In this document: piece by piece, positions 1 to 64,000 of the stretch
Position numbering within the stretch: position 1 is the stretch's first letter
How the letters are laid out: each line of letters begins with the position of its first letter
DNA from: a virus
Direction: 5' to 3' (one strand)
Length of the DNA: 64,000 nucleotides
IMG/VR virus record: IMGVR_UViG_3300048625_000156
Span: 30,808-94,807 of that record
Translations under genes and position numbers: made by a program
The notes under the pieces: generated by a model
Database searches by the model: none
The model's input: only the letters and a program-made list of their open reading frames with translations
What the model was told of the DNA's origin: nothing

Positions 1-1120
1 TCTTATCTGGGTCAGGAACGAAGGTTTCATCAAAACGCTTTGCGGTGTCAATAGGGTTGCGGATAGTCATACATGCACGAACCTTGTCTTGCTGTTTGAA
101 GAACGCATCTGAGGCATATGTTGGGATACAGGCAAAACGTTGCATGGCATCTCCTAGGTCCGTGAAGAATGAGATCTTGAAGTCCTCAATGCTTCTTGTA
201 GGATTGATTACCCAAGTTGGACGCTTGAGTGCAAATACTCCTGGATACTTGTATGACAGAATTGTATCTTCATCCCACTCAATCTCCAAGGTGTTACCCT
301 CAGCAGTTTCTGGTAGGTCCTCATTCATAATAAACTTGTGAGTCTTTGTGATTATTTCCTTGTCTGCAATCACAGCGTCGTATCTCTGGGAGATGAAGTC
401 TCCTGGGTAACGAGGGAAGGATAGCAGGGCTACCTTGCCCAGGTCAGGGAAGCGAGAGTCTACAGAGGCACGGAAGGCTTTATAGATGTTGTCTGCTGTC
501 TTTCCTTGGTCATTTCCAGTTCCAATCTCCTGTGCGAAACCAGAGATCTCGTCAAGTACTGCTAGGATAAGGTTAAGACCCTCATGAGACTCACGCTCAG
601 AGTGACCAGAATAAACAGTAACAGACTTATCAAACTCAATGCTTTCTGCCTTGGCGTAGAACTTTCCAGCAAACCATGGTGAGCGTTCAATCTTAGACTT
701 GAAGCCTTTGAAGAAAACGTTCTTAGCCTGTTGTGCGTTAATAGCTACGTTAATAATATCGATAGCGTCACCGCCTGGCTTACCGAAGTAGCGAGCTGGA
801 TCTTTTAGGCAAAGAAGTTTGTAAACAATATATGCACAAGCAACAGTAGAAGTAAAGTCCTTACCACTACCCTTACCAAGCTGTAGAATAACTTCGTTCT
901 TCGTATATTTTTTATAATAGCGTCTTCCCTCTTCCTCACCCATAATGTCAATGACATCTTCAAGCTTGTAGATTTGGCTCATAGCTTCTACAATATCGTA
1001 CTGGTGCTCTGATAGCGGTGGCTGACCCAGGTAGTCTTCACCCTCTACAAATGTTTTAGCATTTACAGGCATCTCGTCAAAGTTTGTGCTTTTGAGAACC
1101 TCAAAGAAATCATTGAACAT
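1..1120 (-). CDS. terL: terminase large subunit, N-terminal part (runs off the window)
   Basis: This is the ATPase of the DNA packaging motor, which docks on the portal and cuts concatemeric DNA. The reading frame is open from an ATG at 1120 to the window edge. It shows a Walker A loop GKGSGKD at residues 82-88 and a Walker B stretch LILAVLDE ending with D190-E191. The nuclease domain lies outside the window. It overlaps the small subunit gene by 11 bases, so the two are translationally coupled. The identity rests on the ATPase motifs plus the neighbouring small subunit. Confidence 0.9.
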   Translation of the reverse strand, partial: MFNDFFEVLKSTNFDEMPVNAKTFVEGEDYLGQPPLSEHQYDIVEAMSQIYKLEDVIDIMGEEEGRRYYKKYTKNEVILQLGKGSGKDFTSTVACAYIVYKLLCLKDPARYFGKPGGDAIDIINVAINAQQAKNVFFKGFKSKIERSPWFAGKFYAKAESIEFDKSVTVYSGHSERESHEGLNLILAVLDEISGFAQEIGTGNDQGKTADNIYKAFRASVDSRFPDLGKVALLSFPRYPGDFISQRYDAVIADKEIITKTHKFIMNEDLPETAEGNTLEIEWDEDTILSYKYPGVFALKRPTWVINPTRSIEDFKISFFTDLGDAMQRFACIPTYASDAFFKQQDKVRACMTIRNPIDTAKRFDETFVPDPDK

Positions 1121-1643
1121 TGACAATTGTGATTGTCTCCTGGTTCTTGGCAATGTCAGAGAGTCGTCTCATAATCTTGTCACGGATCTCTGGGTGCTCG
1201 GATGCGATGTCTTGCAGGATTCCCTTGAGGATGTCCTGCTTGCGTTCAATCTCTACCATCTCTTCTGCTAGCTCTTTGTTCTCAAGTAGACCAGCCTTCT
1301 GCAGCATGTCAATACGCTTTGACTCAATGTCCAGGACCAGCTTGATACCAGCAGTCTTTGCACTTAGATTGGCAGTAGTGGTAGCGTCATCGATAACCTC
1401 ATATGCTTTATTAATTAGTTTGTTATAGTGGGTGTCTGCAACCACAAGTGCCTCTTTAGCACGAGCACGGATTGCAGCATTGTCTGCAGCCATGAGCTTC
1501 CACTGATTGATGTGAGCAACAACCTTGGTGCGTGGAAGAGCAAGCTCTTTTGAAATCTGAGTAGGCTCTGCCCCTTGTAGATACTTCTCTACAACCTTGT
1601 TAATTTCATCAAGGTGTTCTACTGTTAAATCTTCTAGTGACAT
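1110..1643 (-). CDS. terS: terminase small subunit
   Basis: This 177-residue protein probably recognises the packaging site and feeds DNA to the large subunit. Residues 28-48 form a helix-turn-helix (PTQISKELALPRTKV), and the remainder is predicted long alpha helix typical of the oligomerisation core. It lies directly upstream of and overlaps the large subunit gene. The upstream neighbour ends at its start codon. Function is inferred from the HTH and position. Confidence 0.75.
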   Translation of the reverse strand: MSLEDLTVEHLDEINKVVEKYLQGAEPTQISKELALPRTKVVAHINQWKLMAADNAAIRARAKEALVVADTHYNKLINKAYEVIDDATTTANLSAKTAGIKLVLDIESKRIDMLQKAGLLENKELAEEMVEIERKQDILKGILQDIASEHPEIRDKIMRRLSDIAKNQETITIVNVQ

Positions 1644-1942
1644 TATGCCTTCTTTGCTTTCTTAACTCTACGCTTAGGTATACGCTTAATGCGGTCAAGT
1701 GAGAAGGATCTGAATGCCCCCACTTGTCCACGGTGAACTTCGTGGCAATCAACCCAGGTAGCCCCAGTCTTTGTGTTAGTTGTAATGCTGACAAACTTGA
1801 AACGCATTCCATACTCACCCACGACCTTGATAAGGTCTCCAGTTTCAATTGTAAAGTTTCCAGACTCCATCTCGTATACACGAGAGAAGATGACAGGTGG
1901 AGGAGTGAGTGTGCTTGCAATAGTAGTTTTACGTCGTGCCAT
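1643..1942 (-). CDS. conserved hypothetical protein, small basic beta-rich
   Basis: A 99-residue protein with a beta-rich centre (GDLIKVVGEYG, then FKFVSITTNTKTGATW) and a strongly basic tail ending KRRVKKAKKA. The pattern suggests an SH3 or KOW-like barrel that binds nucleic acid, but I do not recognise the family. Stop and start codons overlap with the terminase small subunit gene and with the HTH gene upstream, so all are one operon. Its place beside terminase could mean a packaging role; that is inference. Confidence 0.7.
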   Translation of the reverse strand: MARRKTTIASTLTPPPVIFSRVYEMESGNFTIETGDLIKVVGEYGMRFKFVSITTNTKTGATWVDCHEVHRGQVGAFRSFSLDRIKRIPKRRVKKAKKA

Positions 1943-2094
1943 TATCTTTTAGACTTCCTTAATCCGAACTTAGCTAAATAGACGTAGATAGTTTCTACGC
2001 TAGTACCGCACTCCTGTGCAATCTGCTCAGGGGTTTTCTTATCCATATGGTATCTCTTTTTTAACCATACCTCACTAGTATACAGCTTAGCCAT
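1942..2094 (-). CDS. small helix-turn-helix DNA-binding protein
   Basis: A 50-residue ORF that starts at an ATG overlapping the stop of the preceding resolvase gene and ends in a TAATG overlap with the next gene. Residues 21-44 form a homeodomain-like helix-turn-helix (TPEQIAQECGTSVETIYVYL), and both ends are basic. The complete coupling on both sides supports it as a real gene. It could be a regulator or a packaging-site binding accessory to terminase; the sequence does not decide between them. Confidence 0.7.
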   Translation of the reverse strand: MAKLYTSEVWLKKRYHMDKKTPEQIAQECGTSVETIYVYLAKFGLRKSKR

Positions 2095-2657
2095 TACTTT
2101 GTCAACCTTTCCCAGTTATTAATTGCGTAGTGTCCAATACCAATAGCATCTGCTACGTCGTTATCTTTAACAATCCTATCATACTGCACCTCAATGAAGT
2201 GGATAGTTTTTTGTTTGCGTTGTTCTCTTAGCTGAGTCTTAATCCAAGAGTCAGACTTACCTGGGTTCTCTAGTTTCATCTTGGTGATCTCTTCCTTGCT
2301 TGGCTTCTTATTGCCAATGAAGTTCTGCCAGGTAATTGGTGCTACTGATCTAATTACAGGCACTCCTAATGCCCCTAACAATGCCCCCTGAACTAGTGCA
2401 AGGTCTGCAGCAGTCTTAGGGCTATTCATAAACACCGTATGCTCAATCACAATGGCTTCGATGTCAATGTGCTTAGAGAATCCACGAATCTTTTTAGCAG
2501 CGTCTACGACCTTGCTGTAGGCTGTAAGTCCAGTGAAGTTAATCTTTCCATATGACTCAAGCTTTCCATCTACAAAAATTGAGAAAGCAAGGCTATTAGT
2601 GCTAGCATCGATTGCCATGATAGATTTTGGGATGCTTACGAGATTACTCAGTTTCAT
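2094..2657 (-). CDS. RuvC-like Holliday junction resolvase
   Basis: An RNase H-fold endonuclease of the RuvC class, 187 residues, expected to resolve four-way junctions made by replication and recombination before packaging. Candidate catalytic acids are D17 in AIDAST, E72 in VIEHTV, and D167 and D170 in DNDVADAIGIG, in the expected order and spacing. It sits in the recombination and packaging end of the operon, overlapping the zinc protein gene upstream by 14 bases. A second nuclease with a possible junction-resolving role lies at 4074-4361. Confidence 0.85.
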   Translation of the reverse strand: MKLSNLVSIPKSIMAIDASTNSLAFSIFVDGKLESYGKINFTGLTAYSKVVDAAKKIRGFSKHIDIEAIVIEHTVFMNSPKTAADLALVQGALLGALGVPVIRSVAPITWQNFIGNKKPSKEEITKMKLENPGKSDSWIKTQLREQRKQKTIHFIEVQYDRIVKDNDVADAIGIGHYAINNWERLTK

Positions 2658-2937
2658 TCCTCATAATCCTTTTAATGTCTTTAAGTGCTTTGGCAACGTC
2701 AATAGGGTTGACATTGCATATAGAACAAATTTCATTATCATTGTAAATGGAAAGATGACTGCCACAAGATTTACAAGCTCTACCTTTAATCCTGCGTTTT
2801 TGTATACGCTTAAGGATATAGTTTTGTGCTATCTTCTCTTTAGTGGCAGCCTCTCTACATTCAGCTGAACAATAAATTTGATAATTTATTTTGGTTTGGA
2901 ATTGGTGGTCACACCATTCACATCGTTTGTGGTTCAT
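2644..2937 (-). CDS. small double zinc-ribbon protein
   Basis: A 97-residue protein with two cysteine clusters. The first is C6-x2-C9 followed by C23 and C27; the second is CKSC followed by CSIC. Basic residues lie between them (KRIQKRRIKG). The pattern implies two zinc knuckles and nucleic acid binding. It overlaps the Cas4-like gene upstream by 20 bases and the resolvase gene by 14, so expression is coupled to recombination functions. No specific activity can be named. Confidence 0.7.
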   Translation of the reverse strand: MNHKRCEWCDHQFQTKINYQIYCSAECREAATKEKIAQNYILKRIQKRRIKGRACKSCGSHLSIYNDNEICSICNVNPIDVAKALKDIKRIMRNETE

Positions 2938-3727
2938 CTAAAGGCTCCAGTGATTTAATTTTGATCACTCCAGAACCAGCGTTGTCACAAGCCTCACGGA
3001 TTGGACACGTCTTACAAATCTTTGAGTTAGACCGATAATTCTTCTCAGGCAGTGTCTTGTCTGACCATGCCTTTCGAACAGTTCTCATCCACTCAAATGT
3101 GTTCTCTACCCACTCAAACATGTACTGATTTAATTCTACAGGAAAAATCAACAGTTCGTGATTGTTCTTGTTCTCATAAATCAGAACAGCTCTATTCTTA
3201 TTAAGGATCTTCATGTAGATAAGCAACTGGACCATGTGACCCAGCTTTGGCTTACCTGCCATTTTACGATATTCAAATCCCTCATTAGGCATTGTCTTGA
3301 TCTCACCAAGCAATTCCTTTTCATCCCAGTTGAGCATTACGTCACCATATCCAAAGATAGGTGGATCATTATAAGTAACTTTAAATTCAGAATCAACTAG
3401 AAAGCCTGGAACGTTTCCCATAGCTGCCTGGATACGTTCGTGTGACTTTGTACCAGCAGTCATGTTTGCACCGCCATAGGCATCAGCGTTGTCTGTGAAG
3501 TTTGCACCTTCGAAAGCCAAGTACCAGTAGCGAGGACATTCTCCATGTGAGAACGCAATCGTGCTTGGTGCAAAGGTCTTCTTAGTCTGAAACTTATCTA
3601 CACGATTGATTGTATAACCAGAGTTAATCTTTTCAATCAGTGCATCTTTGTCAAGGAATGATGGACGAGAATTTGGACTCGTCTCAATCTTCTTGAGCAT
3701 TACTTGTTGCAATAGGTTCTTAGCCAT
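2918..3727 (-). CDS. Cas4/RecB-like PD-(D/E)XK nuclease with four-cysteine cluster
   Basis: A 269-residue nuclease of the Cas4/AddB-type class, probably a DNA exonuclease in phage recombination. It shows D129 in GYGDVML, the E142-x-K144 pair in GEIKT and Q167 in HMVQLLIY, matching the RecB-family active site. C64 together with C238, C241 and C247 forms the split iron-sulfur cluster ligand set known from Cas4. No CRISPR array or other Cas protein is visible, so this is a stand-alone phage version. Confidence 0.85.
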   Translation of the reverse strand: MAKNLLQQVMLKKIETSPNSRPSFLDKDALIEKINSGYTINRVDKFQTKKTFAPSTIAFSHGECPRYWYLAFEGANFTDNADAYGGANMTAGTKSHERIQAAMGNVPGFLVDSEFKVTYNDPPIFGYGDVMLNWDEKELLGEIKTMPNEGFEYRKMAGKPKLGHMVQLLIYMKILNKNRAVLIYENKNNHELLIFPVELNQYMFEWVENTFEWMRTVRKAWSDKTLPEKNYRSNSKICKTCPIREACDNAGSGVIKIKSLEPLDEPQTM

Positions 3728-3734
3728 AATAACA

Positions 3735-4040
3735 CTAGCGAGTGATATACTTCAGAGCTGATACGAGGTTATTGATAGCCTCTGCAGCAGTGTAGTATAT
3801 ATTCTTCTTCGCTCTGTCTCCTTTATCTACGTTGGTAAGCCAGGTGGCTTTAAAGGACATCTTCGCAGCAATTGCTTGCAGACGAACGATCTCCACGGTT
3901 GCAACATTTAGAGGTACGTCAGGCTTGATGATAAGCTTGGCAATAAAAGTAAGAGCAGTAGTCAGCTCTTCGTCATTCATGTAGTCAGCAATCTCTGAGA
4001 GACCATTGACCATTTCAATTGTTGTTTGTTGCTGTTCCAT
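3735..4040 (-). CDS. hypothetical helical protein
   Basis: A 101-residue, mostly helical protein without recognised motifs. It begins at an ATG 26 bases after a strong -10 hexamer and behind an AAGGAT ribosome site. It is followed after 7 bases by the Cas4-like gene. It is therefore the first gene of the short operon that carries the nuclease, zinc, resolvase and terminase genes. Function unknown. Confidence 0.65.
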   Translation of the reverse strand: MEQQQTTIEMVNGLSEIADYMNDEELTTALTFIAKLIIKPDVPLNVATVEIVRLQAIAAKMSFKATWLTNVDKGDRAKKNIYYTAAEAINNLVSALKYITR

Positions 4041-4065
4041 TTGTATCCTTAATTGTTGTACTTCT

Positions 4066-4094
4066 ATTATACACTATTCAACGCCGTTAATCAA
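4066..4094 (-). promoter_or_regulatory. sigma70-type promoter for the 4040 gene and downstream operon
   Basis: On the minus strand TTGATT (4089-4094), a 17-bp spacer and TATAAT (4066-4071). The transcript would start near 4060, giving a leader of about 20 bases. It lies within the 3' end of the preceding gene, so it is an internal operon promoter. Confidence 0.75.
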
Positions 4095-4361
4095 TTGTTC
4101 TAGTACCGACATCTCAATGACTGCTAATCTTGTTTTAATTCCACTTTCACCAATAACCACCACGATTGCAGGATCATTGTTATTACGAATAGCATCAGTT
4201 GTAGCTTTAGCCCAAACCTCTTTATTAAGGGTAAAGGACTTTCCAACTTCTTTAAAATCAACAGTGAAGTTTTCCCAAGTTGCGTCACCCTTATGGGTTC
4301 CTCTACCAGAGTTCTTGTGTTGCTTGGCTCCAATTCGTCTACTCTCGCTCTTCTCGCTCAT
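4074..4361 (-). CDS. putative small PD-(D/E)XK nuclease, Holliday junction resolvase-like
   Basis: A 95-residue protein resembling the small phage proteins annotated as putative Holliday junction resolvases. Features are a glycine and basic N-terminal part (KNSGRGTHKGDA), a D26 then D36-x-K38 candidate active site in VDFKE, then a TLNKEVWAKA helix and a PAIVVVIG strand. The first acidic residue of the canonical site is displaced, so catalysis is uncertain. It overlaps the zinc protein gene upstream by 23 bases. RuvC-like activity is also encoded at 2094-2657. Confidence 0.5.
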   Translation of the reverse strand: MSEKSESRRIGAKQHKNSGRGTHKGDATWENFTVDFKEVGKSFTLNKEVWAKATTDAIRNNNDPAIVVVIGESGIKTRLAVIEMSVLEQLINGVE

Positions 4362-4524
4362 AAGACTCCTTCTTCTTCTTAGTATTTAAATCGACAACGC
4401 TAACGTGACGATCTGGGCACATCCATGTAAGTCTCTTCTCGCCAGGGTAAGAACGGATGGTTTTGACATCCGCCTTACACTCGTGGCAAGTAAAGTCCCC
4501 ATGATAAATATTATACTTCGCCAT
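4339..4524 (-). CDS. small zinc-finger protein
   Basis: A 61-residue protein with CHEC near residue 13 and CPDRH near residue 36, a likely single zinc ribbon, followed by a charged Lys/Glu tail. It overlaps both neighbours and lies immediately downstream of the RecA-like gene. Nucleic acid binding is plausible but no function is assigned. Confidence 0.6.
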   Translation of the reverse strand: MAKYNIYHGDFTCHECKADVKTIRSYPGEKRLTWMCPDRHVSVVDLNTKKKKESYEREERE

Positions 4525-5524
4525 TTACCTTAGCCTCAATAGCTTCCTGAAGATCTAGGTCTTCTCTTACACGATTGACAAATGCATCTCTACCCTGGAC
4601 CTTAGAACCATCAGGAAGGATGTACCAGGCTCCTGTACGCTCTACAATGCCCATCATCTCTGCAGTGTCAACCAAGTCTCCAATGCTGTCAATGCCCACC
4701 ATAGGACCTCTGAAGTAGAAGTCATACTCTCCACTCTGGAAGCCAGGAGAGGTCTTTGAGAACTGAACTTCCCAACGAACCTTACGTCCTACTTTCTCTT
4801 CAATGAGCTTATCGCCCACCGCAATCTTGCCTTTGATAGCCTGATTGTCTGACTCAGATGAGAAAAGTTTAATAACAGTTGAGCTATAGAACTTAGTCGC
4901 TTGACCACCCGAAGGCTGCTGACTTGTATACATAGCACTAATATTATTACGAGATTGACTAATGAGTACAAGCATCGTAGGCTTGACTTTATTATTGGCA
5001 TAGTTGAGCATCTTCCATGCGTTACTAAAGTCTCTAGACTCTGCTCCAATCTGCTTGGTGTTTTCAAGTTCTTTGAGTTCATCTGTACCCTTTTCAAAAT
5101 AGATTGCTGGCAGTAGTGATGTGATTGAGTCAATGGCGATCAGGTCTACCCCTGCATTCATTAGGGCTGTACCAACGTCTACCATCTCGTTGATTGTACG
5201 AGCCTGAGATACGATTAGCTGGTCTGTATTTACTCCAAGAGCCTTAGCCCAGTCTTCAGAATAAGACATCTCAGCATCGATCCATGCACATAGCTTCCCC
5301 TCTTCCTGGGCTTTAGCGACCATCTGAAGGCATAGAGATGACTTAGCTGATGACTTACTGCCCCAGATTAGGATTTGGCGACCATAAGGAAGACCACCCA
5401 GCAATGCACGGTTCATGCCATGACTAGGAGTCTTCTGGAATGTGGTTGTGAATCCCACTCCGTTAGATAGACGCTTACGAATTTTTGGATCTAGCAAAGC
5501 TAGAGCTTCTTCCATAGTTGTCAT
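4511..5524 (-). CDS. recA: RecA-like recombinase
   Basis: A 337-residue strand-exchange ATPase of the RecA/UvsX class, acting in phage recombination and recombination-dependent replication. The Walker A loop is GSKSSAKSS (55-63), the catalytic glutamate is E85 in WIDAEM, the Walker B region ends D132-S133, and a glycine-rich L2-like segment (SQSRNN then GGQATKF) follows. The last glycine of the usual GxxxxGK is alanine (A60), which is uncommon. It is coupled to NrdH upstream by a TAATG overlap. The C-terminal part is acidic, as in RecA. Confidence 0.88.
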   Translation of the reverse strand: MTTMEEALALLDPKIRKRLSNGVGFTTTFQKTPSHGMNRALLGGLPYGRQILIWGSKSSAKSSLCLQMVAKAQEEGKLCAWIDAEMSYSEDWAKALGVNTDQLIVSQARTINEMVDVGTALMNAGVDLIAIDSITSLLPAIYFEKGTDELKELENTKQIGAESRDFSNAWKMLNYANNKVKPTMLVLISQSRNNISAMYTSQQPSGGQATKFYSSTVIKLFSSESDNQAIKGKIAVGDKLIEEKVGRKVRWEVQFSKTSPGFQSGEYDFYFRGPMVGIDSIGDLVDTAEMMGIVERTGAWYILPDGSKVQGRDAFVNRVREDLDLQEAIEAKVNGEV

Positions 5525-5748
5525 TATTCCACCAGCCCATTAATCTTTGCAGGGTTGAAACCTGACCACCAGTCGTCTCCTGCGTTCACCACAGGCATTG
5601 CCTTAAAGCCCTTGTTGACTAGCATCTCAAATGCCTCTAGGTCTACGGTAACATCTACTGTGCTGTACGGCACGTTGATCTTATCTAGGCTTCTTTTGGT
5701 TGCATCACACTGTACGCATGATGGCTTTGTATATACGATTACATCCAT
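5524..5748 (-). CDS. nrdH: NrdH-like glutaredoxin
   Basis: A 74-residue thioredoxin-fold redox protein with a CVQC active site at residues 11-14. This is the site seen in actinobacterial NrdH, which donates electrons to class Ib ribonucleotide reductase. No reductase gene is visible, so it would serve the host enzyme and boost dNTP supply. It is coupled to MazG upstream and RecA downstream by overlapping codons, within a nucleotide and replication block. Confidence 0.85.
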   Translation of the reverse strand: MDVIVYTKPSCVQCDATKRSLDKINVPYSTVDVTVDLEAFEMLVNKGFKAMPVVNAGDDWWSGFNPAKINGLVE

Positions 5749-6095
5749 TAGAACTTTACCCCATGCTTCTGTGCTCGTAGCTTGTTTACACTGGTCTTGT
5801 TTTCAAATGCGTAGTCAAGGGATACATGCGTATATCCATGCTCTACTAGACCTGCATACAGATCGAAGGTGCGGATAAGGATGTCTGCCATTTCATCTGC
5901 TACCGCTTCTGGTCCGTGAGACTTACGAATAGCCTCCATAACCTCCGTAGCCTCTGATACAATCATCATCAACTGCTTGGTCATAAAGATATCTGTTTGT
6001 TCCTGTGTGGCATCCTGGATTACATCCCAGAACCCTTTTTCTACTGCTAGTTCATGCAACTCAGTTGCAATATCGTCAAATGTTAAATTAGACAT
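5748..6095 (-). CDS. MazG-like nucleotide pyrophosphohydrolase
   Basis: A 115-residue all-helical protein with the MazG metal-binding pattern: EATEVMEA (E48 and E51) and ADEMADILIR (E68 and D71). The family hydrolyses nucleoside triphosphates, or possibly ppGpp, to monophosphates. Phages may use it to clean the nucleotide pool or dampen starvation signals. It overlaps the end of the polymerase gene by 8 bases. Confidence 0.82.
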   Translation of the reverse strand: MSNLTFDDIATELHELAVEKGFWDVIQDATQEQTDIFMTKQLMMIVSEATEVMEAIRKSHGPEAVADEMADILIRTFDLYAGLVEHGYTHVSLDYAFENKTSVNKLRAQKHGVKF

Positions 6096-9000
6096 TGTTT
6101 ACATCCTCCATAATTGTTGTTCCATCTTTAGTTTTACCCAAAGAGAATTTGTATACGTTACCCTCATCGATCTTCATGTATGCCTTGGCATACGCTGTAG
6201 GGAATACTGTAACGCTGTGTAGCTCTCGGCTGGCATCTGCCAGAACTAGAGAAGCCATCTTCTTTCCAGCCTTGGTTACTCGTGACTTGAATGAGACTAC
6301 AAACAGTTCATCCTCTTTATACGGTAACTGTCGGAAACCTAGAATCTTTGTTAGACCATTCTGTGCTGTTTTGAGTTCATCGACAGGGATAGCCTCTGTG
6401 ACACGGTTATCGCTAGCCAGGATAAGATAAGTCTTTCCTGCTTCAACCTTAGACTGTTCTTCGTCAAAGATGCCAACACTGCCAGTCTTGTCTAGAATCT
6501 CTACACGAGACCAGCCCTTGCCACGCTTAATAGTTTTAACCATTCCCATAACAAGGTACGCACCCTTTTCCTCATACTCTTCAATGTCATTAATAAACGC
6601 ATAGTAGTGCTGTGGAATGGATACGTTGAACTCTGGTAGGTTCAAGTACTCGTATAGGTTCTCTTTAATCTCGTCATCATTGCGAGGATTATCAGGGAAC
6701 GTTGCTGCTCCGATGAGTCGTAGTGCTGACAATGCACGAGAGTTAACTCCGTTACCCTTGCCAAATGTGAACTCTTCCAGTTCCTTGAATGATGCAAAGG
6801 GACGTGCTGCAATGTATTTCTCAGCAATGTTATCACTAATAAACTTAATAGCAGTTAGTCCGAATCGAATACCCTTGCCCTCAATCTTGAAGTCAGCATC
6901 AGAGTCGTTGATATGTGGAAGCTTTACAGGAATGCCCATACGCTTTGCCTCAATCAGGTACTCTGTACGAGCATCCTTGTCGCTCTCGTTCTTGAGCAGA
7001 GCAAACATGAACTCTAGTGGGTGGTGATACTTCAACCATGCTGTCCAATATGATAGAGTTGAGTATGCGACAGCGTGAGACTTGTTGAACGAGTACCCTG
7101 CGTGAGCCTCAAAGTCATGCCACAGCTCTTCAGCCTGTTCTGCACGGATGTGCTTAGAAGCACCACTGACGAATCGTTCCTTGAACACGTCGAACTCACG
7201 AGCGTCTTTCTTCTTACCAATGATCTTACGAACCTTGTCAGCCTCTGCCATCGTCATACCGCCAAGTTCTGTACAGGCAAGCATAACCTGCTCTTGGTAC
7301 AGAACACAGCCGTAGGTGTCCTGTGTAAAGGACTTCATCAGCTGGTGGTGGTAAGACACGTTCTGCTTACCGTGCTTACGAGCAATGTAGTCCTTACCGA
7401 TGGTGTTCATCGCACCTGGACGGACAAGAGCGTTAGATGCAGCAAGCTCATTGAAGTTCTTGACACCCATCTTGACTAGCAGGTTGGTGTAAGGTGTGGC
7501 TTCACACTGGAAGACACCCTTGGTGTATCCCTCAGAAAGCATCTTGTAGACGTTGGCATCCTCCATGTTGATGTCATGCAGGTCAATGTCTGTTCCAGAA
7601 CGTTCTTCAATAATCTTGAGAGTGTCCTGAATAACAGATAGGGTCTTCAGACCCAGAGCATCAATCTTAATAAGACCAATACGCTCTGCTTCACCCATGT
7701 CCACAGCAACCACAGGAATGCGTTCCTTGGTTCCAGGTGCTACACGAGTCTCCATTGGAGCAAACTTGAAGATAGGCTCCTTGGCAGTTACAACACCAGC
7801 AGCGTGGATACCAGTACCACGGATACGTCCACGAAGCTTCTCACCGTAGACCTCTACCTCTGGGTACTTCTCACGGAACTCTGCAGTCTGCTTAGAGTTG
7901 CAGTAGTCGTCCCAGTCGTCCACAAGCTTAAGTACCTTGTTAACGTCAGGCAGTGGGATGTTTAGTACACGAGCAATGTCTCGCACCATACCCTTACCCT
8001 TGAATTCCAAGAACGTAGCAATGGAAGCAACGTGACGGTACTGGCGAACCAAATAGTCCTTTACTTCTTCTCGGCGTGAGTCCTGGATGTCTGTATCGAT
8101 ATCTGGGAAGTCGTTACGCTCTGGGTTGATGAATCGGAAGAACAGAAGACCGTGGACAATCGGATCGATGTCTGTAATCTCTAGTGCGTAGCAGAGCAGT
8201 GAACCTGCAGCAGAACCACGACCAGGACCAACCATAATGTCTTCTTTCTTAGCCCATGCAATCATAGAACGCACAACTAGGAAGTAAGGACCAAAGTTCT
8301 TATCCTTAATAATCTTTAGTTCCACATCAAGACGGTCAAGGTATTCCTGGTTCTTGTCCAGACCCTTAGCTTTGAGACCAGCCATAGCAAGTTCTTTTAG
8401 TTCCTTGTCTGGGTTCTGGTACTGTACAGGAAGCAGGTCAGCGTGGTCCTGAATGTTGTAGTCTTCAATCTTTGCTACGATGTCAAGGGTTGCCTGATAC
8501 ATATCTTCACGGTCAATTCCCTGTGCTTTCATAGCGTTACGCATCTCTTCGTCCGACAGCAAGTGAATGTCAAACTTGTTGAATGACATCTGACGGTCTG
8601 CACCGTATAGGTAGTCTAGACGTTCCATTAGTGTGTCGTACTTGGTTGACTCCTGATAGGTTACATCCTTCTCAGTCTTGTTAGCATAAGAGTTGAGGAT
8701 AAGCTTTAGTTCCTGAATCTCTTTCTGAGAGGTGTCTGCGTGGTGGCAGTCTGGAGTTACTACTGGAGTTACCCCGAATTCATCAGCAAGATCAAGAAGC
8801 ATCTTGTTAATCTCTGCTGGGTTGTGAGGCATGACCTCAATGTAGTAGTCGTCTCCAAAGGTCTTCTTTGCCCACTGGATGTGCTCCTTGGCTACTGCCA
8901 GGTTGTCTGCTTCGATAGCCTTGCATAGGAATCCTGACAAGCAACCAGAGGTTACAATGAGACCCTCTTTGTACTGCTCTAGAACTTCCCAGTCCATGCG

Positions 9001-9363
9001 AGGCTTCTTGTAGAAACCCTCAGTCCAGCCAATCTCGTTTAGCTTGTTAAGGTTCTCAAGACCCTTGGCATCCTTAGCGAGGATAACTAGGTGGTTGTAG
9101 TTAAGGTTAAGTAGGTCAGTCTTGTCCTTTTCTTCGTGGTCAAAACGATCTTTACAGATGTACCCCTCAACACCAAGAATTGGTTTGATACCTGCCTCTT
9201 TGGCAGCACGATACATTTCACGGTGACCAGATAGAGATCCGTGGTCAGTGATTGCAATTGCTGGCATTCCCAGCTCTACGGCACGGTCCACATATTCTTG
9301 TGGTGTTGCAATTCCGTCAAATAGCGAGTAGTGTGTGTGGACGTGAAGACCAGCGTAACTCAT
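6088..9363 (-). CDS. dnaE: DNA polymerase III alpha subunit (DnaE type)
   Basis: A 1091-residue family C replicative polymerase. The N-terminal PHP domain keeps a full metal-ligand set: H7, H9, D16, H41, E66, H91, C141, D205, H207. The polymerase active site shows VGPGRGSAAGSL (378-389) and PDIDTDI (D421 and D423). It is followed by helix-hairpin-helix and OB-like regions near the C-terminus. No separate proofreading exonuclease is nearby, so the PHP domain may do this. A consensus promoter and an AAGGAA ribosome site precede it. No clamp is encoded here, so the host clamp is probably used. Confidence 0.93.
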   Translation of the reverse strand: MSYAGLHVHTHYSLFDGIATPQEYVDRAVELGMPAIAITDHGSLSGHREMYRAAKEAGIKPILGVEGYICKDRFDHEEKDKTDLLNLNYNHLVILAKDAKGLENLNKLNEIGWTEGFYKKPRMDWEVLEQYKEGLIVTSGCLSGFLCKAIEADNLAVAKEHIQWAKKTFGDDYYIEVMPHNPAEINKMLLDLADEFGVTPVVTPDCHHADTSQKEIQELKLILNSYANKTEKDVTYQESTKYDTLMERLDYLYGADRQMSFNKFDIHLLSDEEMRNAMKAQGIDREDMYQATLDIVAKIEDYNIQDHADLLPVQYQNPDKELKELAMAGLKAKGLDKNQEYLDRLDVELKIIKDKNFGPYFLVVRSMIAWAKKEDIMVGPGRGSAAGSLLCYALEITDIDPIVHGLLFFRFINPERNDFPDIDTDIQDSRREEVKDYLVRQYRHVASIATFLEFKGKGMVRDIARVLNIPLPDVNKVLKLVDDWDDYCNSKQTAEFREKYPEVEVYGEKLRGRIRGTGIHAAGVVTAKEPIFKFAPMETRVAPGTKERIPVVAVDMGEAERIGLIKIDALGLKTLSVIQDTLKIIEERSGTDIDLHDINMEDANVYKMLSEGYTKGVFQCEATPYTNLLVKMGVKNFNELAASNALVRPGAMNTIGKDYIARKHGKQNVSYHHQLMKSFTQDTYGCVLYQEQVMLACTELGGMTMAEADKVRKIIGKKKDAREFDVFKERFVSGASKHIRAEQAEELWHDFEAHAGYSFNKSHAVAYSTLSYWTAWLKYHHPLEFMFALLKNESDKDARTEYLIEAKRMGIPVKLPHINDSDADFKIEGKGIRFGLTAIKFISDNIAEKYIAARPFASFKELEEFTFGKGNGVNSRALSALRLIGAATFPDNPRNDDEIKENLYEYLNLPEFNVSIPQHYYAFINDIEEYEEKGAYLVMGMVKTIKRGKGWSRVEILDKTGSVGIFDEEQSKVEAGKTYLILASDNRVTEAIPVDELKTAQNGLTKILGFRQLPYKEDELFVVSFKSRVTKAGKKMASLVLADASRELHSVTVFPTAYAKAYMKIDEGNVYKFSLGKTKDGTTIMEDVNNV

Positions 9364-9396
9364 TTAATTCCTTTGTTAGTAGTTTGTTGTATATAC

Positions 9397-9425
9397 ATTA
9401 TGCCACAGATATTGGTCTTTGTCAA
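9397..9425 (-). promoter_or_regulatory. consensus sigma70 promoter for the polymerase operon
   Basis: TTGACA (9420-9425), a 17-bp spacer and CATAAT (9397-9402) on the minus strand. The start would be near 9390, about 27 bases before the dnaE start codon. It drives dnaE, mazG, nrdH and recA. Confidence 0.85.
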
Positions 9426-9442
9426 GCCTTGAAAAGTAGTAA

Positions 9443-9470
9443 TGGGGAGCAGCCGTTACGCCACTCCCCA
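9443..9470 (-). terminator. probable terminator after the SSB gene
   Basis: A hairpin with TGGGGAG pairing CTCCCCA and an inner GC pair, 15 bases after the SSB stop codon. The following T-run is weak (CTACTTTTC), so it may attenuate rather than stop transcription entering the polymerase operon. Confidence 0.5.
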
Positions 9471-9484
9471 CCACAAATTGTTTT

Positions 9485-10141
9485 CTACCAGTCGGTGTTA
9501 GACGAGGTGACTGAAGAGCCACCACCAAAACCGAAGTAGAAGTTTTCCTGCTCTGCGTAGGCAACTTCACGAACAACCTTTTCAAGGTCAAACGCTTCTA
9601 CCTCTCCCCAGGCATATGGCTCTGTGTCAGGCTTGGTAGGAAGCAAGGTGTAGCTGGTTTCAGTTCCCTGACCATTACGCTTGATCTTCCATTCAAGGTT
9701 TGAGATTGAGCCAGTCTCAAGTGCGTATTCACGGATAGTGTTGAACGCTGACTGCTTTGAGATACCCTGTGACCATACGGCTACATAAGGGTCTTCTGTG
9801 CCATCGTCAATAATGACGTTGCAGTAGAAGCGGAGACGTGAACGCCATCCAGACTTTGGCTCCTTACGAGCCATCTCACAACCGTAGCAACGACCCTCTG
9901 AGTCGATGGTACATGCTGCCTTGAGCTTGTAATCCTTTGGATTAGTGTGCTCTGAGATTACTACAGAAAGACCACGGTCTTCTGCATAGCTTGCTGAATC
10001 TTCGTCCAGCTCTTCGATGAATCGAATCTTTGCGGACTGACCGTCAACTAGCTTTACCCAGCGAACTTTCTGTCCATTGTTTTCGTATTTTGGCTTGTCA
10101 ACAATTGCGTTGATATCTTTAAGCCCTCTGATGATACTCAT
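9485..10141 (-). CDS. ssb: single-stranded DNA-binding protein, gp32-like zinc type
   Basis: A 218-residue protein that likely coats single-stranded DNA at the phage fork. A candidate zinc site is H65, C77, C85 and C88, nearly superposable on the H64-C77-C87-C90 set of T4 gp32. Its centre is beta-rich. The C-terminus ends in a Gly/Ser stretch and TDW, resembling the tips used by SSB proteins to recruit partners. It has its own consensus promoter and a following hairpin, so it is expressed separately at high level. Confidence 0.78.
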   Translation of the reverse strand: MSIIRGLKDINAIVDKPKYENNGQKVRWVKLVDGQSAKIRFIEELDEDSASYAEDRGLSVVISEHTNPKDYKLKAACTIDSEGRCYGCEMARKEPKSGWRSRLRFYCNVIIDDGTEDPYVAVWSQGISKQSAFNTIREYALETGSISNLEWKIKRNGQGTETSYTLLPTKPDTEPYAWGEVEAFDLEKVVREVAYAEQENFYFGFGGGSSVTSSNTDW

Positions 10142-10168
10142 ATATGTTTCTCCTAATTGGTTGGATTT

Positions 10169-11113
10169 CTATTGTAGCATAGAGACTATGGTTTTGTCAA
10201 ATGTTTCATCAAGATTTTTTATATCTTCATTTGACATGTCGCCAATGTCTTTATACTTTTTATCTAGTGTTACTACGGTTACACGGTTGCCAAGCTTTTC
10301 AATTAGCTTAGACTTCATGTTACCGCCAGCTTCATCGTTATCAGCAATGACGATGATGTCATTGAAATACTTCTGAAGAAGTTCTATTTGGATCTTAGAG
10401 ACGTTTGCCCCTAGCGTAGCTACCGCAGGAAAACCGCATTGGTCAAGTCGAATAGCATCAAATGATGACTCAACTACATAGACTTTCCCTGCAGCTTTTA
10501 CACGATGGAGATTAAAAAGAACCTTGCTCTTGGGCAGTCCAGGAGTGTTCTTGAACTCCTTGCCCTCTACAGAGCGTCCTACGAAACCGATGTCGATACC
10601 ATCTGGAGATGCTACAGGAATAGTCACCATGTCTTGCTTCTCTGAAAAGCCTAGGTTAAACTTCTTTATAGATGCTTCTGTAATTAGTCTACCATTGTAG
10701 TATCGCATAGCACGAGGAGACTCCAATGCTTGCTGGTTTAATCTTTTAATCTGGATCTCGTCATATGGAACGTAGTCTGGTTTTTGAACGAGCTTCTGAT
10801 TAACCTGGTCTTCAATATTGGATGGAACGCTCTTGGAGTTGATGTACCGTGCTGATTCGAAGTATGTGCGACCAGAGGTGTGCATAATAAGTTCGGTCAG
10901 GTCACAGACATGCTGGCAAGAAAAGCAGAAAAAGAAACCAGACACCTTGTCTACTTCACCTGCTGGTGAACGGTGGTTGTTGTGAAAAGGACAGAAAATA
11001 ATGTAATCAGAATCTACTTCTGATTCAATTGAGATTCCTGATCCTGTAATGACTCGCTTGATTTGCTCTGGGGTGTACCCAGAACCTCTGTTCCGTCTAT
11101 TCCGATTATCCAT
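10169..11113 (-). CDS. DnaG-like DNA primase
   Basis: A 314-residue primase that makes RNA primers for the DnaE polymerase. The N-terminal CHC2 zinc finger has C41, H44, C63 and C66. The TOPRIM core has E215 in VVESSFDA and D258/D260 in ADNDEAG. It is shorter than host DnaG and has only a short tail after TOPRIM, so the helicase-interaction domain is reduced or absent. The start at 11113 has a good GGAAGAG ribosome site and creates a 100-base overlap with the upstream gene. Confidence 0.9.
   Translation of the reverse strand: MDNRNRRNRGSGYTPEQIKRVITGSGISIESEVDSDYIIFCPFHNNHRSPAGEVDKVSGFFFCFSCQHVCDLTELIMHTSGRTYFESARYINSKSVPSNIEDQVNQKLVQKPDYVPYDEIQIKRLNQQALESPRAMRYYNGRLITEASIKKFNLGFSEKQDMVTIPVASPDGIDIGFVGRSVEGKEFKNTPGLPKSKVLFNLHRVKAAGKVYVVESSFDAIRLDQCGFPAVATLGANVSKIQIELLQKYFNDIIVIADNDEAGGNMKSKLIEKLGNRVTVVTLDKKYKDIGDMSNEDIKNLDETFDKTIVSMLQ
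10171..10200 (-). promoter_or_regulatory. sigma70 promoter for the SSB gene
   Basis: TTGACA (10195-10200), an 18-bp spacer and TACAAT (10171-10176). It lies inside the 3' end of the primase gene. An AGGAG ribosome site precedes the SSB start. Confidence 0.78.
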
Positions 11114-11358
11114 TCGCTCTTCCTTGTTCCTACATATGTTCCATATATTGATAGTAAAAAATTAAAATTTTCTTTTGCCTCGTTATATTGTATCGTAAAG
11201 TCTGGGTCTATGTCAAGCCTTTGGGCATATCCATTTAGTTTCATTTCGATTCTAAGGAGGCGAATGTATTCCTGCTTTAACCTAGGAATAGCAGCTTCGT
11301 CGTGGATAGACCCATCAAGTTTAAATATCTTGATAGGCTTGTGATGTATATACTTCAT
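11014..11358 (-). CDS. hypothetical protein, leaderless start
   Basis: A 114-residue helical protein lacking recognised motifs. Its last 33 codons overlap the start of the primase gene in another frame. The start codon lies 6 bases after TATAAT, so the mRNA probably begins at or near the ATG. Position between helicase and primase suggests a replication accessory, but nothing in the sequence proves it. Confidence 0.6.
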   Translation of the reverse strand: MKYIHHKPIKIFKLDGSIHDEAAIPRLKQEYIRLLRIEMKLNGYAQRLDIDPDFTIQYNEAKENFNFLLSIYGTYVGTRKSEWIIGIDGTEVLGTPQSKSSESLQDQESQLNQK

Positions 11359-11364
11359 ACATCA

Positions 11365-11370
11365 ATTATA
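11365..11370 (-). promoter_or_regulatory. -10 element of a probable leaderless promoter
   Basis: TATAAT on the minus strand, followed by 6 bases and the ATG at 11358. No clear -35 and no ribosome site are present. Confidence 0.55.
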
Positions 11371-11372
11371 GA

Positions 11373-12593
11373 CTATTTTTCTTCAAAGTCCTTGTACTTG
11401 TACCAGCCCTTGTCGAAGTCTACCTGGACCAGGAACTCGCCCATGAATCCGTTACGGTTCTTGCGGAACACGCACTCAAGGATGTCAGAGTTAGTTGCAC
11501 GACCCAGGGCAAGTAGCCAGTCAGCATCGTAGGCAATCTGACGTGACCATGAGGTCTGTCCCAATGTAGGAACAGTATCTAGCTTGGTAACGTCATCTGG
11601 TGTTGCAGACGAGATGGCTACAATAGGGATCTCTTCGCTAATAGCCATAAGCTTTAGTTCACGAGAAAGGTTCTTCATGCGTACCGTTTCGTTATCTGAC
11701 TTCTGGTTAGGAGACATGAGCTGCAAGTAGTCCACAATTACGAGGTCTGGCTTGTACTGATCAATCTTACCACGGATAACAGCAGGAGTTACTTCTCCAC
11801 CGTTGTCGTTTGAAATGATATGGAACTCTGGCTTACCCTCAAGTTCCTTTTTGTGCCAACGCTTAAGGTCTTCAATGTCTACCTGACCAGAAGCAAGCTT
11901 ACGGTGTGACCACAATCCCTCACCCATGGTAGCAAACACACGGTTGCGAACCTCATGCTCAGACATTTCAAGTGAGATGATTAGTGGCGACTTTCCGTTC
12001 TTCCATGCCTGGACTGCTGTGTAGATTGCGAACCACGACTTACCGATACCTGGGTATGCTAGGAGAACGCCTAGCTGACCTGGAGTAATGCCAGCAGGAA
12101 GATAGTTATCAAATCCTGGGAGACCGAGCTTGATACCAATAGAGCCAAGTTCATTCTGACGAGCAAGGTTTTCAAAGTATGCAACAGCAGAATCAATGTC
12201 AGTGGCATCAATGTCACGAATAGTGGCTGTGCTCTTCTTTAGTTCTGAAGTCTTGGTGATAAGGTCCTCTAGGGCTTTTGTCCCCTGACCAGCCTGTACT
12301 TCGGCAGCAGTAGATCGAAGTACATCCTTGAGACTATCTGTAAGGAATTCTGCCTGTAACTCTTCAAGGTGGTATTTGGTAGCACCGATGCCGTCGATAG
12401 GTGCGAAGTCTCGGAACTTGTCTACCACCAAAGATACAGGTGGAACAGTGCCATTAGTCTCAGAATAATTACGAATGAATGTCCAGATATCATTGTGGGT
12501 TCGCAGGATATTGTCAACGTTTGCTTGTAGCAAGACGTGAACCTGCTTATCCTGTAGTACTGCTGAAATCAGCTTTGACTCTGTGTTACTCAT
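11373..12593 (-). CDS. dnaB: DnaB-like replicative helicase
   Basis: A 406-residue hexameric helicase of the DnaB/RecA fold, expected to unwind DNA ahead of the polymerase. It has a short helical N-terminal domain (1-130), a linker, Walker A AYPGIGKSW (179-187) and Walker B LVIVDYLQLM with D287. The SWSRQIAYDAD segment fits the arginine-finger region. It overlaps the upstream small gene by 8 bases. A separate loader is not obvious; the upstream 102-residue protein is a candidate. Confidence 0.9.
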   Translation of the reverse strand: MSNTESKLISAVLQDKQVHVLLQANVDNILRTHNDIWTFIRNYSETNGTVPPVSLVVDKFRDFAPIDGIGATKYHLEELQAEFLTDSLKDVLRSTAAEVQAGQGTKALEDLITKTSELKKSTATIRDIDATDIDSAVAYFENLARQNELGSIGIKLGLPGFDNYLPAGITPGQLGVLLAYPGIGKSWFAIYTAVQAWKNGKSPLIISLEMSEHEVRNRVFATMGEGLWSHRKLASGQVDIEDLKRWHKKELEGKPEFHIISNDNGGEVTPAVIRGKIDQYKPDLVIVDYLQLMSPNQKSDNETVRMKNLSRELKLMAISEEIPIVAISSATPDDVTKLDTVPTLGQTSWSRQIAYDADWLLALGRATNSDILECVFRKNRNGFMGEFLVQVDFDKGWYKYKDFEEK

Positions 12594-12894
12594 TTAACCA
12601 CTCCTTGGCTTTCGCCCTACGTTCGGCTCTCTCTTTGAGATCCTGGACGACTCTTGCTCGTCCGTCAATAATCTTGTCTGCATAATTTGCAAACCATTTC
12701 CAGCTTGGGGATTCTGCTACTGAGAAATAGTAGTCCAGTAGCTCGTAGCACTCTGGTAGTCCATACGATTCAATAAGGGCATCTGCAGCCCATTGTTCAA
12801 CATTTAGATTTAGCGTTACTCGTTCTTCGTAATGCTTGGTGTGAAGCTTGGCATAACGACTGAGCAAAGCCATACGGTCTTTGCGTTCAGCCAT
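12586..12894 (-). CDS. hypothetical protein, possible helicase partner
   Basis: A 102-residue basic, helical protein with many aromatics (PSWKWFANYADKII) and an Arg/Lys-rich C-terminus. It overlaps the helicase gene by 8 bases and the upstream gene by 1 base. Because small proteins coupled to phage dnaB are often loaders, that role is conceivable. There is no motif evidence. Confidence 0.55.
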   Translation of the reverse strand: MAERKDRMALLSRYAKLHTKHYEERVTLNLNVEQWAADALIESYGLPECYELLDYYFSVAESPSWKWFANYADKIIDGRARVVQDLKERAERRAKAKEWLNE

Positions 12895-13103
12895 TACTTA
12901 CTGTCAGCCTCGTCTTGTGATTCACGAACCTTTTCAGCAAGCTTTGCTTCTACAAATGCGTAGACACGCTCAAAGGCTTCACTGGTTGTTTCTCCGTCAC
13001 GCTTAGAGTCAACGACCCCAAGATCAATTCGGAGTGACTGGAAGTTACCCAGGTTAAGCGTGTATCCAAGTGACACGTTCACTTTAGTGTTTTCGTTATC
13101 CAT
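12894..13103 (-). CDS. conserved hypothetical protein
   Basis: A 69-residue protein with a beta-rich first half (VNVSLGYTLNLGNFQSLRI) and a helical acidic second half. The pattern resembles small phage proteins of unknown role that are found beside replication genes. It is coupled to the next gene by a TAATG overlap. Confidence 0.6.
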   Translation of the reverse strand: MDNENTKVNVSLGYTLNLGNFQSLRIDLGVVDSKRDGETTSEAFERVYAFVEAKLAEKVRESQDEADSK

Positions 13104-13119
13104 ACCCTATTACTCTCTT

Positions 13120-13650
13120 CTAAATAGATTCATTCCAAATGGGAATGAAGCGACCATCTTCGGTCCTTGTATATGTAAGTATACCATCTCCCATACGTCT
13201 TGTCAACTCCTGTTTTGAAGGAGTTACATTGTTGGTGATTAGCTTATCCTTACGCTCCCTACCCTGATGGTAGGAAGCTAGTATATCACGAATCTCACGA
13301 ACTTGCGACTCTGCGTAATAACTTCTTACCTGCCACCCTGTAGCCCCACCTGGTTGTGAGCCAGTTGGTCTGGGAATAACTTCCCTCTTCATCAGAGATG
13401 GCATATACTTTTTGTGCCTGTTTACAAGATCTGCCGTTTCCCCAACGGTATAAGCACGTTCACGATTTCTTTTAAAATCGTTAACAAGACAGCTTTCTAT
13501 CTGGTCCTTATTAATGTTATAAACAGACATGATTCCATTTGATCTGTTCATGTGATGTACACGAACCAGGTCTCCATTAAGAAACCACACCTTCTTGCTA
13601 CCAGGAATTATTGGAGCTGTGTTATAGTCGTCAAGGGTTCTGTATGCCAT
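13120..13650 (-). CDS. MerR-like winged-helix DNA-binding protein
   Basis: A 176-residue protein whose middle (residues about 66-110) reads YTVGETADLVNRH then REVIPRPTG. This is the helix-turn-helix plus wing pattern of MerR-type excisionase and regulator folds. The N-terminal part is beta-rich and the C-terminal part basic. It heads the replication segment, so it may regulate it or bind an origin. Exact role unknown. Confidence 0.6.
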   Translation of the reverse strand: MAYRTLDDYNTAPIIPGSKKVWFLNGDLVRVHHMNRSNGIMSVYNINKDQIESCLVNDFKRNRERAYTVGETADLVNRHKKYMPSLMKREVIPRPTGSQPGGATGWQVRSYYAESQVREIRDILASYHQGRERKDKLITNNVTPSKQELTRRMGDGILTYTRTEDGRFIPIWNESI

Positions 13651-13660
13651 GCGTTACCTA

Positions 13661-14107
13661 CTAAATATTAGGAATGCCAATAGCAATGATGTTTACGCCA
13701 ACAGAAGCTTTTTCAGTACCTGCACCATTGAACGATACATATCCTGTTACTCTTGAGGTGCTAACATCGTTAATGACTACAGATGAGTCACGACCTGCGT
13801 TTGTATTCTTAATTAGAACAGGTGTTGCAGTGACCACAGGTGGGTACTTGTAGTTATTGTTAAAGTTGTATGTGAACGGTAGCTCTGTCTTGGCGTTGAC
13901 GTTTGTATTGTTAGTGACTTCTACATACCCTGCAACAACTGCTAGATCATTGAGTCTGTGAGTTTCTTTGATAGTTCCGTTGTCAAATTTTGACTCACTG
14001 AACTTTGAAGTAACCTTTGTGGAAAGACCGTTTAGTGCATCTACAATCTGATAGATGTACTGGTAGTCAATCGGTTGTCCCTGTTGTGGGATGGGAATAT
14101 TTGCCAT
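13661..14107 (-). CDS. putative minor tail or receptor-proximal protein
   Basis: A 148-residue protein with an N-terminal helix and a beta-rich remainder (YKYPPVVTATPV, then VTGYVSFNG), the composition of a small tail-tip or H-type lectin-like domain. It is the last gene of the virion operon, and the ATG lies 6 bases after an extended TATAAT, so it can be expressed from its own leaderless promoter. Specific function inferred from position only. Confidence 0.55.
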   Translation of the reverse strand: MANIPIPQQGQPIDYQYIYQIVDALNGLSTKVTSKFSESKFDNGTIKETHRLNDLAVVAGYVEVTNNTNVNAKTELPFTYNFNNNYKYPPVVTATPVLIKNTNAGRDSSVVINDVSTSRVTGYVSFNGAGTEKASVGVNIIAIGIPNI

Positions 14108-14113
14108 ACGTTA

Positions 14114-14122
14114 ATTATATCA
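14114..14122 (-). promoter_or_regulatory. extended -10 of a leaderless promoter
   Basis: TGATATAAT on the minus strand followed by 6 bases and the start codon at 14107. No ribosome site is present. Confidence 0.6.
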
Positions 14123-14725
14123 CAATGAGCCAGAGTTGTATACGGCTTCTGTAGAAACTTGTGGTGAAAGGAATACCCTGGTTTGATGCTGTGTTTCTGT
14201 AGCTGACCTGTTCACTGTGGCTAGATGCACCATAAATTGTGCATACTTTATAGAGGTCATGGTGCTTCTGTGACTTTCCATAATTGGCACAGATAAGCTG
14301 TTGGATGTGCTTGTGGTAATGTACTCCCAGGCAGACCAGACCATGCTTCCAGAAACAATCTCTCCCCATCTTACATAACTATCAAACTTAAGATCGTTAA
14401 GCGGTTCTGGGGTCTTAACTTCTCCATTTGAAGTTGAGAACTTCCAGCTAACGTCAAAGGATGTGCCGTGAGACTTTGTAGTTATGACTGGGGAATACTT
14501 TGCAGTAGACTCTCCTAGTGGATTTAGAATGGTCTTCTCTGTTGATACCTCCGAAAAGACAGGTGTCTTAAAGATGGAGTATTTTGGTGACCAAGACGAT
14601 GTTTGTGTCCCATCCTTGGATGTAATTCTATATCTAACAGAGTATGACAGATCATCTGCAATTACTGGGAGGGCATCTTTTGGAATAATTATTTTTTGAA
14701 TGCCTCTGTCTGGTGATGTAGCCAT
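14120..14725 (-). CDS. putative minor tail protein, Ig/FN3-like
   Basis: A 201-residue, beta-rich, Ser/Thr-rich protein. The segment VRYRITSKDGTQTSSWSP resembles one strand pair of a fibronectin-like domain. It lies one base from the next tail gene and has no enzymatic motif. The likely role is in the tail tip. Confidence 0.55.
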   Translation of the reverse strand: MATSPDRGIQKIIIPKDALPVIADDLSYSVRYRITSKDGTQTSSWSPKYSIFKTPVFSEVSTEKTILNPLGESTAKYSPVITTKSHGTSFDVSWKFSTSNGEVKTPEPLNDLKFDSYVRWGEIVSGSMVWSAWEYITTSTSNSLSVPIMESHRSTMTSIKYAQFMVHLATVNRSATETQHQTRVFLSPQVSTEAVYNSGSL

Positions 14726-14726
14726 G

Positions 14727-16157
14727 CTAAATCACATCCGCTACAAATCTAAACTCTATAATGTGCGACTCGTCAGACTCTTTTGTGGCTGTGGTTGGTG
14801 TTGACGTACCAGATATTGAGTAGTTGTTTTTAATAACTGTGTATCCTGTTAAGCCATAGACAGCACTTGTTGAGGATATGTTATCAAGCCTGATGCCATC
14901 AAGTGCGATGTAGTAGTCGTCTGATACTGTTCCAGAAGTAAAGTCTGATGATGTTGCGTAGACCGATGCAAAGATTCTGACATACTTTACTGCAGACCAA
15001 GAGAATCCATTTGAGCTTGTAGACAGGTCTCTAATTGGAACACTGTTAACAAAATATCTATTGGTTGCAAAGTCTACGCCGTTTTGTCCATCTACCAGGT
15101 CTGCCTGTAGTCTTGCATAGATTGTTGATCCTGTGATTGGGTCATCGGACCCGAATTCTGCAACTAGGATCACCTTGTATGGATCTGGCTGTGTTACGTT
15201 TTTGCTAATTACAGAGAAAGCTATCTTTACTTCGTCAAGAATTGAGTTCCTACTTAGGTCGATAGTGGTGTCAACGTGTAGGTGAGAAGATGTGTCAGCA
15301 ATTACTAGGCTTCCGCTACTGTAGCTGAGCTTTGACAAGTCCCCACGAACAATAACTGAGCTGTTCTGAAATCTTGGAATCTCTAGTCTTGATTTTCTCA
15401 ATGATTCTGAAAAGGTTAGGTTGTTTGAGTTTGCTTGGAATGCCTTGTCGTCTGTGCTAAGTGATGAAACTAGCTGTACAGATCCTCCAGAAGTATATGT
15501 TCCAGATGCCGATGCACCTACATCTACTGTGAACGTTGTTCTTGAGTCGGGTACTGCTGTCACTAGAACGTTAGAAAAGTTTAGAGATGATGGTGTTACT
15601 CCAGTGATGTCAACGTAGTCTCCAACAGAAAGTCTATTGGTTGCCGTATATGTAACTAAATGATTATTCTCTGTGCTAACAGTTGCCCCAGCAATGACTG
15701 CAAGTTTAGTTGTTGTCACGTCAATATCGCTGCCAGAACTATTTAGCTTGTCTGAGTAGAACGGTACAAGAGCTTTTGTACCTGCAGATCTGTGATACTG
15801 CCACTGCTCGTTTTGACTAAAAGAATAAAGAATCTTGCTATCAATGTTTTGAGCTACTGGGTTAGAGGCTGCTGGATATAGCCCAATTTCAGAGAACTCG
15901 TATCTATTTTCTGAAGGGATCTGTGCTGTAAGAACAATTTTTGATACGCCATCTTCAACAACATAGCCACGAGATATTACTGGAACCCTGAACATTTCAA
16001 AATCAAGTGATTTCTTTTCTAAATATGTATCTGTGTCAAACGAGTCTGTCTTTAGCAATGGCTTTGCACCGCAACCTAGAGCAATATATGACGCATAGGA
16101 TGGAGCCTGACCTACCAGGTATTTTGAAATAATGGACTTGCCCTTGTTTGTAATCAT
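14727..16157 (-). CDS. minor tail protein
   Basis: A 476-residue beta-rich protein. The N-terminus (MITNKGKSIISKYLVGQAPSY region, ending in IALGCG) resembles the start of phage tail-collar and baseplate wedge-like proteins, followed by Ser/Thr-rich beta repeats. The ATG is 6 bases after an extended -10 and lacks a ribosome site, so it may be leaderless. It lies between the tail hub and the tip genes. Confidence 0.6.
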   Translation of the reverse strand: MITNKGKSIISKYLVGQAPSYASYIALGCGAKPLLKTDSFDTDTYLEKKSLDFEMFRVPVISRGYVVEDGVSKIVLTAQIPSENRYEFSEIGLYPAASNPVAQNIDSKILYSFSQNEQWQYHRSAGTKALVPFYSDKLNSSGSDIDVTTTKLAVIAGATVSTENNHLVTYTATNRLSVGDYVDITGVTPSSLNFSNVLVTAVPDSRTTFTVDVGASASGTYTSGGSVQLVSSLSTDDKAFQANSNNLTFSESLRKSRLEIPRFQNSSVIVRGDLSKLSYSSGSLVIADTSSHLHVDTTIDLSRNSILDEVKIAFSVISKNVTQPDPYKVILVAEFGSDDPITGSTIYARLQADLVDGQNGVDFATNRYFVNSVPIRDLSTSSNGFSWSAVKYVRIFASVYATSSDFTSGTVSDDYYIALDGIRLDNISSTSAVYGLTGYTVIKNNYSISGTSTPTTATKESDESHIIEFRFVADVI

Positions 16158-16163
16158 AGACTA

Positions 16164-16172
16164 ATTATACCA
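16164..16172 (-). promoter_or_regulatory. extended -10 of a leaderless promoter
   Basis: TGGTATAAT on the minus strand, then 6 bases, then the ATG at 16157. It overlaps the stop end of the upstream tail gene. Confidence 0.6.
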
Positions 16173-16686
16173 CTAATGGATAGGTTTGAGTGACATCCTC
16201 TGAGTAAGTCACAAACTCTACCTCTACCCTCAAATTATTATCAACGTTAATGGTGTTGACAACCACCCTTCCAGTTTCCACGTCTACATAAACAGTCTCA
16301 CCTGTGTAGGCTCCGTCAACGTCTATTGCTGTTCCAAATTCTGGAATATAGTTGCCCAGCATGAAAGAGAATAGGCTGGCGTGTTGCTGGTCCGTTCCCT
16401 GCATTGCAATCATTGAGTTGGGGTTAAACTTCTGTTCAAGTGATGCCAAGTTAGACACAATGTTGTATGTGACATTCTGACCATTAAGGATATCTGTTCT
16501 TGTGATATTAATTAATTCTTGACCACCAATGTCTTCAAGAATAGCGTCTGCGATAAAGTCAGTCTTGTCAGTTCTTTCCTCAAGCACAAAAAGGTTTGAG
16601 GTTGCAACTTTTACAGCAACATTCGCTTGTCTATCAGTCTTTTTAGGGACTGCTGGTTTTACAGTTATCTTTGGTTTTGCTGCCAT
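16165..16686 (-). CDS. minor tail protein
   Basis: A 173-residue protein with a basic N-terminus rich in Pro and Lys, a helical middle and a beta-rich C-terminal half. Start and stop overlap with the large hub gene. It is probably a baseplate or tail-tip adaptor. No known motif. Confidence 0.55.
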   Translation of the reverse strand: MAAKPKITVKPAVPKKTDRQANVAVKVATSNLFVLEERTDKTDFIADAILEDIGGQELINITRTDILNGQNVTYNIVSNLASLEQKFNPNSMIAMQGTDQQHASLFSFMLGNYIPEFGTAIDVDGAYTGETVYVDVETGRVVVNTINVDNNLRVEVEFVTYSEDVTQTYPLVV

Positions 16687-19600
16687 TACGTCACCTCACT
16701 TAAATGAACGACCATTGTTGGTCCGCTTCCGTTTCTATTGTACTCAATTGAGTATACTACATATCGTGATTCATCCGATTCTGACACCTGGCTAATTCCA
16801 TGTTCGTCATACTTAATCTTAACAATGTCTCCAAGTTGTAAAGTTGGTGTTGAGAAGATTTCCAAACCAACTGCTTTTCGTGGTTGCATAACTTTGGATA
16901 CAAGCCAGCCCATCATATCCTCTGCAGCACCTTGTGATTGAATGTACGGAGTCTCAATTGTGAACTCTTTGTTTCCATATGTCAATCTATTCTTTTTAAT
17001 ATCAGAGTAGGCTTTTTCATACTTCTTACTATACACCTGATTATTACGGTAGTCAGGATCTGAGAGGTTTCCCTGATCCGTAAAGAACTCGTCTACGGTA
17101 TAGTCGTGCTTTGAGTTTTGTGTAAACGTTACTCCCTGAATTCTTAAATAGTTTCCACTACCACTATCCAAGCTAAGAACTGTATCGGTAGTGTTAAAGA
17201 TTAGGAACTCCGCACCGAAGGCATTTGCTGTAAACCCAGATACAGCATAGCCCTGGTTGTTGTTAAACGTTGGAGAAATCTTTGCAAACAGTGCAGGGTA
17301 CGCTTTGTCGTACTTAATGTTAAAGTAAGCCATCTCCCTCATAATGGTTCCAAACTCTTCAAAATAAATATTGTATTCTGGCTTACCGACACCAGCATTT
17401 ACACCAGTCAAGAACGTGGACTTGATGGCTCCGCTAAGTGCAAACTTGTTCATAGATGTTGATGCTGTGGTGTTGTCCATTCCAAAGACGTTTGCTACTG
17501 GAGCGTTCACAAGAGATGATGGGTTAACTTCGGCGTTGGTCGCAAGAGCAGAAACGTTTTCGAACATAATTCTAGATGATCCACGAGTAAAGAGTGCAAT
17601 GTTGTTGTGTTTGTTCAGTGGGTCTGCATCTACAACTGAGCCAACAAGGCTTCCATTTAGGTACATGAAGAACTTGACTCCAGTACCAGACTTCTGATAT
17701 TCTACGCTAATGTCGTAAACGGTTGGATTCTTTTCGTTAACCATTCTGCTTTGACCAGTAAATCTTCCATCGTCAACCAGGATTGGAGCCATGCCACTCC
17801 ATAGAACAATTGGAACAGCCAAACCATCACTAGGTCGTGATTGGATTTTGTAAAAGAAAATTGTGTTAATTGCAGACGCAGTAGCAGTATATGCTTTTGA
17901 CTCTGTATCCGTTAATGCTACAATTTCATAGTAGTATCCTGCGTTAGTTGTTGGGTCTACCCAAATTCCGATACCGCCAGATGATCCACCAACGTTTACA
18001 GCCTTACCTTGGTCGTCTTGCACGGAATAGTATGGCATACTTCCAACAGGAGTTTGAGTCCTTGATTGCTGATTTTCCATTGAGCCAACGACCCTCATAC
18101 GAGTTGAGTAGTGAACAAACCTATTGTCAAGAGGTGTTGGATTGGTTACATACTGGATGTAGTCTTGCGGATTTACCGTTGATGGATATGTTGGTCCATC
18201 CAGAATGAGTGCTGAGCTTTGTACGGTTCCAGGAGTTGTAGCATTCTTCTTGTTTGTCTGAGTCTCCGTAATCTCTTTTGAGCTTAGGTAGTTCTTCATA
18301 ATTCCGCTTGCAGTAGCTGTCTTTACGCTGTGCCAGTCAGTTAGAACACCTGCAGCAACATTCTGATATGTAATGCCTGTATTTCCTCCGTTAAACATTA
18401 GAGTTGAAACCATCTTGCATTTCTTGACTCGCTTTTCATCTGTCCATCCAGACGAAAGTCCTGCTTGGTGCTCTACAATCGATGTTCCAAACTGACCACG
18501 ACCATGCTTAGCAACCTTTCCATTCTTAAGGGTATTTGCGGTAGCATCATAGTACGGCTCTGAGTAAATCCTTACCAGTCCTGTTGGATACATCTTTCCA
18601 CCAAAAGGCATTGTTGCAAAGTATTTTTGATACTCCTCTGGGCTTGAGATCCAAACGTTTCCATCTGTTAGAGTGCTGTACTGAACAGCATCAAACTTAA
18701 TAATTTCTCCGTTGGCATAGAAGTAACCGTTGTATCTTGATAGCCAGTAGACAGCCTCCCCAAGATCCATTGTGTTATTGACAACAACGCCGTTCTCAAC
18801 AAATGGGATGTCGGAGGATAGGGTCGTGTCTAGTGGAATTGCTGCAAGCGTGTAGGAAGACTGCTTTCCAGACTCATCGTTCCAAGCCTTTGTGTTCTCT
18901 CCTGGTGATACCTCCCACAGTAAGACTGGTTTGTATACCCAAGTTTTTTCTGCGTCCAGCACATTTGCCTGTGAGAGTGAGCTGTAAGACCTTTGAATAT
19001 ACTTGGTTTCATATGTAATCTTTCCACTGTTGTGAACGTCATCAGATTGTGACTCTAGCTGTGCAATATTGGTAAGGTGTACCTGATTGTCAATGATTTC
19101 GTTTTCTCCACGAAGAGTCATCGACGTTGCTCGCTCCGTCTCGCTTGGCATCATGTATTCTTTTGTCATTAGGACTAGGTTATTTGTTTCGTCAAAGAAC
19201 ATTGCTGTCTGTGTAGATACCGCAAGGTCATTCAGCACCTGACCGATTGTGGTGTTTGGACCAACGATAAAGTATGGGATAACTGGCTCTTGCTGTCCAA
19301 TTCTTCTAAATGTATAGTTAGAAAAACCAATAGAGTCAAGTAGGCAGGAGACAGCCATGCTAAGTGAGCAGTTCGGAATAATTAGCTCTGGAGCCTTCAT
19401 CTTTTCTAGGTGGAAGAATAGATCACGAACCTTTACGGAGACGTGCTTAGATGAAGCACTTGTCTCTGGAAAACTTTCTGCATATAAAGTTTTGATTGGA
19501 ACATGATAAACCATTCCGTTATCTGGGTAGATTGATTCATAAAACTTAACCTGCAAGTTCTTTGTTTGAAGATAGCTAATAAGACTATCTGGGTTATTTG

Positions 19601-21269
19601 GATTAAAAGCTTGATCGTAGTCAAACATGTCTAGGCTTCCTGTAGATGCCAGTAGCTGTCCTACAGGCATACCACTTGAGCCAAGGTCTGAGGCATGTTT
19701 TGTTACAGATATAGATGTGATCTTGTCTGTAAGGTTTGCAGCAAGGCGTGGTGACATTTCAATTAGGTCGAAGGTCACGTTGTCAATTGTCATTGAGTCT
19801 ACAACGATTCTCATACCCTTCACATACTGAATATCCCTGTAAACCTTTGTTGTTCCGTCCATGTAATACGGTGGGGATGTTAGTTCGTCTATGAAGCTAG
19901 TGGTTCTGCTAGGAGTTTCTGAGTGCAAGTACCAGCCATATTCTGGTGTAAAGGAGTCGAAGTTATCCACCTTGTTTCCAGAGTCATTGCCGTTTGCAAC
20001 GTAGTAGGTCCCTGGTCCACTTGTAGACGGAACAAGGTATGCGTATCCCTCTGGTGCAGAGATTGGAAGTGCTTCAAAGGAGGACTGCTGGGGGGCAAAG
20101 ATCAGAGAGTCTGTGTACTCGTCTGGAACGATAAGACCATAAGCAAGCTCTACATATCCATCTGAAGGAATCTCAATGTTGTTATCTCCAGAAAAGTCTA
20201 CTGCATCTACCCAGTTATTCTGAGCGTTAAGTACTTGAATTTTCCAATCTAGAGGAACAGCCTTGGTTGCAGACGTATCATAAAATGGGTCGTCGAACGC
20301 ATTGCCGTCTTCATCAATGTATCCTCCGCTAGGGGCTGCATCGATGTCTCCGACTTTTGTCTGCATCTTGACCACCAATCTGTTTGATGGAAGACTATTC
20401 TTGTACACTACAAAGGGTGCTGCGTCGTCGATGAAGAACTTGTTACCAGACCTATAAGATACTCCACGAATATCCTCAAAGCTTTTGTCAACTGTTGCTG
20501 TTCCCTGTTCTCCATTTTCACTTAGAGTAACAGTTCCTGCAGTGCTATTGATAAGACCATATACCTTGAAGTATGTTGATGTGGCTGTCAGAATAACGAA
20601 GTCTCTGTTGATGGTTGACACAGACGCTTTGTTTACCCCCTGGATTGAAACGTAATCTCCAGCATCAAAAGAGTTCAAGGCGTAGACGGTGGTAACCCAA
20701 CCGTTTGAGGTTGACTTTGACTTTCCAACTTTTGTAACAGTTGCCGTTACAGTGGCAGTCTTGCCTTCTGTTCTAAGCGATGTCCAGTATTTGAAATTGT
20801 CATTTGCAGTACCAAAATAAAATCTTGGCTGTCTAGCCATGTCTGGGTGTACACGGTTTAGGTATTGTCCGTCGAAGTATATAGCTTTGTTGATTCCAGA
20901 ACGAGGGCGGAAGCGACCTAGGCAGTCCTCTAAAGAAAAAAGAGTCTTCATTTTATCTTTTTTAGAAATAAAGATTTGTGGGGTTCCGTCATCCTTAAAC
21001 CCACCGTCTACAACAACATCTGAGTCAGTCGCACCGAAGTAGTGCTTAGTTGCTGTTAGTGCATTTTCAGAAACAAAGTTAGTCTTTGGACCAGAAAAGA
21101 TATAGTCGTCGTCTCCGACCTCAGCATCTGGTCTATTGCGATAGTTACCAATTTCATCAATGTTTTCAGCAATGTTAAGATTCCACTCAGCAACAACGAG
21201 TGCTTGAGAGTTGATCGTAGAGGATGTCTCTAGATGTTTTTGTAAGTAGTTATTTTCGCTTTGCCACAT
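16686..21269 (-). CDS. large tail hub/tip protein with a lectin-like insertion
   Basis: A 1527-residue structural protein that probably forms the tail hub. Around residues 490-740 are segments typical of gp27-like hub domains (VTKHASDLGSSGMPVGQLL, then IGQVLNDLAVSTQTAMFFDE). Residues about 1080-1290 look like a concanavalin/LamG-type jelly roll for sugar binding. The C-terminus (LGDIVKIKYDEHGIS, then YVVYSIEYNRNG) matches the final barrel of such hubs. It follows the distal tail protein, as expected. Confidence 0.72.
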   Translation of the reverse strand: MWQSENNYLQKHLETSSTINSQALVVAEWNLNIAENIDEIGNYRNRPDAEVGDDDYIFSGPKTNFVSENALTATKHYFGATDSDVVVDGGFKDDGTPQIFISKKDKMKTLFSLEDCLGRFRPRSGINKAIYFDGQYLNRVHPDMARQPRFYFGTANDNFKYWTSLRTEGKTATVTATVTKVGKSKSTSNGWVTTVYALNSFDAGDYVSIQGVNKASVSTINRDFVILTATSTYFKVYGLINSTAGTVTLSENGEQGTATVDKSFEDIRGVSYRSGNKFFIDDAAPFVVYKNSLPSNRLVVKMQTKVGDIDAAPSGGYIDEDGNAFDDPFYDTSATKAVPLDWKIQVLNAQNNWVDAVDFSGDNNIEIPSDGYVELAYGLIVPDEYTDSLIFAPQQSSFEALPISAPEGYAYLVPSTSGPGTYYVANGNDSGNKVDNFDSFTPEYGWYLHSETPSRTTSFIDELTSPPYYMDGTTKVYRDIQYVKGMRIVVDSMTIDNVTFDLIEMSPRLAANLTDKITSISVTKHASDLGSSGMPVGQLLASTGSLDMFDYDQAFNPNNPDSLISYLQTKNLQVKFYESIYPDNGMVYHVPIKTLYAESFPETSASSKHVSVKVRDLFFHLEKMKAPELIIPNCSLSMAVSCLLDSIGFSNYTFRRIGQQEPVIPYFIVGPNTTIGQVLNDLAVSTQTAMFFDETNNLVLMTKEYMMPSETERATSMTLRGENEIIDNQVHLTNIAQLESQSDDVHNSGKITYETKYIQRSYSSLSQANVLDAEKTWVYKPVLLWEVSPGENTKAWNDESGKQSSYTLAAIPLDTTLSSDIPFVENGVVVNNTMDLGEAVYWLSRYNGYFYANGEIIKFDAVQYSTLTDGNVWISSPEEYQKYFATMPFGGKMYPTGLVRIYSEPYYDATANTLKNGKVAKHGRGQFGTSIVEHQAGLSSGWTDEKRVKKCKMVSTLMFNGGNTGITYQNVAAGVLTDWHSVKTATASGIMKNYLSSKEITETQTNKKNATTPGTVQSSALILDGPTYPSTVNPQDYIQYVTNPTPLDNRFVHYSTRMRVVGSMENQQSRTQTPVGSMPYYSVQDDQGKAVNVGGSSGGIGIWVDPTTNAGYYYEIVALTDTESKAYTATASAINTIFFYKIQSRPSDGLAVPIVLWSGMAPILVDDGRFTGQSRMVNEKNPTVYDISVEYQKSGTGVKFFMYLNGSLVGSVVDADPLNKHNNIALFTRGSSRIMFENVSALATNAEVNPSSLVNAPVANVFGMDNTTASTSMNKFALSGAIKSTFLTGVNAGVGKPEYNIYFEEFGTIMREMAYFNIKYDKAYPALFAKISPTFNNNQGYAVSGFTANAFGAEFLIFNTTDTVLSLDSGSGNYLRIQGVTFTQNSKHDYTVDEFFTDQGNLSDPDYRNNQVYSKKYEKAYSDIKKNRLTYGNKEFTIETPYIQSQGAAEDMMGWLVSKVMQPRKAVGLEIFSTPTLQLGDIVKIKYDEHGISQVSESDESRYVVYSIEYNRNGSGPTMVVHLSEVT

Positions 21270-21270
21270 A

Positions 21271-22104
21271 TTATGCCTCTTCTAGTGTAACAGAAACATT
21301 CCACATGTCGTAGTTGCTTCCACCACGTTTGTCTACCGTGTAGGAGAAGTCTGCAATATACATTTCAACTACCTGGCTATATTGCCCCAGGTGTCCATAG
21401 GCTGCTCTGTCATCACCAAAGTTTTTGTATTTGTCATATGATAGGAATACCCAGAATGATCCTGTGTGACTCTCGTACCAATCTAGAAGTTCGTTACCGC
21501 CAGCTCCTCCGTCAATTGTGTATGGGGTAGTTGAGGATTTGCCAGTTGTTGGGTTAATAGTTCCTGGTAGTGGGAATGCTCTTGATGGAAGATTTTTCCA
21601 AGATACAGAAAGTTTTAGTTTGTCTGCAATATGGTATGAACGCATACGACCATTAATCATACGCTCACGCTTTTCAATACGTTCTGGTGAGAAGTTTAGT
21701 CCATCACGGTTGTGGTCTGTCAGGAATATGAAGTCGCTAAACTCTGTACCGCCTGGCAAGAAAACGTATGATCCAGCGTTGAATGTGATTGATGTTGTAG
21801 AACTTTCTGAGTGTGCAACATTCACTGTAAAGGTTTTTGGTCCTGTAACTTCCACAACCTTTACGCTTGTTCCAAATGCTCCGTTGCCAGATGTCTTTAG
21901 TAGAACGTATCCTGGAACAAGACCTACAGTACTTCCACCATTTTCAGAAAGCTGAACCTCATAAGATCCTGATGTGATAACAGCATTTAAGCCTGTTACT
22001 TTCCAGTCTGGCTCTAGAGTTCCTGGGTTTTCAGAGAATAGGACGGCTTCTGGACGTGCGTACTTGATACGACCATCCATGTATGTTGGTGATACTGCTG
22101 GCAT
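21271..22104 (-). CDS. distal tail-like protein
   Basis: A 277-residue beta-rich protein directly after the tape measure gene, the usual place for the distal tail (Dit) protein that links the tube to the hub. Residues about 145-200 (RMRSYHIADKLKLSVSWKNL) and the C-terminal FSYTVDKRGGSNYDMWNVSV fit this class. An inserted beta-rich segment lies near residues 40-115. Overlapping codons couple it to the tape measure. Confidence 0.62.
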   Translation of the reverse strand: MPAVSPTYMDGRIKYARPEAVLFSENPGTLEPDWKVTGLNAVITSGSYEVQLSENGGSTVGLVPGYVLLKTSGNGAFGTSVKVVEVTGPKTFTVNVAHSESSTTSITFNAGSYVFLPGGTEFSDFIFLTDHNRDGLNFSPERIEKRERMINGRMRSYHIADKLKLSVSWKNLPSRAFPLPGTINPTTGKSSTTPYTIDGGAGGNELLDWYESHTGSFWVFLSYDKYKNFGDDRAAYGHLGQYSQVVEMYIADFSYTVDKRGGSNYDMWNVSVTLEEA

Positions 22105-25100
22105 TAAACTCTACTTCCCTTCATTCCCTGACCTTCAACTCGTTGAATCTGCTGCATAACTGTCTTTGCAATCTGATCAGCGTTTGCGTCTGACTTAACG
22201 TTAACACTGATACTATAATTATACACTGAACTGCCTCCGCCTGAAGGCATTTCTCCACGGTTAATCTTAGCCATGTTTCCAGCACCAAGCTTGTCAGTTG
22301 CTGACTTCTTTACTACAAACTCTCCTTGTTGTAGCATAGCAGGAATTGTGTCCTTGCCCATAGGCTTAAATATAGGCATCTTTCCATTAGCAAGGTAGTT
22401 CATCATACCGCCAGAAGCAAAGTGCTTAGCAACACGTCCACCCATAGCCCAACCCTCAGACTTTGCACTCTTGAGTTCTTTAAGGTCTTTATTTTGGGTT
22501 GCTGCGTCAAGAAGTGACTGCCACTGCTCTTTGGTCTTTCCACCAAATGTTAGGCTTGCAATCTGAGAATCTTTTGCCTCAGTCATTCTATCACGCTGTT
22601 CTTGCATGGCAGCGTTCTGAGCGTTCTGGCGAGCCTGTTGCTGTGCTCTTGCAGCAGCACCGATGTCACCCTTTGACAATGCGTCAGCAAGGTCTAGCTG
22701 GTCCTTCTTCTGCTGGTTGATAACATCGTTAGCCTTCTGAATCTTATCCATAGCCTTCATGCGTTCATCGTAGGCTTTATTAATCTTTTCTTCCTGCTTA
22801 TTGATCTGGTTGATTGCACCACTGTAGTAGTCCATCTTGCGTTGCTGCTTGTCAATTGGAGTGCCTCCACCACCGCCACCACCAGTGTCACCTCCAGTGT
22901 CACCTCCAGCTGCAGGGGCTGCACCAGAACCCACACTCTTTCCAGCAAGATATGAAGCAAACATGCTAAAAGTCTTTGTTGGGTCTCCAGCAGCCCAAGC
23001 CTTAAATTGAGCCTGTAGATTCTTATCTCCAGCCATTCCCAAAGTTGCGTTAAAGTTAGCTAGATACTTAACTTTTTGAGATTTTGTTTTTAGATTTTGA
23101 AAAACTTTATCCTTGTTAATGAAATCCTGCATCTTTTTATCTACAACTGCTGTAGCAACAAGTTTTGTCTCTGGAATCTTTTTTAAGTCATCTGTGGTCT
23201 TTTTATATGCGTTTGCAAACGTGTTCAGTTTAGTCATAGCGTCATCAGTAGTTAGGTCTAGATTGACATTCTGAAGACCAGCAGTAACCGCTTCCTGGTC
23301 TGCTGTGCTACGAGAAGCTCTCTCAAGAGCACCTGTGGTAACTGCTGTGTTCGCTCCACGAGCTTGAGCACTGCCCATAAGCTCTGTCGTCTGACGGTCG
23401 CCCATGGCATTAACGGAAGCCTGGTATGCTGTTGAGAAGTTTCCTCCAACAGTTCCAGCACCGCCACCACCTTCACCAGCCATTTTAATAACACTAGCCA
23501 TGTCTTGGTTACCAATTGCATCTCCAAGGAATTGCCCCTCAAGCAGCATTCTCATGTCGGAGTTTTCGACACCCTTAATAGCATCCTTTTGCTTGTTGGC
23601 TACAGTCTTCTCTTCTTCTGTTGCGTTGGCATACTTTTCATCAACTGCAGTATTGAATGTGCCCTTGTCGTCAACAGCCTTACCGACGGTGTTAATTTTT
23701 GCACGTTGATCAGCACCTGCCTTGTAGATTGCTGTAATGTCTGCATCCCTACTGCCCTCAAGCCCTGTTATCTCTGTCTTTAAGGCTGCTTTCTTTGTCT
23801 TGTCTGTTTCTGCATCAAACTCTTTTTGCTTTTCGGCAATCTTTTTGTCAACAGCAGCCACACCAGAGTCAATTGATGTTTGAATTGATCCATATGAACC
23901 AAGCATTGCTGTGTATCCTGCTTTAGCGTCGTCTCCTCTTCCAGGCTTAATGCCTCCAACCGTTCCATATGCATATTGGTCTTCTAATTTTGGTGCAGTA
24001 TAGGTTTGGTTTCCAGATGTGTATTGTTCACCTGGCTTTAACTTTTCACCCTTTAGGTTTGTCATGTTTCCGTATAACTTGTCAAAACTTTCTTGCTTTT
24101 GAGCTGTAATGTCTTTCTGAGTATATACAGCGTCGTCAAGAAGGAAGTCTGCGTTTTCAGTGGTTGACTGGATAAGCTTTGTTGTAACCTTTAGTGGATC
24201 TTTTAGAATGTCTGTTCCATCTGGTCCAAGAAGTTCTGATAGCTGTGAAGTAACTGTAATTGGGAATGCTGAGTCACCAAGCTCTTTACCAACAGCCGTT
24301 GCAATACTGTTGGCTTCTGTTAGTGTTAGAGTACCCTGCGAAATTGCTTGGGCAAGTGTAGCACTGTACTGCTGTGCAACCTGTGCTGGGGTTAGCTTGC
24401 CGCTTTCTTTTAGCTTTTCAAGGTTGGCAACGTCTGCCTTACCTGCATCAGAGGCGACGTAATCCTTACCAATCTGAAGGTCTTCTACCGACTTGAGACC
24501 TGCACGACGTGCATCTGACTCTGCTTGAGCAGCCTCTGTCAGTCCTACACGACCAGTAAGCTCTCCAAACTTCTTAACACTATCTGAAGCGACTGCCATA
24601 GCATTACCAAGCTGAGCAGCTTTCTTATTAGCTTCTGCTTGCTGCCATAATGAGAACGCAATAATTCCTGCAAATATAGCTAATGGTGCTGCAATTGCAA
24701 GAACTGCTGCTCCTGCTGCAGTGCCAAAGAATGTTGCAAGTCCTGCAAGCATTGTTTCTGGTATCAGGGCAATTACAGATTGGATAAGCATAAGTGGCAT
24801 CATGATTGCATTAGCAATTTCTCCCACCTTTCCAGGCATCATGGACAGTGTTCCCATTACTGCTGCGGTAGTCATCATTGCTTTACCGCTTCCGAGTTGA
24901 CCAATGACACCCTTACCAACTGTAGCTGCTGCTTGCTTTAGTTTTGTCCCTAGTTGAACAAGGCTAACCTTCATTCTTTCTACGCCAGCCTTGACTGCGG
25001 TTGCAGCAGTATTCATAGCATTACGAATTGCACCTGGAGCCTGAACTGCAAAGTTCTTGATGGCTACCATGCCCTCTGTCATCTTTTGCTTTGCAATAAA

Positions 25101-28100
25101 TGCAGCGTTTCCAATAGCCTCTACCGTTACCCTATATGGCTTCATTAGGTTGTCTGCCACGGCAAGCATCTGGCTTGCCTGACGAAGATTCTTTTCCTCC
25201 TGAGTGATCAGGTGTACTCTAACTCCGTGTACAGCATTTAGCTTTTCAACGTTTACAATACCAGCAGAATCCGTAAAGGGTCTCATCATCTTGTGGAACT
25301 GCTCTTTAGCGTACTGTGCCGATGCTGGACTAATTACAAATGAACTCTTTGCAGTATCTGCAACACTCTTCTTGAATGCTGGACCAGCTTCATTGATACC
25401 AACGATAGCCCCATCTGCAAGGTTCTTACCTGCTTCTTTAGTTCTGCGTGATGGAGATTGTGCCTGTGCTGCAACATTTGTTGCCTCTGCTACATCCTGT
25501 TCAATCTTTGCAGCAATCTTTGCACCTGCCTGGGTTGTTTGTGGCTTAGTTGCTGCAGCAGGAACCTGACCAACTATAGCTTCCTTTTGTGCTTTGGTTG
25601 CGTCAAATGGAACCTGGTACTTTGTGTTTACGTCTGCCTTGCCGTAAATCTCTTTAATTCCAGCATCTTTTCTTGATAGTGCTGAGTCAAGTTGTGATGA
25701 TGGAGTCTGTCCCTGGGCTGCAATCCTGTTTCTAACATCTGCAGGAGTATCCATAATTACTGGAGCAGTATTGTGAGCAGCAACCGATCTTGATGTGTCC
25801 ATGCCTTCGGCTGATGCAAACTTACGTCCAGTGTCAAAGACACCTGTGTAGCGTCCACGCTCGGAGGTCATGGCTTCACGACCAATAGATCCGAATCCAC
25901 CATGACCACGCTGACGTTCACGAGTGTTGTCATCAAATGTGGTTACGTTTGTTGCAAACTTATCTGCTGCTGCCTGAACACGAGGGTCTGAAGATTTTGT
26001 CTTGGCTCTAGCCTTGTCGGATGCTGCGTAGTATTCTGGGTCACCCATCTTTTCGCCTGTAACGTTGCTAACCTCTTTAGCAATGTTGTGGCTTAGGTCT
26101 TCTGCATACTTTGCAATTTCTGGATTAGACTCTACAGCAGCCTGAATATCTTTAACAGTCTTAGCACCAAAAAGTTCTTTTGCAATGTAAGCAATTAGTG
26201 GACCTTGGATTAGCTTTGGATTTGCCTTGTACTCTGCAGCAATACCTGCAGGTGACGCTGTTCCACGGTTTAGCTGATCGTTGGCTGTTTTTGAGAGCAA
26301 GCTTGTTGAGTCTGTAAATCCACGAGTTGACTGATATCCTGCAACACCATTCTTTGCATAACCAGGAATGTTGACCTTTGCACCACTTAGAAGTGCAGCA
26401 ACCACTGCTGGGTTTTTCTTTACATTTTCAACAGAAAGAACCACTTCACCATTTGAAAGATTGGCTGGAACCTTGTCATCTGTTGGACCACCAGGACCAA
26501 CTACGACACCACCAGTAGCCATCTTCTTTGGCTTTGGTCCAGTCTTGGCTCCAGGGATTCTGCTTCCAAAATTGTTTTGGATTGCTACAGCACGTTCCAT
26601 CTCCTTGCGAAGAAGTGCGACAGCACCTGCCTCTGCAGTAAATGTCTGTGTAAGTTTTTCATGGACTTGCTCAAGTGATGCAGCTACTGCACGAGCTTCA
26701 ATTTGTTCCTGTGTCATGTAGGATGTCTGTGAACCAAGGTCTTTTGTTCCCTGACCTAGATTGTTAAAGAAAGACTTAACACTTGCAAATAGCTTAATCA
26801 TGTTAGCAATACCGTTAGCGATAAGACCAATAGCCATAAGTGCTACTGGACCTACCCCAGCCAAGACGAGGGTTAGCCCTCCAACAAAGTCTTTGGCTCC
26901 GCTACTCATGTTATTAAAGTTTTTTAGAACATCTGTAAAGAATTTTGCAATTGGAGTTACAGCCTTCATGAACTGCTCTCCAAGGGGGATAAGTTCTACC
27001 TTGAGGTCCTCTAGAGCCTTTTTAAACTTGAACATAGGAGAGTCTTCAATTCTCTTCAACTCTCGTTCAGCAAGCACTGAGGCTGCTCCTGGACCTTGTG
27101 CTGCAAGGTTGGCTACGCTGGATGCCTGGCTGTTTGCATCTGTAACGTTCTTTAGAAGTGTTGAGATACGAGCGAACTGGAACTTTCCAAACACCTGTTC
27201 GATTGCCTGTGCTCGCTTTAGTGGGTCAAGAGCGTTGAGTGCGTTTCCTAGGTCTACAACCATTCCCTTGACATCGCCCTTGTTTGATTGAACAATGTTC
27301 TTTAGGTTAATACCAAGACCAGCAAGCATATCTGATGCCTTCTTGCTTGGGTTAATCATGGAGGCTAGACCAGACTTAAGTGCGTTAGCACCTTCAGATG
27401 CGTTGATTCCACCTTCCTTCATTGCTGTCAAGAAGAATGCTAGGTCTTCTACGTTTCCGCCTAGCTGCTGAATAACTGGGGCTGCCTTTGGAATAGCAAT
27501 TGTCATATCCTCAATGCTGAGTACCGATTGGTTTTCAACTGCGTTTAGGAAGTTAATCTTATTCTTTAGTTGATCAGCAGAGATGCCAAATGCGTTAGTA
27601 AGAGAGATAGTTGTTTCAAGTGCCTGTTGCTGATCTACCCCACCAAGAACTGCGAGGGTTGTTGCCGACTGAACCTGAGCAAGAAGGTCTGCACCTTGTT
27701 TACCCATAGCAGCAGCGTCAGCAGCCATGCTCATTGTGTCCGCAACAGCCACGCCATACTTTGTAAATGTTTTTGCTAGGCTCTGAACCTGTCCAGCCAT
27801 ATCGTCTGTTTGCTGCATTGTTGTACTCAGGTCACCATATACACGCTTAAATTTAATTACTGATGTTTCCATGTCCATGAATGTCTTGGCTGCAATCTGA
27901 CCAAGCATTGTAAGTGGAACAGTAAAACCAACCATAAGCTGACGACCAGCCCACTGGGTATTCTTACCCCAGTTGAGCATGTTTGTAGAGCCTTGCTTAA
28001 GAAGTTGATTTAGAAGTTGCTGTCTTTGTGCAGCAATTTGAGTTTTTGTTGATAGGTTTTCCATATCAAGCATGAGTGGACGAATCTTGATTGCCTGGAC

Positions 28101-28514
28101 AGCACCAGATGCGTCACGACCCATCTTGATGTATTGGGTCTGTAGGTCCTTTACTCGTTCACGAGCGACCTTGTTAATAGTGTCAAACTCATTCTTAAAG
28201 AGTTTTCCAAAAGTCTTTGTTGATGCTCCTGCATATCTGAAGTACTCTCCAGTCGTGAGCTTGTTCTTTTCTAGTGCTGTGGTAAACTGCTCTGTGGTAG
28301 TTTTAACTCTCTGCATAGACGCATCGAATTGTCCACTTCTATTTACCGCAGTAATGAAGTTATTTTGTAGACGTGCCATGTCTGATGCAGCTGCTGCACC
28401 AGTACGAGACATCTGCTGATGAAAGGCTGATATTTGACTCTGCAACACCTTTAGGGATGCCAAAGCACTATTAGTGTCAATATTGACTCTAATGTTGGAT
28501 TGGATATCAGCCAT
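22104..28514 (-). CDS. tape measure protein
   Basis: At 2136 residues this is the longest gene. It sets tail length and is ejected with the DNA. An N-terminal coiled coil is followed by a TP901-type core (residues about 215-480: KRVYGDLSTTMQQTDDMAG, then LGGVDQQQALETTISLTNAF). Hydrophobic membrane-active segments lie near 540-580 and 1220-1290, then charged coiled coils and a Gly-rich linker near 1865. At about 0.15 nm per residue the tail would be roughly 320 nm, which is long. An AGAGGTG ribosome site precedes it. Confidence 0.92.
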   Translation of the reverse strand: MADIQSNIRVNIDTNSALASLKVLQSQISAFHQQMSRTGAAAASDMARLQNNFITAVNRSGQFDASMQRVKTTTEQFTTALEKNKLTTGEYFRYAGASTKTFGKLFKNEFDTINKVARERVKDLQTQYIKMGRDASGAVQAIKIRPLMLDMENLSTKTQIAAQRQQLLNQLLKQGSTNMLNWGKNTQWAGRQLMVGFTVPLTMLGQIAAKTFMDMETSVIKFKRVYGDLSTTMQQTDDMAGQVQSLAKTFTKYGVAVADTMSMAADAAAMGKQGADLLAQVQSATTLAVLGGVDQQQALETTISLTNAFGISADQLKNKINFLNAVENQSVLSIEDMTIAIPKAAPVIQQLGGNVEDLAFFLTAMKEGGINASEGANALKSGLASMINPSKKASDMLAGLGINLKNIVQSNKGDVKGMVVDLGNALNALDPLKRAQAIEQVFGKFQFARISTLLKNVTDANSQASSVANLAAQGPGAASVLAERELKRIEDSPMFKFKKALEDLKVELIPLGEQFMKAVTPIAKFFTDVLKNFNNMSSGAKDFVGGLTLVLAGVGPVALMAIGLIANGIANMIKLFASVKSFFNNLGQGTKDLGSQTSYMTQEQIEARAVAASLEQVHEKLTQTFTAEAGAVALLRKEMERAVAIQNNFGSRIPGAKTGPKPKKMATGGVVVGPGGPTDDKVPANLSNGEVVLSVENVKKNPAVVAALLSGAKVNIPGYAKNGVAGYQSTRGFTDSTSLLSKTANDQLNRGTASPAGIAAEYKANPKLIQGPLIAYIAKELFGAKTVKDIQAAVESNPEIAKYAEDLSHNIAKEVSNVTGEKMGDPEYYAASDKARAKTKSSDPRVQAAADKFATNVTTFDDNTRERQRGHGGFGSIGREAMTSERGRYTGVFDTGRKFASAEGMDTSRSVAAHNTAPVIMDTPADVRNRIAAQGQTPSSQLDSALSRKDAGIKEIYGKADVNTKYQVPFDATKAQKEAIVGQVPAAATKPQTTQAGAKIAAKIEQDVAEATNVAAQAQSPSRRTKEAGKNLADGAIVGINEAGPAFKKSVADTAKSSFVISPASAQYAKEQFHKMMRPFTDSAGIVNVEKLNAVHGVRVHLITQEEKNLRQASQMLAVADNLMKPYRVTVEAIGNAAFIAKQKMTEGMVAIKNFAVQAPGAIRNAMNTAATAVKAGVERMKVSLVQLGTKLKQAAATVGKGVIGQLGSGKAMMTTAAVMGTLSMMPGKVGEIANAIMMPLMLIQSVIALIPETMLAGLATFFGTAAGAAVLAIAAPLAIFAGIIAFSLWQQAEANKKAAQLGNAMAVASDSVKKFGELTGRVGLTEAAQAESDARRAGLKSVEDLQIGKDYVASDAGKADVANLEKLKESGKLTPAQVAQQYSATLAQAISQGTLTLTEANSIATAVGKELGDSAFPITVTSQLSELLGPDGTDILKDPLKVTTKLIQSTTENADFLLDDAVYTQKDITAQKQESFDKLYGNMTNLKGEKLKPGEQYTSGNQTYTAPKLEDQYAYGTVGGIKPGRGDDAKAGYTAMLGSYGSIQTSIDSGVAAVDKKIAEKQKEFDAETDKTKKAALKTEITGLEGSRDADITAIYKAGADQRAKINTVGKAVDDKGTFNTAVDEKYANATEEEKTVANKQKDAIKGVENSDMRMLLEGQFLGDAIGNQDMASVIKMAGEGGGGAGTVGGNFSTAYQASVNAMGDRQTTELMGSAQARGANTAVTTGALERASRSTADQEAVTAGLQNVNLDLTTDDAMTKLNTFANAYKKTTDDLKKIPETKLVATAVVDKKMQDFINKDKVFQNLKTKSQKVKYLANFNATLGMAGDKNLQAQFKAWAAGDPTKTFSMFASYLAGKSVGSGAAPAAGGDTGGDTGGGGGGGTPIDKQQRKMDYYSGAINQINKQEEKINKAYDERMKAMDKIQKANDVINQQKKDQLDLADALSKGDIGAAARAQQQARQNAQNAAMQEQRDRMTEAKDSQIASLTFGGKTKEQWQSLLDAATQNKDLKELKSAKSEGWAMGGRVAKHFASGGMMNYLANGKMPIFKPMGKDTIPAMLQQGEFVVKKSATDKLGAGNMAKINRGEMPSGGGSSVYNYSISVNVKSDANADQIAKTVMQQIQRVEGQGMKGSRV

Positions 28515-28539
28515 TCAATTTACACCTCTTGTTTATTTT

Positions 28540-28851
28540 TTAGCCCAGGTTACTAAGCACTGAATCGCCTAGCTTAATTCCTGCTGCTTCCTCTACGATT
28601 GCGTAGACGGTTGGAAGGTCTAGAATTTCTTCAAGATCCTTACCTGCTGACTCTGGAGAATACTGCTTCATTGCGATTGCAACACAAGCAAGTAGTAGGT
28701 CCAGAGACTTTTCGTTGTCTTCAGCGACATCTGAAATACCATCGAAGGCTTTCATGAATTGCTTAAGTAGTGAGATCTTTAGTGGACGAGCCTTAATTAC
28801 GGTTCCATCCAATAGGGTAATCTCTTTTGCTTCATTAATAGTTGTAGCCAT
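28540..28851 (-). CDS. tail assembly chaperone, short paralogue
   Basis: A 103-residue protein located between the tape measure and the longer chaperone. Its whole length matches the N-terminal domain of the 28902-29606 protein: an LDGTVIKARPLKIS-like strand pair, an acidic helix, AMKQYSPE, and an AGIKL end. It has its own AGGAGG ribosome site and a possible extended -10. Chaperones of this class coat the tape measure protein during tail assembly. Confidence 0.68.
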   Translation of the reverse strand: MATTINEAKEITLLDGTVIKARPLKISLLKQFMKAFDGISDVAEDNEKSLDLLLACVAIAMKQYSPESAGKDLEEILDLPTVYAIVEEAAGIKLGDSVLSNLG

Positions 28852-28879
28852 TTGTAGTCCTCCTTGTTTGACTAATTAA

Positions 28880-28888
28880 ATTATATCA
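28880..28888 (-). promoter_or_regulatory. possible extended -10 for the short chaperone and tape measure
   Basis: TGATATAAT on the minus strand, 28 bases before the start codon at 28851. No -35 match. The ribosome site AGGAGG follows. Confidence 0.4.
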
Positions 28889-28901
28889 CAATAGGGCTTT
28901 A

Positions 28902-29606
28902 CTATTCTTCCAGTTTTTCGTATGAAAGACCCATTCCAATTCCAAAGCCATTTTGTCTAGCCTTAGTTCCCTGGAATGAGGTGATATCGTTTGCATCGAC
29001 AACAGCTATACCACTTGTCTTTGCTGCGACCCTAGCCTTCATGGCTTCCCATGGGTCGTCTTCTTTTTTACCTAGCTGTTCGTCAAGGTCTACACCCTGT
29101 AACGCAGCCGTAAATCTCTTATCCAAATAATCCATATCTCTCTTTGCATTCAATGTTGCGGATACCTCTGGCATCGATAGAGATGTTTCTAGCTCTTCGT
29201 AGTCTTTCCAAATGCCCAGCAAAAATAGCTCTGACTCTAGCTTTGCTAGGTCAAGATCAGCCCAGGAGTTTTCTGAACTCTTGGTTGCTTGTTGCTTTAC
29301 TGGCTCTACTGCTGGATCTTTGTTTATTTTAATACCTGCACCGATGTCAATAATTCTGTATATAGCATCCATATCAAACCTATCTTCAAGCTCTTCGATT
29401 GTAGTGACCTCTGGCAGGTACTGTTTCATTCCGATCAGAGCACATTCTGCTAGTACGGAGATTGCATCAATGTCGTTCTTAACTGTGGACATGTCGTCAA
29501 ACTTGTCCATTACCATTCTAAGGTATTTGAGCTTGAGTGGCGTTAGGTAGACTTCTTGTCCATCCATTGTAAATATTGTTTCTGATTCATATACTTGTGT
29601 AGGCAT
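28902..29606 (-). CDS. tail assembly chaperone, long paralogue
   Basis: A 234-residue protein after the major tail gene. Residues 1-95 are homologous to the short paralogue (LTPLKLKYLRMVM, GMKQYLPE, GAGIKI). Residues 110-234 form an acidic helical extension with ENSWADLDLAKLESELF. In many phages the long form arises by a -1 or +1 frameshift; here it is a separate uninterrupted gene. Its ATG is 6 bases behind TATAAT, just after a terminator. Confidence 0.68.
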   Translation of the reverse strand: MPTQVYESETIFTMDGQEVYLTPLKLKYLRMVMDKFDDMSTVKNDIDAISVLAECALIGMKQYLPEVTTIEELEDRFDMDAIYRIIDIGAGIKINKDPAVEPVKQQATKSSENSWADLDLAKLESELFLLGIWKDYEELETSLSMPEVSATLNAKRDMDYLDKRFTAALQGVDLDEQLGKKEDDPWEAMKARVAAKTSGIAVVDANDITSFQGTKARQNGFGIGMGLSYEKLEE

Positions 29607-29612
29607 TACTCT

Positions 29613-29618
29613 ATTATA
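29613..29618 (-). promoter_or_regulatory. -10 element of a probable leaderless promoter
   Basis: TATAAT on the minus strand with 6 bases to the ATG at 29606. It sits immediately after the terminator of the major tail gene and could restart transcription. Confidence 0.5.
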
Positions 29619-29621
29619 CCC

Positions 29622-29657
29622 TAAAAACGAAACTGCCCCAGCCGAAGCCAGGGCAGT
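29622..29657 (-). terminator. intrinsic terminator after the major tail gene
   Basis: An 11-bp stem (arms 29647-29657 and 29632-29642, two G-U pairs) with a TTCG tetraloop, followed by TTTCGTTTTT on the minus strand. It would limit tape measure expression relative to tail tube. Confidence 0.88.
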
Positions 29658-29683
29658 CCCTATTAAGTTGTCTACTGTTGCAA

Positions 29684-30373
29684 TTAAGCAGAAGGTAGGT
29701 ATGAACGGTCGATAATCTTACCGTATGCACCAGAGTCATCTGGAAGCAAGCGGAAGTTAACTTCGAACATAGTAGCCTCGTCACGCTTAGCTGATACGTT
29801 AACACTTTCGATTGAAAGTGCACGGTATGCAACATAAACACGCTGGGCGTTGGTGTGAGTTGTAGCCTCTGTACCAAGAGCACCAACATCTGTTGATGCA
29901 CCGATAGCGATAAGACCACGCTCTAGTGGATATTCTCCAAGCTCACCTGAAATAAGCTCAAGCTCTTTACCAACGGTGTCTGTCTCGTCGTGAGCCAGAA
30001 GTTCGTTGGTAGCAGCAGTTGCGAGAAGCAAGTTCTCAAGAGTTGCTTCTGCGAAGCTTGTCTTAAGAGTTACCTTCATTCCCTGCTTGAATAGCTTAGC
30101 TACGTCAAGTAGCTGGTCAACCTTTACCTCACCGAAGTCAGGTTCGAAGCTGAGTTCTAGACCATTGCTGGTGTAACCAACGTTAGTCCATCCTAGACCT
30201 GTTCCTGTTGTAGGAGTTAGATCTGACATGGTTTCTTTGTAGTCTGTACCCTGAGTAAATGCTGGAATGCCTGTGTCACCTGTAGTAACAACTACTGGTC
30301 CACTGTCCTTTACGAACAATGCTGCGGCTCCAACAATAATCTGAGCACTATTGCCACGTTTGTAATCTGCCAT
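29684..30373 (-). CDS. major tail (tube) protein
   Basis: A 229-residue beta-rich protein forming the tail tube. The start is set at ATG 30373 because AGAGGTGA lies 5 bases upstream; the alternative GTG at 30382 is part of that ribosome site. The sequence shows GWTNVGYTSNGLELSFEPDF and a C-terminal AKRDEATMFEVNFRLLPD, common in siphovirus tube proteins. It has its own promoter and terminator, fitting high expression. Confidence 0.85.
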   Translation of the reverse strand: MADYKRGNSAQIIVGAAALFVKDSGPVVVTTGDTGIPAFTQGTDYKETMSDLTPTTGTGLGWTNVGYTSNGLELSFEPDFGEVKVDQLLDVAKLFKQGMKVTLKTSFAEATLENLLLATAATNELLAHDETDTVGKELELISGELGEYPLERGLIAIGASTDVGALGTEATTHTNAQRVYVAYRALSIESVNVSAKRDEATMFEVNFRLLPDDSGAYGKIIDRSYLPSA

Positions 30374-30429
30374 ATTTTTCACCTCTTTTTCTTTCTATAG
30401 AATAGAGGGGCTTTGTTTCCTCATTTACA

Positions 30430-30459
30430 AGTATAACAGAGTTTTTAACTATTTATCAA
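30430..30459 (-). promoter_or_regulatory. promoter for the major tail gene
   Basis: TTGATA (30454-30459), an 18-bp spacer and TATACT (30430-30435) on the minus strand, partly inside the tail terminator gene. Confidence 0.7.
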
Positions 30460-30960
30460 GTGGTAGTCGAATTCAATAATAATCTTATTGCCACCGTATG
30501 TTCTAGCTGTTCCAAAGTTAATGATGTCTCTGGTCTCCTGAAGCTGGAATACCCTGAATTTATGAAACCTAAAATCTGGCGTAAGGGTCTCTCCCTCAAC
30601 CACCAAAGAACCTTTTGCCTTTGCCCAGTCGTTAATTTCGTCTGCAGACTCGTCTTCACGGTCAAGAAGTCTTAGTGCTGTTTCAGTAATCTTTACCATG
30701 TTAACAACTGAATTCTCTGCTGTTGCATAGAAGTAGTAAAGTAGTTGCTCACACTTAATATGTGGAAATGGCGATTTTCTCAATCTAATTAATCTGTCAT
30801 ATGTGCACATAATACCGCCTTCTGGGAAGTACTCTGTGATGTCGTTTAGAGTGGATGGGGTTGTTGGAAAGAATGGCACAGATTCAAACCCCAGATCGAC
30901 AAGCTTCTCTTGTAGATAGTGGTTAACCCAAAGTGCTGGTGTATTTAATACTGATGTCAT
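30445..30960 (-). CDS. tail terminator / tail completion protein
   Basis: A 171-residue protein in the slot just before the major tail gene. The start at 30960 is chosen because AGGAGG lies 6 bases upstream and the ATG overlaps the preceding stop (ATGA); a longer in-frame start at 30987 lacks these. The fold pattern (helix, FFPTTPSTLND, DRLIRLRKSPFPHIKCEQLL) fits tail terminator proteins that cap the tube at the head end. Confidence 0.65.
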   Translation of the reverse strand: MTSVLNTPALWVNHYLQEKLVDLGFESVPFFPTTPSTLNDITEYFPEGGIMCTYDRLIRLRKSPFPHIKCEQLLYYFYATAENSVVNMVKITETALRLLDREDESADEINDWAKAKGSLVVEGETLTPDFRFHKFRVFQLQETRDIINFGTARTYGGNKIIIEFDYHLINS

Positions 30961-31634
30961 AGTTTGCCTCCTGCATTCACTATCCAATTATACCCTATTT
31001 GTTTACCTGCCGAAGCCCCACCAGTCTTTGCTCTTGGCAATCCTCGTTTATAGTCAAGCGGTGTCTGTAGATGTTTTGTAAATCCGCTTTCAGTCAGGAA
31101 TGATTGCGTAAAGTATACAGAGAAAAATGTTTCTAAAACTTCTTCGAACGATCCTTGGACTGCAGAGCCACCAGGCTTCTGGATTGTGACTGGACTCTTT
31201 GTAAAAACTGTTTCTCCATTATCTTCAAATCTGAGGGCTTTTGCTGTTCTTGGAACAATGGTGACAGGGATACCCTTTTCCATAATCTCTGCCTTATTGT
31301 AGAAGGGTGTCTCAGAGCCATTGCTAAATGTTTTAGATTGTGAAAAGGAGCTTCCAAAAGTAAGCCCACCACTTGTTACACGATAGTCAATGTCAAATAG
31401 TCTTGCTGCTGGGCTGCCAGTTTGATACCACTCATAGACGTGATGAAGGCTTTGAGGATCCATTCTTGCCATTGTGTCAATATACTCTTCTACAATCTCT
31501 TTTGTCCTTGAGCCAAATATTTGCAACATCTTCGACTTGCCTAGATGAACCCCTTCCAGGTATCCCTCGGAATATTTGATGAAGTTGTTCATTTCTGCAA
31601 AGAATTTTGCGTCTTCAAAATCTACGCTTATCAT
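30957..31634 (-). CDS. HK97 gp10-like head-tail connector
   Basis: A 225-residue protein between the head stopper and the tail terminator genes. The helical N-terminal part (FFAEMNNFIKYSEGYLEGV) and later beta-rich region fit the gp10-like neck family, which closes the neck and joins head to tail. Codons overlap with both neighbours. Confidence 0.6.
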   Translation of the reverse strand: MISVDFEDAKFFAEMNNFIKYSEGYLEGVHLGKSKMLQIFGSRTKEIVEEYIDTMARMDPQSLHHVYEWYQTGSPAARLFDIDYRVTSGGLTFGSSFSQSKTFSNGSETPFYNKAEIMEKGIPVTIVPRTAKALRFEDNGETVFTKSPVTIQKPGGSAVQGSFEEVLETFFSVYFTQSFLTESGFTKHLQTPLDYKRGLPRAKTGGASAGKQIGYNWIVNAGGKL

Positions 31635-32080
31635 AGATCTGCCGCCTGGTTTTCAGAGCGTCTTAGAACTAACTTAAAATATTCTGTAGTTCCGAATGGA
31701 CCAACGACTGGGTTGAAAGTTGCAACCTCAAATATGGTAGCCATTCCTGCTCTTGGACCAGACGGTTCATTATAAACAACATTGCCATTGGCATCTCTAA
31801 TATTAGTAACGATAATGTTTGTTAGGGAGTTTAGAGTACCCCTTGATGAAGTGGTGATGTCTCCACGAATTCGACCAACAATAGAGTTGTCGATATCAAT
31901 CTTTGCGTCTGGCTGCACATCTTTCTTTGCCTTAACCCCACCAGCTACGAAGGCACAAGCTACTGACTTGTCTAGCACCCATTGCTTCTTAACATTACCA
32001 TATCCACCCTGCTCAACGATAGGGTAATAAACATCCATTAGCAATGGATACATGAAATCTGTAGATTCGCAAGCCGTCAT
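31631..32080 (-). CDS. putative head-tail stopper / neck protein
   Basis: A 149-residue protein with a beta-rich core (GRIRGDITTSSRGTL) in the usual location of the head completion stopper. Start and stop overlap with its neighbours. The assignment rests on gene order. Confidence 0.5.
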   Translation of the reverse strand: MTACESTDFMYPLLMDVYYPIVEQGGYGNVKKQWVLDKSVACAFVAGGVKAKKDVQPDAKIDIDNSIVGRIRGDITTSSRGTLNSLTNIIVTNIRDANGNVVYNEPSGPRAGMATIFEVATFNPVVGPFGTTEYFKLVLRRSENQAADL

Positions 32081-33009
32081 TAGATGATTCCTGGCTTGAA
32101 CACATTGCCTTTATATCCATTAAGGATCTTATCTACAATGTTGTTGCCAGTACCCCCTAGGAACTGAGGAGCAAATTTAATGTCAAATTGGTCTGTGCTG
32201 TAGGCTGTAACGAATCTCTTGTAGTAATCGTTATTTCCACACTTCAAATCTTCGATTAGCATCTTTGCTGCGATCTCAATGTCTGGTGGAACTGCCTTGT
32301 ATCCTACATCAAGAACGAACACATAGTCATATCCTCTTGGGAACGACATCCCTCCGTGACCATAGTACTGCAGGTCACCAGTGGCTACTGGAAGCGATAC
32401 TGGAGTACTTTCGAACCTATTGTACGTCCCAGTTAGAACTCGCATAATCGATGCGTTATTTGGTGAAATAATGTACTGCTGTTCCCAGTCTACTCTAGTG
32501 TCGTAGTCGTAAACTAGAACATTGTTCTCGTATACCTTTAGCACACGTTTTGGATTGTGCCAGATTGGGAAGTAGTCTGCTCCATCTCCAACACCCTGGA
32601 CAATAAGCTTATGGTTATAGAAGCCTTCTCCAGTTGCTGAATCATTGCCAAGATAGGCATCCATGATAGAGCGAGCAATAATCTCCCACTTTTTGTAATC
32701 CTCAACCTCTGTTGGTGTTGAGCCAAGAGTATTGGGATCTACATATGGTCTATAGACGGTTAGGTTTGACTCTGTTACGATGTCTCCCAGTAAGTCTGTG
32801 TCGTAAATCTTTAAAGCAAAGTCACGGTCGAACTCTACCTTTGAGCGTGGAAGTATATACTCTACTGTTGATTGACTTGATGATGTTACCTCAACAGTTT
32901 CTACTGAGTGGTCCACCACATCCTCCACATAGATCAGGTAAGCGTGGTTAGCTTCTGGTACTGTCCAAGTAGTTGTGATTGGATATGGTGGGACCCTCAA
33001 GATTTCCAT
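32080..33009 (-). CDS. head-to-tail adaptor
   Basis: A 309-residue protein. Its beta-rich first third may be an Ig-like decoration, and its helical C-terminal third (PPDIEIAAKMLIEDLKCGNNDYY, ending in a flexible arm) is like gp6/gp15-type adaptors, which bind below the portal. It lies after the capsid block in the normal order. Confidence 0.58.
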   Translation of the reverse strand: MEILRVPPYPITTTWTVPEANHAYLIYVEDVVDHSVETVEVTSSSQSTVEYILPRSKVEFDRDFALKIYDTDLLGDIVTESNLTVYRPYVDPNTLGSTPTEVEDYKKWEIIARSIMDAYLGNDSATGEGFYNHKLIVQGVGDGADYFPIWHNPKRVLKVYENNVLVYDYDTRVDWEQQYIISPNNASIMRVLTGTYNRFESTPVSLPVATGDLQYYGHGGMSFPRGYDYVFVLDVGYKAVPPDIEIAAKMLIEDLKCGNNDYYKRFVTAYSTDQFDIKFAPQFLGGTGNNIVDKILNGYKGNVFKPGII

Positions 33010-33010
33010 G

Positions 33011-33364
33011 CTAGTTCTTCACCCTTGTAGCAATCTCTTCTGGGGTCGCAAGGCGAATACCCTTCTTGGTTAACCACTTGTCGGCAAGCTCTTTGGTAAC
33101 TAGATTGTATCCAACCAATAGCTTTCCAGCTTCCTGCCAAGCAACGTTTCTCTCTGAGAATAGTGCTACCTTTTCAGTAGGATTAGCTTGAACAGCCTTT
33201 GGCTCTTTCTTTGCTTTCTTCTCTACAACAGGTGCTTCTACTACCTCTTCGATCTCTGGTGTTACATCTGCTGGTACTTCATCGATGATGATTGGTTCAG
33301 CAACAACTTCGACTGCCTCTGCGACAGCCTCAGTTTCATTTAAATCATTGTTAAAATCTGACAT
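33011..33364 (-). CDS. hypothetical protein with acidic N-terminus
   Basis: A 117-residue protein with an acidic, Val/Glu/Pro-rich first half, a lysine patch (EKKAKKEPKA) and a C-terminal helical domain (AGKLLVGYNLVTKELADKWL). Proteins like this follow the capsid gene in many phages and are sometimes head fibre or neck accessories; no function can be assigned. An AAGGAGG ribosome site precedes it. Confidence 0.55.
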   Translation of the reverse strand: MSDFNNDLNETEAVAEAVEVVAEPIIIDEVPADVTPEIEEVVEAPVVEKKAKKEPKAVQANPTEKVALFSERNVAWQEAGKLLVGYNLVTKELADKWLTKKGIRLATPEEIATRVKN

Positions 33365-33380
33365 GATTCCTCCTTAAATT

Positions 33381-33389
33381 ATTATAGCA
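33381..33389 (-). promoter_or_regulatory. extended -10 downstream of the capsid terminator
   Basis: TGCTATAAT on the minus strand, right after the T-run of the capsid terminator and 16 bases before the 33364 start codon. It could reinitiate transcription for the neck genes. Confidence 0.5.
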
Positions 33390-33391
33390 TT

Positions 33392-33429
33392 AAATTAAAA
33401 GAAGGGGGCAGGGAATTAACCCTACCCCC
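33392..33429 (-). terminator. intrinsic terminator after the major capsid gene
   Basis: A 10-bp G/C-rich stem (GGGGGTAGGG with CCCTGCCCCC) with a 6-base loop, followed by TTCTTTTAATTT. It separates abundant capsid mRNA from downstream neck genes. Confidence 0.85.
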
Positions 33430-33449
33430 CTCAATTGGGTGTCTACCTA

Positions 33450-34544
33450 CTAGGAAACTGACTTGGTTGCGAATGCAACTGCGTCTTGCTCTTCCCAGTT
33501 GATTCCGAAGCGGACGAATACGGTGTATTCAATTGTGTCCTTCTTTGGAACGTAGAAACGGTTGACAGTGATGTCACGCTGGAAGCCCCAGATACGGTTA
33601 GCAGGGAATGTAAGGTCTACATAGTCTGCAGGGTAGTAAGGAACTTCAAGAACTGGAACACCTAGAACACGAGTCTGACGTGCTCCTCCAACGGTCTGGT
33701 CAATACCACCAAGGTATGAACCACGAGCTGCCTCAGTTGAACCAATTGAATCCCAAACAGTTCCGTTGTTCTTTACAATGTTTGCAAAGGTATCGGTTCC
33801 TGCGTAGAACTTTAGTCCACTCTGAAGAGCACGGTAACGACGAGGGAGTGCAAGAATAAGCTTCTGCATGTCCTCAGTTGTCCAGTCTGCACCAGCACCA
33901 ACGATTGCCTCGTGAGCGTCTCCATCAGCAGTTGAGTGCTTGATGAAACCGTTCATAATTCCGAGGAATGCGTCAGATGTCTGAGCAGTGTCTCCATTAA
34001 TAGCGAGATCTTCGATGTCATTACCGAAAGCTGTGGTCATTAGACGAACCAAGTGGTCCTCTAGTGCACCGCCTTCAATATTGTCTTCTAGTGCCTCTGC
34101 TGAAACTTCCCAGTCAAGACGTAGCTTCTTAGTAGTAAGCTCCACCTTTGAGAATGTCGCTCCAGCGTTGGTGAATGATGCATCACCTTGGTTGGCTGCA
34201 CGAACAACACGCTCTCCAACGTTAACTTTTTCAAGTTCCATTGTGTTAGCTCGCATTGTTACTCTGCGACCGTCATTAGCAAGTGTAGTTGCATCCCAAA
34301 CGTAGTCAATGAAACGGCGAGCCTGTTCAGGACGTAGGATACCAGCACCTGGGTAATTTGGGTTTTCGGTAGCTGATGGGTTAACTGCGTTAGGACCAGT
34401 TGTTAGTCCTAGGTTTGCGTCTGCTGTGTTCCCAACAAATGCGAAACCAGGATCAGTTACACCACCAATACCACCAGCTGCGAAGCCACCCTCTGCGTTA
34501 GGGTAAACTGCACCTGGATTGTTTTTGATAATTTCTTCCGACAT
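33450..34544 (-). CDS. major capsid protein (HK97 fold)
   Basis: A 364-residue shell protein. The start at 34544 follows GGAGGTGA by 5 bases; a longer in-frame start at 34559 would place that ribosome site inside the gene. The N-terminal 60 residues are flexible and Gly/Asn/Pro-rich. The following VWDATTLANDGRRVTMRANT, spine helix and AFGNDIEDLAINGD segments fit encapsulin/HK97-like capsids. It follows the protease-scaffold gene and is closed by a terminator. Confidence 0.85.
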   Translation of the reverse strand: MSEEIIKNNPGAVYPNAEGGFAAGGIGGVTDPGFAFVGNTADANLGLTTGPNAVNPSATENPNYPGAGILRPEQARRFIDYVWDATTLANDGRRVTMRANTMELEKVNVGERVVRAANQGDASFTNAGATFSKVELTTKKLRLDWEVSAEALEDNIEGGALEDHLVRLMTTAFGNDIEDLAINGDTAQTSDAFLGIMNGFIKHSTADGDAHEAIVGAGADWTTEDMQKLILALPRRYRALQSGLKFYAGTDTFANIVKNNGTVWDSIGSTEAARGSYLGGIDQTVGGARQTRVLGVPVLEVPYYPADYVDLTFPANRIWGFQRDITVNRFYVPKKDTIEYTVFVRFGINWEEQDAVAFATKSVS

Positions 34545-34574
34545 ATATTTCACCTCCATGAAATGTTTATTTTT

Positions 34575-35858
34575 TTATTTTAGTAGTTCGGAGTTATTGA
34601 GGAAACGTCCGCCCCATACTGATTTTTCAACCATTGCTGGTTCCTGTACGATCTCTCCAAGATCGCCAGACTTACGGAAAGCTGTATCTGCTTCTAAAGC
34701 AGAAAGCGACTTTCCAAGATTAGCAAAGTCATTCTGAGCATCTGCAAATTTTGCTTCTGTCAACTCACTTGACTTCTTTAGTGCAGCAACTTCTTCACTA
34801 AGTGATTTGATTACTGCGGTGATTTCGCTAAAGGCTGATGTAACGGCATCCTTCAAGTCAGTAACAGCATCTGCTGAAACCTCATCTGACTTCTCTGCCT
34901 TCTTCTCTTCCTCTTCGTCTGCTGACGATTCGGTAGCGTCCATGTCACCCTCGGCTGCTTGATCAGCGTCTTCAGGCTTTGCAGCCTTTTCAACGTCGTC
35001 TGCAACTGGAGCTTCGATTTCGGCATCTGCCTCTGGAGCGATCTCAACAGCATCGATTGCTACTTCTTCTGCAGCAACTTCATTATTAATTTCATCTGTC
35101 ATATTATCCTCCTGTGTCATCTTAGCTACATTAATGCCTTTAGCACTATCAACTAAGAACTTTATCATGTCTACTTTGTCAGCATCTGACTTTTCAACAA
35201 ACCCAATGTTCTCCATGTGGTTTCCATTGGTTGGGGCAATCTCTGATTCATTCTGAGAAACTAGAACTAGTCCAGACTCCTTGTCCCAAAAAACATTTTC
35301 AACAACGACTTCAGCAGCATCTCCCTTGATGGTGCTTACTCCATTTACCTTTTCTACAGATAGAATGCTGGCAAACTGGTTTGCTGGGTTGTCAACTAGT
35401 GAAAGCTCTACTAGGTCATAGTCTTTGATGATACGGATAGGGGCATCCATCTTTTCGTCGTAGGCATCGTCCCACTTGTTCATTCTACCGCCAATTGAGA
35501 AGCCTGTATAGGTTCCATCTAGAACCTTCTCCCATGCATCCTGAGCACCCTTTGAAACATATGCTGACACATAGATGCCTGAGTAAAACTTCTTTGACTC
35601 TGGGTCAAAGTATTTGTCTTCCTTAAATGCGACCATCTTGCCAACTGCTGATGGCTGGTGCATTTCACGAATGTTACCACGGAATTTTGAGAAAGCACTA
35701 AGAGAGGCTTCTGGGGTAACGATGTCCATCTGCTTGTCGATGTTGTCAAGAGTGGCAAAGCCAGATACGATACGACGTTCAGCGTCTACCTTAGAGAAAG
35801 GCATCGCTAGGCGAACGTTGTCGCCGTCTGTGCTGAAGTGAGCTTTTTGAATAGTCAT
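34575..35858 (-). CDS. prohead protease fused to scaffold
   Basis: A 427-residue capsid maturation protein. Residues 1-165 are an HK97-type serine protease with H67 in REMHQP and S121 in TGFSIGG, then VELSLVDNPAN. Residues from about 230 are very acidic and Ala/Glu-rich, followed by a coiled coil (340-395), typical of a scaffold domain removed during maturation. Tandem promoters precede it, and the start may be nearly leaderless (9 bases after a -10). Confidence 0.85.
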   Translation of the reverse strand: MTIQKAHFSTDGDNVRLAMPFSKVDAERRIVSGFATLDNIDKQMDIVTPEASLSAFSKFRGNIREMHQPSAVGKMVAFKEDKYFDPESKKFYSGIYVSAYVSKGAQDAWEKVLDGTYTGFSIGGRMNKWDDAYDEKMDAPIRIIKDYDLVELSLVDNPANQFASILSVEKVNGVSTIKGDAAEVVVENVFWDKESGLVLVSQNESEIAPTNGNHMENIGFVEKSDADKVDMIKFLVDSAKGINVAKMTQEDNMTDEINNEVAAEEVAIDAVEIAPEADAEIEAPVADDVEKAAKPEDADQAAEGDMDATESSADEEEEKKAEKSDEVSADAVTDLKDAVTSAFSEITAVIKSLSEEVAALKKSSELTEAKFADAQNDFANLGKSLSALEADTAFRKSGDLGEIVQEPAMVEKSVWGGRFLNNSELLK

Positions 35859-35867
35859 ACTAATTAT

Positions 35868-35933
35868 ATTATAGAGCCTTTTTTAATCAAATTGTTACTT
35901 TTACATTATAGCACAATTTTATTAATTTGTCGC
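35868..35933 (-). promoter_or_regulatory. tandem promoters for the protease-capsid operon
   Basis: First promoter: GCGACA (35928-35933), 17 bp, TATAAT (35905-35910), with a TGC extension. A second TATAAT (35868-35873) lies 9 bases before the 35858 start codon. Both sit at or after the portal gene end. Confidence 0.65.
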
Positions 35934-37529
35934 TCTACCCTCTCCCTGTGGATTTCTCCCAGTGGTTGTGGCTTCCCCATCAGACTGGTTTGCAGTTCTT
36001 TCTGCATCCCTATTACGGTTCTGTTGTGTGTTAGCGTTTGCATCGGCAGCTGCACGAGCTGTAAGCTCTACAGGCTTGTCTCCACCAGCGATGTCTGGTA
36101 GGTTGATCATCTCACGAGCTTCATTAGGAACGATAACCTTGTTGCGGATAAAGCGTTCAATAATTTGTGACTGTGCAACTTCGTCTGTAAGAGTTAGCTC
36201 ATTAAACTTAAGCTCAAGGATATCTGTCTTCTCACGAATGATCTTGTTAAGAATCTTCTCCAGTTTTGTTTGCTCAGGACGAGTTACCTGCTCCTTGAAT
36301 GTGCGGTCTTGTGAGATTGATGCTGCAACTCCTGCTGCATCCCCTCCACCAATCTTTGAAAGTGGAACCTGGTGAGCAACAAGAATATCATCACGGTTTT
36401 GCTTACGGTAGTTGAAGAATGATCCTTCTTGTACACCGCTTTCGATTGGGTCCATTTTAAACTCAACCTTATTGCCATCTGAATCTCCAGGAAGCGGAAT
36501 GTATAGTGTTCTGTGGTTCTGACCCTTAAGACCAGTTTGCAGGAATCTGAATAGCTTATCTTCTGCCTCGGCAGTTAGCTGAGCACCTTTTAGTGTAACA
36601 ATGTAGCGAGGAACTGCCTTGTTCTGGAAGTAGTCAATGTTGTATTGTGATGCAAGTGCGTCTCCAATTAGAGATGGCATTGCGGCTACGATGTCTGGAA
36701 CACCATAGAAAGTATTTAGTGGAGAGTATTCCTTAATGTGAATAATCTCATTTGGACGCTTGTCTCCAGTAATTGGGTTTGGGTTTGTAGCACCAAAGTT
36801 ACGGAAGTATGTGATCTTGTTACCAATCATCTGGACAAAGCCATCATGTAGACGACGGACACGCATTGTTGTAGATGGGATATGACCAACGTAACCAATC
36901 TCACCCTTGATGGTGCGACCGATTTCGATGTAGCCGTTACCAGTTGCATGAATATCTGTGACTACCTTTTCAAGAATGCTGGTAAAGGATTCGTCATCGT
37001 TTAGACTTTCCAGCCAGTCACGAAGCTGTACCTTTAGTCGCTCAATACGCTTACGAGCACGGTCAGCTGAGTCTTTGTCTTCTGCAGACTCAAGTTTGAG
37101 CATTGTCTTGTCGGATACCTTGAAGTCATAACCAAGACCAACGGTGTTCTCTACAACTGCATCAATGGCAGCATGGTTAGCAAATGATGTGTCATAGTAG
37201 TTTGCAAGTTCGTTTAGGTTGTATGGTGGGGTAATTACGTCGAATAGACCGTATGCGTTACGGTAAACGATCCCTGGATTAATTGCTTTAGACTTTGCAT
37301 CCTCTCTACCGCCCTGTACAGCGTTTGCTGAGTCCATGTAAGCGTCTGAGACCTGGTTCTTTGATACCACTCGGTCTGCACGTCGTTTGAAGTTTGCGTC
37401 GATACCTGAAAACTGTCGAACCTCATCCCAGTCTTTGCTGAATAAGTCCATGCTCTTAAAAATATTTTCTTCGACCTGTGGTTCATCCATTCGGATTGGA
37501 ATTGGAATTCTAGTAATTTCGTTAGACAT
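35922..37529 (-). CDS. portal protein
   Basis: A 535-residue portal of the HK97/SPP1 class, forming the DNA channel at one capsid vertex. The order is typical: an N-terminal arm, ANHAAIDAVVENTVGLGYDFK, LNTFYGVPDIVAAMPSLIGD, then the long PEQTKLEKILNKII helix and a low-complexity Asn/Arg/Gly tail. It is coupled to the preceding 123-residue gene and precedes the protease gene. Confidence 0.85.
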   Translation of the reverse strand: MSNEITRIPIPIRMDEPQVEENIFKSMDLFSKDWDEVRQFSGIDANFKRRADRVVSKNQVSDAYMDSANAVQGGREDAKSKAINPGIVYRNAYGLFDVITPPYNLNELANYYDTSFANHAAIDAVVENTVGLGYDFKVSDKTMLKLESAEDKDSADRARKRIERLKVQLRDWLESLNDDESFTSILEKVVTDIHATGNGYIEIGRTIKGEIGYVGHIPSTTMRVRRLHDGFVQMIGNKITYFRNFGATNPNPITGDKRPNEIIHIKEYSPLNTFYGVPDIVAAMPSLIGDALASQYNIDYFQNKAVPRYIVTLKGAQLTAEAEDKLFRFLQTGLKGQNHRTLYIPLPGDSDGNKVEFKMDPIESGVQEGSFFNYRKQNRDDILVAHQVPLSKIGGGDAAGVAASISQDRTFKEQVTRPEQTKLEKILNKIIREKTDILELKFNELTLTDEVAQSQIIERFIRNKVIVPNEAREMINLPDIAGGDKPVELTARAAADANANTQQNRNRDAERTANQSDGEATTTGRNPQGEGRATN

Positions 37530-37900
37530 TAGTCATCACTTCCATACATATTGTATGTATTCTTTGCAGCTATCAAAGCACCTAGGTCGTTTGCTGATGG
37601 GATAAAGCCATTTGCCATGCGGTCTTGCTGCTCGCTATACTCTTCATCTGAAATCTTTCTGATGTTTGAGAAAAAGACTGGCTTCCCTTCTGGCTGACCA
37701 TAATAGGCTGCTGCCTCTGTTAGCTCTTTGATCTTTACGGTGTCATTAATCATTGACTCAATGCTGAGAGCACTGCCCTCACCGTCGGTGAAGTACTTTC
37801 CTGATGGCAATTGCCATACATAAATACCTGCATCCGAAAACTTTTCTTCGATTACTCTTACACGAGTTTTACCAAGTGGTCCATTCATTATCTTATCCAT
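37529..37900 (-). CDS. hypothetical protein before the portal, leaderless start
   Basis: A 123-residue protein (GPLGKTRVRVIEEKF, YVWQLPSGKYFTDGEG) of unknown function, coupled to portal by overlapping codons. ATG 37900 is preferred over GTG 37906, because it lies 7 bases after an extended TATACT and the GTG would sit just one base after it. It may be a virion or portal-assembly accessory. Confidence 0.6.
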   Translation of the reverse strand: MDKIMNGPLGKTRVRVIEEKFSDAGIYVWQLPSGKYFTDGEGSALSIESMINDTVKIKELTEAAAYYGQPEGKPVFFSNIRKISDEEYSEQQDRMANGFIPSANDLGALIAAKNTYNMYGSDD

Positions 37901-37907
37901 AACCACC

Positions 37908-37916
37908 AGTATACCA
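37908..37916 (-). promoter_or_regulatory. extended -10 of a leaderless promoter for the portal operon
   Basis: TGGTATACT on the minus strand, 7 bases before ATG 37900. It lies just beyond the stop of the 1249-residue gene. Confidence 0.55.
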
Positions 37917-37918
37917 CA

Positions 37919-40900
37919 TTATGCAGAAAGTATCAAGGATGGTTGCCACTTTGCATCTTTATATAGATCATATTGGTATGACCCCATCTTAATTCCTGTG
38001 TTATCAGTGTTTAAGATTATTTTGTTTGTTCCAGTGTAAATTTTGTAAATGTTTTCTGGAGTAATTGATGGAGTTGCCACTGCATTTGAAAGGCTAACTA
38101 GTAGCCAAGTTCCACGCTTGTCTGTGTTGTATAGCACAGACCCCCAAGTATTGTCCCAAACACCACCAGGTGGCTGTGGGCTGTACCCAGAAAGCTCTGT
38201 TGGTAGTGGGTCTGGGGCAGGTGATAGAGAGAGTGTGTCTGACCACTCATCTGACACAATCTGCTGAAGTAGTCGTTCGGAATCAATCTGATAATATGAA
38301 ACGTGACTTACGCACAGGCTACCAACAATTTGTAGATTACCGTTTGTCATATTAGAGAAGTCAAGAGTGCTCAAGAACAGCATTCCGACAAAAGACCACT
38401 CATTTAAGTTAAGGACTGGGCTTGCAGATAAAGCACCATTGACGTAGAAAGAAACATCTTTATGCTCCACCCAAACACCGTTAAGCAAGTACTCTGCTCT
38501 TAGCCTAGCCCTATTTGATGTAGAGGACGACAGTCTTTCTAGCGTGACCTTTGTCTTTCCATATTTTGCATCTGAAATTTCTGCAACAGTCATTTTAGAC
38601 TCTGGGAACTCTGAGTCATTAAAGTTGAGCATCATGACTACCGAGCTGATGTTGTAGTTATCACTACCTGCTTTATTGATTGGAACATAGATACCACGAC
38701 TCTGGGAATCAGAATATGAGTTCAGGACCTTTATGCCACTCTTGTCGGTCAGATATAGATATGGGGTGCTTGACTTATTGATGGCATATGGAGAATATGA
38801 TCCATAGCTATACTTATTATTTACAATTGAGTATGGGTAAATAATGTTACCAAGTCTTGTCCCAATGCCCTTTGCTAGATCTGTAGAGAAAGAGTCTGAC
38901 GTTGCTTTATCATATGTCTGTGCAGAATACTCTAGAAATCTTATTCCAACCTTGTCTGTTGAAGAAATCTTTGATGAGATTTCAAGCAGGGTGACCATAA
39001 CCAGATTTTCATAGTTTTCGTAAGAATCTTCTGGTGGCATAATCACTGTTCCATCAACAACTTCATATTTTTTACCAGCCCAGCCAGATCTCGCATCGAT
39101 CACATTTGACTCTGGTAACAGCTCAGGAGATATGTCAGTGCCGTATGTAGCTAGTGGTGTTGTCCTAGTTTTAAAAATTACATAGGATTTTACAAGTGAC
39201 GAAGACGTGTCTTTATATTTTGTTCCAGAAACAATTTTTGTCTTTTTAGATGCAGGATAGTCTAGTGACACCTGGATCATGTCAGTTCTATATCCCTTTG
39301 TTCCATCAGCGTTTGTTGCTGTTTTTGCAATTTTGCTTATTGGAATATAGTCCTCCCAGTAGGAGTGTGTTGATACGTCAAGGCTGTAGATGCTATCTGA
39401 TTTTGTAGACCCAAAAGACTTTTCCTTTAAACCATATAAATATGTGTTGGGACCAGCAAGAAGTGTGCTGATGCTATAGTTTGAATCTGCAAGACCTGTT
39501 GGCAATGAATCTTGAGTCACATTAAACAGGTTTGAGAACCTGTTTGCAGAAATTTTAGTAAGCATTCCAAGACCATAGATCTTGCCTGTAAAGGTTGACT
39601 TGACTTCTTCATCCTTACCAAGATAATCTCCACCAACGAATAGCTCAATCTTGTTTAAATTAGATAGCATTTTGGCTACCTTTCTTAAGCCCAGAACCTT
39701 GTATCTTTGAGCAGCTTTGTTGATGGGGGTAGTGTATCCAATAATTTTAGAATTGGCATACGCTATTAACGCTGGTATATTCATTCCCACTACGACCGTC
39801 TTCTCGGAGTCATCCTCTGGGTCTTCCAGAATTTCTGTTGTGTAAATGTCACCACTAGACATTCCAATGTTGTATCGATATCTTAGAAGATTTCCCTCTA
39901 GAGTGACAACAATCTGATCTTTTGTATCTGTGTGCTGTAGCTTGACGAGCACCTGCTCTTCTTCAGAGAACCCTGTACGCTTGAATGCAGCGTAGATGGC
40001 GTATAGTGGTGTTGAGCCTGTAATCTTTAGCTTGTTTAGATGTAGGTATCCGCTTACGTTATCCCATCGACTATCTATTCCGCTTGGCTTTAAAAGAATG
40101 TAAGGAGTCGTATCTGTGTCTGCCTTATTTGCAGCAATGACATCTGAAAGCCATTCTGTGGTATCAGCTATAGTTCTTCCGAATGTTTTGTTTAGCATAA
40201 TCTCTGGCTGTTGTAGAGATGGTGATCCTAGGATGTCCAATGAGTGATATGTATTTTCTCTCTTTGACGATCCCCAACGCTCTAGTCGTGGATAACCGTA
40301 GTCGAAAGAATACCCTGCAAAAGTGTAGTCTGCAAAAATCTGAGTACCAGAATATGCCGTAGCAAGGTTTTCTGGTGGAGTCACTGCCTGACCATAACCA
40401 AATCGACGTTTGGCAACAACCTCTGGGACTCTGTATGGATAAAAACCAATGCAGTCAACTTCGACAAAAGGGACCTCTTCATGTGCATAGAAGCCCAGAT
40501 AGTCATAGCTGTAGCTTGCAAGATCCAAGGTTTTTGAGTCTACAGTAATAGAGGCTACTCGTTCTCCATTGACAATAAGGCTAAATAGGTTATTTGTCAT
40601 TTCAATATTTACCAACATTGGTCTAAACCATTCGCCAACGTAGTGAGATGCGTATTTATCAGAAATCTTTAGCTTAAGAAATGGTCCGTCAACATATAGA
40701 CCATCGGAGTTTGAAATAGGTCCAAAAATTTTCCTTGGAGCCGAAGTTTGATTTGAGTTAATTCTAATCCAAGACTCAAAAGTTATGGTTTGACTTCTTC
40801 CGATTTCATTCATAAAACCTTTGCCAGGAACGATCAGAGATGGACCTCCGCTTGGTGCAGGGCTAACAACCGTAGTTGATGAAGCACCGTAAACCATTGG

Positions 40901-41668
40901 CACTGAAGAATTTTTTGCGTATAAAACTTTTGAAGAATTGTCTCCAACATAGTATGCGTAATTAGACAACTCTCCATATGCAGATGATTTTAAAGCATAA
41001 AAGCTTGAGGAAAGAACTCCAGATACCTGTTCTAGTTGCTGACCTGTTGAATAGCTAGAGTAGTTTTCTGAATTTATTCCTGCTGAAAATCCATTAATGA
41101 AATATGTGTAGATACCAGAGTTTGAGACTCCGTAGTTAATTTTTACAATAATCTTTTTACTTGATATTGAACCAGAAAATGTTGTCGATAGTAGAAGCCA
41201 CTCGTCAAGCTTTCCAGCAACATTTGTGAAAACCTTTCTTTCGTTTTCTGCTTGACCTTCATGATAAATAGATACACTCTTTACTTCGGATCCTTGTGAA
41301 TAGAAATAAAAGCTAACTGTTAGTGGATGGGTTGCTGTTTTTGTAATTCCAGTTGTTGTAGAAAGCTTTAGAGACCTGGTTGAACCGATAGTTTCGGCAG
41401 CTGTCATAGCTGCAGCGTCTAGGCTAATCTTTGCAGTTTTGGCAGATCTGATCGGTGGATATGGATCGTTTGCATTTAAAAAGTCTTCTCTTAACTCGTC
41501 ATACTGGGCTTCCCCAGAATCGTAGATGACGGACCATGCTGATGAAGATAAGTCCTTTACTGTTTCAGAAACATATGAGACGTATGTGCATTCGTCGTCA
41601 AACGACCATAGGGCAGTGGGCTGCTCTGCGTATGCCCTTTCGGCATATAGGTTTGATTGGTTTGCCAT
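37919..41668 (-). CDS. large LamG-like structural protein
   Basis: A 1249-residue beta-rich protein. Its early part (QPTALWSFDDECTYVSYVSE) and middle (TFESWIRINSN, then GLYVDGPFLKLKISDK and VNIEMTNNLFSLIVNGERV) match concanavalin/LamG-type jelly-roll domains. A further similar block lies near residue 1050. It is probably a virion fibre or minor tail protein binding host glycans. It sits upstream of portal, away from the other tail genes. A GCAGGAG ribosome site precedes it. Confidence 0.65.
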   Translation of the reverse strand: MANQSNLYAERAYAEQPTALWSFDDECTYVSYVSETVKDLSSSAWSVIYDSGEAQYDELREDFLNANDPYPPIRSAKTAKISLDAAAMTAAETIGSTRSLKLSTTTGITKTATHPLTVSFYFYSQGSEVKSVSIYHEGQAENERKVFTNVAGKLDEWLLLSTTFSGSISSKKIIVKINYGVSNSGIYTYFINGFSAGINSENYSSYSTGQQLEQVSGVLSSSFYALKSSAYGELSNYAYYVGDNSSKVLYAKNSSVPMVYGASSTTVVSPAPSGGPSLIVPGKGFMNEIGRSQTITFESWIRINSNQTSAPRKIFGPISNSDGLYVDGPFLKLKISDKYASHYVGEWFRPMLVNIEMTNNLFSLIVNGERVASITVDSKTLDLASYSYDYLGFYAHEEVPFVEVDCIGFYPYRVPEVVAKRRFGYGQAVTPPENLATAYSGTQIFADYTFAGYSFDYGYPRLERWGSSKRENTYHSLDILGSPSLQQPEIMLNKTFGRTIADTTEWLSDVIAANKADTDTTPYILLKPSGIDSRWDNVSGYLHLNKLKITGSTPLYAIYAAFKRTGFSEEEQVLVKLQHTDTKDQIVVTLEGNLLRYRYNIGMSSGDIYTTEILEDPEDDSEKTVVVGMNIPALIAYANSKIIGYTTPINKAAQRYKVLGLRKVAKMLSNLNKIELFVGGDYLGKDEEVKSTFTGKIYGLGMLTKISANRFSNLFNVTQDSLPTGLADSNYSISTLLAGPNTYLYGLKEKSFGSTKSDSIYSLDVSTHSYWEDYIPISKIAKTATNADGTKGYRTDMIQVSLDYPASKKTKIVSGTKYKDTSSSLVKSYVIFKTRTTPLATYGTDISPELLPESNVIDARSGWAGKKYEVVDGTVIMPPEDSYENYENLVMVTLLEISSKISSTDKVGIRFLEYSAQTYDKATSDSFSTDLAKGIGTRLGNIIYPYSIVNNKYSYGSYSPYAINKSSTPYLYLTDKSGIKVLNSYSDSQSRGIYVPINKAGSDNYNISSVVMMLNFNDSEFPESKMTVAEISDAKYGKTKVTLERLSSSTSNRARLRAEYLLNGVWVEHKDVSFYVNGALSASPVLNLNEWSFVGMLFLSTLDFSNMTNGNLQIVGSLCVSHVSYYQIDSERLLQQIVSDEWSDTLSLSPAPDPLPTELSGYSPQPPGGVWDNTWGSVLYNTDKRGTWLLVSLSNAVATPSITPENIYKIYTGTNKIILNTDNTGIKMGSYQYDLYKDAKWQPSLILSA

Positions 41669-41719
41669 TTTTCTCCTGCTTTAATTTTATCACAAACAGT
41701 CTTAAGATATTGCAGAAGT

Positions 41720-41748
41720 TTGCCAATACCCCAAAAAAGTGCTATAAT
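41720..41748 (+). promoter_or_regulatory. sigma70 promoter for the NlpC/P60 island
   Basis: TTGCCA (41720-41725), a 17-bp spacer and TATAAT (41743-41748) with a TGC extension, on the plus strand. It points away from the minus-strand virion operon. Confidence 0.8.
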
Positions 41749-41754
41749 TGTAAG

Positions 41755-41780
41755 ACTTCCCTTAAACAAGGAAGTTTTGT
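41755..41780 (+). other. 5' leader hairpin, possible attenuator
   Basis: ACTTCC (41755-41760) pairs with GGAAGT (41770-41775) around a 9-base loop, followed by TTTGT. It begins at the predicted RNA 5' end, so it may stabilise the mRNA or attenuate transcription. Confidence 0.4.
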
Positions 41781-41795
41781 TCTAAGAGGAACATA

Positions 41796-41924
41796 GTGAC
41801 AAACAGAGTAACAACAACGTGGAATCACTGGCATACTCAAGGAGATATTCTACTACCTGAAGAATATTGTCTGCCAGGGCATTGTAGTTTAAATGCCGTA
41901 ACAACAAAAAAAATAAGGAGGTAG
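41796..41924 (+). CDS. 42-residue ORF coupled to the NlpC/P60 gene
   Basis: It starts at GTG with AGAGGAAC upstream and encodes 42 residues, rich in Thr and His at the start, with a CLPGHC motif near residues 29-34. Its stop codon lies immediately after AGGAGG, the ribosome site of the peptidase gene, so translation of the two is likely coupled. It has no membrane segment, hence not a holin. It could be a leader peptide or a small metal-binding partner. Not recognised. Confidence 0.45.
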   Translation: MTNRVTTTWNHWHTQGDILLPEEYCLPGHCSLNAVTTKKIRR

Positions 41925-41927
41925 CAA

Positions 41928-42563
41928 ATGTTTAATAAACAAAAAATTGCTGCTGTAAGTGCAACGGTCATTTTTATGGCTTTTGGATTTACAAACTGCT
42001 CCAGCATTCCTGCTGAAGCGGATCAAAAACTAAATAGCGTAATCCTAGCAAATCCAGAAGAGCCAACTCTTATGGATCTTTTGCTTTTTGAGAAAGAGCC
42101 TATGGGTGTCATTGCAGAGGCTGCTGCTAAAGCTGAACTTGAGGCTGAGAAGCAGAGGGTCAAGCAAGAAAAGCTTGACGCAAACACTGCAGAAATGACC
42201 AGGGCAATATCAAAACTAAAAAAGTATGTAGGATCTGAATATGGATATGGAGCGAAACCAGGATACTGGGATTGCTCTGGTCTTGTTCGTTGGTTCTATG
42301 AACAACAGGGAGTGGATCTATACCACTCAGCTTCCGCCCAGTCAAAGGCTGGCAAAAAAGTGAAGCATCCAAAAATTGGAGACATTGTAGCATTCCACTA
42401 TGGAAGCTCATACTGGTCATTCCATGTTGGAATCTACGTCGGTGATGGAAAAGTTCTACACGCATACAATCCGTATGCAGATACTGTAATCAGCAAGGTG
42501 TCAGACGTAGCAAGTGAAAATGGTGCTTGGGCATCGTATACACGAATAGTAGAAACAAACTAA
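41928..42563 (+). CDS. secreted NlpC/P60 cell wall peptidase
   Basis: A 211-residue cysteine peptidase expected to cleave peptidoglycan stem peptides. Residues 1-31 are a Sec-type signal: KQK, hydrophobic core, then a cysteine at 24 and AEA near 31. A charged helix (60-95) follows. The catalytic domain has C116 in WDCSGLVRW, H166 in SFHVGIYVGDG and a third polar H178. It is either an exported endolysin or a lysogenic-conversion type enzyme. Its own promoter and terminator and opposite orientation set it apart from all neighbours. Confidence 0.85.
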   Translation: MFNKQKIAAVSATVIFMAFGFTNCSSIPAEADQKLNSVILANPEEPTLMDLLLFEKEPMGVIAEAAAKAELEAEKQRVKQEKLDANTAEMTRAISKLKKYVGSEYGYGAKPGYWDCSGLVRWFYEQQGVDLYHSASAQSKAGKKVKHPKIGDIVAFHYGSSYWSFHVGIYVGDGKVLHAYNPYADTVISKVSDVASENGAWASYTRIVETN

Positions 42564-42565
42564 GA

Positions 42566-42602
42566 AATACCCCAGGTGAAATATCCTGGGGTATTTTTTT
42601 TT
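42566..42602. terminator. strong bidirectional intrinsic terminator
   Basis: A perfect 11-bp stem (AATACCCCAGG with CCTGGGGTATT) and an 8-base loop, followed by nine T on the plus strand. It serves the plus-strand peptidase gene and, on the minus strand, the fibre operon ending at 42601. Confidence 0.92.
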
Positions 42603-44178
42603 AAGAAAGATCTATCCAGCCATTTACAGCATTTTGATTTGTTGGGTCATACTTTTTGGCAACAGATATATCTATCCAGCCATATACCACTGGAACATTC
42701 CCAGCATCGGATACCTGACCATACCTTTTAGCTGTTTCGGTTGGCTGAAAAGTTCCTGGATCAGATTCGGATGGTGACCTAAACCGTCTTCCACCTGCAG
42801 AAACAAAAAGTCCAGTGCTAGTTGTTCTTTTGTCTCCGTCGCCAATGCTATTTACAGCATAAACCCTGAATAAATATGTTAGGGCAGGGGTAAGAAGACT
42901 GTAAACAAAACTTCCAGATGTCACAACGTTATAAGCATTGCTCTCTGTAAACTGTTTCGTAGAGTTATCCCAACCTTTCCAAGTTGTTCCATTATCTACG
43001 CTCAGCTGTAGTCTGTATTCGGTTACAGAATTTCCATAGTCGCCACCAGAAACAATATTTTGATGTGCAATTGTTACATTTCGTCCAACCTTAGATGAAA
43101 CAGATATGGACTGTGGTGCAGAAGGAACTCCAGGAGCCATTTCTGAAACTGCATCTGATGTCACTGATCCAATTGTGTTTGTAGCAACAATTGTATAAGA
43201 ATATGTAGTCCCTCTAGTGAGACCAGAATCTTCATATGGACTAGAAACGTCTGATGCTATCAGGCTGGAGTTTCTATATACATTAAAGGTTTGTGCTGGT
43301 GATCCTGTGGTGACAGATCCAGTCCAAGTAACCGTAATCTTGCCAGCAGTTGATGTTGATTTTGTGGCTGAAGATATTACAGGCTTTGATGGTGCATATG
43401 GTGAGTAAGCTCCTTGAGCTGACGATGGATCTGGGGATACCGTGCTGGAAATGGCTGCTCCAGCAGCAGTAGTCACGGCGTTTTCAGCAGTAACGTGATA
43501 GTAGTACTTCACATCAGCTGATTTTGCACCAGTATCTGCGAAAGTGGTTGTTGTGCTGGTTCCAATAGACGTACCGATTGTTGCGGCATTTGTAGACCTA
43601 TAGATATTATATCCAGTAACTGCAGTTCCACCATCATTAGATGGGGCTGCCCATGATAGATCAATTCTTCCAGCAACTGTAGAACTTGATGTTGCCGTTA
43701 CGACTCCTGGTGCTGTAGGAACTAAGTAATACCTAATTCCACCACCCATACGACCAGTTCTAGATGCTCCATTATATACTGTTGTGTAGCTTGAGCTTGT
43801 ATCACGACCAGCATATACTGAGTATGTGTTTCCTGTCCACTTAAATGTAGTGTCTTGAGCAGCAGAAGATACGTTAATTAGTTTATCTGGAGAAACATCA
43901 ACCCAAACCATGGGGATATTTGCACCATCTGCATCTTCTGGTAGCTCTTTCGAAACTGATGTTGCAGAACCAACTGTAATGGTTCCATTTCTAGCAGTAG
44001 TTCCAACTGCAGCAATATTAGCACCAACAGATGCTACAAGAATTGGATATGTTGTTGCTAAAGTTGAAGTATTATATGCGGCTCTACCTGCAGGATATCG
44101 ACCTGTTGACGAAATAACGCCAGCACTGTTTGACGTGCCAGAATCATTTCCACCCCAGGTTAATTCAGAATAAACCAT
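42601..44178 (-). CDS. minor tail protein with fibronectin type III domains
   Basis: A 525-residue protein. An N-terminal virion-attachment part is followed by three FN3-like domains: RIDLSWAAPSNDGGTAVTGY, KITVTWTGSVTTGSPAQTF and a third starting at PSAPQSISVSSKVG. FN3 repeats in phage tails help weak adhesion to cell-surface sugars. It is the last gene of the fibre operon and ends at the bidirectional terminator. Confidence 0.78.
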   Translation of the reverse strand: MVYSELTWGGNDSGTSNSAGVISSTGRYPAGRAAYNTSTLATTYPILVASVGANIAAVGTTARNGTITVGSATSVSKELPEDADGANIPMVWVDVSPDKLINVSSAAQDTTFKWTGNTYSVYAGRDTSSSYTTVYNGASRTGRMGGGIRYYLVPTAPGVVTATSSSTVAGRIDLSWAAPSNDGGTAVTGYNIYRSTNAATIGTSIGTSTTTTFADTGAKSADVKYYYHVTAENAVTTAAGAAISSTVSPDPSSAQGAYSPYAPSKPVISSATKSTSTAGKITVTWTGSVTTGSPAQTFNVYRNSSLIASDVSSPYEDSGLTRGTTYSYTIVATNTIGSVTSDAVSEMAPGVPSAPQSISVSSKVGRNVTIAHQNIVSGGDYGNSVTEYRLQLSVDNGTTWKGWDNSTKQFTESNAYNVVTSGSFVYSLLTPALTYLFRVYAVNSIGDGDKRTTSTGLFVSAGGRRFRSPSESDPGTFQPTETAKRYGQVSDAGNVPVVYGWIDISVAKKYDPTNQNAVNGWIDLS

Positions 44179-44186
44179 CTATCCTC

Positions 44187-45113
44187 CTACCAGAACCAGA
44201 GATCTCCAGCAACTACAGCATTAGCAGCATTCAAGGCTGGGTCCATCTGACCAACAAACATTCTTCTGTATGTGCTGTTATCTGTTGCTGGAACATATGA
44301 TGGTGATCCAGTTGTAGCAGCATTGTACCAAACTGATTTTCCTGCAAAAGATGCGTTGGTTGCTGTTGTTGCATTACCACTTGTGTTTACAGTAATTGTA
44401 GATGGTAAAGAGATTGTTCCATCTGCGGCTACGCTAATGTTTGTGCCAATCTTTACAAGTCCTGCTAATGATGTGGTTGCATAACCGTCTACCCATGCTA
44501 CAGTATCTGCAGCAGAGTTTGTTCTTAGAATCTTATTTCCCTGACCAGTTGTAGCGTTTAGCTTGTTGGCTGTGATTTCATTTGCCTTGATCTTAACATT
44601 TGTAACAGAGTTTGCGTCAAGGTTGCCTTCTTGAATTAGAGTATTTGTTGGAATATCAATGGTTGCATCTCCAAGGAATTTTACAGTTCCAGTAAAGTTA
44701 ACCCAACCACTGATTACTGTTGGTGTTGCCTCTACTCCACCTTCGATAACTGGGGTAGTCAAAGTTTTGTTTGTCAGGGTTGCTGTATCACTTTTACCAA
44801 CGAGAACTGTGCTCACTGATGGAAGAGTAATTGTGACATCTGAAGCTAGAGTTGGGGCATCAATAATAGCCTTACCAGTACCGCCAGAAATATTAATAAC
44901 ACTTGTAAAGACTGGGCTGTCAAGGTCTGCTTTGTTGACCTCTAGCTGTCTAAGATATCCAGCAATAGAGTTTTCAGCAGACTCTAGCTCTAGAAGGGTT
45001 GCATCTGTTCCAGCCGTACCATAATGAAATACCTCAAACGCTGTTTGAATGTCTGCAGAGTCCGATAGTGATGGTACTCTGATTGAATAGTTCGTTCCGA
45101 TGTTCTGAGGCAT
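44187..45113 (-). CDS. tail fibre-like protein
   Basis: A 308-residue beta-rich, Thr/Ala-rich protein. It includes triple-beta-helix-like repeats (ATLTNKTLTTPVIEGG, then NKLNATTGQGNKILRTNSA) common in phage fibres. It ends GDLWFW, like the GDVWISW end of the 1008-residue fibre. The ATG lies 6 bases after an extended TATAAT, so a leaderless mRNA is likely. Confidence 0.65.
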   Translation of the reverse strand: MPQNIGTNYSIRVPSLSDSADIQTAFEVFHYGTAGTDATLLELESAENSIAGYLRQLEVNKADLDSPVFTSVINISGGTGKAIIDAPTLASDVTITLPSVSTVLVGKSDTATLTNKTLTTPVIEGGVEATPTVISGWVNFTGTVKFLGDATIDIPTNTLIQEGNLDANSVTNVKIKANEITANKLNATTGQGNKILRTNSAADTVAWVDGYATTSLAGLVKIGTNISVAADGTISLPSTITVNTSGNATTATNASFAGKSVWYNAATTGSPSYVPATDNSTYRRMFVGQMDPALNAANAVVAGDLWFW

Positions 45114-45119
45114 ACCTAA

Positions 45120-45128
45120 ATTATATCA
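45120..45128 (-). promoter_or_regulatory. extended -10 of a leaderless promoter
   Basis: TGATATAAT on the minus strand, 6 bases before ATG 45113. No ribosome site. Confidence 0.6.
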
Positions 45129-45136
45129 CAAACCTG

Positions 45137-46186
45137 CTAGATTAAAGATGCATATAGTTTTAGGTTTTGAGCAAGTCTAGAATTTTCTGGATCTAGCCTG
45201 AGAGCTGCCTTTCCAAAATCAACCGCTTCGTCATATTTACCCAAATGGTATGCCGAAATCGAAGCTAGGTCATATGGCAAGGTCCCCCAAGCAAAATTTT
45301 CACACAAATAGTCTAGTGGCTTGGTTGTAATTGCAAGAGCTGATTTTGAGTAGGTGTAGCACTGTCCCCAATCAGAGTTGTTATAAGCAAGATTAGCCAT
45401 GTCCATAAAAGGCTCTCTCCTGTTTGGGTCTGTTTGAATTGCCATGGTCAACCACATGTAGGCGTTATCTGGCTCGCATTGTGCGAGGTATCTGTAAGCT
45501 CTGGCTCTCTCTGCACTCCAGGTTGCTGTTGGCAATGCAAGGTACTTGTGAAAATGTTTTGCTGCAAGGCTGCTTTGATTATAAAAGAAAAGCTCACGAG
45601 CATAATAAAACATGTTTCTATCATCGTATGGGTCCTCTTTAACAGATAGCTCAAGAAGCGGAAGGTATTGAGAGCGAGTTTTTGAGTTGTCTGGGTAATG
45701 GTGTATTTCTAAGTCTGTCCATTCCTGAACCTCAGACAGTCTATCGGCTACCAATACTTCATGTACTGGGTGCTTCCAACGATATCCATGACGTTTGTGG
45801 ATCTTGTCTCCACCATATTCTAGACCTGGCGTTCCGTCTTCACTCCATGACCAAGTATATTTGTAACGAGGACGAGTTGTCTCTGACTTGATTCCCTCAA
45901 GTTTTTCACGCCAGCCAGGAACAAGAACTTCATCCATGTCAAGAGATATACAGATGTCCACATCGTCTGGCAACAGAGATAGAGATACGTTTCTAGCATC
46001 ATCGAACCTCCATGGCTTTACTGATGCTGATACGACCTCAACTCCGTTTTCCTGTGCGATAGCAACAGTATTGTCTGTTGACCCTGTGTCAAGAATTAGT
46101 CTGTAGTCTGCGTCCTTGCAAGACTCTGCCCATCGTTCTACAAAACTTTCTTCGTTTAATGCAATTGTATAAACTGCTATTTTCAT
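45137..46186 (-). CDS. family 2 glycosyltransferase with TPR-like C-terminus
   Basis: A 349-residue enzyme. The GT-A fold has LDTGSTDNT (residues 32-40) for nucleotide-sugar binding and the D83-x-D85 metal site in ISLDMDEV. Residues from about 190 are helical and TPR-like (ARAYRYLAQCEPDNAYMWL), ending in YHLGKYDEAVDFGKAALRLD. Such TPR parts often bind protein acceptors. It lies among Thr-rich fibre genes, so fibre glycosylation is a reasonable inference; modification of host surface glycans is the alternative. Confidence 0.85.
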   Translation of the reverse strand: MKIAVYTIALNEESFVERWAESCKDADYRLILDTGSTDNTVAIAQENGVEVVSASVKPWRFDDARNVSLSLLPDDVDICISLDMDEVLVPGWREKLEGIKSETTRPRYKYTWSWSEDGTPGLEYGGDKIHKRHGYRWKHPVHEVLVADRLSEVQEWTDLEIHHYPDNSKTRSQYLPLLELSVKEDPYDDRNMFYYARELFFYNQSSLAAKHFHKYLALPTATWSAERARAYRYLAQCEPDNAYMWLTMAIQTDPNRREPFMDMANLAYNNSDWGQCYTYSKSALAITTKPLDYLCENFAWGTLPYDLASISAYHLGKYDEAVDFGKAALRLDPENSRLAQNLKLYASLI

Positions 46187-46195
46187 CTAATACCC

Positions 46196-47275
46196 CTACT
46201 TTAAATATTGCCAACTAGTACCATTATACACCATCATGTTTGCTGTAACAAATGAGCTTGTTTCTGAATTCCAAACCTTTACGGTAGATCTTGACGTAGG
46301 TGCAACATTGTTTGATGGAGAAATAAAAGGACCTATTGGTGAAATTGACGCTGAACTTGTTGAAGTTGCAACAATTGTTCCCAAAGTGTTTCCAGTTGCT
46401 GTTGCTGAAGCTCTTACTCTTGTCAAAACTGTATAGGAGTTTCCTGCAGTTATTGAAATGTTTGACCATGAATGTGCTGGGGCTACCTTACCTACCGCAA
46501 CAGTACCTGCCGTAACAGTGTAAACTGTGTCGGTAGACCAAGTTACACCATTGTCAAGACTGTATGCATATCCATAATAAATTGTATCGTTAATGTTTGT
46601 ATTAACTCTTGCTCCTGCTGGCACACTAACATTAATTTTAGATGCGTCTGATGTGCTCCTTGTTATTGTTGGAGAAGATAGGTCTACACCAGTTCCAGTT
46701 CCAGTCCAACCTGGTGCTACATATCCAAGGTTTGTTGTTGCGGAGCCAAGAATTGTTGTCAGAGTTGCAGTAATGGTTGTTCCTTCAGGAACATATGTTA
46801 CATTTGTGTTTGAGTCTATATACGCCTGGATTGTTGTTGCGGCTGGGGTTGCTCCTGCATCATGGTTTACAGTAAAAGACCATGCTGATGCAGTTGGTGA
46901 GGTGATAGTTCCAGTTGTTGGAATAGATGTAAAAGCAATTGTCGGAGTTCCATCATTATTTCCCATCCAGTAATACCTGTTGGTAGTCATGGCGGTATAC
47001 TGAATTGTAGTAGCAGGGTTATAAGATTTAGTATAAGCTGTTGCACCATTTGTTTTATATTGTGCATATGTTGTACATGAATATGTTGAGAAGTTGTTTG
47101 TACGTTCATGCATCATGTAACTGTATGTTACAGTTGTCGTATTTGTAGATGGATTATATACTAGGTTAGTTGGGATATATATGCTAAACCCATTACCATC
47201 TGCAGCACCTTCAAAATCTGTAAGGTTTTGATCAATGTGCGTGGCATCTGATGCATTATAGTTATAAACTGCCAA
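46196..47275 (-). CDS. putative tail fibre protein, Ig-like
   Basis: A 359-residue Thr/Ser/Asn-rich beta protein with no charged low-complexity regions. The C-terminus carries a short module (VKVWNSETSSFVTANMMVYNGTSWQ) seen as a closing unit in phage structural proteins. It lies directly between glycosyltransferase and the collagen-like gene, and its many Thr residues make it a possible glycosylation substrate. Confidence 0.55.
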   Translation of the reverse strand: MAVYNYNASDATHIDQNLTDFEGAADGNGFSIYIPTNLVYNPSTNTTTVTYSYMMHERTNNFSTYSCTTYAQYKTNGATAYTKSYNPATTIQYTAMTTNRYYWMGNNDGTPTIAFTSIPTTGTITSPTASAWSFTVNHDAGATPAATTIQAYIDSNTNVTYVPEGTTITATLTTILGSATTNLGYVAPGWTGTGTGVDLSSPTITRSTSDASKINVSVPAGARVNTNINDTIYYGYAYSLDNGVTWSTDTVYTVTAGTVAVGKVAPAHSWSNISITAGNSYTVLTRVRASATATGNTLGTIVATSTSSASISPIGPFISPSNNVAPTSRSTVKVWNSETSSFVTANMMVYNGTSWQYLK

Positions 47276-47284
47276 TTAGTTCAC

Positions 47285-50310
<3,026 letters not shown>

Positions 50311-50311
<1 letters not shown>

Positions 50312-51555
50312 TAAGGCGTTCCTCCATCAATTGTTCCATCTATTCTCAGGTATACCAGATCAAGAAGCGCTTCTAGATCTTCCACGCTAAGAGAAATAGT
50401 CCTGGTAGTATTATTATACACTATTGGGCTGTCTGCTGAAGCCACTCCAGAATCTCCAGCGATACCCTGCGGACCTGTGGGACCAGGAATAGTTGATGCG
50501 GTTCCTGTAGGTCCTGTCGGACCAGCAATACCTTGAGCACCCTGTGCTCCAGTTGGTCCTGTCGGACCTTGTAATCCTGTAGACCCCTTTGGTCCTGTAG
50601 CACCATTAGGTCCTGTCGGACCTGTATCTCCAGGTAGACCTGTATACCCCTGATCGCCCTTCTCTCCTTGCAAGCCTCTTGGACCAGTAGACCCATTTGG
50701 ACCTTGAATACCCTGAGAACCTGTAGGTCCCTGGACACCTTGCAAACCTTGTAATCCAGCAGGTCCTGTTGGTCCTGTTACACCCTGAATACCTCGAATA
50801 CCTTGAATACCCTGTGAGCCAGTGAGACCTTGAGGACCTGTCAAGCCTCGTGGACCTGTGGGTCCTTGAACACCTTGAACACCCTGAACACCTTGAACAC
50901 CCTGTAGACCTCTTGCACCAGTAGGTCCTGTCGGACCAGGCACAGTGCTTGCTGCACCAGTTGACCCAGTTGGTCCAGAATCTCCCTGCAGACCTCTTGG
51001 TCCTGTCGGACCAGTAGATCCTTGAACACCCTGGATGCCTTGAATGCCTTGAACACCCTGAGCACCTCTTTCGCCTTGTGGTCCTGTTGGACCAAGAAGA
51101 CCCTGAATACCTTGTTCTCCACTAGCACCTTGTGGACCTGTTGGTCCTTGAACACCTTGAAGACCTTGTGTCCCCTGAATTCCTTGTATTCCCCTAGGTC
51201 CTGTCGGTCCTTGAGGACCTGTTGCTCCAGAACTTCCTGTTGGACCCTGAAAACCTCTTGGACCAGTAGAACCAGCAATGCCCTGAATTCCTTGAAGACC
51301 TGTTGCTCCAGTTGGTCCTGTCGGACCGATTGATCCTGTTGCTCCGTCGATGCCTCGTACTCCAGTAGGTCCAGCGTCTCCTTGTGGTCCTGTCAGACCA
51401 TCTGGTCCTGTTGGACCCACCATGTATAAATCTGCAACTGGGATTATTCGAACAGAGTCTATGTTTTCAGATTTTACGATTTTAATTGTAGTTGGCTCAG
51501 ATTGAACGACTCTTACAATAATGTCTGGCTGTTCAGGATCGATGTAGTCTGTCAT
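50311..51555 (-). CDS. collagen-like fibre protein
   Basis: A 414-residue protein. After a 41-residue beta-type N-terminus it has an almost unbroken Gly-X-Y block to about residue 371, rich in GPTGP and GIQGIQG. It closes with a short helical domain ([18 protein letters not shown]) that could trimerise the fibre. It overlaps the next collagen gene by one base, so the two are made together and may form one fibre in series. Confidence 0.8.
50440..51430 (-). repeat. collagen-coding repeat block 3
   Basis: About 1 kb of 9-base Gly-X-Y units. Its sequence similarity with blocks 1 and 2 gives scope for unequal recombination. Confidence 0.85.
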
Positions 51556-51567
51556 CTACCCCACCAC

Positions 51568-53211
51568 CTAGTCAGTAAGCCTTAGCCCAGAAAGAATCCA
51601 CTTATCGGTATCTACCTTGAGAAGAGTTGCTGTTGAGTTGATTGGCACAATGAATGGAACTGCATTTGAATATGTGTAATTCAAGCCTTCGCCCCAAATT
51701 GTAGTTGTTTGATAGTCAGCAGCTGAGATGTGCCAAGGACTCTCATCGCTAGTAGCAAACTTGATTTCAGAACCAATTGGGAAAGCAACGGATGCATTAA
51801 TTGGAACTATAAATTCTGATGCGGTTTGAGTTAGGTTTGCATATAGCATTTTACCGACATTACTTAGTGAGCCAGTTAATGGACTACCATCGGATGCAAG
51901 CACTCTTGGATAAATCCCCAAGTCTCTAACAGTTGCAATCTGGTTTTCAGGTGATTCTGAATTTAAGAATTCTCCACCATCGCCATTAAGAATTACAGCA
52001 CCACCAGCTTGAGATGTTAGAGCAATGTCTCCGCCATAGCCAGCGGTATTGGAGTATCCAGAAATGATGTTAATACTTCCACCACTAGAATTTTCTCCGT
52101 TATAGACACTTCCTGCACGAATTTCAATTGGACCACCAGAACCACTTCCAGAGCTACCAGCAGCGATCTCTATAAAACCACCAGTATTGTTATCAGAGTA
52201 TCCTCCACGAATTTTAGCATATCCACCCTGACCAGTTCCAATTCCATTTCCACCATCAATTTTTATGTCTCCACCATCACCGTTGGTTCCTCCACCACGA
52301 CCAGCCCAGAGATAAAGATCTCCACCCTCGCCGTCGTAGCTATCTCCAGCAGCACCATCTTGTCCAGCAATAACTAGACGATTAGCAGTTGGGTTTGCGG
52401 TAGTCGCTGGTGGTCCAGTAATGATTGACTGATCAAATGAGGATGCAAAACGTAAAACATCTCCAGAGCCTGTTCTATTGTTAGATGGTCCATATGGAAA
52501 GTGAATGCCACCAGCCATATCAAAATTCCAAGAAGAAGTTCCAGCTACAAGAGAAACGTGTGCTTTTGGTTGTACTACGTTTCCAGTAATTGCAAGTGGA
52601 AAAGTTTCTTCGAATGTCTTTGTAATAGGACCAGACCACTGAAAAACCATTGCAGCAGTACCCTGACTAGTTGCGTCGTAAATAGCCAAAGTTTGAACAG
52701 AAGTAGAGTCTGCAAAAGTAATTGTTGCAGAGCTGTAGGTGTTGTTAGAGAACCACTGGGTGTCTTCATTTACAGGTAAATATACTGCTTCGCTATTATT
52801 AATTCCATTAGTAGTGTCTGCGTAATCAGCATAGAAGGTTGCGGTACGACTGTCGGTAACAATGTTTCCATCAAAGCCGCTACCAATTGCTGCATTGGCA
52901 GAAGGAAGAGCAAGATTTCCATTTGCTCTGAATGACCATTCGTGTTCTCCGTCGTTTGTGTAAACTCTTACATCATCTGTAACTGATGTAAGTTCTATTG
53001 AGTCGTTTGCGGTAATCCAAACATCATCTGCAGAGTTGATATCAATGTCTGAATCTTCGTCAGTATCACGAGTGGTTTGGATACGCATGTCGTGATTATG
53101 AATGGTAATAGTGCTTTGACCATCGCCATCATTTTCAAAAACGAAATCAGCAATGTCTGCTGAACCTGTGCCACTTGGACCAGGCATTGGAACAATTTTA
53201 ATAATTGGCAT
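51568..53211 (-). CDS. glycine-rich tail fibre protein
   Basis: A 547-residue protein. Start 53211 is chosen because it overlaps the preceding stop (TAATG) and gives MPIIKIVPMPGPSG; a longer in-frame start at 53274 would overlap far into the upstream gene. Residues about 310-440 form GGDI/GGSI repeats (GGDIKIDGGNGIGTGQGG) that fit a beta-solenoid. The N-terminus carries a virion-anchor-like acidic part. Probably a fibre or fibre tip. Confidence 0.68.
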   Translation of the reverse strand: MPIIKIVPMPGPSGTGSADIADFVFENDGDGQSTITIHNHDMRIQTTRDTDEDSDIDINSADDVWITANDSIELTSVTDDVRVYTNDGEHEWSFRANGNLALPSANAAIGSGFDGNIVTDSRTATFYADYADTTNGINNSEAVYLPVNEDTQWFSNNTYSSATITFADSTSVQTLAIYDATSQGTAAMVFQWSGPITKTFEETFPLAITGNVVQPKAHVSLVAGTSSWNFDMAGGIHFPYGPSNNRTGSGDVLRFASSFDQSIITGPPATTANPTANRLVIAGQDGAAGDSYDGEGGDLYLWAGRGGGTNGDGGDIKIDGGNGIGTGQGGYAKIRGGYSDNNTGGFIEIAAGSSGSGSGGPIEIRAGSVYNGENSSGGSINIISGYSNTAGYGGDIALTSQAGGAVILNGDGGEFLNSESPENQIATVRDLGIYPRVLASDGSPLTGSLSNVGKMLYANLTQTASEFIVPINASVAFPIGSEIKFATSDESPWHISAADYQTTTIWGEGLNYTYSNAVPFIVPINSTATLLKVDTDKWILSGLRLTD

Positions 53212-53597
53212 TATGGACCACCTACTGGGGTAACGTCTGATAGAACTACGATAGTTCCAATGATTGGTGTCCATACAGTGTCTTCGTCAATAATAACCTG
53301 TAGGTCAAAAGATAGCTCGGCGGAGATGGCATTGGATCCAGTACCCCAAGAAGATGTGATAGTTGGTGACGCAACTACATCGACGTAGCCGTTGAAAGGT
53401 GTTGTAGCAAGAGTATATCTTTGATCTGCCTTGGGATCATAGGCTGTTGACGTAAAGGTCCAGGTTGATGTATCATACATAGTGACCTCATCATTATTTA
53501 AAAATTCAATGCGTAGTCTGGCTGTGTCACCACGAACGACTTTCCACTGAACGGATGCTGGGGAAGCTCCAAAAGAGTCTGGAATTGATGAAGTCAT
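53211..53597 (-). CDS. small fibre-base protein, BppU-like N-terminal fold
   Basis: A 128-residue beta protein starting with VQWKVVRGDTARLRIEFLNN, similar to the N-terminal domain of baseplate upper proteins that fasten fibres. It is the first gene of the fibre operon. Its ATG lies 9 bases after an extended TATACT without a ribosome site. Confidence 0.6.
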   Translation of the reverse strand: MTSSIPDSFGASPASVQWKVVRGDTARLRIEFLNNDEVTMYDTSTWTFTSTAYDPKADQRYTLATTPFNGYVDVVASPTITSSWGTGSNAISAELSFDLQVIIDEDTVWTPIIGTIVVLSDVTPVGGP

Positions 53598-53606
53598 AGT
53601 ACTTAC

Positions 53607-53615
53607 AGTATATCA
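53607..53615 (-). promoter_or_regulatory. extended -10 close to the start of the fibre operon
   Basis: TGATATACT on the minus strand, 9 bases from the ATG at 53597. It would give a leader of only 2-3 bases. Confidence 0.5.
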
Positions 53616-53624
53616 TAATCTTAT

Positions 53625-53681
53625 GAAACATAAAAGCCGATACCTGGTCGGTGGGTATGAGAGAGACGACCAAGTATCAGC
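53625..53681 (-). terminator. 15-bp leader hairpin with T-run (attenuator-like)
   Basis: Arms 53667-53681 and 53636-53650 pair over 15 bp with two G-U pairs and a 16-base loop, then TTTTATGTTTC follows on the minus strand. It stands 7 bases after a -10 element, so transcripts from that promoter begin with this hairpin. Confidence 0.65.
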
Positions 53682-53687
53682 TAGTAA

Positions 53688-53716
53688 ATTATACCACAAA
53701 ACATATGTTTCGTCTA
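53688..53716 (-). promoter_or_regulatory. promoter for the fibre operon leader
   Basis: TAGACG (53711-53716), 17 bp, TATAAT (53688-53693) with a TGG extension. The spacer contains a palindrome AACATATGTT. Confidence 0.6.
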
Positions 53717-53755
53717 TGTTACGAAATCGTTACAAAGATTTTACATAAAAAGTAC

Positions 53756-53783
53756 TTGACAAAGTTTTGAGATGTGCTATTAT
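53756..53783 (+). promoter_or_regulatory. rightward promoter near 53.76 kb
   Basis: TTGACA (53756-53761), 16 bp, TATTAT (53778-53783) with TGC upstream, on the plus strand. The downstream DNA is very AT-rich and ends in a terminator. Confidence 0.6.
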
Positions 53784-53789
53784 ATATAA

Positions 53790-53913
53790 ATATGGGGGTA
53801 GGGGGCAAAAGACTATATATAAATATATAAGATATATAACTTATAAGATATAGTTCTTTATTATATATAAATAATAATCGCCAGTCAAGACGACTGACGA
53901 TTGTTTTTGTTTT
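53790..53913 (+). ncRNA. candidate short non-coding RNA
   Basis: About 120 bases between a plus-strand promoter and an intrinsic terminator. The segment is AT-rich with a G-rich start (GGGGGTAGGGGG). Only a 12-codon ORF without ribosome site exists. It may be a regulatory RNA, or a terminated early leader that depends on antitermination. Confidence 0.35.
53876..53913. terminator. bidirectional terminator
   Basis: Arms 53876-53886 and 53892-53902 pair with one mismatch around a 5-base loop. GTTTTTGTTTT follows on the plus strand. On the minus strand it follows the membrane protein gene by 10 bases. Confidence 0.75.
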
Positions 53914-53922
53914 AAGCTCGTT

Positions 53923-54210
53923 TTATTTTTGACGACCGACGTATTCAATAAAAATCTTAGTTAGGTGTTCAATCTTTTGATCTAGCTTTTCGTGATAAAG
54001 TTCACCTTGTGAATTCTGACTCTTGAGATCTAGAATATCCTGTTCCATTCTGTTTACCTGATCTTTTATTGATTTACCAGAATTAGGTCTTAGCTCATGC
54101 TTGATATCATCAAAATAATGACGTACCAACCATCTGACTCCTAGGGCTGCTGAAGAAATAACAGTAGTAAGACTAACTGTGATAGCTATGATTGTTTCTG
54201 CAAGAGTCAT
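53923..54210 (-). CDS. small membrane protein with coiled coil, holin-like
   Basis: A 95-residue protein with one transmembrane segment (residues about 5-25), then RWLVRHYFDDIKHELRPNSG and a charged coiled coil (45-85). Phage proteins of this layout are often annotated as holins or membrane accessory proteins. No second lysis gene is adjacent, so the role is uncertain. It starts 10 bases after an extended TATAAT and has a terminator right behind it, hence monocistronic. Confidence 0.6.
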   Translation of the reverse strand: MTLAETIIAITVSLTTVISSAALGVRWLVRHYFDDIKHELRPNSGKSIKDQVNRMEQDILDLKSQNSQGELYHEKLDQKIEHLTKIFIEYVGRQK

Positions 54211-54214
54211 AATA

Positions 54215-54382
54215 CTAATAATTATACCAGAATGTTAATAACTTTGTGGATAAGTCACGGCGGAAAAATAGAGCTACGCCTTCGGCGTAAAATCGGCGGT
54301 AAATAGAGATCCCAAATCCACCAATGCTACTAACGTAGCCATATGGATTACATAAAAATCTTTGCAGGATATCCCCAAACAT
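54215..54382 (-). CDS. doubtful small ORF
   Basis: A 55-residue frame beginning MFGDILQRFLCNPYGY with many aromatics and arginines. It has only a weak AAGAA before the ATG and covers a DnaA box and repeats, so it may be chance. It is listed because nothing else explains 54.22-54.38 kb on this strand. Confidence 0.2.
   Translation of the reverse strand: MFGDILQRFLCNPYGYVSSIGGFGISIYRRFYAEGVALFFRRDLSTKLLTFWYNY
54221..54229 (-). promoter_or_regulatory. extended -10 for the holin-like gene
   Basis: TGGTATAAT on the minus strand, 10 bases before ATG 54210. No -35 seen. Confidence 0.5.
54245..54253 (-). promoter_or_regulatory. DnaA box (perfect TTATCCACA)
   Basis: Reads TGTGGATAA on the plus strand, an exact match to the bacterial DnaA consensus. 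The other five are near 57.7, 58.1 and 58.9 kb. Confidence 0.55.
54258..54306. repeat. CGGCGG direct repeat flanking a small hairpin
   Basis: CGGCGG at 54258 and 54294, each followed within 10 bases by AAATAGAG. Between them TACGCC-TTC-GGCGTA forms a 6-bp stem. Beyond this and the DnaA box, the 54.3-54.5 kb stretch shows nothing I can name. Confidence 0.4.
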
Positions 54383-54517
54383 TTCTTGCAGATAAGCCCC
54401 AAATAAAAACACCTCCCAGGAAGCCCTCAGATGCCCCTAGAAGGCGATAGAACTATATCCGACGAACTCTAGTATGGTCAAGAATGAACTTATATATATT
54501 TACTAGGTTATTCATAG

Positions 54518-54562
54518 TAACGTTAGACGTTATTAGGACCAAATCAAGAGAGCTGAAGCTCT
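54518..54562. promoter_or_regulatory. inverted repeats upstream of the 54604 gene
   Basis: TAACGT-TAG-ACGTTA (54518-54532) and AAGAG/CTCTT with AGCT-GA-AGCT (54546-54562). The second abuts the -35 element, a usual operator position. Confidence 0.4.
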
Positions 54563-54590
54563 TGTGTACCGTCCGAAGTTATGCTATACT
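54562..54590 (+). promoter_or_regulatory. promoter for the first right-arm genes
   Basis: TTGTGT (54562-54567), 17 bp, TATACT (54585-54590) with a TGC extension; the start codon is 13 bases later. Confidence 0.6.
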
Positions 54591-54603
54591 TGTAATCTAT
54601 CGT

Positions 54604-54828
54604 ATGGGAGATACCTTGGAAGTCCTAGTTGTTCTAGTTGCACTCTACTTTTTTGTATTAATTTATGTTATTCCTGCAATTATTGGAATTGCATTAGTCG
54701 CACTTGTCCTTCAGTGGACAATAAACAAATTTGCAGCTCATGGAGAGCCAAATGATGATATTGAAGATCATCCATTGTATTGTGCTATCTGTGGAGATGT
54801 GGAAGATTGGCATAGACATGCTCCGTAA
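54604..54828 (+). CDS. small membrane protein with C-terminal zinc motif
   Basis: A 74-residue protein. Residues 5-40 are one or two transmembrane helices; the tail has CAIC, a dozen residues before the end, with HRH next to the C-terminus, a possible zinc site on the cytoplasmic side. ATG 54604 follows the promoter closely and lacks a ribosome site. The in-frame TTG at 54616, preceded by GGGAG, is an alternative. Longer upstream frames would start before the promoter. Confidence 0.5.
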   Translation: MGDTLEVLVVLVALYFFVLIYVIPAIIGIALVALVLQWTINKFAAHGEPNDDIEDHPLYCAICGDVEDWHRHAP

Positions 54829-54916
54829 GTTAGTTATCGTTACCCTCGGACTTTCAGCAATCTTCATTTGGATGTTTTTATTCCAATTCGTTATCAAATC
54901 GTTACTTAATATTTAG
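54818..54916 (+). CDS. 32-residue membrane peptide
   Basis: Starts inside the end of the 54604 gene and encodes MLRKLVIVTLGLS then one hydrophobic helix, closing with KSLLNI. The overlap suggests translational coupling. Short single-helix peptides of this sort occur in phage early regions, sometimes as toxins or inhibitors; function unknown. Confidence 0.45.
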   Translation: MLRKLVIVTLGLSAIFIWMFLFQFVIKSLLNI

Positions 54917-54925
54917 GAAAAACAT

Positions 54926-55087
54926 ATGAAACAGTTCGGAGTTACACACCTGGAGAAGCAATTCTGCAAATGTTGTGTTATTTTAGCTAATCCTAGAGCT
55001 AAAGTTAAGAAACAGACTGAAAAGTTGATCAAAGAGCAGATGGATGCCTTCCGAAATGACGAAAATCTGAAAAAATTTTCAAATTGA
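54926..55087 (+). CDS. 53-residue basic protein with CxCC motif
   Basis: Starts at ATG 54926 after AGGAAAAAC, 9 bases behind the previous stop. It has CKCC near residue 14 and is lysine-rich and helical after that. Likely a small zinc or nucleic acid binding protein. Not recognised. Confidence 0.5.
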   Translation: MKQFGVTHLEKQFCKCCVILANPRAKVKKQTEKLIKEQMDAFRNDENLKKFSN

Positions 55088-55111
55088 CAAAAATCTGAAT
55101 ATTTTATAAAG

Positions 55112-55183
55112 ATGAATGATACACGCTATGAAAACAAAACTCAAGATCGAATAGTGAGCACACACCAGGGGCATAGTATCTAG
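55112..55183 (+). CDS. possible 23-residue ORF
   Basis: MNDTRYENKTQDRIVS then a short polar end. The start has only a weak AAAG nearby and a TTGACA lies upstream with a short 15-bp spacer to TATAAA. It could be chance. Confidence 0.2.
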   Translation: MNDTRYENKTQDRIVSTHQGHSI

Positions 55184-55248
55184 GGACACTACACACCCCC
55201 CTAATGTTATCATTTTGTTACCAAACTAACGGCGTGTCGATTTGATAA

Positions 55249-55271
55249 ATGTCTGTGCCTGTGCTTATAAT
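55249..55271 (+). promoter_or_regulatory. ATGTC-box promoter 1
   Basis: ATGTCTGTGC at 55249 and TATAAT at 55266. A GTGTCG copy lies 15 bases before the box. TTGATA overlaps its upstream flank, so this copy may also have a normal -35 (18-bp spacer). Confidence 0.7.
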
Positions 55272-55296
55272 AGAGGTATAAAGAAAGGAAAAATAA

Positions 55297-55470
55297 ATGT
55301 TCGAATTCAACACAGTAATCATCACCAAGCGAGGTTCTCGTGAGGCAGGTGTATCGTTCTCTGTTCACACATTCAAGGCTACTACCGAGGCAGAGGTAAA
55401 GGCTATTGTTAGCCACCCCTCAATAGCAGGGTGGAAGTATGGATACAGCATTGGCTACGCTAAGATGTAG
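55297..55470 (+). CDS. 57-residue hypothetical protein
   Basis: A compact alpha/beta protein (NTVIITKRGSREAGVSFSVH, then EAEVKAIVSHPS). A good AAAGGAAA ribosome site precedes it. First gene driven by the ATGTC-box promoters. Function unknown. Confidence 0.6.
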   Translation: MFEFNTVIITKRGSREAGVSFSVHTFKATTEAEVKAIVSHPSIAGWKYGYSIGYAKM

Positions 55471-55474
55471 TTAG

Positions 55475-55497
55475 ATGTCTGCCCCTACTGATACAAT
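55475..55497 (+). promoter_or_regulatory. ATGTC-box promoter 2
   Basis: ATGTCTGCCC at 55475, TACAAT at 55492. It begins 4 bases after the previous stop codon. Confidence 0.6.
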
Positions 55498-55518
55498 CAA
55501 ACTAACAAAAGGAAAATA

Positions 55519-55641
55519 ATGACTACTGCTGAAATGAAACTACGCTATAACGAACTTATGCGAATTGCTAAGTCTGGTGACTATATGTCTATGGCTGAGT
55601 TTGAAGAGTTACTTGCCCTTAGTAAAAAGTTGAAGAAGTGA
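55519..55641 (+). CDS. 40-residue protein, paralogue A
   Basis: Helical, with KLRYNELMRIAKSGDYMS and AEFEELLAL. A close relative is encoded at 56202-56324. AAAGGAAA ribosome site. The conserved GDYMS-x-AEF core suggests a small two-helix fold; function unknown. Confidence 0.6.
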   Translation: MTTAEMKLRYNELMRIAKSGDYMSMAEFEELLALSKKLKK

Positions 55642-55722
55642 TTTGACTTCCCCCAGGAAATCTGGTCGGCAAAAATAACGTTTTGGTAACAAACAGTAAG
55701 AAACGCACTAAATGTCCCTAAA

Positions 55723-55745
55723 ATGTCGTAGGGTCATGTTAGACT
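55723..55745 (+). promoter_or_regulatory. ATGTC-box promoter 3
   Basis: ATGTCGTAGG at 55723, TAGACT at 55740. GGTCGGC and GGTAACA elements lie 40-60 bases upstream. Confidence 0.55.
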
Positions 55746-55775
55746 GTTAGCAACAACAAAGGATAGGAAATAGAA

Positions 55776-55859
55776 ATGAACGAGAAAACCCTAAAGGCTA
55801 TGATGGCTCAGATTGTTCGTGAGAACGCTAAGAAGATTGAAGAAGAAAAGAAAAAGTAA
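55776..55859 (+). CDS. 27-residue basic helical peptide
   Basis: MNEKTLKAMMAQIVRENAKK then a Glu/Lys end. It has AAAGGATAGG upstream and its own ATGTC-box promoter, which supports expression despite its size. Confidence 0.45.
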   Translation: MNEKTLKAMMAQIVRENAKKIEEEKKK

Positions 55860-55879
55860 CGGCGTGTCGATACCGTTAA

Positions 55880-55902
55880 ATGTCAGACCCTCGTGCTAAA
55901 AT
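55880..55902 (+). promoter_or_regulatory. ATGTC-box promoter 4
   Basis: ATGTCAGACC at 55880, TAAAAT at 55897; GTGTCG 16 bases before the box. Confidence 0.6.
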
Positions 55903-55930
55903 AAACTAACAAACAAACAAAGGACACTAA

Positions 55931-56131
55931 ATGAAAATCTCAAAGACTGCTCGCCAGAACTACATTCTTCTTGCCCTCGCTGGTATCTTCTTCTTGCTCG
56001 CTAAGGGTGGCGTTGATGACATTGCCAAGAATGGCGTTGAGGGCTTCGGTATCTTCTTCGTAATGATTGGTGGCTTGGCTATGGTTTGCTTCCTCATTGC
56101 CCTAATCGTTCGTATCTGGGACGCTGAGTAA
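55931..56131 (+). CDS. small membrane protein
   Basis: A 66-residue protein with two transmembrane segments (ILLALAGIFFLLA and FFVMIGGLAMVCFLIALIV), separated by a short polar loop with GVDDIAKNG. AAAGGACAC ribosome site. Possibly an inner membrane early protein; holin function cannot be excluded. Confidence 0.6.
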   Translation: MKISKTARQNYILLALAGIFFLLAKGGVDDIAKNGVEGFGIFFVMIGGLAMVCFLIALIVRIWDAE

Positions 56132-56154
56132 ATGTCAGTGGTACTTGGTACACT
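56132..56154 (+). promoter_or_regulatory. ATGTC-box promoter 5
   Basis: ATGTCAGTGG at 56132, TACACT at 56149. The box starts right after the previous stop codon. Confidence 0.5.
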
Positions 56155-56191
56155 TATCCTATTAGTACTCTTCATGTTGATAAACCAGTAA
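56132..56191 (+). CDS. possible 19-residue membrane peptide
   Basis: Its ATG is the ATG of promoter box 5 and it encodes one hydrophobic helix, MSVVLGTLILLVLFMLINQ. No ribosome site, but the start abuts the previous stop, so reinitiation is possible. It may be a coincidence of the box sequence. Confidence 0.25.
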   Translation: MSVVLGTLILLVLFMLINQ

Positions 56192-56201
56192 AGGAAAAAG
56201 A

Positions 56202-56324
56202 ATGTCAGTAGAACAGAAACTTAGAATGAAAGAACTTATGTGGATTGCTCGTGAGGGTGACTACATGAGCCAAGCAGAGTTTGATGAACTCTCTATGCTA
56301 ATCAAGATGAATGACTATAAGTAG
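56202..56324 (+). CDS. 40-residue protein, paralogue B
   Basis: MSVEQKLRMKELMWIAREGD then YMSQAEFDELSML; about two thirds identical over its core to the 55519 product. AAAGGAAA ribosome site. A tandem duplication separated by two other genes. Confidence 0.6.
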   Translation: MSVEQKLRMKELMWIAREGDYMSQAEFDELSMLIKMNDYK

Positions 56325-56343
56325 TCTAATCACTTTTCTTGGG

Positions 56344-56437
56344 CGTGTCGCTTGACATTCCCTTGAAAAAGTGCCGACCAAAATTTTTGATCTTTGTCAA
56401 GCTTATTTTGGTAACAATTTCGTTATAATTATTTTCC
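56344..56437 (+). repeat. intergenic module copy 1
   Basis: Order: GTGTCG, CTTGACA, GCCGACC, TTTGTCAAGCTT, TAACAATTTCGTTATAA. The same order recurs at 56927-57020. CTTGACA and TGTCAAG are inverted copies 36 bases apart. Confidence 0.65.
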
Positions 56438-56462
56438 CAAAACACCCCAAAATGTCCATAAA

Positions 56463-56485
56463 ATGTCGTAGGTGCGTGTTAGTAT
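56463..56485 (+). promoter_or_regulatory. ATGTC-box promoter 6
   Basis: ATGTCGTAGG at 56463, TAGTAT at 56480. Confidence 0.55.
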
Positions 56486-56514
56486 ATATACATAACAAAG
56501 AAATGAGAAATGAA

Positions 56515-56724
56515 ATGAACAACCTTCCAAAACTAATCGAAGCAAAAATTGACGCTTGGTCTTCTGTCTTCTCTGATGACGCTTCGTGTGTCAAGCGTGA
56601 TAATGACTACTACAACTCTCTAATCGCTAGTCAGTCAGAATACACTGATGAAGAAGTTTCTGCCTTTGCCAGCCAACTTTGGAATGGTGAAAAGACTAGG
56701 GCAGAACTTAGAATGTCTGCCTAA
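56515..56724 (+). CDS. 69-residue hypothetical protein
   Basis: A helical, acidic protein (LIEAKIDAWSSVFSDDAS, then TDEEVSAFASQLWNG). Start 56515 is chosen because the AATGAGAAA ribosome-site segment, shared with two later genes, lies just before it; the frame is open further upstream. Unknown function. Confidence 0.55.
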   Translation: MNNLPKLIEAKIDAWSSVFSDDASCVKRDNDYYNSLIASQSEYTDEEVSAFASQLWNGEKTRAELRMSA

Positions 56725-56727
56725 TCA

Positions 56728-56750
56728 ATGTCAGTGGCTACTGATAAACT
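56728..56750 (+). promoter_or_regulatory. ATGTC-box promoter 7
   Basis: ATGTCAGTGG at 56728, TAAACT at 56745; 4 bases after the previous stop. Confidence 0.5.
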
Positions 56751-56778
56751 TATAACAACAAAAGAAATGAGAAATAAA

Positions 56779-56922
56779 ATGGAAAAACTAGTTTGTGTAT
56801 TTTGCGAAAACATCTATGAGGCAGGAACATTCGTCTGCCCTGAGTGTAACGAATACAAAGGAATGATGACTATCACTGACGCTTCTAAGGAGTATGACTT
56901 CTTAGAGTATCTAACCGAGTAA
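56779..56922 (+). CDS. 47-residue zinc-ribbon protein
   Basis: CVFC and CPEC, spaced by 10 residues, form a single zinc ribbon; the tail is acidic. Start 56779 follows the shared GAGAAATAAA segment. An upstream in-frame ATG belongs to promoter box 7 and is not used as start here. Confidence 0.6.
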   Translation: MEKLVCVFCENIYEAGTFVCPECNEYKGMMTITDASKEYDFLEYLTE

Positions 56923-56926
56923 TCGG

Positions 56927-57020
56927 TGTGTCGGCTTGACAGCTGCCCCGAAATCTGGTCGGCAAATTTTTTGGCTTTTGTCAAGCTTTTTAGATAACAA
57001 TTTCGTTATAAAAACTTTTC
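56927..57020 (+). repeat. intergenic module copy 2
   Basis: Same order of elements as copy 1, with the heptamer inverted (GGTCGGC). CTTGACA at 56935 and TTGTCAAG at 56978 are inverted copies. Confidence 0.65.
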
Positions 57021-57045
57021 AGTTTTACGGCGTGTCGGTTATAAA

Positions 57046-57068
57046 ATGTCGGTGGGTGGGTGTATACT
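57046..57068 (+). promoter_or_regulatory. ATGTC-box promoter 8
   Basis: ATGTCGGTGG at 57046, TATACT at 57063; GTGTCG 14 bases before the box. Confidence 0.65.
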
Positions 57069-57094
57069 GATAGTATCAAAAGAAATGAGAAATA

Positions 57095-57253
57095 ATGTAT
57101 CCAGATAAAGACCTAACCCCTTGTGAAAAGTGTGGCTCGCTTGGCAAAGTTGTAGTAGACATTTGGAGCGTTCCGTTTTTTGCTCACAAAGTCCCTAGCA
57201 CTCGTATCGCAGGATACTTCACTTTTGTTAGCGAATGCGTTACCAAATCGTAA
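57095..57253 (+). CDS. 52-residue protein with CxxC
   Basis: CEKC near residue 10 and a further Cys near the end, separated by a beta-rich aromatic stretch (VVVDIWSVPFFAHKV). Likely a small zinc protein. Start follows the shared GAGAAATA segment. Confidence 0.5.
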   Translation: MYPDKDLTPCEKCGSLGKVVVDIWSVPFFAHKVPSTRIAGYFTFVSECVTKS

Positions 57254-57291
57254 TAAAAAACTTTTCACGCTACGGCGTGTCGCAGGGTTAA

Positions 57292-57314
57292 ATGTCAGAC
57301 CCCCCCTGTATAAT
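57292..57314 (+). promoter_or_regulatory. ATGTC-box promoter 9
   Basis: ATGTCAGACC at 57292, TATAAT at 57309; GTGTCG 15 bases before the box. Confidence 0.7.
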
Positions 57315-57344
57315 AGAGGTATAACAACAAAACAGAGATACTGA

Positions 57345-57398
57345 ATGAGCCTAGCAGGTGTGAGCCTCGCAAGAGCAAATAAAACCCCTAGCAAATAA
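57345..57398 (+). CDS. possible 17-residue leader peptide
   Basis: MSLAGVSLARANKTPSK, with weak AGAGAT before the ATG. It lies in the leader of the 57434 gene. It may regulate that gene or be chance. Confidence 0.22.
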   Translation: MSLAGVSLARANKTPSK

Positions 57399-57433
57399 GT
57401 CAGTATCAACCCTAATAAAGAAAAGAGAAATAA

Positions 57434-57664
57434 ATGGAAATCGGAACCAAAATCAAGACTCACGACAACGGCTACTTTGGCAAGATTGTGTCGCTTGACC
57501 CTATCCGCTTGGGCGTAGTTGCTCAAATCAAGAACAACGTCTTTGGCAAGTCATACATTGCCCTTGCTGCTGAACTTGACGAAACTAGCGACAGCCCAAA
57601 GGGTTTCACTACTATCGTTGCTGAAAATGTTGAGGCACTTCAGGCTCGCTACGCAGTAGCCTAA
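57434..57664 (+). CDS. 76-residue SH3-like hypothetical protein
   Basis: A beta-rich protein (IGTKIKTHDNGYFGKIVSLD, RLGVVAQIKNN) followed by a helix (AENVEALQARYA). The fold pattern suggests a small SH3/KOW barrel. AAAGAGAAA precedes the start. Function unknown. Confidence 0.6.
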   Translation: MEIGTKIKTHDNGYFGKIVSLDPIRLGVVAQIKNNVFGKSYIALAAELDETSDSPKGFTTIVAENVEALQARYAVA

Positions 57665-57673
57665 TGAGGATGA

Positions 57674-57699
57674 GGGGGGTAGTTATCCACAGCTACCCC
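57674..57699 (+). terminator. hairpin containing a DnaA box in its loop
   Basis: GGGGGGTAG and CTACCCCCC form a perfect 9-bp stem with a 10-base loop made of a DnaA box. No T-run follows, so it may be structural rather than a terminator. Confidence 0.45.
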
Positions 57700-57713
57700 C
57701 CAAGTTATCCACA
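57683..57713 (+). promoter_or_regulatory. two DnaA boxes
   Basis: Perfect TTATCCACA at 57683-57691 and 57705-57713, same orientation, 22 bases start to start, about two helical turns. Confidence 0.6.
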
Positions 57714-57794
57714 GGGAGCCGACCAGGATCGAACAAACGTTCGAATGTAACAGTTTGGTAACATCGTTAAGAAACACCCCATAATCTCCCTAAA

Positions 57795-57817
57795 ATGTCC
57801 TACCCCCCTGCTACAAT
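57795..57817 (+). promoter_or_regulatory. ATGTC-box promoter 10
   Basis: ATGTCCTACC at 57795, TACAAT at 57812. Confidence 0.65.
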
Positions 57818-57846
57818 AGAACTATCAACAAAGAAAGGGCAACTAA

Positions 57847-57978
57847 ATGCCAAAGTCACGATACACACTATTTGAATACACGATGAACGGTCAGCAGGTT
57901 GTTTCTGCTATCCACGTCTATGACCTTGGGTCATTCCTGCGTGAACACCCAGAGGCTAAGGTCAAGGTGACTAAGTGA
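57847..57978 (+). CDS. 43-residue hypothetical protein
   Basis: MPKSRYTLFEYTMNGQQVVS then AIHVYDLGSFLREHPEAKV; beta-hairpin plus helix. AAAGGGCAAC ribosome site. Overlaps the next gene by GTGA. Confidence 0.55.
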   Translation: MPKSRYTLFEYTMNGQQVVSAIHVYDLGSFLREHPEAKVKVTK

Positions 57979-58103
57979 GAACTATTGAAATCGTTACCCC
58001 AGAGGGTAAAAGTCAAATCCTGGAATACACTGACGGCAACCTGAAATGGGCTAAGAAACTATTTGCTAACGGCTTTCTTCAGTCTTGGGAAATCTTAGAA
58101 TAG
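57975..58103 (+). CDS. 42-residue hypothetical protein, GTG start
   Basis: RTIEIVTPEGKSQILEYTDG then a helix and LQSWEILE. Its GTG overlaps the previous stop. Both proteins look like small relatives of one ferredoxin-like half fold; unknown function. Confidence 0.5.
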   Translation: MRTIEIVTPEGKSQILEYTDGNLKWAKKLFANGFLQSWEILE

Positions 58104-58133
58104 TTATCCACAGGATGGCGAAAGTTATCCACA
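58104..58133 (+). promoter_or_regulatory. two DnaA boxes
   Basis: Perfect TTATCCACA at 58104-58112 and 58125-58133, 21 bases start to start, directly after the stop codon. Same orientation as the pair at 57683. Confidence 0.6.
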
Positions 58134-58224
58134 GGTGGTCGGCGGTTTTCGATCTGGATCAGGTTACGAGAGCATTAAAAAATCTCCCAGAAATTCCCAG
58201 AAAGTTACGGCGTGTCTCCCTATA

Positions 58225-58247
58225 ATGTCGGTGGTTACCTGTATAAT
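58225..58247 (+). promoter_or_regulatory. ATGTC-box promoter 11
   Basis: ATGTCGGTGG at 58225, TATAAT at 58242; GTGTC 13 bases before the box. Confidence 0.75.
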
Positions 58248-58272
58248 AGAACTATCAAACAAAGGACAGACA

Positions 58273-58461
58273 ATGAACGAAATGGAAATCAAACTCTACG
58301 ACCTAATGGCACAGGTTGAGGCTAACAAGGGTGGCGATAACGAACAGGCAATGGAAGACATTGGCAACATTCTCACCCTGCTAGAAGTTTTCCACTGGGA
58401 AGACTACAAGCGAATTGTAATCGCTAAATTCAATGTCCCTGCTGACCACTTCGAAGACTAA
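58273..58461 (+). CDS. 62-residue hypothetical protein
   Basis: An acidic, helical protein (EIKLYDLMAQVEANKGGDNE, then GNILTLLEVFHWEDY). The start follows AAAGGACAG; the frame extends upstream through the promoter, which is not coding. Unknown function. Confidence 0.55.
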   Translation: MNEMEIKLYDLMAQVEANKGGDNEQAMEDIGNILTLLEVFHWEDYKRIVIAKFNVPADHFED

Positions 58462-58462
58462 A

Positions 58463-58485
58463 ATGTCGGTGGCTCAGGGTATAAT
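58463..58485 (+). promoter_or_regulatory. ATGTC-box promoter 12
   Basis: ATGTCGGTGG at 58463, TATAAT at 58480; the box begins 2 bases after the previous stop. Confidence 0.72.
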
Positions 58486-58510
58486 AGAAACATCAACGAA
58501 AGGTAAACTA

Positions 58511-58675
58511 ATGGAATACGGAAAACTGGCAGAACTCGCAAAGATTGTTTTTGGCTATGAAACTATCGAACAGGCAGAAGTTGCTGTTGGCAAACTGCTT
58601 TACTCAGGGTCTAGCGACCAGCAAATCACTCGTCTTGCTGACTTGCTTATCGAAACCATCAAGGAGAATAACTAA
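58511..58675 (+). CDS. 54-residue hypothetical protein
   Basis: Helical protein (KLAELAKIVFGYETIEQAEV, then DQQITRLADLLIETI). Start 58511 follows AAAGGTAAAC. Coupled to the next gene by TAATGATG. Unknown function. Confidence 0.55.
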   Translation: MEYGKLAELAKIVFGYETIEQAEVAVGKLLYSGSSDQQITRLADLLIETIKENN

Positions 58676-58869
58676 TGATGACCCGAAAAGACTATGTTGA
58701 AACTGCTCGCATTCTAGCAGGTTTTAGAGAAGACTTGCTATCTATTGGCGATAAGGGTGAGCATATTTTCACTTGTCTAATCGCTGAGTTTGCTGAAATG
58801 TTTGAGAACGACAATGAGCGTTTTCAGGGAGACCGATTTGACGACGCTTGCTGGGAGGGTGGGGAGTAA
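58675..58869 (+). CDS. 64-residue hypothetical protein
   Basis: Helical, acidic, with DYVETARILAGFREDLLSIG and DRFDDACWEGGE at the end. Two ATGs in tandem follow GGAGAA; either may be used. The pattern resembles small phage proteins of unknown role. Confidence 0.55.
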   Translation: MMTRKDYVETARILAGFREDLLSIGDKGEHIFTCLIAEFAEMFENDNERFQGDRFDDACWEGGE

Positions 58870-58895
58870 TCCCCTGCCCCCTGGGGTCGGCAGCC

Positions 58896-58904
58896 TGTGG
58901 ATAA
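58896..58904 (-). promoter_or_regulatory. DnaA box
   Basis: TGTGGATAA on the plus strand, a perfect box in opposite orientation to the four upstream copies. Confidence 0.55.
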
Positions 58905-58940
58905 CTATTTATGAAGATCCATTTAAGATCCCCAGATTAA

Positions 58941-58963
58941 ATGTCGGTGGCTTGATGTATAAT
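58941..58963 (+). promoter_or_regulatory. ATGTC-box promoter 13, leaderless
   Basis: ATGTCGGTGG at 58941, TATAAT at 58958, and the start codon only 6 bases later. Confidence 0.72.
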
Positions 58964-58969
58964 AAGACT

Positions 58970-59140
58970 ATGAAGAAAAGAACTAAGCCAATAAACAATG
59001 TAAACGAAGCAACTCGCAAGGCTCACTCTGCCGAGTTATTTAAGAGTTTGCTACTCACTAAGCACACCGTTGTTGTTCCCGAACACCGCAAGGGAACAAG
59101 GCAGTCTAACATTCGTAAGGCTATCAACGAATCGCTATAA
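58970..59140 (+). CDS. 56-residue basic protein, leaderless
   Basis: Basic helical protein (MKKRTKPINNVNEATRKAHS) ending HRKGTRQSNIRKAINESL. The ATG 6 bases after TATAAT and absence of a ribosome site mean a leaderless mRNA. Upstream frames would read through the promoter. Possible nucleic acid binding. Confidence 0.55.
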   Translation: MKKRTKPINNVNEATRKAHSAELFKSLLLTKHTVVVPEHRKGTRQSNIRKAINESL

Positions 59141-59162
59141 TGTCTGACCCCAATGCTATAAT
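59140..59162 (+). promoter_or_regulatory. ATGTC-box promoter 14
   Basis: ATGTCTGACC at 59140, TATAAT at 59157; the box shares its first base with the previous stop codon. Confidence 0.68.
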
Positions 59163-59189
59163 GGTATTACCCAGAAAGAAAGGAACACT

Positions 59190-59285
59190 ATGTTCGAAAA
59201 TGTAATCAACGAACAGGCTATTGCTGACCTTACCCCTGAAGAGGCAGCACAGATAATGGACATTCTAGAGAAAGCAGGATACTAA
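59190..59285 (+). CDS. 31-residue hypothetical protein
   Basis: MFENVINEQAIADLTPEEAA then a short helix. AAAGGAACAC ribosome site; TAATG overlap with the next gene. Unknown. Confidence 0.5.
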   Translation: MFENVINEQAIADLTPEEAAQIMDILEKAGY

Positions 59286-59503
59286 TGACAGGCTACGTTA
59301 CACGTCAGACTAAGGTTGCTGAGGTTACTCGCTGGAGCGAGGACTACTCAAGTGACATCGGAACAGTATGGTCTGCCGAAAACTTTTTCGGTTTCTACAA
59401 AACCAAGTTGAACGGTAAGACTAAATACTTCAAGGGTGAGATGGCTGAGATGGACATCGAACGCATGTTTCATGATGCTGGAGATTGGAATTGCAGGATT
59501 TGA
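59285..59503 (+). CDS. 72-residue hypothetical protein
   Basis: Aromatic-rich alpha/beta protein (VTRWSEDYSSDIGTVWSAEN, KTKYFKGEMAEMD). Coupled at both ends. Unknown function. Confidence 0.55.
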   Translation: MTGYVTRQTKVAEVTRWSEDYSSDIGTVWSAENFFGFYKTKLNGKTKYFKGEMAEMDIERMFHDAGDWNCRI

Positions 59504-59661
59504 TGGATGACAGATTCGAACGCCACTTCAATCACGATATTGTTATTGCTAAGTATACTGGTCTGGATGATAAACCAGTAAATTACTCAGTCGAATGTGA
59601 AGACTGCCACGAAGTCATCATTGACGATGAAGCCTTCTTTCAACTAACTACCCCATTCTAA
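59503..59661 (+). CDS. 52-residue acidic protein with CxxC
   Basis: Starts in TGATG overlap with the previous gene. CEDC near residue 32 and an acidic, Phe-rich end. Too small for a full zinc site by itself; may dimerise. Unknown. Confidence 0.5.
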   Translation: MDDRFERHFNHDIVIAKYTGLDDKPVNYSVECEDCHEVIIDDEAFFQLTTPF

Positions 59662-59671
59662 GGAACAAACC

Positions 59672-59794
59672 ATGGACGAACAAGCAGCAGAAATTATTGA
59701 AAACCTCAATGAGTACTACGCTAACCCTCAAGACTATTCACTTCAAGACTTGGAGGACATCTTCCAAGACCGTGACCCATTCGAATTCCTTTAG
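59672..59794 (+). CDS. 40-residue acidic protein
   Basis: Very acidic helical peptide (NPQDYSLQDLEDIFQDRDPF). AAGGAACAA ribosome site. Acidic small proteins of phages sometimes mimic DNA, but there is no specific evidence here. Confidence 0.5.
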   Translation: MDEQAAEIIENLNEYYANPQDYSLQDLEDIFQDRDPFEFL

Positions 59795-59864
59795 GGGGAT
59801 TCGGTGGGGAGCCGCCGACCAGATCGGCAGCTTTCAATTACGACACGCTTACGAAATCCCTTAA

Positions 59865-59887
59865 ATGTCAGTGGTTGGATGTATAAT
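59865..59887 (+). promoter_or_regulatory. ATGTC-box promoter 15
   Basis: ATGTCAGTGG at 59865, TATAAT at 59882. Confidence 0.75.
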
Positions 59888-59912
59888 AGAGTTATCAAAG
59901 AAAGTTGGACTA

Positions 59913-60632
59913 ATGACCCTGATTCGCTCTAAAGACCGTAAAGTTGCTAACCAAGTAAACAAGGCTGGCACTCAAGCAAGTATGGCTAACACTTTTGGAC
60001 TGCCTAGTGGCAAGGCGTTTAGTTGCCCTGGTGCTACTAGCGTATGCGAAACTATTTGCTATGCTGGCAAACTTGAAAAGGTGTTCAAGGGTGTTCGTAA
60101 TGTTTTGGTTTCAAACTATGAGCAACTACTCAATGCTGACTTTACTGGCAAGACTATGCTACTGGCAGAGATGATTCAGGATTTTGTTGCTGAATGCGAA
60201 AAGCGTAATGCCGAAAAGTTATTCCGTATCCACTGGGATGGCGACTTCTTCAATGAGGAATACACTAGGGCTTGGGCAGTAGTTATTCGTATGTTCCCCG
60301 ATGTTCAATTCTGGGCATACACTCGTTCAGACTTTGCTGTTCCAATGCTAATCAACATTCCTAACCTTGCTCTCTACTTCTCTGCTGATTCTGCTAACAA
60401 AACTCTTGCTTGGGAATTGAAGCGTAAGTATGGTGTGAAACTTGCTTATCTTGCTAAAGACTTTGCTACTGGCAAGTCTGACTTCAATGAGCAACAGGAT
60501 AAGTCTGCTGTACCCTGCCCTGAAAACAATCGCAAGTTGGCTATGATTAGCGAAAAGGGTAGTGCTTGTGTTACTTGCTCGCAGTGTGTGTTTGCTCGCA
60601 ATGACATTCTGTTTAGTGCTAGTAAAAAGTAG
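59913..60632 (+). CDS. GP88-domain protein
   Basis: A 239-residue protein of the actinophage gene product 88 family. It has three N-terminal cysteines (C38, C45, C49 in FSCPGATSVCETICYAGK), a central FRIHWDGDFF (H107, D109, D111), and a C-terminal CVTCSQC. The cysteine pattern suggests a metal or iron-sulfur site, but no activity is established for the family as far as I know. Start 59913 is chosen because upstream codons are the promoter. Confidence 0.82.
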   Translation: MTLIRSKDRKVANQVNKAGTQASMANTFGLPSGKAFSCPGATSVCETICYAGKLEKVFKGVRNVLVSNYEQLLNADFTGKTMLLAEMIQDFVAECEKRNAEKLFRIHWDGDFFNEEYTRAWAVVIRMFPDVQFWAYTRSDFAVPMLINIPNLALYFSADSANKTLAWELKRKYGVKLAYLAKDFATGKSDFNEQQDKSAVPCPENNRKLAMISEKGSACVTCSQCVFARNDILFSASKK

Positions 60633-60728
60633 ATAGGCTGGCTACCCCGAAAGGGGAGCTGCCGACCACAGATCGATCCAAAAGTCAAATGTTACGATTG
60701 TGTTACGAAACCCCCTAATCACTATTAA

Positions 60729-60751
60729 ATGTCGGTGGTAGCCTGTATAAT
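60729..60751 (+). promoter_or_regulatory. ATGTC-box promoter 16
   Basis: ATGTCGGTGG at 60729, TATAAT at 60746. A second, canonical promoter follows about 100 bases later. Confidence 0.72.
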
Positions 60752-60820
60752 GGAAACATACAGCAAGAGAGACACAGCAAGAAACAGAAAATAAAAAACT
60801 AAAAAAGTTTGAGAATGTGC

Positions 60821-60849
60821 TTGACTTTTCCCTCTCAACCCTGTATAAT
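60821..60849 (+). promoter_or_regulatory. canonical promoter in tandem
   Basis: TTGACT (60821-60826), 17 bp, TATAAT (60844-60849), followed by the same AGAAGTATC start region as the ATGTC-box promoters but lacking the box. Confidence 0.75.
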
Positions 60850-60921
60850 AGAAGTATCAGCAAAAATGTTGGTATAAATAACAAGAAGCAAAGTCCTAGA
60901 AATAGGCAGAAAGGTTCGATT

Positions 60922-61077
60922 ATGTCGAACATCACTATCCCATCTGTTGGCTCGCAGTTCACTACTCAGGCAAGCAAGGTATCTGGAACTGTTCAGGAAG
61001 TTGTAATGAACAAGTCTGGTTCTGCTCGTGTTCGTCTTGATGTAAATGGACAGCCTCGCTGGACAACCATCAAGTAA
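60922..61077 (+). CDS. 51-residue conserved small protein
   Basis: MSNITIPSVGSQFTTQASKV then RVRLDVNGQPRWTTIK: a compact beta protein of a pattern I associate with many actinophages, without a known role. It has two promoters and an AGAAAGG ribosome site with a leader near 65 bases, suggesting high and early expression. Upstream in-frame codons are leader, not gene. Confidence 0.65.
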   Translation: MSNITIPSVGSQFTTQASKVSGTVQEVVMNKSGSARVRLDVNGQPRWTTIK

Positions 61078-61089
61078 TCCACTAGGTGG

Positions 61090-61122
61090 TAATCCTGAGC
61101 AAGATGAAAAACTGCTCACCAC
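61090..61122 (+). repeat. CCTGAGC hairpin family, copy A
   Basis: TGAGCA pairs with TGCTCA (61113-61118) and GTGG with CCAC outside, with a 6-base bulge. It lies behind the 60922 gene. Confidence 0.5.
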
Positions 61123-61136
61123 ACCCCCTATAATAA

Positions 61137-61159
61137 ATGTCTCACCCCCCTGCTATAAT
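61137..61159 (+). promoter_or_regulatory. ATGTC-box promoter 17
   Basis: ATGTCTCACC at 61137, TATAAT at 61154. Confidence 0.7.
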
Positions 61160-61191
61160 AGTAGGACAACCCCAAAAGAAAGAAGAACAAA

Positions 61192-61644
61192 ATGGCTCGT
61201 GCCGTATCCGTAAAAATCCCAACCGCTAAGGTCATTGAGTTGATTGAGCAGAAGATTGCCCAGATTGACCAAGATGTTGCCACCTACCCTGCTCGCAAGG
61301 CTAAGTATCAGGCAGACTACAAGGTATACACCGAAAAGGTTGTTGCCACTCTTGCTAAGTTGCTGAAACAAGATGGTTCTGCTCTTCTTGCCGAAGAGAA
61401 CACCGATAAGGGTATTCGTGTTAGCACCAACTACCGCAACGCAGTAGAAATCACCATTGGCAAGGAACTGCTGGACTTGGAAAAGCCAAAAGAGCCACAA
61501 GACCCAGAGCCAAAGGGCTACTACTCACACAACGCATACAGCACCAAGCGTGAAGAGTTGGAAAAGACCCTCCGTCTGCTTCGTATGACCGAACAGGAAA
61601 CTATCACCTCCTCAACCTACAACTCGGTTCTGGAACTGCTGTAA
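61192..61644 (+). CDS. 150-residue coiled-coil hypothetical protein
   Basis: Long helices (KVIELIEQKIAQIDQDVATY, KAKYQADYKVYTEKVVATLA), a Pro/Glu linker (KPKEPQDPEPKG) and a final helix. It resembles small phage coiled-coil proteins without known role. AAAGAAAGAAG ribosome site. Confidence 0.6.
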   Translation: MARAVSVKIPTAKVIELIEQKIAQIDQDVATYPARKAKYQADYKVYTEKVVATLAKLLKQDGSALLAEENTDKGIRVSTNYRNAVEITIGKELLDLEKPKEPQDPEPKGYYSHNAYSTKREELEKTLRLLRMTEQETITSSTYNSVLELL

Positions 61645-61665
61645 AACCATAGGCTTACGCCTAAA

Positions 61666-61694
61666 CACCTAAGCAAGTGTCTAAAAGGCTTCCC
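61666..61694 (+). repeat. CCTRAGC hairpin family, copy B
   Basis: Carries AAGC and GCTT where the other copies have GAGC and GCTC, a compensatory change. Confidence 0.5.
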
Positions 61695-61802
61695 CCATTG
61701 GGTAGAATGGTAATAGTTTGTCTGTTTGATAAAAGGATAAATAGACTTTGGCAGTAGCAAGTAAAAGGTGTTGAGGTAATACTGCTGAGTATAGACACAC
61801 CA

Positions 61803-61832
61803 CACCTGAGCAAGTGTAGTAAAAGGCTCACT
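61803..61832 (+). repeat. CCTGAGC hairpin family, copy C
   Basis: TGAGC and GCTCA arms with a 14-base loop that includes AAAAG. Confidence 0.5.
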
Positions 61833-61866
61833 AATCCCCTTGTGTAATAGCAGGGGGATTTTTCTT
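61832..61866 (+). terminator. intrinsic terminator
   Basis: AATCCCC pairs with GGGGATT around a loop of about 14 bases, then TTTCTTT follows on the plus strand. Confidence 0.75.
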
Positions 61867-61930
61867 TACCCGAAAATCGGGTCGGCAGCTCTCAAGATCC
61901 GCTTTAAGAATGTGCCAGGAAATCCCTATA

Positions 61931-61953
61931 ATGTCAGTGGTAGGCTGTATAAT
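61931..61953 (+). promoter_or_regulatory. ATGTC-box promoter 18
   Basis: ATGTCAGTGG at 61931, TATAAT at 61948. Confidence 0.75.
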
Positions 61954-61983
61954 GGAACTACAACCCAAAGAAAAGGAAAACTA

Positions 61984-62196
61984 ATGTATACATTCCACAG
62001 CCGAAAGGCTTACATCTCGGCAGATGGTTCTTACTCTGCTAATGAGGATACTATCACTTTTGATACTGATGCCCTCACAAATGAGCAATGGGAGATTGTA
62101 GATGACCTTCCAGATTCTATGAAGATGGAATACGCTATCGCTATCCTTGATGGTGATGATGACTTTGTAAACGAAATCGAAAGCGAGTATAAGTAA
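61984..62196 (+). CDS. 70-residue hypothetical protein
   Basis: Acidic alpha/beta protein (MYTFHSRKAYISADGSYSAN, EQWEIVDDLPDSMKMEYA). AAAGAAAAGG ribosome site. TAATG overlap with the next gene. Unknown function. Confidence 0.58.
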   Translation: MYTFHSRKAYISADGSYSANEDTITFDTDALTNEQWEIVDDLPDSMKMEYAIAILDGDDDFVNEIESEYK

Positions 62197-62513
62197 TGGG
62201 AGCACGAACAGTATTTGAGGTAAAAGACCGTAGTGGAAGCATTTTCCTTTATTCACATTGGGGAGGGGACACTAAGATTGAAGACGCTATTGACGCTCTC
62301 AAAAAGGCAGAGCCACGATGGCAGGATACTACCTATGGTATGCGTATCTTCATTAGCCAGATTGTTGGTGAAGCATGGAAAGATGAAACTGGCTATGGCA
62401 TTTCTGCTGGACATACCTTTGAGGAACAGTATGACCCAATGGTGATTGACTTTGAAACCAATACCGTTACTTATCTTGATGAGGACTTATCGTTCAGAGA
62501 GTTCATCAGTTAG
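62196..62513 (+). CDS. 105-residue hypothetical protein
   Basis: Alpha/beta protein with IFLYSHWGGDTKIEDAIDAL, an acidic helix and YDPMVIDFETNTVTYLDE. The pattern (a strand with HWGG then a helix) recurs in small phage proteins that I cannot name. Coupled to the gene before it. Confidence 0.6.
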   Translation: MGARTVFEVKDRSGSIFLYSHWGGDTKIEDAIDALKKAEPRWQDTTYGMRIFISQIVGEAWKDETGYGISAGHTFEEQYDPMVIDFETNTVTYLDEDLSFREFIS

Positions 62514-62536
62514 ATGTCGTAGGGTGGCTGTATAAT
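62514..62536 (+). promoter_or_regulatory. ATGTC-box promoter 19
   Basis: ATGTCGTAGG at 62514, TATAAT at 62531; it starts directly after the previous stop. Confidence 0.7.
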
Positions 62537-62560
62537 AGGACTAACAACGAAAGGAAAGCA

Positions 62561-62707
62561 ATGAGAGCATTTGAGATACTTACAGGCGAACTCGTTTTGG
62601 TTTATGCCGAAACCGAAGATGAAGCAATGGAGAAACTTGGTGAGGGTGAGTATGAGGAAATCGAAACCCTGTCAGAGGTTCAGAGAGAGTATGAGGTGGC
62701 TGAATGA
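62561..62707 (+). CDS. 48-residue acidic protein
   Basis: MRAFEILTGELVLVYAETED then an acidic helix. AAAGGAAAGC ribosome site. ATGA overlap with the next gene. Unknown. Confidence 0.52.
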   Translation: MRAFEILTGELVLVYAETEDEAMEKLGEGEYEEIETLSEVQREYEVAE

Positions 62708-62889
62708 AAACCATTGACGAACTAATCGCATTCTGTAAAGAGAACATTGCTGAGTTAGATAGTTATGTGCTTGATAACGATAGTGATAGCGAATACTTTT
62801 CAGGCGTTCAATCTGCCTATGCTCAGGTTATCCTTTTCCTTACTGGTGAAGAGATAGAGGTTCCCCAAATCCCCTACCCAGAAATGTAG
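62704..62889 (+). CDS. 61-residue acidic protein
   Basis: TIDELIAFCKENIAELDSYV, then YFSGVQSAYAQVILFL and a Pro-rich end; two helices. Unknown function. Confidence 0.52.
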   Translation: MKTIDELIAFCKENIAELDSYVLDNDSDSEYFSGVQSAYAQVILFLTGEEIEVPQIPYPEM

Positions 62890-62901
62890 GGGTGCTGGGC
62901 T

Positions 62902-62950
62902 GCCGACCCAATTGTAACGATCAGGTTACGAAGCTTACGAAACGGTTCCC
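62902..62950 (+). repeat. GCCGACC plus GTTACGAA cluster
   Basis: GCCGACC at 62902, then TAACGATC, GGTTACGAA and CTTACGAA within 40 bases, just before promoter 20. The clearest example of the shared upstream region. Confidence 0.55.
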
Positions 62951-62961
62951 CAATCCCTATA

Positions 62962-62984
62962 ATGTCAGTGGTCCACTGTATAAT
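62962..62984 (+). promoter_or_regulatory. ATGTC-box promoter 20
   Basis: ATGTCAGTGG at 62962, TATAAT at 62979. Confidence 0.75.
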
Positions 62985-63016
62985 AGAGGTATCAACAAAA
63001 AGAAAAGGAAACCCCT

Positions 63017-63382
63017 ATGAGCCGTGAACGTGGAACCCTTGTCTACAAGATGGACGAGAACGCAACCCTAGCCCTTATCCGTAACAAACTTGGTAAGCCT
63101 GACGCTGACGTAAAGCCAGACATTATGGTTGTTGCTATTGGTAAGAATGGTCCTGCTACTATCTGCCGTGAGGGTGTAGGTTGGTGGGCTGACGCTAATG
63201 GTGGTATCCCTATCAACTTCTATTCTGGTAACTATGGCTCTGGTGGCTTTGTAGATGTTACCGCCGAAGAGTTGTCTGATGTAACTACTGACGAAACTAT
63301 GGACCTTGCTGACTTCATCAACGAGTTTGGCGACCGCCTAGAAACTAACTTCTACCTTTGGCAACAATACATCAAAGGTTAG
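63017..63382 (+). CDS. 121-residue hypothetical protein
   Basis: Alpha/beta protein with ATLALIRNKLGKPDADVKPD, a Gly/aromatic centre (GVGWWADANGGIPINFYSGN) and an acidic helix. AAAAGGAAACC ribosome site. Not recognised. Confidence 0.6.
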   Translation: MSRERGTLVYKMDENATLALIRNKLGKPDADVKPDIMVVAIGKNGPATICREGVGWWADANGGIPINFYSGNYGSGGFVDVTAEELSDVTTDETMDLADFINEFGDRLETNFYLWQQYIKG

Positions 63383-63405
63383 ATGTCGTACCCCCCTGTT
63401 ATAAT
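63383..63405 (+). promoter_or_regulatory. ATGTC-box promoter 21
   Basis: ATGTCGTACC at 63383, TATAAT at 63400; directly after the previous stop. Confidence 0.7.
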
Positions 63406-63437
63406 AGATAGTATCAACCCTAAGAGAAAGAAAGAAA

Positions 63438-63908
63438 ATGGCATTTGACGAAAACGGAAATGTTGTACCTGACCCTATTAGTGCTTCTAGTGTTCTTGGT
63501 GAAGCAGTAAGTGAACACCCTGTACTTACCCCACTGAAAAATCGTATCGCTGAGTTAGAGCGTGAGGTTGAGATTGTCAAGGGTAACTCTGATAACTATC
63601 GCAACCGTTGGAATGAACTCTGTAGCCAACGCTACACGCTTGAGAATGCTCTGCGTACCTTTGTCGAAGATGAAGAGATTGAACTAAGCATTGCTACCCA
63701 GATTGCTGAAATCTTTGACATCACCCTGACCAAGACCATTGACGTTGAACTGACTTTCAAGGTTACCGTTTCGGTTGAGGTTCCTCTCGGTGAAGAGATG
63801 ACTGCTGATGACGTTGCTGACAACGTTAGCATTTCTGTAGACTACTACGGCACAGGGGAGTTGCTTGAAAGCGACAGCGACCTTGATGACTGGAGTGAAC
63901 GTTCATAG
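63438..63908 (+). CDS. 156-residue coiled-coil acidic protein
   Basis: A coiled coil (LKNRIAELEREVEIVKGNSD, RWNELCSQRYTLENAL) followed by an acidic beta-rich half (DVELTFKVTVSVEVPLGEEM). The second half has the composition of small phage proteins with a DUF-like SEFIR or Ig pattern, not recognised. AAAGAAAGAAA precedes the start. Confidence 0.58.
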   Translation: MAFDENGNVVPDPISASSVLGEAVSEHPVLTPLKNRIAELEREVEIVKGNSDNYRNRWNELCSQRYTLENALRTFVEDEEIELSIATQIAEIFDITLTKTIDVELTFKVTVSVEVPLGEEMTADDVADNVSISVDYYGTGELLESDSDLDDWSERS

Positions 63909-63914
63909 GGGGCT

Positions 63915-64000
63915 ATGAAAACATGCAGTGATATGCATGGACATCCTGAGCATGATGTAAAAAGGCTCCTTCTTCATGCCTGGAATTTGCCGACCCCCCC
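63915..64000 (+). CDS. doubtful ORF at the window edge
   Basis: Open to the window end, starting MKTCSDMHGHPEHDVKRLLL, with AGGGGG close before the ATG. It coincides with a hairpin repeat copy and a GCCGACC site, both normally non-coding, so it is probably not a gene. Confidence 0.2.
   Translation, partial: MKTCSDMHGHPEHDVKRLLLHAWNLPTP
63941..63972 (+). repeat. CCTGAGC hairpin family, copy D
   Basis: GAGC and GCTC arms enclosed by GCATG (63935-63939) and CATGC outside. Confidence 0.5.

Follow-up and report, generated by a model that had tools for sequence, protein, structure and literature searches.

A box rigidly coupled to the -10 element marks a probable phage-specific promoter class

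The middle promoters of phage T4 combine a phage-specific MotA box with a host -10 element recognised by an AsiA-remodelled sigma-70 (PMC2988021, PMC6755090). The MotA box, with the consensus (a/t)(a/t)(a/t)TGCTTtA, is a 10-mer located 12 +/- 1 bp upstream of the -10 and occupies -35 to -26 when it is 13 bp away (PMC2988021). The promoters described here resemble this system in joining a box found only in phages to a host-type -10, in the nearly fixed distance between the two, in the usual lack of a -35, in the presence of TGn in part of the promoters, and in serving many transcription units. The spacing also falls within the T4 range, since ATGTC stands exactly 12 nt from the -10, with conserved bases running 5 nt into this gap. 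However, the box consensus, TGTC-N-G-T/A-GG/CC, does not match that of MotA. An earlier note on this DNA had placed the box where MotA boxes sit; this was not the case, as the element lies at about -29 to -20 and is thus nearer to the -10.

Box promoters of the small-gene arm

The window, i.e., the whole stretch of DNA analysed, comprises 64,000 nucleotides of the record IMGVR_UViG_3300048625_000156, a complete circular phage genome (94,807 bases in the record, 94.7 kb) whose circularity was deduced from a 127-bp terminal repeat at the record end. The following features were located.

Box promoter 1: 55249..55271, + strand, TATAAT; also TTGATA (5/6) at 18-nt spacing
Box promoter 2: 55475..55497, + strand, TGn-TACAAT
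Box promoter 3: 55723..55745, + strand, TGn-TAGACT; extra ATGTC at 55712, 11 nt upstream
Box promoter 4: 55880..55902, + strand, TGn-TAAAAT
Box promoter 5: 56132..56154, + strand, TGn-TACACT
Box promoter 6: 56463..56485, + strand, TGn-TAGTAT; extra ATGTC at 56452, 11 nt upstream
Box promoter 7: 56728..56750, + strand, TGn-TAAACT
Box promoter 8: 57046..57068, + strand, TATACT
Box promoter 9: 57292..57314, + strand, TATAAT
Box promoter 10: 57795..57817, + strand, TGn-TACAAT
Box promoter 11: 58225..58247, + strand, TATAAT
Box promoter 12: 58463..58485, + strand, TATAAT
Box promoter 13: 58941..58963, + strand, TATAAT
Box promoter 14: 59140..59162, + strand, TATAAT
Box promoter 15: 59865..59887, + strand, TATAAT; upstream of a GP88-family gene (59913-60632)
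Box promoter 16: 60729..60751, + strand, TATAAT
Box promoter 17: 61137..61159, + strand, TATAAT; upstream of the 150-aa gene
Box promoter 18: 61931..61953, + strand, TATAAT
Box promoter 19: 62514..62536, + strand, TATAAT
Box promoter 20: 62962..62984, + strand, TATAAT
Box promoter 21: 63383..63405, + strand, TATAAT
Boxless canonical promoter TTGACT-N17-TATAAT: 60821..60849, + strand, within the arm; the nearest promoter upstream of the 51-aa gene
51-aa SH3/Tudor-like protein: 60922..61077, + strand, present in 15/15 long box-bearing genomes; weak candidate box reader
150-aa protein, function not assigned: 61192..61644, + strand, conserved marker gene for finding relatives independently of the motif

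The 21 copies reported by the earlier note were verified: all lie on the + strand, the ATGTC box is invariant, and its A precedes the start of the -10 by exactly 17 bases in 21/21. The -10 is TATAAT in 13 copies, and the others match it at 5/6 (n=4) or 4/6 (n=4) positions. A scan of all 94,807 bases for ATGTC-N12-TATAAT, as the same note had proposed, returned 17 matches, all forward, while the reversed control pattern returned 0 and the remaining 30 spacers (range 0 to 30) only 2 in sum. Four extra box copies at record positions 212, 1458, 2505, and 4850 raised the total to 25; because the record is circular, they were assigned to the same rightward arm. All box promoters of the genome are accordingly confined to this small-gene arm. 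The expected +1 is A in 23/25 of them, which supports genuine transcription starts. The boxless promoter at 60821..60849, situated in the same arm, offers a natural contrast to the box class.

Coupling to the -10 and the -35 context in relatives

Relatives were represented by 80 loci selected by homology to the 150-aa gene and thus independently of the motif. The suggested scan of these loci for ATGTC-N12 followed by a -10 of at least 5/6 gave 573 forward matches, compared with 30 reverse-strand matches and a mean of 20.1 for the other spacers. When boxes were searched without any -10 criterion (ATGTC.GTGG), 323 were found, of which 307 had TANNNT at exactly 12 nt and 0 at 10, 11, 13, or 16 nt; most of the other 16 still carried a near -10 at 12 nt (CATAAT, TTAGAT, GATAAT). 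The distance from TTGAC to the -10 varied (17 nt in 43, 18 in 28) while that of the box was constant, indicating that the box is positioned relative to the -10 rather than the -35. It is a real element with a rigid link to the -10. Moreover, the +1 was A in 79% of 619 sites.

Conservation had been thought to stop at ATGTC (-29 to -25), but it continues through N-G-(T/A)-(GG or CC) to about -20, so that the consensus in relatives, AATGTC-N-G-(T/A)-(GG/CC), lies inside the spacer. GTGTC is a minor variant seen in relatives only, and the word GGCGTGTCG is frequent upstream of boxes.

The absence of a -35, another early claim, held for 23/25 box promoters of this genome, which score 2-3 of 6 and fail the canonical sigma-A test (TTGACA 16-18 nt before the -10); it did not hold for two that score 5/6, namely TTGATA at 55249 (18-nt spacing) and TTTACA at record position 212. 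Among relatives, a -35 cannot be recognised in about 84% of box promoters, while about 16% have a true TTGAC(A) directly upstream, and perfect TTGAC beside boxes was observed 58 times against 0.6 expected. Since about 16% carry a genuine TTGACA, replacement of the -35 is usual and not obligatory, and a strict T4-like replacement was ruled out on the same ground. Among promoters orthologous to that of the 150-aa gene, distinct sequences comprised 41 with a box and no -35, 10 with a -35 and no box, and 1 with both, an exclusion that is exaggerated because the features compared are also those used to score the promoters. Box and -35 stood together in 20/40 box promoters of the 51-aa gene and in 40/57 of the DUF932 gene, and the quality of the -35 did not correlate with that of the box flanks, as compensation between them would require.

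TGn was present in 93/118 promoters with a weak -10 (3-4/6) versus 28/213 with perfect TATAAT (Fisher p 2e-33). One lineage (L230), considered as a box-free exception, was ruled out as such because it carries the box with TGn and very poor -10s (TAGGCT, TAAGCT), the -35 being mostly missing; these promoters are hard to read by sigma alone.

Distribution and possible readers of the box

To judge from sequence, the box appears to mark hundreds of promoters in a large group of uncultured actinobacterial viruses (at least several hundred contigs). The extended motif was found in at least 120 stretches of viral contigs, many of them multi-copy. In contrast, no motif excess was detected in bacterial chromosomes: 257 Gb of bacterial and archaeal genomes gave 11 scattered single matches, and 199 genomes, all of one bacterial phylum, gave 127 matches versus 113 for the reversed control (our summation). 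As bacterial chromosomes do not use the box, a phage factor is likely. Box promoters were also not found in the nearest cultured relatives (Streptomyces Stanwilliamsviridae) or in Rhodococcus phages, nor was a description of the motif found in open-access papers.

We consider it probable that these promoters form a phage-specific class whose box acts as an RNA-polymerase-coupled activator site, MotA-like in effect and served by a phage-made factor. The -10 would be read by host RNA polymerase carrying its housekeeping sigma, with help from TGn at weak -10s, and the phage-encoded factor would bind the spacer box (about -29 to -20) at a single fixed position relative to this polymerase. Contact between the two would compensate for the missing -35, allowing the whole small-gene arm to be switched as a unit after the factor has been produced. 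We infer the box-binding protein, its activating role, and its phage origin. The earlier proposal of a phage or host activator replacing -35 recognition throughout the right-arm regulon thus stands in part: most box promoters have no -35 and those with very poor -10s have both box and TGn, but about 16% keep a true -35, and of the two origins a phage one is likely while a host one is disfavoured by the lack of motif excess in bacterial chromosomes. The true -35s also imply that the factor would not have to displace sigma region 4 in the manner of AsiA/MotA.

Those same -35s, superfluous for mere -35 replacement, count against an activator and are compatible with a phage repressor whose operator lies in the spacer and shuts the arm at a given time, the promoters being otherwise strong and host-type (TATAAT or TGn). 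Repressors commonly act through operators in the spacer, and a promoter with perfect TTGACA abutting the box, as often seen in relatives, could fire unaided. However, an operator need only overlap its promoter, whereas this box stands exactly 12 nt from the -10 with 0 +/-1 variants in hundreds and almost never occurs without a -10; most box promoters also have no -35, and some -10s are too poor for unaided firing. We regard repression as unlikely. Reading by the host alone, through its sigma/RNA polymerase or a spacer-binding regulator, would agree with the rigid register, with TGn compensating weak -10s as in ordinary sigma-70-type promoters, and with the other strand of the box, (C/T)GACAT, being near a reversed -35 and the WhiA site GACAC (PMC3781837). 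The genome scan and the phylum control led us to reject a host promoter explanation, and the cultured Streptomyces/Rhodococcus relatives do not use the box; a factor specific to the host's clade may nonetheless exist, and we regard host reading as distinctly unlikely. The fixed spacing would also suit a phage-encoded or alternative sigma factor that shares the TATAAT -10 and reads the box as its -35-like element, but the -10 is of housekeeping type and recurs in boxless TTGACA promoters of this genome, a gap of 12 nt falls well short of the usual 16-18, TTGACA and the box occur together, and a general look at the conserved gene set revealed no sigma-like gene, which makes this very improbable. 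Finally, some ORF callers would start genes at the box ATG (e.g., at 59865), as if conserved short peptides (MSVV...) produced the pattern. The frame test refuted this: the ATG is in frame with the next gene in only 7/25, about the expected one third. Most such peptides span a few residues to a few tens, and the DNA of TATAAT and box is conserved whatever the frame; a coding artefact thus has a negligible chance of being correct.

For the phage-made factor of the favoured activator reading, a second regulatory gene was considered besides the 51-aa protein.

Phage WhiB-like (Wbl) protein: record 17217-17597, minus strand, PF02467 E 3e-12; four cysteines and a GVWGG turn in the alignment

The Wbl protein alone was ruled out as the box reader, and its presence fails to predict the box, since it also occurs in box-free Streptomyces and Rhodococcus phages. 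The 51-aa protein showed a weak fold-search likeness to SH3/Tudor barrels (best E 0.04) and is missing from the box-free lineage, but this co-occurrence is confounded because that lineage also lacks the same gene neighbourhood. The 150-aa protein resembled only uncultured-phage proteins of unknown function in fold searches, and no relative of either protein was found among sequenced phage isolates. No MotA/AsiA-like protein was noticed, the family scans having covered selected right-arm and regulatory candidates. Accordingly, the 51-aa protein is a weak candidate for the box-reading factor, perhaps with the Wbl protein as a helper holding sigma region 4. It is rather doubtful that the former reads the spacer box while the latter holds or flips region 4, an actinophage sigma appropriation within the spacer that would be -35-compatible yet -35-independent.

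To our knowledge, transcription control in actinobacterial phages has been little studied. If the activator reading is true, it would describe the promoter class of a large uncultured actinobacterial phage group (at least several hundred contigs) that is absent from cultured relatives, with a box that defines the regulon from sequence alone. How a phage factor in the spacer enables actinobacterial RNA polymerase to initiate where a -35 is missing would become testable, and such a rigid element should be easy to assay.

Comparison with known regulators

Beyond the box sequence, several features differ from T4. The spacing here is exactly 12 without +/-1, the element ends at about -20 and not near -26, and perfect TTGACA coexists with the box in about 16%. 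Poor -10s are tolerated, whereas T4 middle promoters need a very good -10 (PMC2988021, PMC6755090). The encoded Wbl protein and the actinobacterial context recall the Wbl activators acting on sigma-A region 4 (WhiB7, WhiB3; PMC3905903, PMC10245118), but WhiB7 binds an AT-rich stretch on the upstream side of the -35 and the present box lies in the spacer. The motif of WhiA/WhiB co-control, GACAC (PMC3781837, PMC4850268), reads GTGTC when reversed, one base from ATGTC. The box itself does not have the exact GACAC/GTGTC, as all 21 copies in the window read ATGTC, and no WhiA-like gene was noticed in this phage.

As with MerR-family activators, the regulator site lies between -35 and -10. A MerR site is a dyad that lies in an over-long spacer and is accompanied by a -35; here, in contrast, the box is asymmetric, the spacing is a normal 17-18 where a -35 exists, and the -35 is mostly missing. 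Extended -10 promoters are similar in that TGn-TANNNT permits initiation without a -35, and the promoters described here use TGn when their -10 is weak. Since TGn accompanies only 28/213 box promoters with perfect TATAAT, the box is more than a component of an extended -10.

Predicted promoters of the rightward arm

The virus record comprised 94,807 bases, and the window covers positions 30,808–94,807. As the same 127 bases were found at its start and end, the record was taken to be complete and circular, at about 94.68 kb. The minus strand carried almost all of the long genes, among them those for tail, capsid, portal, terminase, DNA polymerase, primase, and helicase. The two arms diverged near window 54.4 kb, and the rightward arm, about 16 kb of small plus-strand genes, ran across the record ends. 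TerL and portal were closest to those of Streptomyces phages of the family Stanwilliamsviridae (about 49–55% identity); this circular record of roughly 95 kb was a smaller relative of those larger phages. Since the genome encodes a WhiB-like protein (Wbl), and Wbl genes serve as a marker for actinobacterial phages (PMC6802176), the host is likely an actinobacterium.

As described in the earlier note, each of the 21 window copies of the ATGTC box began exactly 17 bases upstream of its -10, which was TATAAT in 13 of them. Scanning the whole record yielded 4 further box promoters in the arm portion beyond the window (25 in all) and no exact box-N12-TATAAT site on the opposite strand of the 94,807 bases. 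The lack of a -35, also proposed there, applied to 23 of the 25 promoters (only 2–3 of 6 consensus matches), but two had 5 of 6; the first promoter listed there, at 55249, carried TTGATA, a 5/6 match at 18-nt spacing. The expected +1 base was A at 23 of the 25, and the extended -10 element, TGn, was present with every non-TATAAT -10 but one (57046, TATACT). The leftward arm had canonical TTGACA-N17-TATAAT sites in place of the box. Canonical promoters and genes referred to below were as follows:

Window 60821, canonical boxless promoter within the rightward arm
Record 3062, canonical boxless promoter within the rightward arm
Window 60922–61077 (+), 51-aa protein gene
Window 61192–61644 (+), 150-aa protein gene

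At 55712/55723 and 56452/56463, a second ATGTC was located exactly 11 nt, about one helical turn, upstream of the first. Separately, the nine-base word GGCGTGTCG was found between genes at window 55231, 55861, 56342, 57029, and 57274.

Register and anatomy in related phages

Matches to the extended pattern were found in at least 120 viral-contig stretches, often many per contig. When pooled, 405 had ATGTC and TATAAT 12 bases apart, with five or fewer for each of the remaining spacers between 0 and 30, a partly circular count because the search pattern itself fixed the spacer at 12. Two unbiased samples were also considered. In 80 loci picked via the neighbouring 150-aa gene, 573 spacer-12 sites (near-identical sites included) were counted on the forward strand, with a mean of 20.1 at other spacers and 30 sites on the reverse strand. 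Among boxes taken without any -10 criterion, near-identical sites being removed, TANNNT lay at exactly 12 for 307 of 323 ATGTC.GTGG boxes and at spacers 10, 11, 13, or 16 for none; the GACCC (88/99) and GAGG (51/58) forms showed the same bias. Boxes were concentrated in one arm, mostly on one strand, in 14 long relatives. The loci counted were partly kin by descent. Judged from sequence, the box is a phage-wide element. In the 80 loci, the arm strand carried the word GGCGTGTCG 157 times and the opposite strand 93 times; it often lay 13–16 nt upstream of a box, in no fixed register.

The consensus was drawn from 619 sites chosen for TGTC and a good -10, with near-identical sites removed. Positions 18 and 17 upstream of the -10 start were conserved as A; TGTC came next, then an unconserved base, G (88%), a T/A position, two G/C positions, and a weak T. 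Conservation up to the -10 was little, and +1 was A in 79%. Thus, the earlier note had seen the left half of the element, which in full spans about -29 to -20, with the -10 at -12 to -7.

In some relatives, a perfect TTGACA directly adjoined the box (TTGACAATGTCAGTGG...). After removal of near-identical sites, a perfect TTGAC next to the box was found 58 times (0.6 expected), and a true -35 was present at about 16% of the relatives' box promoters, counting near matches above background. In the TTGAC-bearing promoters, again with near-identical sites removed, the -35 lay 17 (43 cases) or 18 (28 cases) bases from the -10 and the box constantly 12, which suggests that the box is coupled to the polymerase bound at the -10.

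A proposed factor acting at the box

The box is best read as the site for an activator, with box plus -10, or box plus TGn, as the putative working unit. Rescue of weak -10s by TGn would be expected from such a unit, and TGn accompanied 93 of 118 weak -10s versus 28 of 213 perfect TATAATs. One lineage had box plus TGn with very poor -10s, mostly without a -35. The 150-aa gene promoter in relatives had the box in 41 distinct cases, a -35 in 10, and both in 1, a comparison weakened by scoring the promoters on the very features compared; the 51-aa and DUF932 gene promoters combined both. A repressor site was less favoured, since it would be free to vary in its spacing to the -10 and would be expected where no -10 is present as well, and the box shows neither feature. 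In several relatives (e.g., G018 and G036), the box of the 150-aa promoter was within an inverted repeat rich in GC, GCAGGGGGGTTGTCAGACCCCCCTGC, which may be a terminator or cruciform that overlaps that promoter.

The earlier note had left the activator as phage or host. A genome scan and a one-phylum comparison revealed no use of the motif in bacterial chromosomes (127 matches against 113 for the reversed control in 199 genomes, by our own sums); thus, a phage factor appears more likely than a host protein.

All 15 long box-bearing genomes shared the DUF932 gene, a small gene resembling a holin by eye, and the 51-aa and 150-aa proteins; the WhiB-like gene was absent only from three contigs, all also without the terminase region. 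Wbl alone was ruled out as a sufficient reader, as box-free phages carry close WhiB-like proteins. The 51-aa protein, a predicted small SH3/Tudor-like barrel (pLDDT 85), was encoded in nearly all box loci with complete neighbouring sequence, and the lineage of loci L279, L302–L307, and L313 kept the 150-aa gene without the box or the 51-aa gene. Because the gene neighbourhood of that lineage differs, and the few loci of L322 and its kin have the 51-aa gene with almost no boxes, this candidate reader is a lead only.

Comparison with known systems

WhiA, which has a small C-terminal helix-turn-helix DNA-binding domain, recognizes the motif GACAC (PMC3781837), one base from the box when read on the other strand. 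However, the box itself reads ATGTC instead of GTGTC, and a WhiA gene was not noticed in the phage. The word GGCGTGTCG includes GTGTC, the WhiA motif reversed.

Of working systems, the T4 middle promoter (PMC2988021) comes closest: it likewise combines a phage box with a host -10 at a set spacing. Assignment to the MotA-box class was rejected because the sequence differs. Compared with the T4 promoter, the spacing here is more exact, the box lies nearer the -10, and both poor -10s and a -35 are tolerated.
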